Shown in pieces: positions 1 to 39,321 of a DNA stretch of 39,321 bases. Made by a program: the position numbers and the translations under genes. The DNA is from Bdellovibrio sp. (lineage in GTDB: Bacteria; Bdellovibrionota; Bdellovibrionia; Bdellovibrionales; Bdellovibrionaceae), in contig JABWCO010000018.1 of NCBI GenBank assembly GCA_013360185.1, positions 1 to 39,321 of the forward strand, given 5' to 3'. Numbering within the stretch: the stretch's first letter is position 1; every line of letters begins with the position of its first letter. A model generated the notes under the pieces. It had not been told where the DNA came from and ran no database searches. It worked only from the letters and a program-made list of their open reading frames with translations.

Positions 1-1
1 C

Positions 2-331
2 TTGATCGTGGAGTTCGCCAACCAGCGCAAAGCCACCGGACTCTCGGTGCTGGAAGCCGTGCAGAGCGCGGCAGTGGCGCGTTTCCGCCCGATCTTGATG
101 ACGAGCTTGTCCACCATTCTCGGCATCCTGCCGATTGCAATGGGTCTGGGCGCCGGCTCCGAGAGCCGCGTGTCGATGGGTATTGCCGTCGTCGGCGGAA
201 TGATTTTCGCCACCGGCCTGACGCTGTACGTGATTCCCGCCGTCTATTCCTACTTCTCCAAGGAGTTTCAACGCACCCGCACCAGGACGGCAGTTTCCTC
301 GCATGCAATGATTGAAGGAGCCGAAGTCTGA
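2..331 (+). CDS. RND-family efflux permease, C-terminal end (partial)
   Basis: The reading frame is open from the first bases of the window and stops at 331, so only the last ~110 residues of a roughly 1000-residue inner-membrane protein are present. The visible part matches the end of AcrB/MexB-type RND permeases: the cytoplasmic loop motif VARFRPILMTSL, then a hydrophobic helix with GILPIAMGLGAG, then the last helix around GGMIFATGLTLYVIPAVY and a short charged tail. Such permeases use the proton gradient to drive drugs, metals or lipids through a periplasmic adaptor and an outer-membrane channel. The TTG at base 2 is simply a leucine codon inside the gene. Base composition is clearly more GC-rich than after ~2600, and the piece probably comes from a different organism. 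The family call is firm; the substrate is unknown. Confidence 0.88.
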   Translation: MIVEFANQRKATGLSVLEAVQSAAVARFRPILMTSLSTILGILPIAMGLGAGSESRVSMGIAVVGGMIFATGLTLYVIPAVYSYFSKEFQRTRTRTAVSSHAMIEGAEV

Positions 332-920
332 GCGCCGGTGCGTGAACGCGAATACCGGCTGCGGCGAATGCTTTCTCTTGTGCTTCGGCATGAACCGGCG
401 GCAGGTTGAAATGCGGAGGCTGGTTTGTTGCTTTTGGCAATTGTGTAGATTCCCATTTCTAAGAAGAATCATACATTTATTCTCAGAGTTGGGAATTTCT
501 TTTTCGCGGTCGCATGCCACAAAGAAGTTACACTCCGCTAAGCCAATGATTTCTCACACCGTCTGATGCAATCCGTGCCATTGCGTGTGGCGGGAGCATG
601 GCACGCATCTTGATGGCGAATTCTTCGTTGACCCTCCTGCCATTCAAAGCGAAGGCCAACTTCTTGGTTCACGTCCATATTCGGGGAAAAACCCTTCATC
701 CTCTTCAGTCAATCATCATTCACTAGCGGGCTGCAGGCACAACGAGGCGTTGGTGTGCCCGTTCCCTGGAAACAGGATGCTCGCCGTATTTTCCAATCAT
801 GCCATCATGTACAACTGAACTGGAGGTGAGGCCTTCGGCTTTCTGATTTGCTGTTGCCCGCATTTTCGGGTGCTGAGAATTCCTTCCAAGCAGTGAGGCC
901 ATTTACCTGGGAGATTTGCA
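332..920. other. gene-free interval in the foreign-looking 5' segment
   Basis: About 590 bp separate the RND permease from the beta-helix protein. Two short open frames here (312-566 and 585-818) have no recognisable motif, no good ribosome binding site and unlikely amino-acid composition, so I do not call them. A purine-rich TGGGAGA at 908-914 sits in front of the ATG at 921 and serves as its ribosome binding site. I see no convincing terminator hairpin or promoter. Confidence 0.5.
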
Positions 921-2591
921 ATGAATCGACTTCTTCATTCCTGCACTTTCCTTCTTGTCTTGGTTGCGTTGGCGGTCATGGGACCTGCCTTTGACTCCGC
1001 GGCAGTCGCGCAAACCACCAAATGGGTCGATCAATCCGCCGGCAGTGACGCCAACGACGGCAACACGCCGGCAACGGCTTATCAAACGCTGCAATTCGCG
1101 GTGGACAACTCCACTAGCGGCTTGCCCGGCACACCTTCCGTCATCACCGTCAAAGACGGCACGTATGCCGCCACCGGCTTGACCAACGCCGGCGGTTACA
1201 GCACCGCCCTTCTGATCAGGAATTTGGACTATTTGATCGTGCAAGCGGCGCCCGGCCACAATCCCGTGGTGAAACCGGCCTCCGCCGGTGACATCGTGTC
1301 GATCTCCATCGACAACTGCAATCACCTCATCATTGAAAACATCGATTCCGATCAAACCATTGCGCAGTTCGATAATTGGCACGTGCGCAACTCTTCCGAC
1401 CTGACCGTGCGCAACTGCACTTTCGAAGGCGGGGAAGACGGCATCGATTTCGAAACCAGCCATTCCACCGCGCTGATCGAAGGCAACGCTTTCAAGAACA
1501 TCACCACCGGCAGCGGCGACGAAGTGCTGGACTTCACCGACGGTTCGTATTCCGGCGTCATCATTCAGGATAACTGGTTCGACTATAACTACCGCCAGAT
1601 AACCCTCAACAACGAAGCCGGCACGATCACCGGCTTCATGATTCGCCGCAACTGCATGGACGGCACCAACAGCCAGGAGGCGATTCGGCTGATCGGCGCT
1701 TCGAACGTCACGATCGAGAACAACGTTGTGCTCAACAGCCTGCAACAGGGGCTTTACATCGATACCGGTTGCAGCAACATTAACGTTTGGCACAACACTT
1801 TCTTCAACAACCAGCTCGAGCAGATTCGCAACAAGATCAACAGCGCCGACATTGTCATCAAGAACAACATCTTTTACGCCAACGGCACACACGCGGCGCT
1901 GGCGGCCTCAGTCTCGCCTCTGCCCGGCGAAGATTTCAATCTGATTTACAATCAAGGCGCGCAAACCGAATCAGGCTCACAGCCGGCCGTGACGCTCTTC
2001 GGCGGCAACACCCAAGTCGGCGCCGATCCGATGTTCGTCAGCACGACCGCGGGCAGTGAAGACTTGCACCTGCAGGAGGGCAGCCCGGCGCTGGCGGCCG
2101 GCACGGATCTCGGTGTCAGCGATGACAATGAGAAAAATCCGCGGCCGCTGCCCTCCGCCTCCAATCCGGATTTGGGCGCCTACGAGAAAGGCGTGACCGC
2201 CGGGCCTTGCGATTTGTATGTCTTCCTGACCGGGGAGAACCTCACGATCTACCGCACCAAACAAACACCGCCCGCCGGCGAGATTTATTCCAATGGCAAC
2301 GTGATTTTTGAGCGTGGTGACCCCAGTGAATATCAGGTCAATGTGACTGCAGTCGGCAATGTCAAGGTGATTGGCAGCGAAAACACCATTGCCGGCGCTG
2401 TCACCGCGGGAGGAACGATCACCGTGGGCGCCGGTTCCACCATAACGGGCACGGTCTCGCCGGGCGCGGCGGTTTCGCCGGTGCCGCTGCCTGCTCTGGC
2501 GTTTTCGGCAGGCGGCCCGAGTTACACCGTGCCCAAGAGCGGGTCGTTGAGCTTGCCGCCCGGTTCCTACAACCGCGTGACGGTGAACAGC
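921..2591 (+). other. 5' part of the chimera: secreted right-handed parallel beta-helix protein, C-terminus missing
   Basis: The ATG at 921 follows TGGGAGA and encodes a clear signal peptide (hydrophobic FLLVLVALAVMG, likely cleavage after AVAQ near residue 31). The mature start KWVDQSAGSDANDGNTPATA is typical of bacterial parallel beta-helix proteins. Residues ~60-350 contain short repeating strand motifs such as LTVRNCTF, IIQDNWF, VTIENNVV and IVIKNNIFY, as in NosD/pectate-lyase-like solenoids. After a DLGAYEKG block, a Gly/Thr/Val-rich segment (VTAGGTITVGAGSTITGTV, then LSLPPGSYNRVTV) follows, as in secreted proteins of several uncultured phyla. A real C-terminus should continue past the join and is missing. 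Carbohydrate binding or lyase activity is family knowledge only; no catalytic residue can be identified here. Confidence 0.72.
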
Positions 2592-4298
2592 TGGTTCCAA
2601 CTTTCATTAAAAGAAGGTCTGACAGTATTCCGTGATCAAGAATTCTCTGCGGATATGACCGACCGTGGAGTTCAAAGAATTGACGACGTAGATTCTTTGC
2701 GTGCAGGCCAATTTGCCGAAGACGCGGGCCCGAATGCACACCCCGTCCGTCCTGAATCTTGCCTGGCCGTCGACAACTTCTTTACCATGACGATCTATGA
2801 AAAAGGCTCTGAAGTCATTCGTATGATGCAAACGATTGTCGGCCGCAAAGGCTTCCGTCGTGGCATGGATGAATACTTTAAACGCCATGATGGCCAAGCT
2901 GTCACAACAGAAGACTTCGCAGCGGCAATTTCTGAACCTAATGGCAAGGACTTCTCCCAATTTAAACGTTGGTACAATCAAGCCGGCACTCCGGTTGTGA
3001 GTGTGCAAGAGCATTACGACACTGCAAAAAGTGAATACACTTTAACACTTGAGCAAAGCTGCCCTCCGACACCGAACCAGCCAAGCAAAGAACCGTTCCA
3101 TATTCCGTTGATGATCGGTCTTTTGGACAATGCCGGCAAAGAGATGACATTAGACTCTGACAAAATCACAGTGAACACGGACGGCAAAAACTTGATCGAG
3201 CTTAAAAGCGCAAAAGAAACGGTGACGTTTAAAGGAGTCAAAGAACGTCCTGTGCTGTCTTTACTGCGGGAGTTTTCAGCGCCTGTGCATTTAAAATGGA
3301 ATGCACAGCCTGACGATTTGTATTTCTTGATGGAAAAAGATACGGACTCGTTCAACCGTCGTGAAATGGCACAAAAAATTGCCATGGGTCTGTTGCACGA
3401 CTTGATTGCCAAAGCCCGAGCGAAGCAAGAACTTGCAGTGGATAAGCGCTACTTAGCGGCTTTAGGCGCAACGCTTGCGGATGAGTCCATGGACCCCGCC
3501 TTTAAAGCTAAGATGTTGCAATTGCCAAGCTATGCCATTTTAGCGCAAGAAGAAGCGGTCTTAGATGCGTCAGCATTCCATGCCGCACGGACCGCCTTGC
3601 GAGTAGCTATTGCGCGCGAAAATCGTGAGCAATTGTTAAAAATTTATCGCAAGTATCACGGCGTTGAACCGAAGAGTCGCGATACCAAAGTCTTCGGACA
3701 CCGTGCTTTAAAAAATCAAGCTCTGTCCTTGCTTGCGGAACTGCCTGACTCAGAAATCTTAGAAATGGTGAACAAGCAGTACTGGGAAGCCCAAAACATG
3801 ACGGACAGCTTGCAAGCCCTGATGATTTTAGCGGATTCAGAGTCGGCTTATCGGGAAAAGGCTTTACAGCACTTCTATGACACCTGGAAAAACGATTCTG
3901 TGGTGATCAACAAGTGGTTTACAGCCCAAGCTTTGACACATTCACGTAAGCAGACCCTCGAAGATGTCAAAGCGTTGACAAAACATCCAGCTTTTAACAT
4001 CACGAATCCGAATAATGTTTATTCATTATTGCGGGCCTTCGCATCTAACATTGTGAAATTCCACGATCCCAATTCTGATGCTTTCAATTTCTATGCGGAT
4101 AAAATTATCGAAGTCGACGCGAAGAACCCACAAGTGGGCGCACGCCTGTCAGCTGCTTTTAACTTTGTTGCGAAGTTAGATACGCAAATGAAGGAAAAGG
4201 CGCTGAAAGAAGTGCGACGTATTTTAGCGGTGGAGACACTGTCAAAAAATTCACGGGAACTTTTGCAATCGACCCTTGAGGCAAACTCAAAGGTCTAA
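921..4298 (+). CDS. chimeric ORF: secreted beta-helix protein fused in frame to aminopeptidase N C-terminus
   Basis: This is a single uninterrupted frame of 1125 codons, but two unrelated proteins are joined. Residues 1-~557 are a secreted parallel beta-helix protein with a signal peptide. Residues ~558-1125, starting at WFQLSLKEG, are the C-terminal part of an M1 aminopeptidase N (PepN). Base composition and codon use change at the join, from GC-rich before ~2590 to moderate GC after. PepN would read HEXXH...NRVTCRDWFQLSLKEG; here the beta-helix reads YNRVTVNS immediately before WFQ, so the two sides share the short stretch NRVT. The HEXXH zinc-binding motif is lost while the third zinc ligand Glu565 (KEG) is kept, so the product could not be an active peptidase. 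An assembly chimera is the simplest explanation. A genuine recombination event is possible but less likely. Confidence 0.6.
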   Translation: MNRLLHSCTFLLVLVALAVMGPAFDSAAVAQTTKWVDQSAGSDANDGNTPATAYQTLQFAVDNSTSGLPGTPSVITVKDGTYAATGLTNAGGYSTALLIRNLDYLIVQAAPGHNPVVKPASAGDIVSISIDNCNHLIIENIDSDQTIAQFDNWHVRNSSDLTVRNCTFEGGEDGIDFETSHSTALIEGNAFKNITTGSGDEVLDFTDGSYSGVIIQDNWFDYNYRQITLNNEAGTITGFMIRRNCMDGTNSQEAIRLIGASNVTIENNVVLNSLQQGLYIDTGCSNINVWHNTFFNNQLEQIRNKINSADIVIKNNIFYANGTHAALAASVSPLPGEDFNLIYNQGAQTESGSQPAVTLFGGNTQVGADPMFVSTTAGSEDLHLQEGSPALAAGTDLGVSDDNEKNPRPLPSASNPDLGAYEKGVTAGPCDLYVFLTGENLTIYRTKQTPPAGEIYSNGNVIFERGDPSEYQVNVTAVGNVKVIGSENTIAGAVTAGGTITVGAGSTITGTVSPGAAVSPVPLPALAFSAGGPSYTVPKSGSLSLPPGSYNRVTVNSWFQLSLKEGLTVFRDQEFSADMTDRGVQRIDDVDSLRAGQFAEDAGPNAHPVRPESCLAVDNFFTMTIYEKGSEVIRMMQTIVGRKGFRRGMDEYFKRHDGQAVTTEDFAAAISEPNGKDFSQFKRWYNQAGTPVVSVQEHYDTAKSEYTLTLEQSCPPTPNQPSKEPFHIPLMIGLLDNAGKEMTLDSDKITVNTDGKNLIELKSAKETVTFKGVKERPVLSLLREFSAPVHLKWNAQPDDLYFLMEKDTDSFNRREMAQKIAMGLLHDLIAKARAKQELAVDKRYLAALGATLADESMDPAFKAKMLQLPSYAILAQEEAVLDASAFHAARTALRVAIARENREQLLKIYRKYHGVEPKSRDTKVFGHRALKNQALSLLAELPDSEILEMVNKQYWEAQNMTDSLQALMILADSESAYREKALQHFYDTWKNDSVVINKWFTAQALTHSRKQTLEDVKALTKHPAFNITNPNNVYSLLRAFASNIVKFHDPNSDAFNFYADKIIEVDAKNPQVGARLSAAFNFVAKLDTQMKEKALKEVRRILAVETLSKNSRELLQSTLEANSKV
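2592..4298 (+). CDS. pepN: aminopeptidase N (M1 family), C-terminal part only
   Basis: From WFQLSLKEGLTVFRDQEF onward the protein follows E. coli-type PepN closely: QFAEDAGPNAHPVRP, NFFTMTIYEKGSEVIRM (with the conserved Tyr of the M1 active site), RRGMDEYFKRHDGQAVT, and FKRWYNQAGTPVVSV, then the helical C-terminal domain ending at SKV. About 561 residues follow the Glu zinc ligand, close to the length of that region in PepN, so the 3' end is intact. The N-terminal beta domain, GAMEN motif and HEXXH helix are absent because the sequence upstream belongs to another protein. PepN removes N-terminal amino acids from peptides in the cytoplasm or periplasm. In the true genome this gene is probably full length. 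Confidence 0.88.
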   Translation, partial: WFQLSLKEGLTVFRDQEFSADMTDRGVQRIDDVDSLRAGQFAEDAGPNAHPVRPESCLAVDNFFTMTIYEKGSEVIRMMQTIVGRKGFRRGMDEYFKRHDGQAVTTEDFAAAISEPNGKDFSQFKRWYNQAGTPVVSVQEHYDTAKSEYTLTLEQSCPPTPNQPSKEPFHIPLMIGLLDNAGKEMTLDSDKITVNTDGKNLIELKSAKETVTFKGVKERPVLSLLREFSAPVHLKWNAQPDDLYFLMEKDTDSFNRREMAQKIAMGLLHDLIAKARAKQELAVDKRYLAALGATLADESMDPAFKAKMLQLPSYAILAQEEAVLDASAFHAARTALRVAIARENREQLLKIYRKYHGVEPKSRDTKVFGHRALKNQALSLLAELPDSEILEMVNKQYWEAQNMTDSLQALMILADSESAYREKALQHFYDTWKNDSVVINKWFTAQALTHSRKQTLEDVKALTKHPAFNITNPNNVYSLLRAFASNIVKFHDPNSDAFNFYADKIIEVDAKNPQVGARLSAAFNFVAKLDTQMKEKALKEVRRILAVETLSKNSRELLQSTLEANSKV

Positions 4299-4344
4299 TT
4301 TAAAAACTACTCAGCAGCAGCCCTCCGAAAAGGGGCCTAAAATG

Positions 4345-4378
4345 AAAAAGCCCATCTTAGCAGATGGGCTTTTTTTTA
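4345..4378 (+). terminator. intrinsic terminator after pepN, probably bidirectional
   Basis: The stem AAGCCCATCT / AGATGGGCTT with the 4-nt loop TAGC is followed by a run of seven T on the plus strand and preceded by a run of five A. It can therefore stop transcription both from pepN (plus) and from the convergent folE gene (minus). Confidence 0.88.
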
Positions 4379-4442
4379 GCTTCCACCACCCTGGCTGCAT
4401 AACAGACAAAATGGGGCTTTCGTATTTTTAAAGGACCTTAAT

Positions 4443-5162
4443 TTAAACCTTAGTTTTACAATGTTGCAGAAATTCTTCGCGGGTTTCTTGGCGAGACTTA
4501 AAGTGTCCACGCAGATCCGCAGTCGAGGTGGTGCTTCCGGCATCTTGAATTCCGCGCATAATAACACAATAGTGTTTGGCATTAATGTGCACGGCCACGT
4601 GTTCAGTTCCCAAAATGAATTGCAGACAATCCGTGATTTGTTTCGTTAAGCGCTCTTGCACCTGAGGGCGGCGTGAAAAATACTGTACGATGCGATTAAT
4701 TTTTGAAAGGCCAATTACTTTTTTATTCGGAATGTAGGCCACGGTGGCAAAGCCATCGATAGGCAAAAAGTGGTGTTCGCAAAAAGACAGACAACTGATG
4801 TTCTGCACCACGATCATCTGATCGTACTTCATCGAATTCTCAATCACCGTCACCTTAGGGAATTTTTTCTGATCCAAGCCACCAAAGACTTCGTTGACAT
4901 ACATTTTGGCGACGCGACGAGGTGTCTCGCGCAAACTGTCGTCATCCAAATCCAAGCCCAAAGTTTCCATAATATCTGTGAACTTTGCCGTGATCTTTTC
5001 GATTTTATCTTCATTGCTAAGGCCGTTCTGAATCATGGGGGTGGGACGAACATTGTCCAAAATCTCCCTTACGTGCACCGCAATTTCATGAGAATGCTCA
5101 GCCGGTGTCGCCGTTTTTTTCAGAGCCTTTTTATTCGCATTTTTCTTCGCTGATTTTGCCAT
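4443..5162 (-). CDS. folE: GTP cyclohydrolase I
   Basis: FolE converts GTP to 7,8-dihydroneopterin triphosphate, the first step of tetrahydrofolate synthesis, as a cytoplasmic toroidal homodecamer. The 239-residue product has all family hallmarks: [16 protein letters not shown], the zinc site C128-E-H-H131 in SFCEHHFLP, the second cysteine C199 in [30 protein letters not shown], and the end motif [10 protein letters not shown] chose the ATG at 5162 because AGGGTG lies 8 nt upstream. A GTG at 5171 would add three residues but lacks a ribosome site. The first ~20 residues form a Lys/Ala-rich extension ([15 protein letters not shown]) that E. coli FolE does not have. The gene is convergent with pepN across a shared terminator and divergent from the beta-barrel gene. 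Confidence 0.95.
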
Positions 5163-5310
5163 ATTTTTCACCCTATTTAGCGCTCTTTATGCCTTAAAAG
5201 AGGCCCCAGTGAAAGCCCTATTCGTGCCCCCCGCCTCTTATTATGCACTTTTTTCTTATCCCAGACCTTCGCCCCATGAATTTCATTCTTAGAGTGTCGA
5301 TAAGACCTTT

Positions 5311-6138
5311 ATGAAAACCATCATTACTTTGCTCGCTTTGCTTTCTTTTTCTTTGCCGGCATGGGCCCTTCGGCCCGTTGCGATCAAAGGCAATCGGACC
5401 CTCGTGGATCTTGAGGACGAAAGCATTTCCATCGGAGATCGCCTGGCTGCTCGCAGCAACGACGGCAGAACGCGGGCCCTCCTTGAGGTGAAGCAAATAA
5501 AAAATGGCCGTGCCGTGGCCAATCTACTAAAGGGCCGCATGAGCATGGATTTGAATTTAGCATTGGCAGGCTCCCCCGGCTCCGACAAATCAGTTCGCTC
5601 TTCGGGAAGATCGCGCGGAAGCAAGTCTGCGTGGGGCTTTACGGCAGGCATGGCCAACAATACGATGACGGTAAAATTGACATCGGCCTCGGTCTCTTTA
5701 GCCGGCAGCAGCTTTAACGTGTCAGGGTTTTATCAGCCGCACATTGACGGCAACTTCAGCGCACGGGTTTTGGTGGGTTACGAAACCCTGCAAGCCACGG
5801 GCTCGAACTCTGTCTGTGCCAGCTCAGAGTGTAAAGTCAATATCAGCTATTTGGGTATTGAAACCGTTATGCGCTATTCGTTCGTGCGTAATCAAACGAT
5901 GGACGTATGGGTTGGCGCCGGCTTAGGCTTTCTTTTTGCCGTAGGTAAAGACAGCAATATCTTAGACACCACCAAAATCAGCACCAACCAAACTATCGTA
6001 GGTTCTTTAGGCTTAGACTACAAACTGAGCCGGACAAGTTTTGTGCCGGTGCAGTTTGACTATGCGATGTTCCCCGACAATGCGGCCTCTTCGGCGAATC
6101 AGATGATCTTACGCATTGGTTATGGAATGAGCTTTTAG
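5311..6138 (+). CDS. outer-membrane beta-barrel protein, hypothetical
   Basis: The 275-residue product has a Sec signal peptide (TIITLLALLSFSLPAWA, likely cleavage before LRP). A ~90-residue periplasmic N-terminal part contains a basic, Ser-rich linker (RSSGRSRGSKS). Residues ~105-275 then form alternating hydrophobic strands such as FSARVLVGYE, VSYLGIETVMRYSFV-like and MDVWVGAGLGFLFAVG, ending in ILRIGYGMSF. The terminal Phe is typical of proteins inserted by the BAM machinery. The size suits an eight-stranded barrel of the OmpA/OmpW/DUF3575 type. Two cysteines (CASSECK) may make a loop disulfide. The start follows directly from the signal peptide, although the ribosome site is poor. Its stop overlaps that of the convergent gene at 6135. 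The function is unknown. Confidence 0.78.
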   Translation: MKTIITLLALLSFSLPAWALRPVAIKGNRTLVDLEDESISIGDRLAARSNDGRTRALLEVKQIKNGRAVANLLKGRMSMDLNLALAGSPGSDKSVRSSGRSRGSKSAWGFTAGMANNTMTVKLTSASVSLAGSSFNVSGFYQPHIDGNFSARVLVGYETLQATGSNSVCASSECKVNISYLGIETVMRYSFVRNQTMDVWVGAGLGFLFAVGKDSNILDTTKISTNQTIVGSLGLDYKLSRTSFVPVQFDYAMFPDNAASSANQMILRIGYGMSF

Positions 6139-7526
6139 TTCTCGTCCACACATAAAAGTCGCGGCAAAGTTTCAAAAGAACTTCTTCTGAAACTATAATC
6201 GCGGACTAACCTTTCAAAGTTCTCGCGCGTGTTTGAGGTGTATAACTTGTATTCGCAGTGAGGCTCTAATTGAGCATAATAGTCGATAAAATTTTTGCTC
6301 ATGGTCAAGGTCGGAAAAATTGCGACAAACTCATTCGATGCCGAAAAACTTAAACCTCGGGTACGCCAGCGCCGAATCAGTCTGTGCACCCGCGGATGCT
6401 TCTCCACTTCATGCAAAGGCAACACAATCGCGTAAGAGGTCCCACGCAAGCCAGCGTACTGTGTATAACCAAAGGGTTCTGGCCAGCCGAGGGCAAAAGA
6501 CAGGCCCACGTACGTGACCGGCAACAAAATCCCTGGTATCGAGACATAATTCACGGGCTCGTTTTTTAACTTTAGCAGAATGGCCAAAGCCCCAAAAGTA
6601 GCCACGGCTGCCATCGCGATGGAAACCCCGTCATAAACAATAGTTTGATAGTGCGCCCAACTTTCTGCGAAAGTAAAATTGAGCCCAAAAAGTACCGCCG
6701 TCACGGCGACGCTGATATATATAAGTCGACGATAATAGACTTTTAAATCCTGCTCCTGCGTCACCAGAAACAACAACGAGCAGCCAAAGACTGTTAATCC
6801 CACGCTGAGGAATATCCATATCGAAACGGCCATATGAAAAACCAAGGCACAAAGTAAAGCCGCTTTCCTAGTTTTTTTAAAGATGACAAAAAAAGCAAAA
6901 AACTCTAAAAGCGGCCCCAAAAGAATCGTCGCCTTAAAGGTCGCAAGCCAATCCAAAAAAGTCTTCAGCGACCTCCGATAAAGAAAACTATTTTCAACCA
7001 CAACCCCTGACAAAAAAGTCGGGTTCATTTTAACCAACGCCGAAAACAAGTACATCAAGGCAATCGCAACAATAAGTCTTTGCCGAATTTTTGCGGAATT
7101 TTCTTTATTCGGAGGTTCAAGACCAAGCAAAAGCAGTGGTATTAAAAAAACTGAAGTCGTATGAACGCCCACAGTTAAATGGGAACACACGTTGCGCATG
7201 ACAAGAGCACTTGCGGCAAGAATATAGGACGCGCGATGTGTGGGTTTAAGGAACAATAGCACAAAAGCCAAAACGTTAAAAATTTCAATGAAGGCCGGAA
7301 ACCAGCCAAAGCTGAAAAAAGAGACCGACATGCCTGGCAACAGAGGAATATTAAGCCACCCCCCCTGCATCAGCGAAAAAATGTCTAACATCTGATAGTC
7401 GTTTAAGCCCCTCTTCGTTTCGACAAACAAGGTCAACAACAACAACCCCAATGCGCTGAGACGAATAAAATAAACAAGATTATTTAATGAATACTCTGCG
7501 CGAAGCTCGGGTTTGCTATTTATCAT
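6135..7526 (-). CDS. polytopic membrane protein, HTTM (gamma-carboxylase-like) type
   Basis: The 463-residue product has about eight to ten hydrophobic helices in residues 15-390 and a soluble C-terminal tail of ~110 residues. The pattern resembles HTTM-domain proteins related to vitamin-K-dependent gamma-carboxylase. It includes a His-containing loop before a helix (HLTVGVHTTSVFLIPLLLLGLE), the segment YLFSALVKMNPTFLSG with the Lys typical of the family, and a later helix ALVFHMAVSIWIFLSVGLTVFG. Carboxylase activity has not been shown for most bacterial HTTM proteins, so no reaction is assigned. The gene ends with a 4-bp overlap on the convergent beta-barrel gene. The ATG at 7526 has only GAGG placed unusually close, so the start is less certain than the frame. 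Confidence 0.68.
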   Translation of the reverse strand: MINSKPELRAEYSLNNLVYFIRLSALGLLLLTLFVETKRGLNDYQMLDIFSLMQGGWLNIPLLPGMSVSFFSFGWFPAFIEIFNVLAFVLLFLKPTHRASYILAASALVMRNVCSHLTVGVHTTSVFLIPLLLLGLEPPNKENSAKIRQRLIVAIALMYLFSALVKMNPTFLSGVVVENSFLYRRSLKTFLDWLATFKATILLGPLLEFFAFFVIFKKTRKAALLCALVFHMAVSIWIFLSVGLTVFGCSLLFLVTQEQDLKVYYRRLIYISVAVTAVLFGLNFTFAESWAHYQTIVYDGVSIAMAAVATFGALAILLKLKNEPVNYVSIPGILLPVTYVGLSFALGWPEPFGYTQYAGLRGTSYAIVLPLHEVEKHPRVHRLIRRWRTRGLSFSASNEFVAIFPTLTMSKNFIDYYAQLEPHCEYKLYTSNTRENFERLVRDYSFRRSSFETLPRLLCVDEN

Positions 7527-7726
7527 GCCTCATAAGCATCAACGATTTCTCGATTACTCGGCAAGACGCATGGCGCTCAACCCTCCCCCGCTGACAATTC
7601 TGGCGTCACCCTTTCCTTATTTCAAACAAATCGCCTTCCTCTGACGTTAAAACAATTTAAAACCCATTCTGGCTTCGGCACATTTTGTGGAACTCGTCGT
7701 TGAGCACGTCAACAAGGGATAGAATT

Positions 7727-8548
7727 ATGTTTAAAATTTGTACAGACAAAATGATTTCGTTTTTAGTCCTGGGATCTTTTTTAGGCCTCATGACACCGAT
7801 CGCAGCACAAGCCCAACAACACGAAGCACTTTATGACTCTCAGGCAGAGGTTGAACAAACGAATGCCAACTTAGAGGAAACCGAAGGCGGCTATGAACAA
7901 AGTGTGGAAGAGCTAAGACAAGCGCAAGCTGATGTAAAAGCTATGACTCGCAAAAATAAGGAAGTAGCCGCACATACGGCCAAAGAAATCCAGCGTCTGC
8001 AAACCAAGCAAGCCGCGAATGCCAAAGAAACGGGTCTTTTGATCGGTAAAACAGAAGTTTTAAATCAAGAAATTAAAAAAAATGAACACCGGGAAGCCAG
8101 CGTTCGCGCAAAGGCAGAAGCTGTTGCACAAAAATTAGAAACTGCGCGCAGTCAGTTCCAGCACTCAAAAGAAAATCATCTTAATTCCGTAAAGAACTTG
8201 CAACAAGTCCACGCAGATCACGCGTCCTTGCAAGCTGAACTGAAAAGCATTCAGGCCAAATTAGCCGCGGCGAAGACGAAAGAAAAGAAAAGTGCGCAGG
8301 CTTTGGCCGCCGCAAAAAGTAAAGCCGATAAGTTTGAAGCTTATGCACGCCCGGAAGCGCAACGTTTGGACAACATGACCCAAGCAGCTTTAGCGTCTGC
8401 GGAGTCGAACATACAAAAGGCCCAAATGCTTCTGGAAAAACGCCAACAGCAGCAACAGGCGTTAGAAATCAAACGTCAGCGTTTAAGCGAAGCAAAAGCT
8501 AAGCAGAAAAAAGCTTTGGCGCGAGTGAGCTCGGCAAGTTCTAACTAA
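7727..8548 (+). CDS. secreted coiled-coil protein, hypothetical
   Basis: I chose the ATG at 7727 because AAGGGAT lies 6 nt upstream; a TTG at 7685 would put 14 polar residues before the signal peptide. The 273-residue product has a signal peptide (MISFLVLGSFLGLMTPIAAQAQ). The remainder is almost all charged heptad sequence rich in Ala, Gln, Lys and Glu (for example EVEQTNANLEETEGGYEQSV and AKLAAAKTKEKKSAQALAAA), which predicts one long alpha-helical coiled coil in the periplasm. No enzyme motif is visible. It could be a structural or tethering protein of the periplasm. A strong terminator follows, so it is probably transcribed alone. Family membership is unknown. Confidence 0.8.
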   Translation: MFKICTDKMISFLVLGSFLGLMTPIAAQAQQHEALYDSQAEVEQTNANLEETEGGYEQSVEELRQAQADVKAMTRKNKEVAAHTAKEIQRLQTKQAANAKETGLLIGKTEVLNQEIKKNEHREASVRAKAEAVAQKLETARSQFQHSKENHLNSVKNLQQVHADHASLQAELKSIQAKLAAAKTKEKKSAQALAAAKSKADKFEAYARPEAQRLDNMTQAALASAESNIQKAQMLLEKRQQQQQALEIKRQRLSEAKAKQKKALARVSSASSN

Positions 8549-8587
8549 TTTTTATTTTTCCCGTACGTTTTTTATTTAAAGTACTAA

Positions 8588-8617
8588 GGCCCGGTCTGAT
8601 GGATCGGGCCTTTTTAT
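8588..8617 (+). terminator. intrinsic terminator after the coiled-coil gene
   Basis: A nine-pair stem GGCCCGGTC / GATCGGGCC (one G-T pair) with the loop TGATG is followed directly by TTTTTATTTT. It closes the transcript of the coiled-coil gene and separates it from the radical SAM gene. Confidence 0.9.
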
Positions 8618-8652
8618 TTTTGCCAATAAATAGGCTGCGTGTTTACATTACT

Positions 8653-10098
8653 ATGAACAGTCATTATGATTCCCCTATGCTTAAGAGTAAAATCAGATAC
8701 GTTCTTATGGACCTGCGCTACAAGAGCAAACGCTCTGAAGTCTTTTTCTATTTTGTGTACCTGTTTATTGATTTTTTTAGGAAAATAAAAAAACATCTTA
8801 TGCGCGCGAAGGTTTCACACCCACAAAATACTATTTGTGCTCTGCCCTGGACACATTTTTATGCGAACGAATTCGGTCAGAACTTCCCTTGCTGTATCAG
8901 CCCCGACACACGACTTCCAAATATGAACTCCTTGGGCCAAAAGTTTTTCGTTTATGAGCCTGGGCACATTGAAAAAGCTTGGAACTCGGGATACATGAAG
9001 GACATCAGAAAAAAAATGCTTAACGGCAAGCAGCCGGCTCCTTGTGAAAAGTGCTACAAAATGGAAGAACTGGGCGGCATCAGTCACCGCCAACAGTCCA
9101 ATGAAAAGTGGCAGGGCCATTTAACCCAAGCACTGAAAACGACACAACCGGATGGCAGCGCCCCTTTCAAAATTTACTCTGCAGACATTCGCCTGGGAAA
9201 TCTGTGCAATCTTAAATGCCGCATGTGCAGCCCTGTCTCTAGCAAAGGACTTATTAACGAATGGAAACGCATTCACGGCATGCCAGAGTTTGAAGCTAAA
9301 AAATTTGCCGACCTGGATTGGTTTGAAAAGCCTCAGTTCTGGGAGATGTTCTTAAAGTATTCTGACGATTTGCAGTCTCTGCATTTCGCAGGTGGAGAAC
9401 CCTTTGTTATCGAACAGCACTTCACGTTTTTAAGGCGTTTGGTGGAAAGCAGCAAGTCTCACCGTATCTCGTTAACATACAACACCAACCTCACCGTCTT
9501 ACCCGAGGAGCTTCTGACTTTATGGCAAAGCTTTAAGTCCGTACAGGTGATGATCAGTGTGGATGGCCTGGAGCAAGTGAATCATTACATTCGCTATCCA
9601 TCGAACTGGAGTAAAATCCAACACAACATTCAACACCTGCACGACAACTTGCAGAAATACCGTATCGAATACTTGGGTTTTAACATCACTGTGCAAGCAT
9701 ACAATGTTTTTGATACGATGAAACTGATCGACTTTTTAACCACGCAATATCCCCACGCCCACTTCCCCAATCTGAGTCTGCTTTTTGGGCCCGAAGAGTT
9801 GTCTCTTCAAGTTCTCCCCGAGGCCATGAAGGCCGAACTTACGCTTTTGTGGAATTTGTTTATCGAAGAAAGAAAAGCCGCGTGGGTCAAAAAGGCACGT
9901 CAGCCCAGTGAAGCCCAGACACTGATTCATAACGCCCAGGCCATCGTGGAATTTATGAATAAAAAAGATCGCAGCGATCTGCTGCCACATTTTAAAATGC
10001 GCACTAAGGCTTACGATGCCAGTCGACACCAGTCCTGCGCCAACGCAGTTCCTGAACTGGCCTCGTTGTTTCCAGACTCACGGCCGCCAACCCCCTAA
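8653..10098 (+). CDS. radical SAM protein, twitch-domain type
   Basis: The product binds a [4Fe-4S] cluster through the canonical CX3CX2C motif (NLCNLKCRMC; Cys185, 189 and 192 with this start) and has the SAM-binding GGE motif in LHFAGGEPF. Before the barrel, the N-terminal part contains TICALPWTHFYANEFGQNFPCC and a CEKC pair, an arrangement typical of 'twitch domain-containing radical SAM' proteins whose extra cysteines can bind an auxiliary cluster. The start is uncertain. The longest frame begins at 8599 inside the preceding terminator and is unlikely. ATG codons at 8653, 8677 and 8800 are possible, and none has a good ribosome site. No precursor-peptide gene or partner enzyme is visible next to it, so the substrate is unknown. 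Confidence 0.85.
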   Translation: MNSHYDSPMLKSKIRYVLMDLRYKSKRSEVFFYFVYLFIDFFRKIKKHLMRAKVSHPQNTICALPWTHFYANEFGQNFPCCISPDTRLPNMNSLGQKFFVYEPGHIEKAWNSGYMKDIRKKMLNGKQPAPCEKCYKMEELGGISHRQQSNEKWQGHLTQALKTTQPDGSAPFKIYSADIRLGNLCNLKCRMCSPVSSKGLINEWKRIHGMPEFEAKKFADLDWFEKPQFWEMFLKYSDDLQSLHFAGGEPFVIEQHFTFLRRLVESSKSHRISLTYNTNLTVLPEELLTLWQSFKSVQVMISVDGLEQVNHYIRYPSNWSKIQHNIQHLHDNLQKYRIEYLGFNITVQAYNVFDTMKLIDFLTTQYPHAHFPNLSLLFGPEELSLQVLPEAMKAELTLLWNLFIEERKAAWVKKARQPSEAQTLIHNAQAIVEFMNKKDRSDLLPHFKMRTKAYDASRHQSCANAVPELASLFPDSRPPTP

Positions 10099-10266
10099 GT
10101 TTTCTATTTCCCGCGCCCAACGCCGAAAATTGCTTACTGTCTCACTTTTAGACACTCCCGTGCTGCCCACTACAACTGAGTTTATATCCAGGGCCGTTTT
10201 GTCATGGAACTGGTTTTGCAACCGAAGGAGCGGAGCTAAAACTTTGCAAACCATGAGGTTTTAATA

Positions 10267-11982
10267 ATGGTACGTCGGTTTCAAACATTCAGAATTTTGA
10301 TGCCCCTGTTCCTTTCCCTAGCGGGAATGCAAGCGGTGGCCGCACCAGATAGCAACCTTACGGTGATTGACAATCATCCCTTGCCCAACGCCGTACAGGT
10401 GCAGGTCACAAAGAAAGGGATGAAATACTTCGATACCCGATTGGGTGATTTGCTGGGCAATATGGGAATCAAGTTGGATGAAGGTTACTTCCCGGCGATG
10501 ACTTATAAGTACGACAAAGATATCAATGTCGAAGATTTTAAGAGTACAAATCCAGAAGCCGTCAAAATGTATATGCAAGTGCGTGACCTTTTAGCGAACT
10601 GGTTGGTCGGCTTTTCCTTAAACAACCACCGCCCAGTGATTGAAATAGGTGAATCCAGCTTTGTCGCGCAGTTTTCTCGTTTTGGCTTGGTCACAGACGA
10701 AGCGTTAATGAAACAATTGGGCAAACAGGACGGCGCAATTCTAGCGATTGAGCTAGACATCAAACAATTAAAGATCTCTACAGAGTCGGTCGTTGCCTGG
10801 GACTTAAACAACGAGTTCTTAGGTAAGTTTGGTTTCGAAGACGTCACGGTGGCAATGGATAAAACTGATGCTCCTTTAAAAATCCGTTTGCCCTTTTATG
10901 TGCGTATGAACGCCTATGGCGTTTTGGAGTTTTCCGCTTTAGATGTCTCTAACAATATTGCCGCGACACCATTAGTTTTAAAATATGGCAAGTTGTTAGT
11001 CCCGACCTTTGCCGTCGAAATCAACGGCAAAAAGTTCTATCTAAACAACAAAGAGATCGATAAAGTTTTGACGGCCCAAGCCCCGACGATCTTACAAAAG
11101 GTCCGTGAAAACCTAGGAACATTTGCCACAGAAAAGCTGCCGGCGCTACTGAACGAAAAGGCCAAAGAGTTTTTAAGTGGTTCGATTGAACAGGTTCAAG
11201 AAATGGAACCCCCAGGCCAAGAAAGCAACGATCGTCGCCCGAATTTTAAATGGGGTATTAAACTGCAAAATATCAATCTGAAAAACTCTCTGAATATTGC
11301 GTTGTCTTCGTACATCGAAGACCCGCTGAACACGAAGAGTTCTCCGAAAGCCGGGAATGCATCCCGGGGGCCGGTGAACTTGGACATATATCCGCAAGAC
11401 AAGTTTGATTTGGCTTTAACGGTGGATCGCGCTTTGATTAACCGTGTGTTGCAATTAAGCTACGAACGCAAAAACTTTGAAGTTATCCGGCAAAGCAACG
11501 GAAATTCCTTTAAGTTGATGGCGGCACCGACTTTTGATTATGTAAAAACTCCAGCGGGTGTGACCACAAAGGCCAACGAAACCTTCGTGAAGCTGCGCGT
11601 TTCTATTGAAAACCGCCCCGGTTCGATGTTTTTAAAAGATATCATCGTCATCGACTTCGATATTATTGCAAAAATCCGCCAACGGAGCGATAAGACCGGA
11701 ATGCAGTTGATTCTGTACTCCATCGACACGGACAGCATGTACTTAGACGATCAGTACATCTCCTTTATGGGAAGGCTCTTTAAGAGCAAAGTCCGCGATG
11801 GTGTAAAAGAAGAACTGCTGAAGCAAAGTGCCAGCTGGAAGACTGCTGAGGAATCCATCCCAGGAAGCTTGCCTCTGCCACCGGAGATTTTAGGTATTAA
11901 ATTGGATATCAATCAGGTCCTGATGGATCCAAATGGACATTTAGTAATGCTTTTAGATTATGCGAAAACAGGAGCGAAATAA
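10267..11982 (+). CDS. secreted protein, possibly BPI/TULIP-type lipid-binding
   Basis: The ATG at 10267 follows GAGG by 8 nt. The 571-residue product has a signal peptide (ILMPLFLSLAGMQAVAA, cleavage near residue 26) and acts outside the inner membrane. The mature N-terminus, NAVQVQVTKKGMKYFDTRLGDLL, resembles the first strand and helix of BPI/LBP-family domains (pattern PGVxVRITxKGLxYA). The rest has long amphipathic strands and two roughly equal halves, each ending in a similar hydrophobic stretch. The C-terminus (DINQVLMDPNGHLVMLLDY) also recalls the end of such domains. This suggests a tubular lipid-binding (TULIP) fold that could shuttle or bind lipids or LPS, but it is pattern recognition only and could be wrong. 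The next gene starts 1 nt after its stop, so they form an operon. Confidence 0.7.
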   Translation: MVRRFQTFRILMPLFLSLAGMQAVAAPDSNLTVIDNHPLPNAVQVQVTKKGMKYFDTRLGDLLGNMGIKLDEGYFPAMTYKYDKDINVEDFKSTNPEAVKMYMQVRDLLANWLVGFSLNNHRPVIEIGESSFVAQFSRFGLVTDEALMKQLGKQDGAILAIELDIKQLKISTESVVAWDLNNEFLGKFGFEDVTVAMDKTDAPLKIRLPFYVRMNAYGVLEFSALDVSNNIAATPLVLKYGKLLVPTFAVEINGKKFYLNNKEIDKVLTAQAPTILQKVRENLGTFATEKLPALLNEKAKEFLSGSIEQVQEMEPPGQESNDRRPNFKWGIKLQNINLKNSLNIALSSYIEDPLNTKSSPKAGNASRGPVNLDIYPQDKFDLALTVDRALINRVLQLSYERKNFEVIRQSNGNSFKLMAAPTFDYVKTPAGVTTKANETFVKLRVSIENRPGSMFLKDIIVIDFDIIAKIRQRSDKTGMQLILYSIDTDSMYLDDQYISFMGRLFKSKVRDGVKEELLKQSASWKTAEESIPGSLPLPPEILGIKLDINQVLMDPNGHLVMLLDYAKTGAK

Positions 11983-11983
11983 C

Positions 11984-12499
11984 ATGAAATCGCTAAAATT
12001 ATTCATCATCAACGCTTTAACTCTGATCATCGGTTTGGGATTAATGGCGGGATCTTTTTCAAACAGAGACGCTCAGGCGGCGCGCTTTGAAACTATTCCG
12101 TCCTTGCAAGTCAACAAACTGGGCAATATGAACGGCCAATACTTGACCGTGCTGTATGCTGTCGGCTCACGCCCGTTCATATCAACGGACTCCTCGCAGA
12201 TTTCGATTTCCCAAGTAAAAGAGTCTCGCACTCTTTACATCTCGGAAGACGCGATGACATTGCCAGCAGTTCAAGTTGAAAAAGAGGGCTTCCGCCCTTC
12301 TTACAACATCATCGTGTTCGTGGTTTCTCCGCAACCGAACTATAGCTGGGTCAACGCTGATGGCAGTGTACCGCAAGGCATGAGCATGACGACCAATCAC
12401 ATGTCGACCTTGATCAATGCGATCAACAAGGCAGATGTTGATAACTTTGTAACGGCAAGTGGCGACGCTGGTGTCTTACAAATCAACTTAGTTCGTTAA
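11984..12499 (+). CDS. small secreted protein, hypothetical
   Basis: I chose the ATG at 11984, which lies 9 nt after AGGAG within the end of the previous gene. A longer frame from 11960 overlaps that gene and has no ribosome site. The 171-residue product has a signal peptide (KLFIINALTLIIGLGLMAGSF, cleavage probably after DAQA). The mature ~138 residues are mostly predicted beta strand with no cysteine and no known motif. It is cotranscribed with the BPI/TULIP-like protein, with 1 nt between the genes, so the two may work together in the periplasm or at the outer membrane. I do not recognise the family. Confidence 0.78.
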   Translation: MKSLKLFIINALTLIIGLGLMAGSFSNRDAQAARFETIPSLQVNKLGNMNGQYLTVLYAVGSRPFISTDSSQISISQVKESRTLYISEDAMTLPAVQVEKEGFRPSYNIIVFVVSPQPNYSWVNADGSVPQGMSMTTNHMSTLINAINKADVDNFVTASGDAGVLQINLVR

Positions 12500-12510
12500 T
12501 TCTTGTTAGC

Positions 12511-14016
12511 TTAGATATTTATCAGGGCGGCGGCCCTTAGGCCGCTTTCCAAAGCCCCCTGCAAGGTCCCGGCAGAACGCAAGCTGGTGTGCTCTCCGGC
12601 GAAATGAAAACGCCCGTCATATTCGGGCTCCCCGGCCACCCCATTATAGCGCGCATACTGTCCTGGTTTAAATACGGCCATCGAGCCTAAAGCCCACGGT
12701 TTTTGCGACCAATTCAAAACCCCCGGACTGTCGGGAATCATCGCAGGAATGGATGAGTAAAATAACTGCAAATCTTTAAGGGCCTCTTGCTGAGCTAACG
12801 CACCTGCATTGGCCCCCGCACTCCCCGCCCGCTGGAAGCTCAGAAGACCTTGCAGACCTTCTTGTTCGCGGCTGGAGTCCCAGATCTTTTGCGAAACAAA
12901 ATCCCCGGTGAAATTTCCTAAGTTAGCGCCGGTATTGCCTTGGCGGGACTTCCAAAAACTGGTGGCAAAGGGTAAGACCCCTTTGCTGTGTGTGGCATAG
13001 GCTTGTATTTTAATCAGCTCCTGTTTCAAAGACGAAAAGGCCAAGGTCTCCACACCCTTCACCGCTCGTAATTTTGAAAATGGAATCGTGCAAATAATGT
13101 TGCGTGTGGTATAGGTTTCCTGACTTGAACCCGCAGTAAAAGTCAGACGAAATTCGCCATTTTTTTCAGAGATTTCTAATAGCGGACTGTTTAATTTTAC
13201 GATTTGATCTGGGATCACCCCCGACACACGACCCGCCAAAGTTTGGGTCATTTCCGAAAGCCCTAAATCCATGCGATAAATACTGCGCCCACTTAGCAGC
13301 GAACTGCCTTCCGGATCTAGCGTCGAAATAAAATGCAAAGCCGATTGGTCCTTGGCGTCCACACCAAAACGATTCACCGCTTGCACTTCAACCAACTTAA
13401 GGATCACCGGATCCACTTCTGAAGCCCAAGAGTCTAACAAATCTTTTAAAGATAAAGAGTCATAATAAGCCGAGCGTTCAAACTGCAAGGTATTTTTAAA
13501 ACTGATGATCACGTCTTGATCGCGATACAAGTCAGCGCGCACGCGACGTAACGGCCCCTGCAGGGTCTTCATTTTGGTGCTAAGATCTTGAACGCGATAG
13601 GTTTTTCCGGAAAAAGAAAATAAATGGGCATCCACACCCGTGGCGGTTTTGATTTCACGCACTGGCAAATTTAATTCTTTCGCCAAATCCAAGACATGGG
13701 TGTGAGTGTTGTCAAAAAACTCGGCCCCCAGTTCCGCTACCGGTCCCCCCTCAGGGAAGACATTAACGGATTGTACTCGGCCCCCAAGACGCGAGGACGC
13801 TTCAAAAAGACGGAATGGAATTTTACGCTTCTTAAGTTCATAAGCGGCGACCAAGCCGGCGGCTCCCCCGCCTAAGATGACGACTTCACTTCTTAGATCG
13901 CGCTTATCGCCCATAAAAAAGCGATCGACACTGGCACAACTGCTAAGTGCCAGCGCTGACGCTCCATAGGCAGATGCTTTTAAAAACTCGCGGCGATTTA
14001 AAGAACTTTTTGCCAT
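12511..14016 (-). CDS. FAD-dependent amine oxidase family protein, Tat-exported
   Basis: The 501-residue product starts with a twin-arginine signal (NRREFLKASAYGASALALSSC). The cysteine in LSSC also fits a lipobox, so the protein may be a Tat-exported lipoprotein. The FAD-binding motif GGGAAGLVAAYEL with downstream Glu and RLGGRVQS follows at residues ~48-85. The C-terminal motif FHFAGEHTSLRSAGTLQGALESG is the second FAD contact of flavin monoamine oxidases. The family oxidises amines, amino acids or polyamines to imines with H2O2 production; the substrate here is unknown. I chose the ATG at 14016 because GAGGG lies just upstream; an adjacent in-frame TTG at 14019 is the alternative. The start is only 31 bp from the divergent oxygenase gene, so their promoters must be compact or shared. 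Confidence 0.88.
   Translation of the reverse strand: MAKSSLNRREFLKASAYGASALALSSCASVDRFFMGDKRDLRSEVVILGGGAAGLVAAYELKKRKIPFRLFEASSRLGGRVQSVNVFPEGGPVAELGAEFFDNTHTHVLDLAKELNLPVREIKTATGVDAHLFSFSGKTYRVQDLSTKMKTLQGPLRRVRADLYRDQDVIISFKNTLQFERSAYYDSLSLKDLLDSWASEVDPVILKLVEVQAVNRFGVDAKDQSALHFISTLDPEGSSLLSGRSIYRMDLGLSEMTQTLAGRVSGVIPDQIVKLNSPLLEISEKNGEFRLTFTAGSSQETYTTRNIICTIPFSKLRAVKGVETLAFSSLKQELIKIQAYATHSKGVLPFATSFWKSRQGNTGANLGNFTGDFVSQKIWDSSREQEGLQGLLSFQRAGSAGANAGALAQQEALKDLQLFYSSIPAMIPDSPGVLNWSQKPWALGSMAVFKPGQYARYNGVAGEPEYDGRFHFAGEHTSLRSAGTLQGALESGLRAAALINI
12530..12548 (+). terminator. possible terminator hairpin for the 10267-12499 operon, inside the convergent gene
   Basis: A perfect GCGGCC / GGCCGC stem with a 4-nt loop is followed by TTT. 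It lies 30 nt after the stop of the small secreted protein, inside the 3' end of the convergent amine-oxidase gene. The T-run is short, so it is only a candidate. Confidence 0.35.
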
Positions 14017-14047
14017 CAATCCCTCTTACCCCTAGAATGGCAACACT

Positions 14048-14677
14048 TTGAAACAGAATCAAATCAATCTCACAGAGTTAAATAGAATATTCGACCAAAT
14101 GGCAGAGCAAAACTGGGCCCGCTCCGAAGATCTTTTTACGCCTGAATTCTGTCGCCTGCTCGCCCAAGAGTGTCAAAAGCTGCACGACCAAGGGGCTTTA
14201 CAAAAAGCTTCGATAGGTCATGGCGCAAGCAAAGCCACACATGCTGAAATTCGTGGCGATTACACTTTGTGGTTTGACGCGCAGACCGCAACTCCTTTGC
14301 AGACCGAGTTTCTTTTATTTCTAAAAACATTGCTGTCACAACTCAATCAGTCATTCTTCTTAAGCTTAAAAAGTTTTGAGACGCACTTTGCCCTTTACCC
14401 CCCAGGGGCTGGCTATGATAAGCATATTGATAATCATCGAGGTTCTGGCATGCGAAAGATCACTTTCATACTTTACCTCAATGAGCACTGGCAAAAAGGT
14501 CACGGTGGCGAACTCAGTTTGTATCAGCCCGATCAAGAAAATATTTTACTTGCTCAGGTCGAACCACGCTTAGGAACTTTTGTGATATTTCGCAGTGAAC
14601 TCTTCCCTCATCAAGTCGAGAAGAGCTTTCAGCCTCGCCTGAGTATCACAGGCTGGCTTAGGGACGACGCATCATGA
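14048..14677 (+). CDS. 2-oxoglutarate/Fe(II) oxygenase, prolyl-4-hydroxylase-like
   Basis: The 209-residue product has the double-stranded beta-helix iron site of 2OG-dependent dioxygenases: H126-I-D128 in GYDKHIDNH, H188 in LFPHQVE, and R197 in RLSITGWLR, which binds 2-oxoglutarate. GHGGELSLY and RLGTFVIFRS between them are typical of the P4Hc/PKHD group. Such enzymes hydroxylate proteins or small molecules in the cytoplasm. The start is a TTG at 14048, with no better in-frame ATG before residue 18. Its stop overlaps the start of the following ABC gene in an ATGA arrangement, so the two are translationally coupled. That coupling suggests the oxygenase substrate may be related to what the exporter moves. 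The family call is strong; the role is inferred. Confidence 0.88.
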   Translation: MKQNQINLTELNRIFDQMAEQNWARSEDLFTPEFCRLLAQECQKLHDQGALQKASIGHGASKATHAEIRGDYTLWFDAQTATPLQTEFLLFLKTLLSQLNQSFFLSLKSFETHFALYPPGAGYDKHIDNHRGSGMRKITFILYLNEHWQKGHGGELSLYQPDQENILLAQVEPRLGTFVIFRSELFPHQVEKSFQPRLSITGWLRDDAS

Positions 14678-16458
14678 AATCTCTATTTGCAGAAGTTGTT
14701 TTCACCCGATTTTACGCCCGCGTTTTGGTCTTGGTGTCGTCACTCATTGCTGCGGTTTTAGCTTTGCTGGGACCTTTTTTTCAGAAAGAGTTTATCGATC
14801 AGTTAACCGGAGTTGAAAGCAAACTGCACTTTGTGCACTTCACAAATCCTCTGGGTTATATTCTCGGCGCCTTTTTCTGCGTCTTGACCGCGCAGGCTTT
14901 TTCCCAACTGACAGCATACCTAAGTATTCGCGAAGCTTTGCACATGCAAAAAGTTTTTGCTAAGCGTCTGTATGAAAAAACTTTGCATCTGCGGGTTGAT
15001 ACCATGGCCGGAAAGCCCGTCGGAGAAATCGTTTCTTTGTACGCCACAGATGTGCCGGGGGCGACCGTCTTCTTGGATCAAACTTTGCCGGCCGGCTGTT
15101 CGACCTTGTTCCCTTTGATTTTAGCGCCTTATGCGATCTCAGTTTTATTTGATATCCCGCTGTGGCCGATTGTGTTTTTAATGATTACGATCGCCACCTT
15201 AAACACCGCCATGGCTTTTCGTCAGTCACGCTTCTTTTATCGCTTTAAACAATTAGCAGCAGAGCGTATAGGTCTGGTGAATGAGTGGGTGCAAAACATT
15301 CGCACGATCCGCATTTTGGGTTGGACTCACCACTTTGAAAATAACATTTTTGACAAACGCATTGTTGAAACCACCAATCGCATCGGCATGGTGACGAATG
15401 GGCAAACGATGAATGCCATTTCGTCTAGCATCACCTTTATTTTGAATGTCGTGGCCCTGGGAACTTTGGTGCTTTACAGTAAACACCAAATGACTGGCGG
15501 AGAACTTTTAGCTTTGTTGTGGATTGTCGCCGTATTCTTAGTTCGCCCGTTCCGCCAGATGCCGTGGTTCTTTACTTTTGCTTTTGACTCTTGGACCTCG
15601 TTGCAACGTTTGGAAGCCTTCTTTGCGACAAAAAATAATCAAACCGAAGAACCTTCCGCCGTCTCGAGAAAATCAGCGGCTTTAAGTGAAAAGTTTGCTT
15701 TGCAAGTGCGCGGCTTGAATCTGTCCATCGCCGGTCGTGCTATCTTGTCAGACATCAACCTGGATATCAAACATGGCGAATTCGTGGCCATCGTAGGTGA
15801 GGTGGGTTCTGGGAAGTCCCTGTTACTGCTGTCTTTGCTGCGAGAAACAGGCGCTTCGTTCTTTCAATATCAAGTCGGCTCTAAGGATGCGTTAAAAGTT
15901 CCCACCGATGACGTGCGCGCGCAATTTGCCTATGTCCCACAAGAAGGTTTTATCATGAGTGCAACCTTGCGTGAAAACGTGGCTTTCTTATACGACATCG
16001 AACCCGAGCGAGATGGTTTGGTGGAAGAATCTTTGAAACTTGCGCAATTTGATTTATCCACCGAAAGAGTCGAAAAGGGTCTCAACACTGAAATCGGCGA
16101 AAGAGGTGTGAACCTTTCCGGCGGCCAACGCCAACGCGTGGGCCTGGCCCGCGTGCATTTCCATCAAGCACCGATCATGCTTTTAGACGATTGCCTTAGC
16201 GCCGTAGATGTCGATACCGAACAAAAATTATTTGAACAGCTTTTGCTGGGTGCATGGCAAGAGCGCACGCGCATCTTAGTCACGCATCGCTTAAGCGCCT
16301 TGCACCAAGTGGATCGTATTCTTTTTATGGAAGAAGGCCGCATCATTGACAAGGGCACCTTCGAAGAACTGTTAGCGCGCAATCAAAAGTTCCGTGAGTA
16401 TTCCACCACTGTCGCCAAAGAAGCGACCGAGAAGAAATCTGAGGTGTCCCATGTCTAA
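14674..16458 (+). CDS. ABC half-transporter, subunit A with degenerate ATPase site
   Basis: The 594-residue product combines a six-helix exporter membrane domain (residues ~10-310) with an ATP-binding domain (~340-585). Walker A is GEVGSGKS at 375-382, the signature LSGGQRQR begins at 481, and Walker B is IMLLDDCLSAVD with an H-loop in THRLS. The catalytic glutamate after Walker B is replaced by Asp506, and the wording LDDCLSAVD is very close to NBD1 of ABCC/MRP proteins. This marks it as the non-canonical half of a heterodimeric exporter. It overlaps the upstream oxygenase by 4 bp and the downstream half-transporter by 8 bp. Bacterial relatives export drugs, peptides or lipids; the substrate here is unknown. 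Confidence 0.92.
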   Translation: MKSLFAEVVFTRFYARVLVLVSSLIAAVLALLGPFFQKEFIDQLTGVESKLHFVHFTNPLGYILGAFFCVLTAQAFSQLTAYLSIREALHMQKVFAKRLYEKTLHLRVDTMAGKPVGEIVSLYATDVPGATVFLDQTLPAGCSTLFPLILAPYAISVLFDIPLWPIVFLMITIATLNTAMAFRQSRFFYRFKQLAAERIGLVNEWVQNIRTIRILGWTHHFENNIFDKRIVETTNRIGMVTNGQTMNAISSSITFILNVVALGTLVLYSKHQMTGGELLALLWIVAVFLVRPFRQMPWFFTFAFDSWTSLQRLEAFFATKNNQTEEPSAVSRKSAALSEKFALQVRGLNLSIAGRAILSDINLDIKHGEFVAIVGEVGSGKSLLLLSLLRETGASFFQYQVGSKDALKVPTDDVRAQFAYVPQEGFIMSATLRENVAFLYDIEPERDGLVEESLKLAQFDLSTERVEKGLNTEIGERGVNLSGGQRQRVGLARVHFHQAPIMLLDDCLSAVDVDTEQKLFEQLLLGAWQERTRILVTHRLSALHQVDRILFMEEGRIIDKGTFEELLARNQKFREYSTTVAKEATEKKSEVSHV

Positions 16459-18319
16459 GGGCTCAGTGAAATCTCCGGAGAAATACCTATCTGATGGCGA
16501 AGTGCGCCGCGAAGGCAACTATAGCAAAACTATTTTTGAAACTTTGCTGCTGGCCTACCGTCCTTACCTAAAGCGCATTATCTTGTGTTTAACCCTGGGA
16601 CTTGCGGGGCGCGCTTTACTTCTCGCAAACACCAACGTCATCGGTATGTGGGTCGACGAACTGATCGGCAAAACCACAGCGCTGCATGGTTTGTCGTCGC
16701 AAGGTCTGATCCTTCTTTTGGCAGTGATGGCGTTAAGCGGTTTTAGTTTTACACTTTTTTTTCGCGTGTATTTTTCAAGACTGTCAGCCCAAGCGATTTC
16801 CGCTTTTTATGACGAAGTGACTTTACGGACGTCACGGTTCCCGATGGGTTTTTTCGACAATACTCCAGCGGGGCGAATTATTACGCGCTTTTCAAGTGAC
16901 TATGGCAATATCTTTCGTCTGTTCGGGGGTCCCTTAGCCGAGTTCATTTCGATCATCTTTGATTTGATCATGATGGTGATTTTGATTTCGTTAGCGAATT
17001 CAATTTATTTAATTTTTGTCGTGTTCATTGGTGTGATGAACTATTTGGTTTACAAACTGAATCAAGAAAAAATGCGCAAGGCCCGTCGTGATTTGTCGGC
17101 CAGTCGTTCACCTAGCATTGCACATTTTGCAGAAACCACTCAAGGAGCCAGCACCATTCGCTCCTTCCGTCGTCAAAAATCTTTCGGCGCACGCTTTGAG
17201 CGTTTAGACAGTTATTTTATTTCGCAAAAAATGGAAACGACGAAAAAACTGATCAGTTTTTCCTTCCAGATGAACAGCTTAACGGCGCTCTTACTTTTGC
17301 TAACCGGCGCATCAGCGTATTTTATGGTCGACAAAGGCTGGGCCACCGTAGGCTCTGTCGGTGTGGCTTTTAGTTTTATCGCTTTATCTGGCAACACCGT
17401 ACAAATGTTCTTTGAATGGTTATCTCAGTTTGAAGAGGCTATGATCGGCGTCGAACGCTTAGATCAATACATGCGCATGGATATCGAAAAAGGCAGTCAT
17501 TTGCCATCTTCGGCAAGTTTTAACACCGGTCACCCGGTTTATTCACCTTCGGTGGAAAAATACTTAGCATCTCGCCGCTTGACCGAAGAGCGAAATGCCT
17601 CGGTGCAAGCGCATGACATTTGGTTCCGTTATCGCGACGACCTGCCTTGGGTGCTCAAAGGCATAAACTTCGAAGTGCAGGCCGGCGAACGCTTAGGTAT
17701 CGTCGGGCGCACGGGCTCTGGCAAATCCAGTCTGATCCAGGCGCTGTTCTATCTTTATCCAATCGCCAAGGGACACATGTCCATCAACAATCATCTGCCC
17801 AAACTGAGTGAAGGCAGCACGGGTGTTGATCTGAACCTGTACCGTCGTTCGATGGCCTTCATCGCTCAAGAACCGATTTTGTTCCAGGGCACTTTGCGCT
17901 TTAATTTAGACATCAAAGACGCCCTTTCCGACGAACGTTTATGGGAGGTCCTAGAGCAAGTCGGCCTGAAAGCATGGGTGCAAAGTCAACAAGACGGACT
18001 TTTAATGCGTATCGAAGAGCGTGGTAAGAATTTGTCCCTGGGCGAGCGACAATTATTGTGTATGGCGCGCTGTCTTTTGCAAGAAGCCCCGATTGTAATT
18101 ATGGATGAAGCGACAAGCTCTGTAGATCCACAATCTGAAGAGATCATGGTGCGCGCCACAGAGGAGTTTTTCTCGGATCGCACCCAGATCATTATCGCCC
18201 ATCGCCTGTCGACGCTGGCCAAATGTGATCGCATTTTATGGTTACAAAATGGCGAGATCGTAGCTTTAGGTCCCACCGCAGAAGTTCTTCCGCGCTTTAA
18301 AAACACAGAACTGGTCTAA
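16451..18319 (+). CDS. ABC half-transporter, subunit B with canonical Walker B glutamate
   Basis: I chose the ATG at 16451, 6 nt after GAGG; it overlaps the previous gene by 8 bp. The 622-residue product has a cytoplasmic N-terminal stretch, a six-helix membrane domain (~40-345) and an ATP-binding domain (~385-610). Walker A is GRTGSGKS from residue 419 and Walker B is IVIMDEATSSVD with the catalytic Glu553. The signature is LSLGERQ (528-534) instead of LSGGQ. LSLGERQLLCMARCLL closely resembles NBD2 of ABCC proteins. Paired with subunit A, the LSGGQ of A and the Glu of B build one working ATP site, while the Asp of A and the altered signature of B build the inactive one. It lies in one operon with the oxygenase and subunit A. 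Confidence 0.92.
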   Translation: MSKGSVKSPEKYLSDGEVRREGNYSKTIFETLLLAYRPYLKRIILCLTLGLAGRALLLANTNVIGMWVDELIGKTTALHGLSSQGLILLLAVMALSGFSFTLFFRVYFSRLSAQAISAFYDEVTLRTSRFPMGFFDNTPAGRIITRFSSDYGNIFRLFGGPLAEFISIIFDLIMMVILISLANSIYLIFVVFIGVMNYLVYKLNQEKMRKARRDLSASRSPSIAHFAETTQGASTIRSFRRQKSFGARFERLDSYFISQKMETTKKLISFSFQMNSLTALLLLLTGASAYFMVDKGWATVGSVGVAFSFIALSGNTVQMFFEWLSQFEEAMIGVERLDQYMRMDIEKGSHLPSSASFNTGHPVYSPSVEKYLASRRLTEERNASVQAHDIWFRYRDDLPWVLKGINFEVQAGERLGIVGRTGSGKSSLIQALFYLYPIAKGHMSINNHLPKLSEGSTGVDLNLYRRSMAFIAQEPILFQGTLRFNLDIKDALSDERLWEVLEQVGLKAWVQSQQDGLLMRIEERGKNLSLGERQLLCMARCLLQEAPIVIMDEATSSVDPQSEEIMVRATEEFFSDRTQIIIAHRLSTLAKCDRILWLQNGEIVALGPTAEVLPRFKNTELV

Positions 18320-18393
18320 GAATAAGTTTGCGGTGTCCGATAAATAGGAGTACTCATCGAGGATACTCTTACTTTGCGGGCACTGGAGCGGTG

Positions 18394-19734
18394 ATGGAAA
18401 ATAACAACCAAAACCTAGACGAAACACACGACCAAGACTCTATGCTCGTTCTGACCGACACCTGGTCGGCCCTGACCCCTGATGAACGTCGAGAAAAATT
18501 CAAAGAACTTCCCCGCACTGAAGCCGAAGAGCTGTTCTTAAGCCTTAAGACCCATGACCAAGCCGAACTTATTTCTGAGGCGGGTTCTTTAGAAAAACGC
18601 TCGTGGATTCGTCTGCTGGCCCCCGATGACGTGGCCGATTTAATTCAAGAGATGGGTCTAGATGCCAAGGACGATATTTTGTCATTGCTCGATCCGCAAA
18701 CCAAACGCGAGGTCACTGCCCTTTTAGCTTACGCCGAAGATGCTGCCGGGGGATTGATGAGTTCCCGCTTCGTGCGTCTGCGCCCCGATATGAGCGTGGA
18801 TGAGGCGATCAGTTACATTCGCATTCAAGCCAAGACCCACGTTGAGACAATTTATTACGCTTATGCTTTAGATTCTGAGCAAAGACTTTTAGGTGTCGTT
18901 TCTTTCCGCGAACTGTTTTCTGCGGCGCCGGGTAAGTCGATCAATGAAATCATGCACACGGACATTTTAAAAGTTCCGCCCGAAATGGACCAGGAACAAA
19001 TTGGTCGCATCTTTTCGCAGCAAGATCTGATGGCGGTTCCCGTCGTCGATGATCAAGGTGTGATGAAAGGGATCGTCACGTTCGACGACGTGGCCACCGC
19101 GATTCAAGAAGAAGCGACCGAAGATATCCATAAAATCGGGGGTGTTGAAACCCTGGATGCTCCGTATTTAAAGATCTCGATGTTTGAGATGTTAAAAAAA
19201 CGTGGCGGCTGGTTGATGATCCTTTTCTTAGGGGAAATGTTCACAGCAACTGCGATGGCCTTCTTTGAAGACGAATTATCTAAAGCCGTGGTTCTTTCTA
19301 TGTTTATTCCTTTGATCATTAGCTCGGGCGGTAACTCGGGTTCGCAAGCTTCGACTTTGATCATTCGTGCGATCGCCCTGCGTGAGGTGCGTTTGCGTGA
19401 CTGGTGGCGCGTGCTGGGCCGTGAGTTGGTCACAGGTATTTGCTTAGGTTTAGTGTTAGGAAGCATCGGCTTTATTCGTATTATGCTTTGGCCCAACCGA
19501 GAATCCCTCTACACCACCCACTATGCCCTGGTTGCGGCCACGGTCTGCATCAGCGTTGTCGGCGTCGTTTTGTGGGGTACGATTTCAGGCTCGATGTTAC
19601 CATTCATTCTTAAAAAAGTGGGTTTTGACCCGGCCTCCGCGTCAGCCCCTGCCGTGGCAACTTTGGTGGATGTCACCGGTCTGGTCATTTACTTTACCGT
19701 CGCAAGCTTTATCCTTCACGGTGTCTTGCTTTAA
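18394..19734 (+). CDS. mgtE: magnesium transporter MgtE
   Basis: I chose the ATG at 18394, 5 nt after GGAG; a longer frame from 18328 adds 22 unlikely residues. The 446-residue product follows the MgtE plan. A helical N domain (~20-125) includes LLAPDDVADLIQEM and ends at AAGGLMSSRFVRL. Two CBS domains follow (~130-255, with VVSFRELF and PVVDDQGVMKGIVTFDDV). Five membrane helices (~285-446) contain the pore motif PLIISSGGNSGSQASTLIIRA and SAPAVATLVDVTG. MgtE is a homodimeric, Mg2+-gated channel of the inner membrane in which the cytosolic N and CBS domains close the pore when Mg2+ is high. No M-box riboswitch can be seen upstream. It probably has its own transcript, with a terminator directly after. 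Confidence 0.95.
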   Translation: MENNNQNLDETHDQDSMLVLTDTWSALTPDERREKFKELPRTEAEELFLSLKTHDQAELISEAGSLEKRSWIRLLAPDDVADLIQEMGLDAKDDILSLLDPQTKREVTALLAYAEDAAGGLMSSRFVRLRPDMSVDEAISYIRIQAKTHVETIYYAYALDSEQRLLGVVSFRELFSAAPGKSINEIMHTDILKVPPEMDQEQIGRIFSQQDLMAVPVVDDQGVMKGIVTFDDVATAIQEEATEDIHKIGGVETLDAPYLKISMFEMLKKRGGWLMILFLGEMFTATAMAFFEDELSKAVVLSMFIPLIISSGGNSGSQASTLIIRAIALREVRLRDWWRVLGRELVTGICLGLVLGSIGFIRIMLWPNRESLYTTHYALVAATVCISVVGVVLWGTISGSMLPFILKKVGFDPASASAPAVATLVDVTGLVIYFTVASFILHGVLL

Positions 19735-19741
19735 AAACCAA

Positions 19742-19777
19742 AAAACCACCGCTGCTTAAACGGTGGTTTTTTATTTT
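19742..19777 (+). terminator. intrinsic terminator after mgtE, probably bidirectional
   Basis: A ten-pair stem AAAACCACCG / CGGTGGTTTT with a 9-nt loop is followed by TTATTTTTAG on the plus strand and preceded by A-rich sequence. It can also terminate the convergent gene that ends at 19813. Confidence 0.88.
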
Positions 19778-19812
19778 TAGGCACTGCATCCGAAAAAGGT
19801 ACGGCGTACCTC

Positions 19813-20211
19813 TTACTTCGCAACCATAATCCCGCAATCAAATCTTAGGTCTGTTCGACCGTGCACGTCTTCAGCGATGGCTTTTAAAGAAATCGCGTCT
19901 TTGCCCACTTTGCTGATATAAACAAACGTTGGGAAAATTTGCTTATCCAATTGACCAAACTTTTCCTGGTCTTTGTATTGACGAGCATCTTGAAGCTCAA
20001 AAGTATAGGTGCCTTGCTTTGTCGTGATAACCGCGTCTTGCACCATTAAATCTGGACGACCGGCATGAATACTTCCTTCGTAAACTTTTTTACCCAACTG
20101 CAAAGTGCAGTTTTTGTTAGCAAATACGGCATTGCTTTCAAGCTTCAAAGTATAAGCCTGGGCTGAAGATACACAAACAAGAGACATAAGAACCAAAAGG
20201 GACTTTTGCAC
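19813..20211 (-). CDS. small secreted protein, hypothetical
   Basis: I chose the GTG at 20211 because TGGAG lies 5 nt upstream and it places the signal peptide (QKSLLVLMSLVCVSSAQA) at the N-terminus; the longer frame from 20268 has a poor leader. The mature part of ~113 residues is predicted mostly beta and has two cysteines (NKNCTLQLG and FDCGIMVAK) that could form a disulfide. No known motif is recognised. It lies downstream of another small secreted protein on the same strand, separated by a hairpin, and converges on mgtE. Confidence 0.72.
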   Translation of the reverse strand: MQKSLLVLMSLVCVSSAQAYTLKLESNAVFANKNCTLQLGKKVYEGSIHAGRPDLMVQDAVITTKQGTYTFELQDARQYKDQEKFGQLDKQIFPTFVYISKVGKDAISLKAIAEDVHGRTDLRFDCGIMVAK

Positions 20212-20235
20212 AAATACTCCAATAATGTTAATTAA

Positions 20236-20266
20236 ATAAAAAATTAAGGGAGCCGCTTTAGCTCCC
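20236..20266 (-). terminator. hairpin between two small secreted-protein genes
   Basis: On the minus strand GGGAGC / GCTCCC with a 7-nt loop is followed by TTAATTTTTTATTT, a typical intrinsic terminator for the gene ending at 20281. Only 24 nt remain before the next start codon, so partial read-through or an attenuator role is possible. Confidence 0.72.
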
Positions 20267-20280
20267 ACAAAGGTTTTGCA

Positions 20281-20844
20281 TTACTTTGCTGAACAATCAC
20301 CAATCGAAACCGCAACAACATCGCTATTATTAACGATGCCTTTTTTAAAGGCCTCACTAACAGCATCGTCGATAGCTAAAGAGTCTCCACCTGTGTACTC
20401 AGGCACGTCGATACCTTTAGCAGAAGCTCTTGTCGTAAACTGTGGATTCATGACAGTCTTAAATTCGAAACCCACCAAAATGTCCCCTTTTTTCGGTTCC
20501 GCTAAGATTTGACCAACAGAGTGGTAATCGAAATCTTTTTGACCACGCGCAAAGGCAGAAAGCTCAATTTTATAAACACCTTTAGCCGGCGTATCTAAAG
20601 CACAAAGAGATAACTCCATGTCGCCATAACTTTCGTTCTGACATGAGTCCAAATCAAAACGATGTGACGGTTGAATCTGAATTCCGGAAATAACTAGGTC
20701 TTTCGCCAGAGGTGTTAAACCTGAAACCGATGCGACGTGAACAGTTAATTTACAAGTCATTGAACTTGCGGCAAAAGTTTGAGCACCCAGAGTCGTCGCC
20801 AGAACCATAGCACCTAAAGACAACATTTTTTGAGGGATAAACAT
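20281..20844 (-). CDS. secreted cysteine-containing protein, hypothetical
   Basis: I chose the ATG at 20844, 6 nt after TGGAG; an upstream ATG at 20856 has no ribosome site. The 187-residue product has a signal peptide (KMLSLGAMVLATTLGAQTFAA). The mature part has four cysteines (MTCKLTV, DSCQNE, SLCALD and the C-terminal GDCSAK), probably forming two disulfides, with many beta strands in between. The general plan of a signal peptide, an early Cys in a strand and a C-terminal Cys resembles the smaller protein encoded just downstream, but sequence similarity is too weak to call them paralogues. The function is unknown. Confidence 0.75.
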   Translation of the reverse strand: MFIPQKMLSLGAMVLATTLGAQTFAASSMTCKLTVHVASVSGLTPLAKDLVISGIQIQPSHRFDLDSCQNESYGDMELSLCALDTPAKGVYKIELSAFARGQKDFDYHSVGQILAEPKKGDILVGFEFKTVMNPQFTTRASAKGIDVPEYTGGDSLAIDDAVSEAFKKGIVNNSDVVAVSIGDCSAK

Positions 20845-21169
20845 ACAGATCTCCATTTTTAGTTACACATTTTTTTGTCTCAGTCTTACTAGCAAATCCT
20901 TCGCCACCGCCCCGATTAAATCAGTTGCAGTTGAGACGACTAAAACTTAGACAGACGACGTTTTACGTAATTTCGTTGAAGGATGTAACTACTAGAAAAC
21001 TTAGGGACCTCGGCGGGTGTTTCGTGATGATCGAGGGCTTTTCTTGGATCAACCTGAGCGAGCCAACTTGAGACCTAAAAAAAGAGAAAACACCCAAATA
21101 TCACCAAAAAACGATAAACAGCTAGAGTTTCAAACCCTTTTAAATTTATACTGAACCCTGGGGGAATTG
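20845..21169. other. divergent intergenic region
   Basis: About 325 bp lie between two divergent genes and must hold both promoters. On the plus side TATACT at 21147-21152 and GGGGGA at 21159-21164 precede the lipoprotein gene. On the minus side I see only the ribosome site of the gene starting at 20844. The heptamer AGACGAC occurs twice around 20935-20960, which may be chance. I see no open reading frame or RNA gene here. Confidence 0.45.
21147..21165 (+). promoter_or_regulatory. -10-like box and ribosome site shared with the neighbouring lipoprotein gene
   Basis: TATACT (21147-21152) followed after six bases by TGGGGGAAT and then the start codon matches the arrangement before the gene at 23412 (GATACT, five bases, TGGGGGAAT, start). 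No good -35 box is visible 16-18 bp upstream, so an activator may be needed. Confidence 0.45.
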
Positions 21170-23263
21170 ATGAACTATTCTGTCAGACTGGGTGGTCTAA
21201 CCTTGGCCGCTTTTGCAGTTTTGGTCGCCTACCAAAACTGTGGTCGACCCTTTATTAGTAACAGTGACCAAAGCAGTTTGCCTTCGCGTGGTGATAGCAA
21301 CTCCGAACTTTCGGGTTACTTTTCACCTTTGGATAAGGGCGAAGATATTTCGTGTCCAAGCACTTCAACCTCTGGCGAATTCGTTTTATCCTCTGAACAA
21401 AAAAACAGCATACGACAGGGCGAACTCAGGTCTATCAACGATCGTCATTTAATCATTCATCCTCAGCCATTGACCTTTGCTAGTCGCGATAAAACATGGT
21501 CTGACATTTACCAAGAAAACTTTAGGCAGATTAAAGACACCTTCAAAAATTCCGAGTCCTCTTTTAAAATTGGGACCGCGATGAGCTTGTTCGCCTTAGA
21601 GGGCGGCGGCACCTGCGAATTGGAACAGCAGCTTAGCTCGGCCTTTGCCCAAGCAGAGGCCAATAACATCCCCCTTTTGGTTCATGTCGACTTTGAATGG
21701 ATGATCGAGTGGCGTTCTGATATTTGGGATCTGAACAATACTTCACAGCCCCACAACAAATATAAAGTAGAATGGTCAGACTGGAACACGCCGATCAATA
21801 AGTTTGCAATTTTTTGGGACGCGGCAGGTTTTACGCGAAAGTCCAGAATTTGTTATCCCAATCCTGCCATTCGCAAAGAAGTCATTCAAAAAGGGCGCAT
21901 GATCTCCGCGGTTATTAATAAATGGCGATTGCATTTAGCAAATACCGGTAAAAGTCATTTATTCATCGGCGTCGATCCGGGCTGGGAAACGGGAATTCAA
22001 GATTATCGAAACCTCAATAAAGCGAAAGACCTCAATGTAGAATATGAACTAGGTTACTGTGCCCTTCACCATGAAGGTTACTCTCAATCCAATCCTCCGA
22101 TTAATAAAAAATCTGTCCTGATTGATGTCGTACGCAAATACGCAGAAATGGAGTGCCAGGTGTTTTTCGAAGCTGGCATTCCAAAAGAAAAAATATTTAC
22201 TCATATCGTCGGAACAGACGGTGACCAGAGTACACCTCCCCATCCGGGACGTCTTTTTTATCAGCATTCTCCCCTTGAAGTCGCTTTTAACTCTTACAGC
22301 ACCCCTGGATTTAGCTTATATCCCAATGCTTACTATCCCGAACTTATAAAAAAACACACGCAAGGAAAAAATTGGGCGATCACGGAAACCGCTTTTGCCA
22401 ATTTCAATCATTTAAAATACTTTGCTGGGGATCCTAATTTAAGAAATATCAATATTTACTCTTGGGATATGATCAAGGGCAACTCAGGTTCGATCTCCGA
22501 GCTAGCTAACTTGATGAAACATCCACTGGATCAAACTCCAACTCCGAATCAGCCCCCAGTCCCGGAGCCTGCGGTGCCCCCAGCTCCTGAGTTTCAGCTC
22601 AGTGGCTCCGTAGAAACCTTTTCTAATTCCGTAATCACCGGCTGGGCTTGCTTGCCGGGAACAACGACGACGACACAAATCCAAATATATGTGGGTGATT
22701 TTTACGGAACAAAAAATTTACTAGCAACTGTTAGTACAAATATTCAAAATTCTAGCAAATCTTCCGTCTGCAAGGGAAACTCTGTCTCTGGCTTTAGTTA
22801 TGCATTTACTCCATCTGACCGGTTCACTCATCAAGGAAAAGATATCCATGTCAAAGCGACCGTTAATAGCAAGGAGCTTTGGTTATATAAACCGGCCAAC
22901 TATGTGGTTCCTGAAGCCTTAGCGACAGGCGCGTTGATGGGATCGGTGGAAAGCATGTCGGGATCGACGATCACAGGTTGGGCTTGTGTTCCAGGTCTTC
23001 CCACGACACAACTTCAAGTCTATGTGGGTGATTTTTATGGAACAAAAACTTTAATCAAGACGATAAGTACGGGGCTGGAAAATACCAGCAGGTTTTCCGT
23101 TTGCGGCAAAAATAGCAACGCCGGTTTTAGTTACCAATTTAGTCAAAATGATAAAACGGCTTATCAGGGAAAAGATATTCATATCAAAGCGATCGCCGAC
23201 GGCAAGGAACTCTGGCTGTATAAACCCGCCAACTATATTGTGCCTAAAATGGAATCCAATTAA
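21170..23263 (+). CDS. lipoprotein with glycosidase-like domain and two C-terminal repeats
   Basis: I chose the ATG at 21170 over the adjacent TTG at 21167, with GGGGGA 5 nt upstream. The N-terminus (TLAAFAVLVAYQNCGR) is a lipoprotein signal of the F/Y-Q-N-C-G kind common in Bdellovibrio. Residues ~85-450 look like a TIM-barrel carbohydrate-active domain: LLVHVDFEWMIEWRSDIWD, FIGVDPGWETG and WAITETAFANF each carry acidic residues at strand ends. I cannot assign a GH family. A Pro-rich linker (PTPNQPPVPEPAVPPAPE) leads to two ~103-residue tandem repeats, each with ITGWAC, a YVGDFYGTK block and GKDIH..A....ELWLYKPANY. The repeats are probably adhesive or carbohydrate-binding. The next gene encodes another lipoprotein with a similar leader. 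Confidence 0.75.
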   Translation: MNYSVRLGGLTLAAFAVLVAYQNCGRPFISNSDQSSLPSRGDSNSELSGYFSPLDKGEDISCPSTSTSGEFVLSSEQKNSIRQGELRSINDRHLIIHPQPLTFASRDKTWSDIYQENFRQIKDTFKNSESSFKIGTAMSLFALEGGGTCELEQQLSSAFAQAEANNIPLLVHVDFEWMIEWRSDIWDLNNTSQPHNKYKVEWSDWNTPINKFAIFWDAAGFTRKSRICYPNPAIRKEVIQKGRMISAVINKWRLHLANTGKSHLFIGVDPGWETGIQDYRNLNKAKDLNVEYELGYCALHHEGYSQSNPPINKKSVLIDVVRKYAEMECQVFFEAGIPKEKIFTHIVGTDGDQSTPPHPGRLFYQHSPLEVAFNSYSTPGFSLYPNAYYPELIKKHTQGKNWAITETAFANFNHLKYFAGDPNLRNINIYSWDMIKGNSGSISELANLMKHPLDQTPTPNQPPVPEPAVPPAPEFQLSGSVETFSNSVITGWACLPGTTTTTQIQIYVGDFYGTKNLLATVSTNIQNSSKSSVCKGNSVSGFSYAFTPSDRFTHQGKDIHVKATVNSKELWLYKPANYVVPEALATGALMGSVESMSGSTITGWACVPGLPTTQLQVYVGDFYGTKTLIKTISTGLENTSRFSVCGKNSNAGFSYQFSQNDKTAYQGKDIHIKAIADGKELWLYKPANYIVPKMESN
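22604..22912 (+). repeat. C-terminal domain repeat, copy 1
   Basis: This encodes ~103 residues from GSVETFSNSVITGWAC to WLYKPANYVVP. It aligns along its whole length with the copy at 22940-23245, including both cysteines and the YVGDFYGTK core. Confidence 0.85.
22940..23245 (+). repeat. C-terminal domain repeat, copy 2
   Basis: This encodes ~102 residues from GSVESMSGSTITGWAC to WLYKPANYIVP. It is clearly a duplication of copy 1, with divergence spread through the unit rather than at the ends. Confidence 0.85.
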
Positions 23264-23367
23264 TGGACCCTCACGCAACAATGGCGAACTGTTGAAGCAA
23301 CAAATTCGCAAAGTCTTCACTTGTGCACAAAAGGTGTCTCATTTTGACTCGAAGTCGTGAAGCTTCA

Positions 23368-23396
23368 TTGAACTCTGGGGCCAATCTGCCGATACT
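23368..23396 (+). promoter_or_regulatory. candidate sigma-70 promoter for the GH99-like/TSP1 lipoprotein
   Basis: TTGAAC (23368-23373), a 17-bp spacer and GATACT (23391-23396) each match four of six consensus positions. The start codon at 23412 is only 16 bp from the -10 box, so the leader would be very short. The perfect palindrome TGAAGCTTCA lies at 23358-23367 just upstream. Confidence 0.4.
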
Positions 23397-23411
23397 ATTT
23401 GTGGGGGAATC

Positions 23412-25139
23412 ATGGTTAAGCTTAAAAGTCTTTTTGGGTTGGCTATCGTATTGTTATTTTCATTATCGATGCTTATGGGCTTCCAAAATTGCGGAAGAGG
23501 TTTTCAAACCTTGGGCGATGTCAGCGCCAATACTGATATTTTAAATAATTCATCCTCTCTGGCATTGGCCTCTAGCGGTGGCGCCATGAACACGGTCCTT
23601 GAACGTTGCGAAGCCAATCAGGGTTGGATCTGCATGGACGATCCTCTCATTCCACGAGATACAACGATCGGGGCCTGGTACTCAGTTTATTGGTACGCAA
23701 AAGGTTCGCCATTGGATCACTGGTCTGATTGGACTCGGTATGAGCCTACGCTGGGATATTATGACAGCGGTGATATTATCAAACAACAAGAGCCCTATTT
23801 TGAACGCGCCGGCATTAACTATTTGATTCTAGATCACACGAATGGTTGGGGTAATGACGGTGGTCGAATTATCGCAAATATTCGCAAAGTCTTTGCGCAG
23901 CTCGATCATAAGTATCCTATCGCTTTGGCGCTGGGTGCGCCTCTGTGGTTGGCTCATCCGAATGAAGACAAAATGACTCCCAGTGAAGCTAAAGCCGCTC
24001 GGGCTCGAGCGATGTTCGCGGAAGCCGACTCCACTTGGACCGAGCTGGCAAATAAGCCCAATTATCTGAAGTGGTATGATGCCTCTTCTAATACCTATAA
24101 GCCCTTGATGATAATCTATAATGATATTCAAGCCTCGCATCCTCATGATCAAATTAACAGATACTGGAATGACAGCCGATTCGCCGTTCGTTATTCTGCC
24201 GGAGTCTCTGACCCAGCAAACCCACTTCTGCAACCCTATGCGAACGACCTGGGCGGCGTCTGGGGTTGGGCGGTTAAGTACCCTCAAATTGTCAGCAATG
24301 AAACCATGGCAGTTCAGGCGGGTCACAATACATCCCACCTTGCGTCTCACGCCGGAACTTCAGTTCCAATTCTAAAAAACAATGGTCAGTCCTATATGCG
24401 ACAGTGGTTGCATATCATTAAAAACAAACCTAAAAACATTATTATTCCGTCTTGGAATGACTGGGGCGAAGAAACGGCCATCGAACCAGGTCGCCGTCGC
24501 GTCGGCACTGCCGAGCTGCTCACAGACTCCTATGGAGAAGAAGTTGATGATTGGTTATTACAAATCACATCCGCTTATACAAGTTTACGAAAGGGACTTA
24601 AGCCGGATACTTATTATCGTACGGAAGATGATCCGAATGTCTATAAGGTAGAAAATGGAAAGCTGGTTGTGCAAGAAGAAATGCCCCACCGAAAACCAGT
24701 TATTCTGTTACCCGCTGGAACTTTGCAGCCCTATCTTTCACTTGCCCCTCCTCCGCAAAAAAGTCCGGGACCTACAAATGGCGGCTGGTCCGGGTGGAAC
24801 AATCAAAGTGCCTGCACAAAATCCTGTGGTGGAGGTTTCCAAAATCAGACTCGCACATGTACAAATCCGGCCCCGGCAAATGGCGGAGCTAACTGCATTG
24901 GTGCAAGCTCGCAACAGGTTATGTGTAATACACACTCATGCGAACAACCTTCGGAGCCGTTGATTGCGGAAGGATTATTTATGGTGCCGCCGCACATTTA
25001 CTATAGCAACGGCAATGCGTACTGTTACTTCCCAAGTATGACCTTCTTTACTCAAAAAACGGGCCGTACAGACGTAGAAGGAATTAGACAGTTTTCATCA
25101 ATTCCAATTGCCATGCGACACGATGGGAATTGTAAATAG
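23412..25139 (+). CDS. lipoprotein with GH99-like domain and a thrombospondin type 1 repeat
   Basis: The ATG at 23412 follows GGGGGA. The leader (LAIVLLFSLSMLMGFQNCG) is a lipoprotein signal of the same type as the preceding gene. Residues ~60-410 resemble the GH99/GH71-like barrel of WbsX-type and endo-mannanase-like proteins: IGAWYSVYWYAKG, PTLGYYDSGDIIKQQ, INYLILDHTNGWG, KPLMIIYND and IIIPSWNDWGEETAIEPG. Residues ~456-512 are a thrombospondin type 1 repeat with the full pattern: WSGW, CTKSCGGGFQNQTRTC, PANGGANC, and CNTHSC with six cysteines. A ~60-residue tail with two cysteines ends the protein. TSP1 repeats bind proteins and glycans in animals and parasites and are uncommon in bacteria. 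Here the repeat may target the hydrolase to a surface. The domain calls are firm; the substrate is unknown. Confidence 0.82.
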   Translation: MVKLKSLFGLAIVLLFSLSMLMGFQNCGRGFQTLGDVSANTDILNNSSSLALASSGGAMNTVLERCEANQGWICMDDPLIPRDTTIGAWYSVYWYAKGSPLDHWSDWTRYEPTLGYYDSGDIIKQQEPYFERAGINYLILDHTNGWGNDGGRIIANIRKVFAQLDHKYPIALALGAPLWLAHPNEDKMTPSEAKAARARAMFAEADSTWTELANKPNYLKWYDASSNTYKPLMIIYNDIQASHPHDQINRYWNDSRFAVRYSAGVSDPANPLLQPYANDLGGVWGWAVKYPQIVSNETMAVQAGHNTSHLASHAGTSVPILKNNGQSYMRQWLHIIKNKPKNIIIPSWNDWGEETAIEPGRRRVGTAELLTDSYGEEVDDWLLQITSAYTSLRKGLKPDTYYRTEDDPNVYKVENGKLVVQEEMPHRKPVILLPAGTLQPYLSLAPPPQKSPGPTNGGWSGWNNQSACTKSCGGGFQNQTRTCTNPAPANGGANCIGASSQQVMCNTHSCEQPSEPLIAEGLFMVPPHIYYSNGNAYCYFPSMTFFTQKTGRTDVEGIRQFSSIPIAMRHDGNCK

Positions 25140-25177
25140 AGATTCAAAAACTGATCCTTGCGCATGCACGCCTGGGT

Positions 25178-25202
25178 AGGCTCAAAAGTGCAGCCTCTTT
25201 TT
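25178..25202 (+). terminator. possible intrinsic terminator after the TSP1 lipoprotein gene
   Basis: AGGCT / AGCCT with a 9-nt loop is followed by CTCTTTTT, between the two convergent genes ending at 25139 and 25223. The stem is short, so this is moderate evidence. Confidence 0.5.
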
Positions 25203-25222
25203 GTGACCTTTAAATGTGGCTG

Positions 25223-26191
25223 TTATAGTGGATTGCCATCCGAGTCCCATTGGGCATTTCGATACCAATTTTCATACTCTACAGTATCCACACAGGTGTT
25301 GGTTGTCATTAACATCGAGACTCCACCAATAATTTGCAGATGATTAATGTACAGCCAACCACCTCTTGGAGTTTTATAAATATACCGCACACTATAATCT
25401 GTCCCAGTACCTTTACCTGGAAAACCTGGCATCACATTGGCGTTCGGCCCCAAATATCCATGCACCTCAGCTCCCGCGAAGAGTTGTTCTAAGGCATTTC
25501 GTCCCAAGGATGACGATGGATGATTAGCCAAAACATATTCGTACGTTGCGGTTGGCGCCGAATTTAACTTCATTGTAAGAGCTTGAATCGTTGTCGCATC
25601 ATAGTAAGTAAGTGCGGTCATAAAAAAATTCTTGGTTCCCGGGGGAATATAGACTCTATACTTAGTAGAATTTAGAGTTCTCAAAACTTCAGGCCAATGC
25701 CGGGTTGAGAGTTGGTAACATTTCTCTCCGGGAGCGAAAGAAGGATCCACATCTACTTTGGTGAGATTGCTAGGATTGTACACATCTTTAAATCCCTTGT
25801 AAGTACCACTTGCCCCCACCAAAGGAGCGTAACTTCTGTCTACCGTTGCCGATCCAACTGCGGGAGTCCCCGGGCTTGGCGAAGGGGTGGGCGTAGAAAT
25901 TGGAGCGGGGGTTGTCGGAAGCGGTGACGACGAAGATGCTGATGCATAAATAGTCACTGTTTTGCTGGCGGGATCGCAAGCAACGCTTGTATTATTGTCC
26001 AGGAGGCCCCGAAATTTCAGATCATAAGTTCCTGCCTCAAAAAGATTTGGTGCCCATGACAAAGAGCCATTCGTCGTCTGCAGATTTATGAACTCAGCCC
26101 CATTAACACTGACCTGAAATTTGGCGTGGAAGGTTGGACAGCGGAGTTTTTGAAATTGGAGTCTGAAGCGGATTTGAAAACTGCGATCTCG
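25223..26191 (-). pseudogene. 5'-truncated gene for a secreted protein with Ser/Thr/Pro linker
   Basis: The frame is open from a TGA at 26192-26194 down to the stop at 25223 but has no normal start. The longest possible start is a TTG at 26062, in the middle of a recognisable strand-rich domain that continues upstream as CPTFHAKFQVSVNGAEFINLQ. That domain is followed by a linker of Ser/Pro/Thr (SSSPLPTTPAPISTPTPSPS) and a ~185-residue C-terminal domain with three cysteines, ending at WDSDGNPL. No signal peptide is present. The neighbouring secreted and lipoproteins suggest that the N-terminal export signal was lost where the upstream nucleotidyltransferase/HTH module ends at 26210. The gene is probably inactive. 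I do not recognise the C-terminal domain. Confidence 0.6.
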
Positions 26192-26209
26192 TCAATGACC
26201 GCGCTCTGT

Positions 26210-26899
26210 CTATAAATCGCGAGTCTTTTCCATTAGGTAATCGACAGTAATGTGCTCAAGATTATTATTCATTATTTGGCTCATGAAAACTCTATTAATT
26301 CCCAGTTTTTCTGAAACCTGCCCATTCGTAAGGGCATTCGAAGACTTAAAAGATTTTATTTTCCCTGAGAGTTCCGCCTTAAGCGCTGCCCTTGGATCAA
26401 TCTTAGTTTTCATTAACATTTCTTTAGTTTTAACGATACCAGGCATTCCCTTGTTGAAAGGGATGTCTTTCGCTAAAAGATTATGGTCTAAGAAGCATGG
26501 AATAGCTTCGGACTCTTCTCTTCGCATCAAGCTCGATCCAATCTTAGCCAGACCGATATAAAATAACTGAACAGGTGGATTTTTTATTCCGGCCACCACC
26601 ACTTCGTACCACTTCAAAAAATCAGTTTTAGTATGGGCGTCCGGAAATTCGCAGTTCTTCAAGATCACGGAAATTGCTGGGCGAATAGCGTACGGAAATT
26701 TTGACAACCTTAGATGCTTATTTAAAAAAGACGGATTCATGTTCCACCAAAAATCTCTGATAAGTTCTGTAGCAACTTCCATCAGACGAGGATCGAAACG
26801 AACCATATCAAAAATATGAGCAATGTCCTTCTCACTTAGCTCCAGCGAGTGGTTTTGAATTTTGTAATAGATTGAAGAGTCACCACTTTTTAAATTCAT
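26210..26899 (-). CDS. putative antitoxin-like protein with C-terminal XRE helix-turn-helix
   Basis: The 229-residue product has an uncharacterised helical N-terminal part (~1-175, rich in aromatic and charged residues, for example IRDFWWNMNPSFLNKHL). The C-terminal segment, ALTNGQVSEKLGINRVFMSQIMNN followed by ITVDYLMEKTRDL, matches the XRE-type helix-turn-helix of HigA/HTH_37-like antitoxins. Its start overlaps the stop of the upstream nucleotidyltransferase gene by 4 bp (ATGA), so the two are translationally coupled and should act together. Base composition is more AT-rich than the flanking chromosomal genes, which suggests transfer. The DNA-binding end makes autoregulation likely. Which of the two proteins is the toxin, if either, cannot be decided from sequence alone. 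Confidence 0.68.
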   Translation of the reverse strand: MNLKSGDSSIYYKIQNHSLELSEKDIAHIFDMVRFDPRLMEVATELIRDFWWNMNPSFLNKHLRLSKFPYAIRPAISVILKNCEFPDAHTKTDFLKWYEVVVAGIKNPPVQLFYIGLAKIGSSLMRREESEAIPCFLDHNLLAKDIPFNKGMPGIVKTKEMLMKTKIDPRAALKAELSGKIKSFKSSNALTNGQVSEKLGINRVFMSQIMNNNLEHITVDYLMEKTRDL

Positions 26900-27435
26900 T
26901 CTTCCAACTCATCATCCAGAAGATCTAAAGCTTTCTGCGCACTTTTTGCGTAGGGACTATTGTTTTTAAGCTCTTGGAGTCTGTTCTCAACAATCTTCAG
27001 ATCCAACTTACACTTAAGCAGGTGGCGAATGTGCGCGAGATCTTTTGCTCTTCCCGCCATTAGCTTCATGATCAAAACATCTTCTGCACCCAATGCCTCA
27101 ACAACAAGCTTTTTGCCATTAAAAATAACTGTGTATCTGCTCTTAGCATCCGCCGGTAAATAAAATGTAAACGCCGAAAAATGTGGATTCAACCAATCGT
27201 GATCAATCTTAAGCTCGTCTCCAACTTGCTCTGCAAGCGCCTTAATTTCCTCAAAGGAACCTTTAGTGGTAACACCGTCAACATCGTTGGTCTTGCCGGG
27301 AAAGTTGTGCGCAAGCATCATTGCGCCACCTCCCCCAACCGTAATACGAACATAATCCATTCCCACATCAAAAATCTTTTGATCGAGAAGAGAGAGGGCT
27401 TTTTGTGCTAGCTCTTTATCCATCTGCATAGACAT
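26896..27435 (-). CDS. nucleotidyltransferase-fold protein (DUF6036/AbiEii-like)
   Basis: The 179-residue product has the signature of minimal nucleotidyltransferases of the AbiEii/DUF6036 group: VRITVGGGGAMMLAHNF at residues 29-45, then GKTNDVDGV with the metal-binding pair Asp51 and Asp53. The segment VEALGAEDVLIMKLMAGRAKDLAHIRHLL follows and is typical of this superfamily. In AbiEii and MenA toxins this fold transfers nucleotides to tRNA. Many DUF6036 members are found beside a second small gene as here. ATG codons at 27435, 27429 and 27423 are all possible starts, and none has a strong ribosome site. A near-consensus promoter lies ~60 bp upstream. It overlaps the HTH gene by 4 bp. Confidence 0.78.
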   Translation of the reverse strand: MSMQMDKELAQKALSLLDQKIFDVGMDYVRITVGGGGAMMLAHNFPGKTNDVDGVTTKGSFEEIKALAEQVGDELKIDHDWLNPHFSAFTFYLPADAKSRYTVIFNGKKLVVEALGAEDVLIMKLMAGRAKDLAHIRHLLKCKLDLKIVENRLQELKNNSPYAKSAQKALDLLDDELEE

Positions 27436-27446
27436 ATCTTGTCATT

Positions 27447-27487
27447 AAAGTTAACTTTTGTCAATTTCACTTTACCTTTTTAACTTT
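27447..27487 (-). promoter_or_regulatory. candidate operator of the nucleotidyltransferase/HTH operon
   Basis: The perfect 12-bp palindrome AAAGTTAACTTT lies at 27447-27458, just before the start codon. Its half TTAACTTT recurs at 27480-27487, directly at the predicted transcription start. The two TTAACTTT copies are 29 bp apart, about three helical turns. The arrangement suits binding by the HTH protein of the operon, but the AT-rich sequence makes chance possible. Confidence 0.45.
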
Positions 27488-27493
27488 ATAGAC

Positions 27494-27522
27494 ATTATAT
27501 AAGCCTTAAAAACAAATCTCAA
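27494..27522 (-). promoter_or_regulatory. sigma-70 promoter of the nucleotidyltransferase/HTH operon
   Basis: Read on the minus strand, TTGAGA (27522-27517), a 17-bp spacer and a perfect TATAAT (27499-27494) give 5/6 and 6/6 matches to consensus. The expected start of transcription is near 27487, leaving a leader of about 50 nt. Confidence 0.75.
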
Positions 27523-27831
27523 AATGACTTTCCGGCAGTTCAAATCCTGCGGGAGTTCCGAACTAACCGTCTTAAGGCGCGTATGTCCGCAGCAGAGAGA
27601 AACTAGCATGAGAGTCAGCAAACCCTGTGGGTTCGCAGACTCTCATTTCTGTTTCAAGTTCTTCAAACTCACGGCGTGCCGGTCGAATTGCCAACTCAAT
27701 GCAGCCGATCGAGTATCTTCACTGACAATGGTTTTTGTAGGCCCGCTATTTCGAATTATCCAGAAATATATGTTATCGAGCACTCTCTTTTTTTTGAAGC
27801 CCTCTTTGTCTCGTCTTTCGAAGAACTGACG
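27523..27831. other. intergenic stretch between the Ig-repeat gene and the nucleotidyltransferase/HTH module
   Basis: About 310 bp carry no supported gene. The stretch contains a long imperfect hairpin at 27608-27646 and, at 27531-27560, a segment that looks superficially like a tRNA T-arm (AGTTCAAATCC) but does not pair properly. An ORF reading 27676-28041 on the plus strand overlaps the conserved DUF1566-like coding region antisense and is not called. Confidence 0.45.
27608..27646. repeat. long imperfect inverted repeat (hairpin)
   Basis: The outer arms ATGAGAGTC / GACTCTCAT (9 bp, perfect) and the inner arms GC and AACCC / GGGTT flank the 3-nt loop TGT, with two single mismatches (A/A and A/C). 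It lies ~190 nt past the end of the Ig-repeat gene on the minus strand. It lacks a T-run on that strand, so it may be a terminator without U-tract, an mRNA-stabilising hairpin or a remnant of an element. Confidence 0.6.
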
Positions 27832-30800
27832 TTAGAATCTTCGCACGCACCGGACCAAGAGACCATTGGGCAAGTTGGCGTTCTTGTTGCCGGCAGACTG
27901 CAGTCCGGCATCAAAGCGCTGGATCCACGAAGTATCACTAGCGTACTCTGTGGACGACCAATACCAATTTCCCGACACATCCAAACCCGGAATAGATCCC
28001 TTGTTGGTCCACATAAGGTTCAACTCATAACGACTTGGTAAATACCAGTCTTTATAGCCACCATAGTCTAACTTGTCACAATACCTAGCTGCCGCATGAT
28101 AACCACCACTCCCTGCGGCAGTGATCGCGACTATTTCGACAGCATTTTGATTGCCGTATTTGTTGTCTGTATTCGTGCCGCCATAACCAGTGCCACTTGT
28201 TGAAGTATAATTCGTCAAATTCGGGATGTCATACAAGCTACCAGTTCCATCGTTCCAATATTTTCTAGTCGCATCATTACCTGAGCAACTTGTCGGAGTA
28301 AAATCAGCATTGGCATAACTTGATGGCCCTGAACCTCCTGAGACTGAGCCAGCCGGGATATCTCCACAGCCTCCGGGCGTTGTCATGTATTTGTCTGTGC
28401 CCGAACCACTTGTGGCACCAGGGCTTAAGCTTCCTAAATAAATAGCCCCCCCCTCACACTCTGTTCCCGGCGTGGGTGTACCAAGACATGGATCAGACTT
28501 GGTTGCCAACCACGTTGCGGAATACGAAGAGTAAGCACTTTGATTTCCCACACTGTCCACCGCAGACACGGCAAATTTATAATTCACTCCCGGAGTCAAT
28601 GATAGCGAAGTGATGTTTTGTCCTGAAGCCAGCGTTACTTCTGATCCCACCAGTGTATTATCGTCCTTGTAAAGTTTTACCTTATAAACCGAAACTCCAC
28701 TGCCTGAATCTGTGGATGCCGTCCACGACAACAACGGTGTTTCTGTGTCAAATGCGGTCGCGGCAGAAACCGTTAATCCTGTCGGCACGGTGGGTGGCGA
28801 GACATCGACAGTCCAACCATCACTTGTCGCGACGGTGGAAGTATTCCCCGCCACATCCAAGGTACGGATTTCGACTTTATATGAAGTGCCATCACTGAGC
28901 GATAGACCGGTCACGGTATTTCCCGATACGAAATCCGCCCAAGCTTTCATCACCACGGAATCACTCGAACGAATCACCTGCACTTGATGTTTCTGGATAC
29001 CACTGCCACCCGTGTCACTTCCCGCAGTAAACGTGATGGTCGGAGACGCCGACGTGGAGTTTAACCACTGTCCGTCGTTCACGAGCGTAACCGCCGTGGG
29101 AGGTGTTGCATCCTTACTCATCACCACCGAATCGGCGGTCGCCGCATTGCCGGCAGAGTCGCTATGATTGGCGGTGATCGTGACGTTGCCATCAGCCACG
29201 GCACTTAAATTTAAGTTAGTGGTAAAAGAGCCCGCAGCACAAACCGGTGTCGCCGTCACGGCTCCGCCCGCGGCGGAAATGTCCACGGTCGTTCCCTCAC
29301 TGCACGTCCCACTGACCGTTAAACTTGCCGCTTGCGCCGCAGAAATGGTGCCCGCAACAGGTGAAGAAATCGTGACTGTTGGAAGAACCGTGTCTTTTGT
29401 GACCGCGACACTTGCCTGAGGCGCACTTAAGTGAGTCGCATTAATAGTGATAGCTCCATCTGCGACGGCGTTGAAATTTAAATTGGTACTATATGAATTT
29501 CCCGCACACGTCACCGTCGAAGAAAGCCCCCCGGTCGCCGTGACGACGACCGAAGATCCGTTCAGCGAACAAGCGCCACTCACCGCAAAGGAATTTTTAT
29601 TACTTAAATTTACATAAGCCCCACTTGTCGGAGTTGTGATCGTCACGGATAAGGCCGTGACTGTCACGGTGGCCACAGAAGTGTTATTCAAAGAGTCCGT
29701 CACCCTAACCTGCGTCGTCCCCGCCGGTGCTCCAGCCACATAACTTCCTGTTGAGGCGTTGATAGTCCCTCCGCCCGACACAACAGAATAAGAGTACGGA
29801 GACACACCGCCACTGGCCGTGAAAGTTTGGGTTTCTGTATATATTAATCCCACAGAAGCCGGACTTATCTGCAAAGACGCCCCCACCGTGATCGATGCGT
29901 TTGTCGTATTGCCGTCACTGTCGGTCACTGTCAATGAGTATGAGCCAGCACTCGCCGGTGCGGTATACAGTCCTGAGGCATTCACGGTACCGTTAGCCGG
30001 CGCTCCGGTAACACTATAAGTGTAAGGAGGAAGTCCCCCTTGTCCTGTGAACGTCGCACTATTGTTAACTGCTAGGTTTTTGCCTGAAGGCGTCACAGAT
30101 AACGCCGAATACAAGCTGACGATTTTCGTGGCTTCATGACCTAAAGAGTCCACCACTTTGATCGTCGCACTGACGCCGTTATTTAAGTTGGCCGGAGCTG
30201 TATACTGGCCCGAGTTGGCATCAATACTACCTTGCCCCGCTTCCACGATGGAATACACATAAGGCGCAACGCCCCCTGCTGCAGAGAAATTCAAGACTTG
30301 TCCCACTGCCAATTTATATTTGCTCGCGCTCAAGCTTAAACTTGCCGTCACCGTCACGGCCGAGGTTACAACAGTCCCGTCGGCATCCGTGAGTCGCACA
30401 GTATAACTTCCCGGAGTGGCACTGGCGGTGTATTTTCCGTAAGGCGAAATACTTCCTCCACCAGCCTCCACGACACTCCACACATACGGAGGCACGCCGT
30501 TGCTAGCCGTAAAGTCGGCGGTGTCCCCCAGCGAAAGAGTTTTTGTTAAAGGCGAAATACTTAAGGCTGGACTTACCAGGACCGTCGTTTCACTGAAGGT
30601 CCCCTCGGCATCTGTGACCCGCACCACGTAGGAACCTGGAGTATTTGGTGAGGTGTAAGTGCTTCCCGAAAAAGTCCCGCCGTCAGCGGTAACAACACTA
30701 TAAGTGTAAGGCGGAACCCCGCCTGTTGCTGAGAAATTTTTTGTTTTATTCAGAGTCATCTGGGGTGCCAAAGGTGCAATCACCAGATCATCATATATAA

Positions 30801-32694
30801 CCACGTTAGCAACGGCCTGCTGCCCCAGACTGTCGCTGACCTGGATACTTGCCGTCCCCGCCGCAGAAGGCGCCGTGTATTTGCCATCACTAGCTAAGGT
30901 TCCATCGCCAGAGACAAGAGAGAACACATAAGGTCCCAGTCCCCCGTTTGCTGCGAATTTTAGGGAAGCTGATTTTAGAATAGAGAAAGAACTTGGTGTT
31001 ATCTGTAACGGAGACAAAACCGCCAAAGATGCTTGCGAAAAATTATTTAAACTGTCACGCACTTCCACGGTCACGGTGCCCGGAACCGAGCTTGCCGTAT
31101 ATAAACCCGACACACTATTGATAGTCCCCGCGCCAGAAACAATCGCAAAAGTCTTGGCTCCCACGCCACCACTGGCAGAAAAAGTATGCGTTGCCAACGT
31201 GTTAAGATTTAAACTTGCGGGAGAAATACTTAAAGCACTCGCAATCGTAAGATTAGAAACTGCCGTGTGCCCTTGGCTGTCGGTCACGGTCACGGTACTC
31301 ACTCCCGGCGTCGCGGGTGCGGTAAATAAACCACCTGCTGAAATAAGCCCGTTACTGGTACTAAACGTGTAGGGCGGAATTCCGCCACTGGCACTGAATT
31401 GGTAGTTGCTGTTGACGGTTAACTGCAAAGTGCCAGGAGCAATACCCAACACTGGATTCACCGTGATAAAAGCTTTGGCATTATTAGGATGCGGGGCTTG
31501 GGAGTCTTCGACGGTAATCTCATACACCCCCGGTGTCATGGGGGCTGTATAGTTTAAACCACTTAAGGTTCCTTCACCGGCTGCCACGCTAAGAGTGTAC
31601 CCAGGCACTCCTCCACTGACATTAGGGGTAAAGTCGAAACTTTCTCCGACTTGCAAAGCAATACTAGTAATTGAAAAACTCAAGGCGTCGGTCACCCGTA
31701 CCACAGCTTGCGCGGATTGGGGTGGCGATGAACTATCGGCCACCGTCACCTCGTAGGTGCCGATGGCGGCCGGGGCATTGTAAAGACCCGATAACGAATT
31801 AATAGTTCCATGACTGACATTCGCTACGGAATAAGAGTACGGAGGTGTTCCGCCGGACGCGGAAAAATTGAAGGTGGAACTTTTCACCAAAGTAATATCG
31901 CTGGTATTTAAAAGTAAGGGATTGGTGATAGTGACGACTCCGACATCGACATTCTTTAAAGAGTCTGTGACTTTAAGCACCGCCGTGCCCACGTTGGCGG
32001 AAGCAACAAAATCCCCCGTGGAAGCATTGAGACTGCCCTCGCCAGAAAGAAGTTCGTAATGGTATGGCCCGACCCCACCACTGGCCGCAAACTGAAAAGA
32101 AGTCTCGCGAGGTAAAATTTTATTTTTCGGATTAAGAGCCAATTCTGGATTCACAGTTACATTCACTGTTGCCACATTGGCCTGACTATCAATGGCTTTA
32201 ATTTGTACACTTCCCGCCGAACCAAAAGAAGCGATACCTTGTGCGTTGATTGTAGCGTTCCCTGAAACAACAGACCACTCAAAAGGTGCAACACCACCCA
32301 GCGCCGAAAACGGGTAATTCATTCCCACACTCAAAGTTTTCCCCTCGGGAACAATTGAGAATTCCGGCGTGACTAAAATATTCACGAAATAAAAATTGCC
32401 GTCAGCGTCTTCGACCTTTAAAACTGAAAATCCTGCCGCTGCTGGCGCCGTGTAAACACCCTCCGCACTGACGGTTCCATTTCCCATATACACCGCATAC
32501 GAATTTACGGAAGAAAAAAACTGCTTTAAGTCCAAAGTTTCATTTGTACGAACGGTGTAAATGCCTTTGAAATCCGCGCCTGGAGTGGAAGGTAAAATCG
32601 CTTCGCCAATGGTGTCGGAGATGGAGGAGGCTATCCCGCCACAGCCCATAAGCCCTAAAGAACTTATAAAAATTAAGAGAATTCTTTTTAACAT
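27832..32694 (-). CDS. giant lipoprotein with 12 putative-Ig repeats and a DUF1566-like C-terminus
   Basis: I chose the ATG at 32694, 6 nt after GGAG; a longer frame adds 16 unlikely residues. The 1620-residue product begins with a lipoprotein signal (ILLIFISSLGLMGCGG). Then come one degenerate unit and 12 recognisable ~85-residue putative-Ig units, each with a core such as ASGGVPPYTYSV followed by GLYTAPA and VTVTDS. Next are two Ig-like domains with paired cysteines (VSGACSLNG and VSGTCSEGT), two fibronectin-III-like domains (TVDVSPPTVPTGL), and a ~200-residue C-terminal domain. That domain has YGGYKDWYLPSRYELNLMW and WYWSSTEYAS, typical of DUF1566/FISUMP, and ends VRCVRRF. It is probably a long surface stalk with a binding tip. 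It is the last gene of a minus-strand fibre locus. Confidence 0.85.
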   Translation of the reverse strand: MLKRILLIFISSLGLMGCGGIASSISDTIGEAILPSTPGADFKGIYTVRTNETLDLKQFFSSVNSYAVYMGNGTVSAEGVYTAPAAAGFSVLKVEDADGNFYFVNILVTPEFSIVPEGKTLSVGMNYPFSALGGVAPFEWSVVSGNATINAQGIASFGSAGSVQIKAIDSQANVATVNVTVNPELALNPKNKILPRETSFQFAASGGVGPYHYELLSGEGSLNASTGDFVASANVGTAVLKVTDSLKNVDVGVVTITNPLLLNTSDITLVKSSTFNFSASGGTPPYSYSVANVSHGTINSLSGLYNAPAAIGTYEVTVADSSSPPQSAQAVVRVTDALSFSITSIALQVGESFDFTPNVSGGVPGYTLSVAAGEGTLSGLNYTAPMTPGVYEITVEDSQAPHPNNAKAFITVNPVLGIAPGTLQLTVNSNYQFSASGGIPPYTFSTSNGLISAGGLFTAPATPGVSTVTVTDSQGHTAVSNLTIASALSISPASLNLNTLATHTFSASGGVGAKTFAIVSGAGTINSVSGLYTASSVPGTVTVEVRDSLNNFSQASLAVLSPLQITPSSFSILKSASLKFAANGGLGPYVFSLVSGDGTLASDGKYTAPSAAGTASIQVSDSLGQQAVANVVIYDDLVIAPLAPQMTLNKTKNFSATGGVPPYTYSVVTADGGTFSGSTYTSPNTPGSYVVRVTDAEGTFSETTVLVSPALSISPLTKTLSLGDTADFTASNGVPPYVWSVVEAGGGSISPYGKYTASATPGSYTVRLTDADGTVVTSAVTVTASLSLSASKYKLAVGQVLNFSAAGGVAPYVYSIVEAGQGSIDANSGQYTAPANLNNGVSATIKVVDSLGHEATKIVSLYSALSVTPSGKNLAVNNSATFTGQGGLPPYTYSVTGAPANGTVNASGLYTAPASAGSYSLTVTDSDGNTTNASITVGASLQISPASVGLIYTETQTFTASGGVSPYSYSVVSGGGTINASTGSYVAGAPAGTTQVRVTDSLNNTSVATVTVTALSVTITTPTSGAYVNLSNKNSFAVSGACSLNGSSVVVTATGGLSSTVTCAGNSYSTNLNFNAVADGAITINATHLSAPQASVAVTKDTVLPTVTISSPVAGTISAAQAASLTVSGTCSEGTTVDISAAGGAVTATPVCAAGSFTTNLNLSAVADGNVTITANHSDSAGNAATADSVVMSKDATPPTAVTLVNDGQWLNSTSASPTITFTAGSDTGGSGIQKHQVQVIRSSDSVVMKAWADFVSGNTVTGLSLSDGTSYKVEIRTLDVAGNTSTVATSDGWTVDVSPPTVPTGLTVSAATAFDTETPLLSWTASTDSGSGVSVYKVKLYKDDNTLVGSEVTLASGQNITSLSLTPGVNYKFAVSAVDSVGNQSAYSSYSATWLATKSDPCLGTPTPGTECEGGAIYLGSLSPGATSGSGTDKYMTTPGGCGDIPAGSVSGGSGPSSYANADFTPTSCSGNDATRKYWNDGTGSLYDIPNLTNYTSTSGTGYGGTNTDNKYGNQNAVEIVAITAAGSGGYHAAARYCDKLDYGGYKDWYLPSRYELNLMWTNKGSIPGLDVSGNWYWSSTEYASDTSWIQRFDAGLQSAGNKNANLPNGLLVRCVRRF
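29660..32365 (-). repeat. array of 12 putative-Ig domain units inside the giant lipoprotein
   Basis: Twelve successive units of roughly 80-90 codons each carry a (A/V)(S/N/L)GG.(P/G/A)PY-type core. Unit variation is high at the DNA level, so this is an old protein-level repeat and not a recent DNA amplification. Boundaries are approximate. Confidence 0.8.
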
Positions 32695-32809
32695 GAAACG
32701 CTCCCTAATCAGAGTCACTCTTATTCTTGAACAAACCCTCACAATTTCTTTTCGGTCTATTAATGAGTCTTCATTAACTTCGGATTTATATTAATTTGGC
32801 TCTGAATAA

Positions 32810-32827
32810 AAACTGCTCCATGAAAAT
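32810..32827 (-). repeat. short copy C of the intergenic element
   Basis: AAACTGCTCCATGAAAAT on the plus strand matches the core of copy B (36434-36451) with one mismatch. It lies about 115 bp before the start codon of the giant lipoprotein, similar to the ~135 bp between copy B and its downstream fibre gene. Confidence 0.5.
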
Positions 32828-32954
32828 ACATCGTTTTTCGATTCAAAATGAAACTCTGACTTTCTTTACAATTTCACTAAACGGGATAAGCAAAACTAGT
32901 AAAATGATGACTCAACTCAAACAAACTCTGTAGTGGCAGAGCCTGTAAGGCCTC

Positions 32955-32995
32955 CTCGAGGAATTGATATGTTTTTATATACGAAACTGCTCCGT
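32955..32995 (-). repeat. intergenic 41-bp repeat, copy A
   Basis: This starts CTCGAGGAATT and ends AAACTGCTCCGT on the plus strand. It is identical to copy B at 36405-36445 at 38 of 41 positions, in the same orientation. It lies between the Gly-rich gene and the giant lipoprotein gene. Confidence 0.85.
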
Positions 32996-33070
32996 TAGAA
33001 AAATGCGGCAGTGCCTCGAAAAAACTTTTTACTGTTTGTGTTTCCCGTCTGTAGGGTTCCGCTTTAAGTT

Positions 33071-33994
33071 CTACGGCAGCCAATAAATAACTATTTTTCC
33101 TCCGCTGCCGGATCCTGCTGTCAATGGAGTACTGCCAGTTGCACCATTACCACCTTTGCCAAGATTGGCTACGTAATCGGGATCTGCCGCTCCAACTGAC
33201 GCTCCACCTACAGATGTTGTACTACTTGTCCCGCCTGTATTAGAATTTGTTGTACTGCCGGCCTTAATATAATTCGTGCCGCCATGGGCTCGATTTGGAC
33301 TTGTTGTAATTGCACCACCGAAATAACCACCACCACCGCCTCCCCTTGAGGTATTTCCTGTACCACCAGTTGCATTGAATGCGATGCCGTTATGGGAGCC
33401 ATTCCCGCCCCCCGTGCCGCCCGAACCGCCAGTTCCCCCTCCAGATCCGCCGCCGCCGCCTCCTGCAATAACTAACGCATTTGCCTGAGATGCTGAACTT
33501 ATAAAGACTCCAGAATAACCGCCGCCGCCGCCACCACAATAGTATGAACCACCATCATTTCCTGCACCATAACCACCCCCTGGTGTTCCAGGAACGGCGG
33601 AATTACATCTGCCACCAGTTGAATTTTTTGCGCCTGCTCCACCATTTGCGACTTCGTAATAAAGAGTTCCTGAGACAGGTACCGTGGCATCAACGAAGGC
33701 CCCAGCCCCCCCTCCCTTTGGTGAATAGTCGAACGACATGTCTATAGAACCACCCCCGCCACCGCCCCAAGCTTTAATTCGAGCGTGTCCACACCCCGCA
33801 GGTACCGCAACTGTTCCAACTTGACCGCTAGAATAAACATTACTTCCACCGGGACAAGCGACATTGCCGACATTAGCCAATGCTCCTACGACAGGTATCA
33901 TTGTAGGGTTTGGTGTTCCAACCTGCGGAAGTGCAGTCAGAATAATAAATATAAAATATTTTACCCCGCAGGAATTTAACCGATAGGTGAACAC
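33071..33994 (-). CDS. secreted glycine-rich protein, coupled to the fibre gene
   Basis: I chose the GTG at 33994 because it overlaps the TAG stop of the fibre gene by one base (TAGTG) and follows GGGGGG by about 8 nt; the much longer frame to 34210 reads through the fibre gene. The 307-residue product has a signal-like hydrophobic N-terminus (KYFIFIILTALPQVG). Residues ~45-65 (TVAVPAGCGHARIKAWGGGGGG) match the start of glycine-rich domains found in tail-fibre-associated proteins. Several Gly runs follow, separated by short variable loops (SIDMSFDY, GNDGGSYYCGG, NRAHGGTNY, ADPDYVANLG), ending in GGKIVIYWLP. Such runs can pack as polyglycine II helices. Coupling to the fibre suggests that it caps or decorates it. 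This role is inferred. Confidence 0.75.
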   Translation of the reverse strand: MFTYRLNSCGVKYFIFIILTALPQVGTPNPTMIPVVGALANVGNVACPGGSNVYSSGQVGTVAVPAGCGHARIKAWGGGGGGSIDMSFDYSPKGGGAGAFVDATVPVSGTLYYEVANGGAGAKNSTGGRCNSAVPGTPGGGYGAGNDGGSYYCGGGGGGYSGVFISSASQANALVIAGGGGGGSGGGTGGSGGTGGGNGSHNGIAFNATGGTGNTSRGGGGGGYFGGAITTSPNRAHGGTNYIKAGSTTNSNTGGTSSTTSVGGASVGAADPDYVANLGKGGNGATGSTPLTAGSGSGGKIVIYWLP

Positions 33995-36300
33995 TATTGA
34001 TACCCCCCACCCCACGTCACATAGAGGGTTGAACCCGTATAAACGAATGTATAGATGGTATCTTTGCCTGCTGTCGTGGCCGTATTTGCTGGTAAAAATT
34101 TTGTCGAATATCCCAAGAAAGAATACGTTACCGCATTGATTGCAGCATTCCCCGTAACTACGAGGGTATATGTTCCCCCTGCGACAAGATTGGTGAGGGT
34201 GATAGCACAAGCGCCAGCGGCAATTGTATTTGACGGACTAAGTATTTGAGAATTGCTAGCTGCAAAATCAATTGCGCTTGAACCGCAGGTAAATCCACCC
34301 GAGAAGGTCGCAGGCACCGTCGTAATTGCTCCGCTCACTTGTAATTTAGACTCCGGAGTTGGGGTCCCAACTCCAATCTTGCCGCCAGCATAATTAATTC
34401 CACCGGTCGCGGCTGTCCAATAACCTGCCGACGCCGGAAGATCTGCGGCGGCTAACGCCCGAAACGACGGGGCGCCAGTACCACTTGGCGGGCCGATGAA
34501 AACCAAGTTCTGGGCAACGGTGGCAGATCCCGTCCCACCCTTAGAAATCGGCATAACGCCTGTGACATCGGCCATGGTCACATCCACTGCCGACTGGGTC
34601 GCCAAAGAACCCAATCCCGTCACATTTGCAGCCGGAATTCCATTGATCGCCTGACACGCGAACTGATCCGTGATCGAAGACCATCCTAGAGTCTGTGCTG
34701 CCGTACAAGCTGCAACGTTAAACGCGGAGGACGCGCCCGTGACATTTCTTAATTCAGACAACTTCACAAAGTGGGGCTGCCAACCAATACCATGCACATA
34801 CTTCATAAATTTTTGATCATCACCGGCAAGGGCAGTCGAAACTCCTACCCCGTTAAGTTTCCCAACGACCGTAGCACCTTGAGTTCCCGTCACGTCACCC
34901 AATAAAGAACCGGAAAATGATGTCGCCCCCGGAAGATTCGTCAATTGAGAACCATCGACTGCGGGAAGCTTCCCGCCAGCTTCAAGTTTAACAATTTTAT
35001 TTGCTGTAACTCCAGTATCGATTTCCAAAACATTTAAACCGTTCACAATTAAACCATTACCTGGGGCATTTTTGGCGTAAAGCGCCACTGACGGATCCGC
35101 TTCGGTGCCAATACCACTGTCAGGTGCACAGCTCCAACCACCAGCACTCGTATTTAAGGTAGAATCGTATTTTAAAACCTCACCGGTCGCGCAAGCTATG
35201 TTATTGGGTTTGTAATTGAAGTACTTCGTCGAACCATTAATTAATTTATCAATCGAAAGACCTGCAAGCATCCCATCTGCAAAAGTGCCGGTCGTGATTT
35301 TACTAGTCGATAAAACCGGAATGTCGGCAGCAATAAGAGCCACGTCACCCGCGATCACGCGGCCTTGAGCATCGGTTGTAACTTTATAATAGGAACCCGC
35401 CGTCCCGACGTTAGGAAGACTTAAGGTTACGGATCCTGTGGTACCACCACCGCTTAAGCCCGTGCCAGCAACGACATCAGTAATGTCGCCACTACCACCG
35501 CCCCCAGCGACCGTTTCCCAACTGACACTGGTGCCATCCGTTTGTAAATACTTACCACTCTGACCCACTTGCGATGGCAAAAGAGAATTCACACCACCAG
35601 CAAGACTGGTCGCAGTCGTCGCCGTAGCTGCATTCCCTGTGATATTCACACCCAACGAAGTGCCACTGCCATTGGAATTGTTTAAAATTGCATCGAGTTT
35701 CGTGAATCGTTCAAAAATACTTTCTAAGTTTGCCTGATCCACACCTTTGGCGCTATTGACGTTGATAAAGTCCGTGTCGGATTTACTGTTCAGCATTTCT
35801 GAATTCACCGCAAAACCCACCGCACGCATATTAAAATCTGCAACAATGTCTTCGCCCTGGATATTCATACGAACACGTAAAATACGACGATCGACATTTG
35901 AGGGGATATAGCTTTGTCCCGAAGAAACGATGTTATTGGCCTCATCCACACATTTTAAACCTGTGCGGGTCACAGAGTTGTTCATAACTTCCGTTATCGT
36001 CAAAACGGGAGAAGGGTTGCGCGCCCCCGGCGTTGAAACACTTGCATCACCTAAAATCAAATTTAAATACCCATTAGAAATATTTTTCCCAGAATGGACT
36101 TCTTCACGCAGCACACAGTCGTTCACAGGATCTAGAATTTGGGCGGTGATAGATATGCCACTGACGTTAGGATACGTGCCATCTGGTTTTTTTACGACCG
36201 CTTGAAAATTGATTCCCTTGTGTTGTGCTTGCGCGATCACAGCAAAAATCATCACGATTAAAAAAGAGAATAGAGGACTCAGAACGTTCCGTGTCTTCAT
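33994..36300 (-). CDS. tail-fibre-like surface protein (MAT type)
   Basis: I chose the ATG at 36300, 6 nt after AGGAG; the longer frame to 36375 lacks a ribosome site. The 768-residue product has a signal peptide (LFSFLIVMIFAVIAQAQ). Its conserved N-terminal domain (GINFQAVVKKPDGTYPNVSGISI ... SNGYLNLILGD) is the kind seen at the base of Bdellovibrio mosaic adhesive trimer fibres. A heptad segment (ESIFERFTKLDAILNNS) and a phage-fibre-like stalk of repeated modules follow, such as GKYLQTDGTSVSWET, GTGLSGGGTTGSVTLSLP, YYKVTTDAQGRV, and YWTAATGGINYAGGKIGVGTPTPESKL. The C-terminus is a separate beta-rich domain ending VTWGGGYQ. These proteins form trimeric fibres that recognise prey or host surfaces. 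It is coupled to the Gly-rich gene. Confidence 0.82.
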   Translation of the reverse strand: MKTRNVLSPLFSFLIVMIFAVIAQAQHKGINFQAVVKKPDGTYPNVSGISITAQILDPVNDCVLREEVHSGKNISNGYLNLILGDASVSTPGARNPSPVLTITEVMNNSVTRTGLKCVDEANNIVSSGQSYIPSNVDRRILRVRMNIQGEDIVADFNMRAVGFAVNSEMLNSKSDTDFINVNSAKGVDQANLESIFERFTKLDAILNNSNGSGTSLGVNITGNAATATTATSLAGGVNSLLPSQVGQSGKYLQTDGTSVSWETVAGGGGSGDITDVVAGTGLSGGGTTGSVTLSLPNVGTAGSYYKVTTDAQGRVIAGDVALIAADIPVLSTSKITTGTFADGMLAGLSIDKLINGSTKYFNYKPNNIACATGEVLKYDSTLNTSAGGWSCAPDSGIGTEADPSVALYAKNAPGNGLIVNGLNVLEIDTGVTANKIVKLEAGGKLPAVDGSQLTNLPGATSFSGSLLGDVTGTQGATVVGKLNGVGVSTALAGDDQKFMKYVHGIGWQPHFVKLSELRNVTGASSAFNVAACTAAQTLGWSSITDQFACQAINGIPAANVTGLGSLATQSAVDVTMADVTGVMPISKGGTGSATVAQNLVFIGPPSGTGAPSFRALAAADLPASAGYWTAATGGINYAGGKIGVGTPTPESKLQVSGAITTVPATFSGGFTCGSSAIDFAASNSQILSPSNTIAAGACAITLTNLVAGGTYTLVVTGNAAINAVTYSFLGYSTKFLPANTATTAGKDTIYTFVYTGSTLYVTWGGGYQ

Positions 36301-36404
36301 AAAGCACTCCTTACCAGAATCACAAAAGCTCCTTTTTTTGGATTTTTTTGGAGCCAAATCTAAAAATACTTTCACATATATTTTTCGGTGACCTAGAAGG
36401 GAAA

Positions 36405-36445
36405 CTCGAGGAATTCACGTGTTTTTATATACGAAACTGCTCCGT
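36405..36445 (-). repeat. intergenic 41-bp repeat, copy B
   Basis: Copy B differs from copy A (32955-32995) at only three bases in the middle (CACGT against GATAT). It lies upstream of the fibre gene starting at 36300 and just downstream of the first fibre gene. The 14-bp palindrome TCGTAAATTTACGA follows at 36466-36479. Confidence 0.85.
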
Positions 36446-36482
36446 GAAAATCCTTATCCGCCTGTTCGTAAATTTACGAGAC

Positions 36483-39321
36483 TCATCTTACACAACGGGT
36501 TCGCACGAGAGTTGTCGCCAATTGCGCCGTGACATGACCACTATCCAACCTAAAGCTAGAAGCATAAGATGCATCAAGCGACACTGAGCTTCTCGTCCAC
36601 ACTTGAGTCGTGGATGCCGTATATCCCATAAAAAGACCCATTTCTTCTATCGTCGCTAATCGCCAACCCGTGTACTTCGTACCGTCGCAAGCAATATTTC
36701 CACGTTGTTTTTCGCAGTTCGTTCCCAAACCACTGTTTGCCGTATTTAAACTGTCACAATAAATATTGGCGTTTGCTAGAGTCATAGTTGTCGCCGACTC
36801 TGCCGAAATCATCGTAGGCAAACCACCAGAAGTCATTGCCGCATCGACATACGCTTTCGTTGCCACATCCGTCGCCGCTGTAGGAAGTGCCACATTCGTA
36901 ATTTTATTGTTGTTTACGTTAATAACGCCGTCCACATCCAGCTTAGCCGCGGGAGTCACGATCCCAATCCCCACACTTCCCCCGGCATAATTAATTCCAC
37001 CCGTCGCGGCGGACCAATAGGTTGCGCTAGCTGGTAGTCTTGCACTGGCAATCGTGCCTGATGAAATAACTCCGGCATCAAGTCCAGCGATATTTGAACA
37101 CATCCAAGTTCCTGTAGGACTGGAGAAGGTCAACGTCTGCGAGGAAGAGCAGTTCGCTGGCATGCTTGAGGCCTTCAACAAATCATTATTGTTTGACAAG
37201 TTTGCACTTGAAAGAGCCGTGTTCACCCAATTTGTTCCATCGTATTTGAGCACTTGTCCCGCCGCGTACGCGACAGGCGACACGGCCTTACCTTTAATCT
37301 TATCAACACTGACCGAGGAGTAGATCCCACTGACGTCCCCTGAAAATACGGTAGCGGCACCCAGTTTGCTATTAAAAGCATCATAGTCAGATTTGCTAAT
37401 TAAACCAGCTGTGACAGCAGCAGTACTCGCCATCGGGATATTCAAGGTATGCGACGAACCTGAAGATGTCCAAACCATTGCGGATCCCGACGCCACGGGA
37501 TTAGCGAACGTTTGAGTATTTCCTGTTAAGCCATTTAACGAAGTAACAGCCGAACCATTTACGGCAAATGCAGTCCACGTCAAACCATTACAGTATTCAA
37601 CACTGCCGCCATTATAACGAATCGCCCCCACGATTCCCGCCGCACAGGCCGTTGCATCAGCACCCACCCGAACCGCGCCGGCAACATCTAATTTAGTTGC
37701 GGGCGCCGCCGTACCCACACCGATGTTGCCGTTCTGAAGCATGGTAAAGAAATCAGTGGTTCCCATCCCTAAAGAAAGCCCACGCCTCACTGTCCCACCG
37801 GCGTCGGTACCTCCACCATTAAACGCAATGAACCCTTGATCTGTTGAATCGACTTTTCTCTGAATTATAAAACGCGCAGACTCATGTGTTAAGCCACCAG
37901 CTTCGGTGCGCACTTGCCGAGCGATTAAACGGGATGTTCCGGATGTTGCATTCCCGCTTATGGAAAAAATATCGCGGCTCGCCCCCAGAGTTGAAGGTAA
38001 CGCTGTGGATTCGACAACCTCTAATTTCCCTAACGGATTGGTTGTACCCACTCCCACATTCCCGCCTGAAGGATTTATTAACACAAAACCTTTTGTGGCA
38101 CTGCTGGTAGAATCCAGAGTTAAATTATTGCCGGCGGCGGTGCCACCGTTTAAAGTTTGCCCTCCGGATCGTCCCGCTAAGAGCGCATACTGATTAAAGA
38201 TGTCGTTGGAGAGCACACTCCAACCTGGCACACCCGAACCATTTGTGGTGAGTATAGCGTTGTCAGCTGTGGCTAAACCTCCAACGACATTATTTGCTGA
38301 CGAATACAATAACTGATTTACAGTCGTTGAACTGGGATACGCTGCCGAAGAATACATTGGGCCCGTTCCTGAATACTGCAAAATAGAACCAGAAACCGAG
38401 CCCGAAACCGCCGTCATTAAGCCCGCTCCATTCGTACCAATCACACTGTAGTTAGACCAGCCCGAGGAAGATGCTTTACCGTTTATTTGCGTCTGAATTC
38501 CAGCCGTCACTCCGGAAAGGTGACTTAACTCTGTACTTGTGACTGCGGAAGCCACCGGCAAACCGTTAGCATCAGAGGCCAAAGCTCTGGTCGCTGTGAG
38601 TGCCGTATTTTCTATGATCGCTCCGCCGCTGGAAATCATCACACGATTGTTATTTAAAGCCGCCGTCGAGTTTGTGCCCCCACGCGCCACAGGCAATGTG
38701 CCCGTCGTCATTTTCGTTACGTCCAAATTGGGAATCATTGCGGGAGTTAATAATCCACTGCCATTAAGTTTTGCTATTTTATTGGCATCACCAGCACCAC
38801 CCGCTGTTCCCGCATTGAGCGTTAACACAGGAGTGGTTGTCGTTGGCGCAACCGAAATATCGCCGTTCGCACTGGTTACACTGGTCACCGTTCCAGATCC
38901 GACACCGTCACCCAAGGCAACCCATGTGGCCCCCGTATCACGATATAAAGTATTATTGTCAGAAGCAATATACAACCGCCCCGCCGTACCCGCCGCCGGT
39001 CGGCCCGCCAAGGTTCCTGTTTGCAAACTCGGAGTTCCCCCGGCGTTTTGTACACCATCACCAATACCGTAACCCAACAATGTCGTCGGTTTTCCTGAAG
39101 AAATTTTTGTCCAATCTAAATTAGGAATATCCCCGGCACCAAGAGCACTACCGGAAGTGACACGCCCTTGGGCGTCCGTCACTATTTTTGTATAGGTTCC
39201 GGCTGTACCCGTATTTTTCAAGGTTGGATTTGGATAGGTCCCACTCAAGTCACCGCCCGCAGTGCCTGATGGTGTACGAGAATCTGACAAACGGGCATCA
39301 GTTGCCTGAACTACAGTTCCC
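36483..39321 (-). CDS. tail-fibre-like surface protein (MAT type) with DUF1566-like tip, N-terminus outside window
   Basis: The frame is open to the last base of the window and reads GTVVQATDARLSDSRTPSG, a stalk motif typical of phage-type fibres, so the TTG at 39290 is an internal codon. At least 945 residues are visible. The stalk has modules such as GGDLSGTYPNPTL, YTKIVTDAQGRVTSG, LPVARGGTNSTAALNNNRV, ELSHLSGVTAGIQTQINGK, IGVGTAAPATKLDVAGAV and YWSAATGGINYAGGSVGIG, with a helical segment near VATKAYVDAAM. The last ~90 residues (YCDSLNTANSGL, GWRLATIEEMGLFMGY, VWTRSSVSLDASYASSFRLD, RTRCVR) are a DUF1566/FISUMP-like tip. It is probably the distal adhesive domain of a trimeric fibre. Confidence 0.82.
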   Translation of the reverse strand, partial: GTVVQATDARLSDSRTPSGTAGGDLSGTYPNPTLKNTGTAGTYTKIVTDAQGRVTSGSALGAGDIPNLDWTKISSGKPTTLLGYGIGDGVQNAGGTPSLQTGTLAGRPAAGTAGRLYIASDNNTLYRDTGATWVALGDGVGSGTVTSVTSANGDISVAPTTTTPVLTLNAGTAGGAGDANKIAKLNGSGLLTPAMIPNLDVTKMTTGTLPVARGGTNSTAALNNNRVMISSGGAIIENTALTATRALASDANGLPVASAVTSTELSHLSGVTAGIQTQINGKASSSGWSNYSVIGTNGAGLMTAVSGSVSGSILQYSGTGPMYSSAAYPSSTTVNQLLYSSANNVVGGLATADNAILTTNGSGVPGWSVLSNDIFNQYALLAGRSGGQTLNGGTAAGNNLTLDSTSSATKGFVLINPSGGNVGVGTTNPLGKLEVVESTALPSTLGASRDIFSISGNATSGTSRLIARQVRTEAGGLTHESARFIIQRKVDSTDQGFIAFNGGGTDAGGTVRRGLSLGMGTTDFFTMLQNGNIGVGTAAPATKLDVAGAVRVGADATACAAGIVGAIRYNGGSVEYCNGLTWTAFAVNGSAVTSLNGLTGNTQTFANPVASGSAMVWTSSGSSHTLNIPMASTAAVTAGLISKSDYDAFNSKLGAATVFSGDVSGIYSSVSVDKIKGKAVSPVAYAAGQVLKYDGTNWVNTALSSANLSNNNDLLKASSMPANCSSSQTLTFSSPTGTWMCSNIAGLDAGVISSGTIASARLPASATYWSAATGGINYAGGSVGIGIVTPAAKLDVDGVINVNNNKITNVALPTAATDVATKAYVDAAMTSGGLPTMISAESATTMTLANANIYCDSLNTANSGLGTNCEKQRGNIACDGTKYTGWRLATIEEMGLFMGYTASTTQVWTRSSVSLDASYASSFRLDSGHVTAQLATTLVRTRCVR

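Follow-up and report, generated by a model that had tools for sequence, protein, structure and literature searches.

Predatory bacteria recognise widely differing prey, and of the answers offered to the old question of how they do so, the mosaic adhesive trimer (MAT) fibres are currently the best. The described MATs carry their tips (S74, beta-sandwich, TNF-like and C-type lectin) in the same chain as the fibre, and searching the text of the Bdellovibrio bacteriovorus report turned up no mention of a separately encoded MAT head (Caulton et al. 2024, PMC10769870). In T2-type phages and S16, the gene for the glycine-rich adhesin gp38 follows the fibre gene gp37; the N-terminal part of the adhesin attaches and the C-terminal part recognises, and in gp38 chimeras the N-terminal 113 residues had to match gp37 (PMC12892980). 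In the myocyanophage Pam3, gp24 carries TNF-like and glycine-rich domains at the tip of a fibre, with a reported resemblance to the ALK domain (PMC9608196). The branched tailspikes of Ackermannviridae gather several recognition proteins on one trimeric scaffold, and the XD1 domain of phages is described as a spacer in which the linkers to the flanking domains obstruct any axial binding of a trimeric partner (PMC8825819). The present study examined a 39,321-nt stretch of a Bdellovibrio sp. genome (contig JABWCO010000018.1, positions 1 to 39,321; hereafter the window), in which an initial annotation had placed a trimeric-fibre gene coupled to a secreted glycine-rich protein. We propose that these two proteins probably form one two-component adhesin, with the glycine-rich partner as a head at the fibre tip.

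The fibre and glycine-rich gene pair

The features of the locus are as follows.

33994..36375, minus strand: MAT fibre gene (NF053851 Bdello_MAT_N, 114 bits; cut-off 60)
33997..34299, minus strand: class-B tip domain at the extreme C-terminus of the fibre (...TIYTFVYTGSTLYVTWGGGYQ), proposed socket for the partner; from profiles A3 and A4 and an AlphaFold2 (AF2) model (pLDDT 89.6), with a modelled fold like T4 gp9 64-167 and CBA120 TSP4 79-180
33992..33996, minus strand: TAGTG overlap of the fibre stop TAG (33996-33994) and the partner start GTG (33994-33992), read directly
33071..33994, minus strand: secreted glycine-rich partner of 307 aa, proposed head; GTG start, PF21722-like over residues 57-305, resemblance of its low-confidence model to the Bxb1 tail tip and ALK/LTK glycine-rich domains
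33830..33994, minus strand: N-terminus of the partner, a weak signal peptide with h-region FIFIILTAL followed by the start of the mature protein (..TMIPVVGALANVGNVACPGG), proposed docking segment; from the sequence, aligned with the N-termini of other partners
33074..33829, minus strand: glycine-rich domain, from VPAGCGHARIKAWGGGGGG to GGKIVIYW; alignments A1 and A2
36392..36450, plus strand: upstream copy of a direct repeat (59 nt; identity with 32942-33000 81%; exact core of 26 nt)
32942..33000, plus strand: direct repeat, downstream copy, which with the upstream copy brackets the cassette of fibre and partner

The fibre identity given in the initial annotation was borne out, as the N-terminal domain scored 114.1 bits against NF053851 (curated cut-off 60), which makes the protein a MAT; it is one of 12 MAT_N loci in this draft genome (3.54 Mb, 227 contigs). 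Read from the GTG at 36375 the ORF encodes 793 aa; the true start is likely the ATG at 36300, which would give MKTRNVLSPLF... and a predicted signal peptide ending in ..AVIAQAQ. The fibre stop and the start of the glycine-rich gene have a single base in common, and the alternative in-frame starts of the latter (TTG 34210 or a GTG 22 nt upstream) would merely read the fibre's other frame. The glycine-rich protein consists of a hydrophobic N-terminus (FIFIILTAL), approximately 30 further residues and then the glycine-rich domain, in which the poly-Gly runs and short intervening loops that had been described are present. The fibre's own C-terminal tip domain (33997-34299) had been missing from that description. 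The 24-nt core of the direct repeat occurs just twice in the genome; as a general mark of such cassettes, direct repeats were sought at 23 loci and were present at the window locus only.

The class-B tip and its coupled partners

The class-B tip, comprising the last ~100 residues of the window fibre, proved to be the key to the system. A profile (A3) built from six class-B tips located the domain at ~120 places in 62 of the 141 genomes of the order, and in a held-out set of 60 loci that were not used in building the profile the tip ended its ORF every time (60/60, with 0-4 residues after it). Classes and motif patterns were defined after inspection of the first loci. Partners were counted by a fixed rule (ORF length 120 aa or more, start no farther than 60 nt from the fibre stop, Sec or Tat signal), with signal peptides called by a simple rule of our own and with many of the genomes being drafts. 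A coupled secreted partner was found for 41/64 class-B fibres (40 under the rule, plus L152 with a Tat signal, added on visual inspection) versus 4/48 S74-ended MATs (Fisher p 7e-10), a p-value that, like the others reported here, is optimistic, the loci being related and not independent. The held-out class-B loci alone gave 35/58, and other MATs 5/35. One of the four S74 cases is merely the next MAT gene, and in at least one class-B case (L313) what was counted as the partner might instead be a membrane protein with no relation to the fibre.

Among the 40 class-B units with a partner, the start reaches 1 nt back into the stop (TAATG or TAGTG type) in eight, the window included, and is of the ATGA type in a further three; the TAGTG coupling to which the initial annotation had drawn attention is thus not a chance overlap. 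The remaining 23/64 class-B fibres have no adjacent partner, so that the partner either is not always needed or is supplied from elsewhere in the genome. These partnerless fibres would suit an arrangement in which the two genes share an operon and nothing more, the partner being an independent secreted adhesin that is co-expressed at the same stage of predation. We consider this unlikely, since plain co-expression does not lead one to expect partners that track class-B tips so far above S74-ended MATs.

The recurrence of the tip at the end of its ORF also bears on whether the second ORF is real. A frameshift, or an error in sequencing, could have divided an ancestral fusion of MAT and glycine-rich domain, as might be supposed from the overlapping ORFs, the fused versions in relatives and the 227-contig draft. 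The partner, however, begins at a start codon of its own and bears a separate signal sequence, and a complete tip domain ends at this point in all of the held-out loci, across many genomes and, at some of them, in front of partners of unrelated type. On both grounds we rejected a broken fusion, which we find scarcely credible.

An AF2 model of the class-B tip from 62 sequences reached a pLDDT of 89.6 and a pTM of 0.83. Its structural neighbours, for the most part phage proteins, were the Pa223 capsid spike (Z 8.0), the KP1 baseplate (6.7), T4 gp9 (6.5), the Solidus tailspike (6.4) and CBA120 TSP4 residues 79-180 (6.0), with other folds at 4.2 or below; apart from the one value of 8.0, all of the fold matches have Z below 8. 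Matches of the XD1/gp9 type had Z 5.8-6.5 over 89-95 of 105 residues. Residues 79-180 of CBA120 TSP4 are XD1, and the neighbours also include domains of the bacterial proteins CpaA and StcE, which share the XD1 fold. In BFVD, 170 matches were obtained for the tip fold with E up to 0.001, many of them phage tail fibres. By sequence, the tip profile gave no match to solved MAT tips, and its fibronectin matches in the PDB, covering just ~20-35 residues, were taken as chance. The model supports viewing the class-B tip as a phage-type trimeric domain with a free distal face.

A fold so common in phage fibres, together with class-B fibres that have no adjacent partner, would also fit a tip that itself binds prey, the partner then being a second, laterally bound specificity. 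Variable recognition by the tip would be expected to show the opposite of what was found, which is a fairly well-conserved tip and diverse partners, and we regard this reading as quite improbable.

The glycine-rich domain and other putative partner heads

The window's glycine-rich protein aligned over residues 57-305 with positions 4-225 of the 226 in PF21722 (Gly_rich_2), i.e., with the full domain, at 15.1 bits versus a gathering cut-off of 24.3; equivalent partners at L045 (38.3 bits) and L084 (36.7 bits) lie above the cut-off. A leave-one-out profile of relatives gave the window protein 16 bits, with a maximum of -14 among 200 residue shuffles; block shuffles that retained the VPAGC..KAWGGGGGG stretch reached up to 22.5 bits, and the leave-one-out score therefore rests largely on that stretch. 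On these alignments the protein is a divergent relative and not a formal member. PF12810 (ALK/LTK-type glycine-rich domain) did not match it at E up to 1; another glycine-rich partner, L292, passes this profile (42.4 bits, cut-off 24.5).

The AF2 model of the glycine-rich protein had a mean pLDDT of 52 and was confident just for parts of the beta scaffold; the poly-Gly part, on which the question of a polyglycine-II sandwich bears, was mostly below 50. The best structural neighbours of this low-confidence model were the Bxb1 tail tip (Z 6.7) and ALK/LTK glycine-rich domains (Z 4.4-5.2), and then, after a gap, unrelated entries at 3.5. Foldseek alone gave no significant match for the model, and the absence of S16 gp38 from the matches that it listed proves nothing by itself. 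Among solved structures searched by sequence, the protein found just antibody fragments and other low-complexity matches. At the level of sequence an origin in phages found no support: tblastn of the glycine-rich protein against 50,697 phage records gave no match, tblastn with two class-B tips against phage records was likewise negative, and scanning viral contigs yielded no relative. By fold, phage tail proteins were retrieved.

A profile of the window protein and its relatives (A2) located the glycine-rich domain at 54 places in 30 of the 141 genomes. At seven loci (L033, L035, L036, L038, L106, L107 and L111) it is fused to a MAT, whose C-terminus it forms, and it is encoded as a separate secreted protein directly 3' of the fibre at the window, L034, L045, L049, L050, L084, L085, L092 and L114 (the fibre N-termini of L049 and L092 being outside the examined stretch). 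It also occurs at the ends of Ig-repeat lipoproteins and of prepilin-like proteins, and in stand-alone secreted proteins away from any MAT gene (L039, L041, L042, L043 and L046). From these four contexts the domain would be a general adhesive module, of which fibre pairing is one use. The search that the initial annotation had advised, for glycine-rich genes directly after MAT fibres in relatives, thus found the pairing at many loci, including further units in the window's own genome (C194, C204 and C208). The annotation had also held that a glycine-rich protein occurring mostly without a fibre gene would count against it; this holds in part for the domain, which is often free of fibres, and does not hold for the two-gene unit.

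The stand-alone proteins, with N-termini similar to those of the coupled partners, are a further point in favour of an operon without assembly. The MAT/glycine-rich fusions speak against it, as do the fibres that we term class A (L034, L084, L085 and L148), which appear to break off within a motif whose remainder the partner provides. Class-A fibres end in motifs such as GDDCSAIGAGAIARDSSGNLMICN, that is, inside C..GAI..D..G..C, and the mature partners begin with TWKKLSG, KTWKKVSG, APKWKKV or APTWRKV, supplying W-K-K; in other MATs a similar motif runs uninterrupted (C..GAIRY..G..EYCNG..W). Judging from these motifs, the class-A partner seems to restore a Trp-Lys strand that is missing from the fibre end. 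Three class-A loci lie in the window's own genome, among them C194 with four glycine-rich genes beside one fibre.

The main domains of the class-B partners are mutually unrelated and comprise LamG (laminin-G), TSP1, DUF7483, the propellers RCC1, Kelch and NHL, and DUF5122, DUF285, FGE-like and glycine-rich domains, the last including the ALK/LTK-type PF12810; as predicted from these assignments, they are typical binding modules. At L226 and L150, where the fibre has a tip of another kind, the same position is taken by Kelch and DUF1554/endostatin-like partners. Near the mature N-terminus, 17/41 partners carry an aromatic-basic motif (such as GAFWK, PSFWK or GSFFK), versus a mean of 1.05 and a maximum of 4 for random stretches of the same proteins. 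The window partner is without this motif and has VVGALANVG..C, like a non-aromatic group. Stand-alone glycine-rich proteins also begin with IPFxFWK, and in one genome (G034) PFxFWK was found at 17 sites versus one in the reversed control, several of the checked sites being at the start of stand-alone secreted proteins. LamG heads accompany 8/16 of the tips of C-I-W type versus 1/21 of those of Y-x-W type (p 0.002), a covariation that may reflect mere relatedness of the loci; between tip type and the aromatic motif no significant link emerged (p 0.09).

Chaperones of fibre-tip folding that are later released, like T4 gp38 or Tfa proteins, offer another precedent for a gene placed after a fibre gene, and the glycine-rich protein weakly matches part of phrog_863 'tail fiber assembly' (E 6e-4, 85 of 690 positions). 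The unrelated, binding-type main domains of the partners, the predicted export of the partners themselves and the existence of partnerless class-B tips argue against such a role, which we judge very improbable.

A proposed two-component adhesin and its relation to known systems

In the arrangement that we infer, from physical docking and the role of the N-terminal segment to stoichiometry and prey binding, the MAT fibre would form a trimeric stalk whose conserved N-terminal domain fixes it to the predator and whose other end is the phage-tail-type class-B tip, with nothing beyond. The glycine-rich protein would be made alongside the fibre through the stop/start overlap, exported separately on its own signal peptide and attached to the tip by its short mature N-terminal segment, from where its glycine-rich loops, built as poly-Gly stretches on a TNF-like beta scaffold, would act as the head that contacts prey. 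At the same site, other heads would be borne by the remaining class-B fibres, so that the tip would be a general socket and the partner an interchangeable head. The partnerless class-B fibres (23/64), the spacer role of XD1, and a window partner with a weak signal peptide and no aromatic motif stand against a two-component adhesin.

That dozens of related fibres with this tip are likewise coupled to a secreted partner suggests that these predators equip a common fibre tip with exchangeable heads for binding. More tentatively, and with somewhat less confidence than doubt, Bdellovibrionota might possess a plug-and-socket system in which the class-B tip is a universal socket for many unrelated secreted heads, encoded beside the fibre or elsewhere and held by a short N-terminal plug, a few fibres thereby giving a larger combinatorial set of heads. 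If many MATs do carry separate heads, much of the recognition repertoire is absent from the MAT tips listed so far, and single fibre knock-outs would have to be read differently; the lectin-like, propeller and glycine-rich heads would be direct candidates for glycan and prey-binding assays, and the system would be a bacterial case of the phage-type layout of fibre and detachable adhesin.

With the MATs of B. bacteriovorus the window fibre has in common the NF053851 N-terminal family, the signal peptide and a variable C-terminal end (Caulton et al. 2024, PMC10769870). The model of the class-B tip resembles in fold the T4 gp9 middle domain and XD1 of CBA120 TSP4; XD1 in phages is internal, with domains after it, whereas the class-B tip is always the last domain. 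The likeness to gp37/gp38 that had been proposed for the window pair holds for the layout, in which a separately made glycine-rich gene directly follows a long fibre gene, here with the TAGTG overlap. It does not extend to membership: gp38 has a gp37-attachment domain of ~110 residues, the window partner has just ~30 residues between signal peptide and glycine-rich domain, and we rejected gp38 membership on the missing attachment domain; the fold resemblance of its low-confidence model is to ALK/LTK and Bxb1. The window partner is moreover predicted to be exported, and the partners of class-B fibres are usually not glycine-rich, unlike the gp38 layout, so the glycine-rich design that had been taken as the scheme gives way to a broader one. 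The more general idea of a predator fibre with a separately made head is supported by the recurrence of the pairing at many loci. The glycine-rich domains that are structurally nearest to the low-confidence model of the partner, those of ALK/LTK and the Bxb1 tail tip, lie, like that of Pam3 gp24, within a receptor or fibre chain, whereas the window's is a separate subunit with predicted export. The Ackermannviridae tailspikes are alike in gathering multiple recognition proteins on a shared trimeric scaffold; their docking is through XD2/XD3 domains and head domains, whereas the window system would use a short N-terminal segment.

Surroundings of the fibre/partner cassette

Two genes neighbour the unit formed by the mosaic adhesive trimer (MAT) fibre gene and the gene for its secreted Gly-rich partner:

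27832-32742, lipoprotein of 1636 aa that carries Ig-like repeats and has Lcl_C as its C-terminal domain, after the unit
36483-39320, fibre-like gene truncated by the contig end, next upstream of the unit

The fibre-like gene has shaft motifs in common with MATs, and its Lcl_C tip scores below the Pfam cut-off. A 59-nt direct repeat lies on either side of the cassette (32942-33000 and 36392-36450), with 81% identity between its copies and an exact 26-nt core that was found nowhere else in the window's own genome (G000); positions 32810-32827 hold a third, partial copy. This repeat may have been left behind when the cassette was inserted, or it may be an upstream region that was duplicated.

Secreted proteins near fibres and alone

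At locus L085 of the same genome (contig C194, 4880-10878), one MAT gene is surrounded by four secreted Gly-rich genes, whose products have near-identical mature N-termini (PKWKKIIS) and one of which (5818-6510) carries an apparent frameshift close to its end. Secreted protein genes also lie close behind S74-ended MATs at L213, where the product is an LVIVD beta-propeller, and at L192; both products bear a motif resembling CSSPTGAAGTMDYF..KYCDGTSW within the N-terminus. Genome G034 contains 17 sites that code for PFxFWK, versus one for the reversed-pattern control. Several of these sites mark secreted proteins that stand alone and are candidates for orphan heads.

Gly-rich domains outside MAT fibres

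Two loci (L047 and L048) encode relatives with the architecture of the 1636-aa lipoprotein but with the Gly-rich domain in place of Lcl_C, and end domains thus seem to be common to fibres and lipoproteins. Prepilin-like proteins at L037 and L044 also end in the Gly-rich domain, which suggests that it may be displayed on pili as well.
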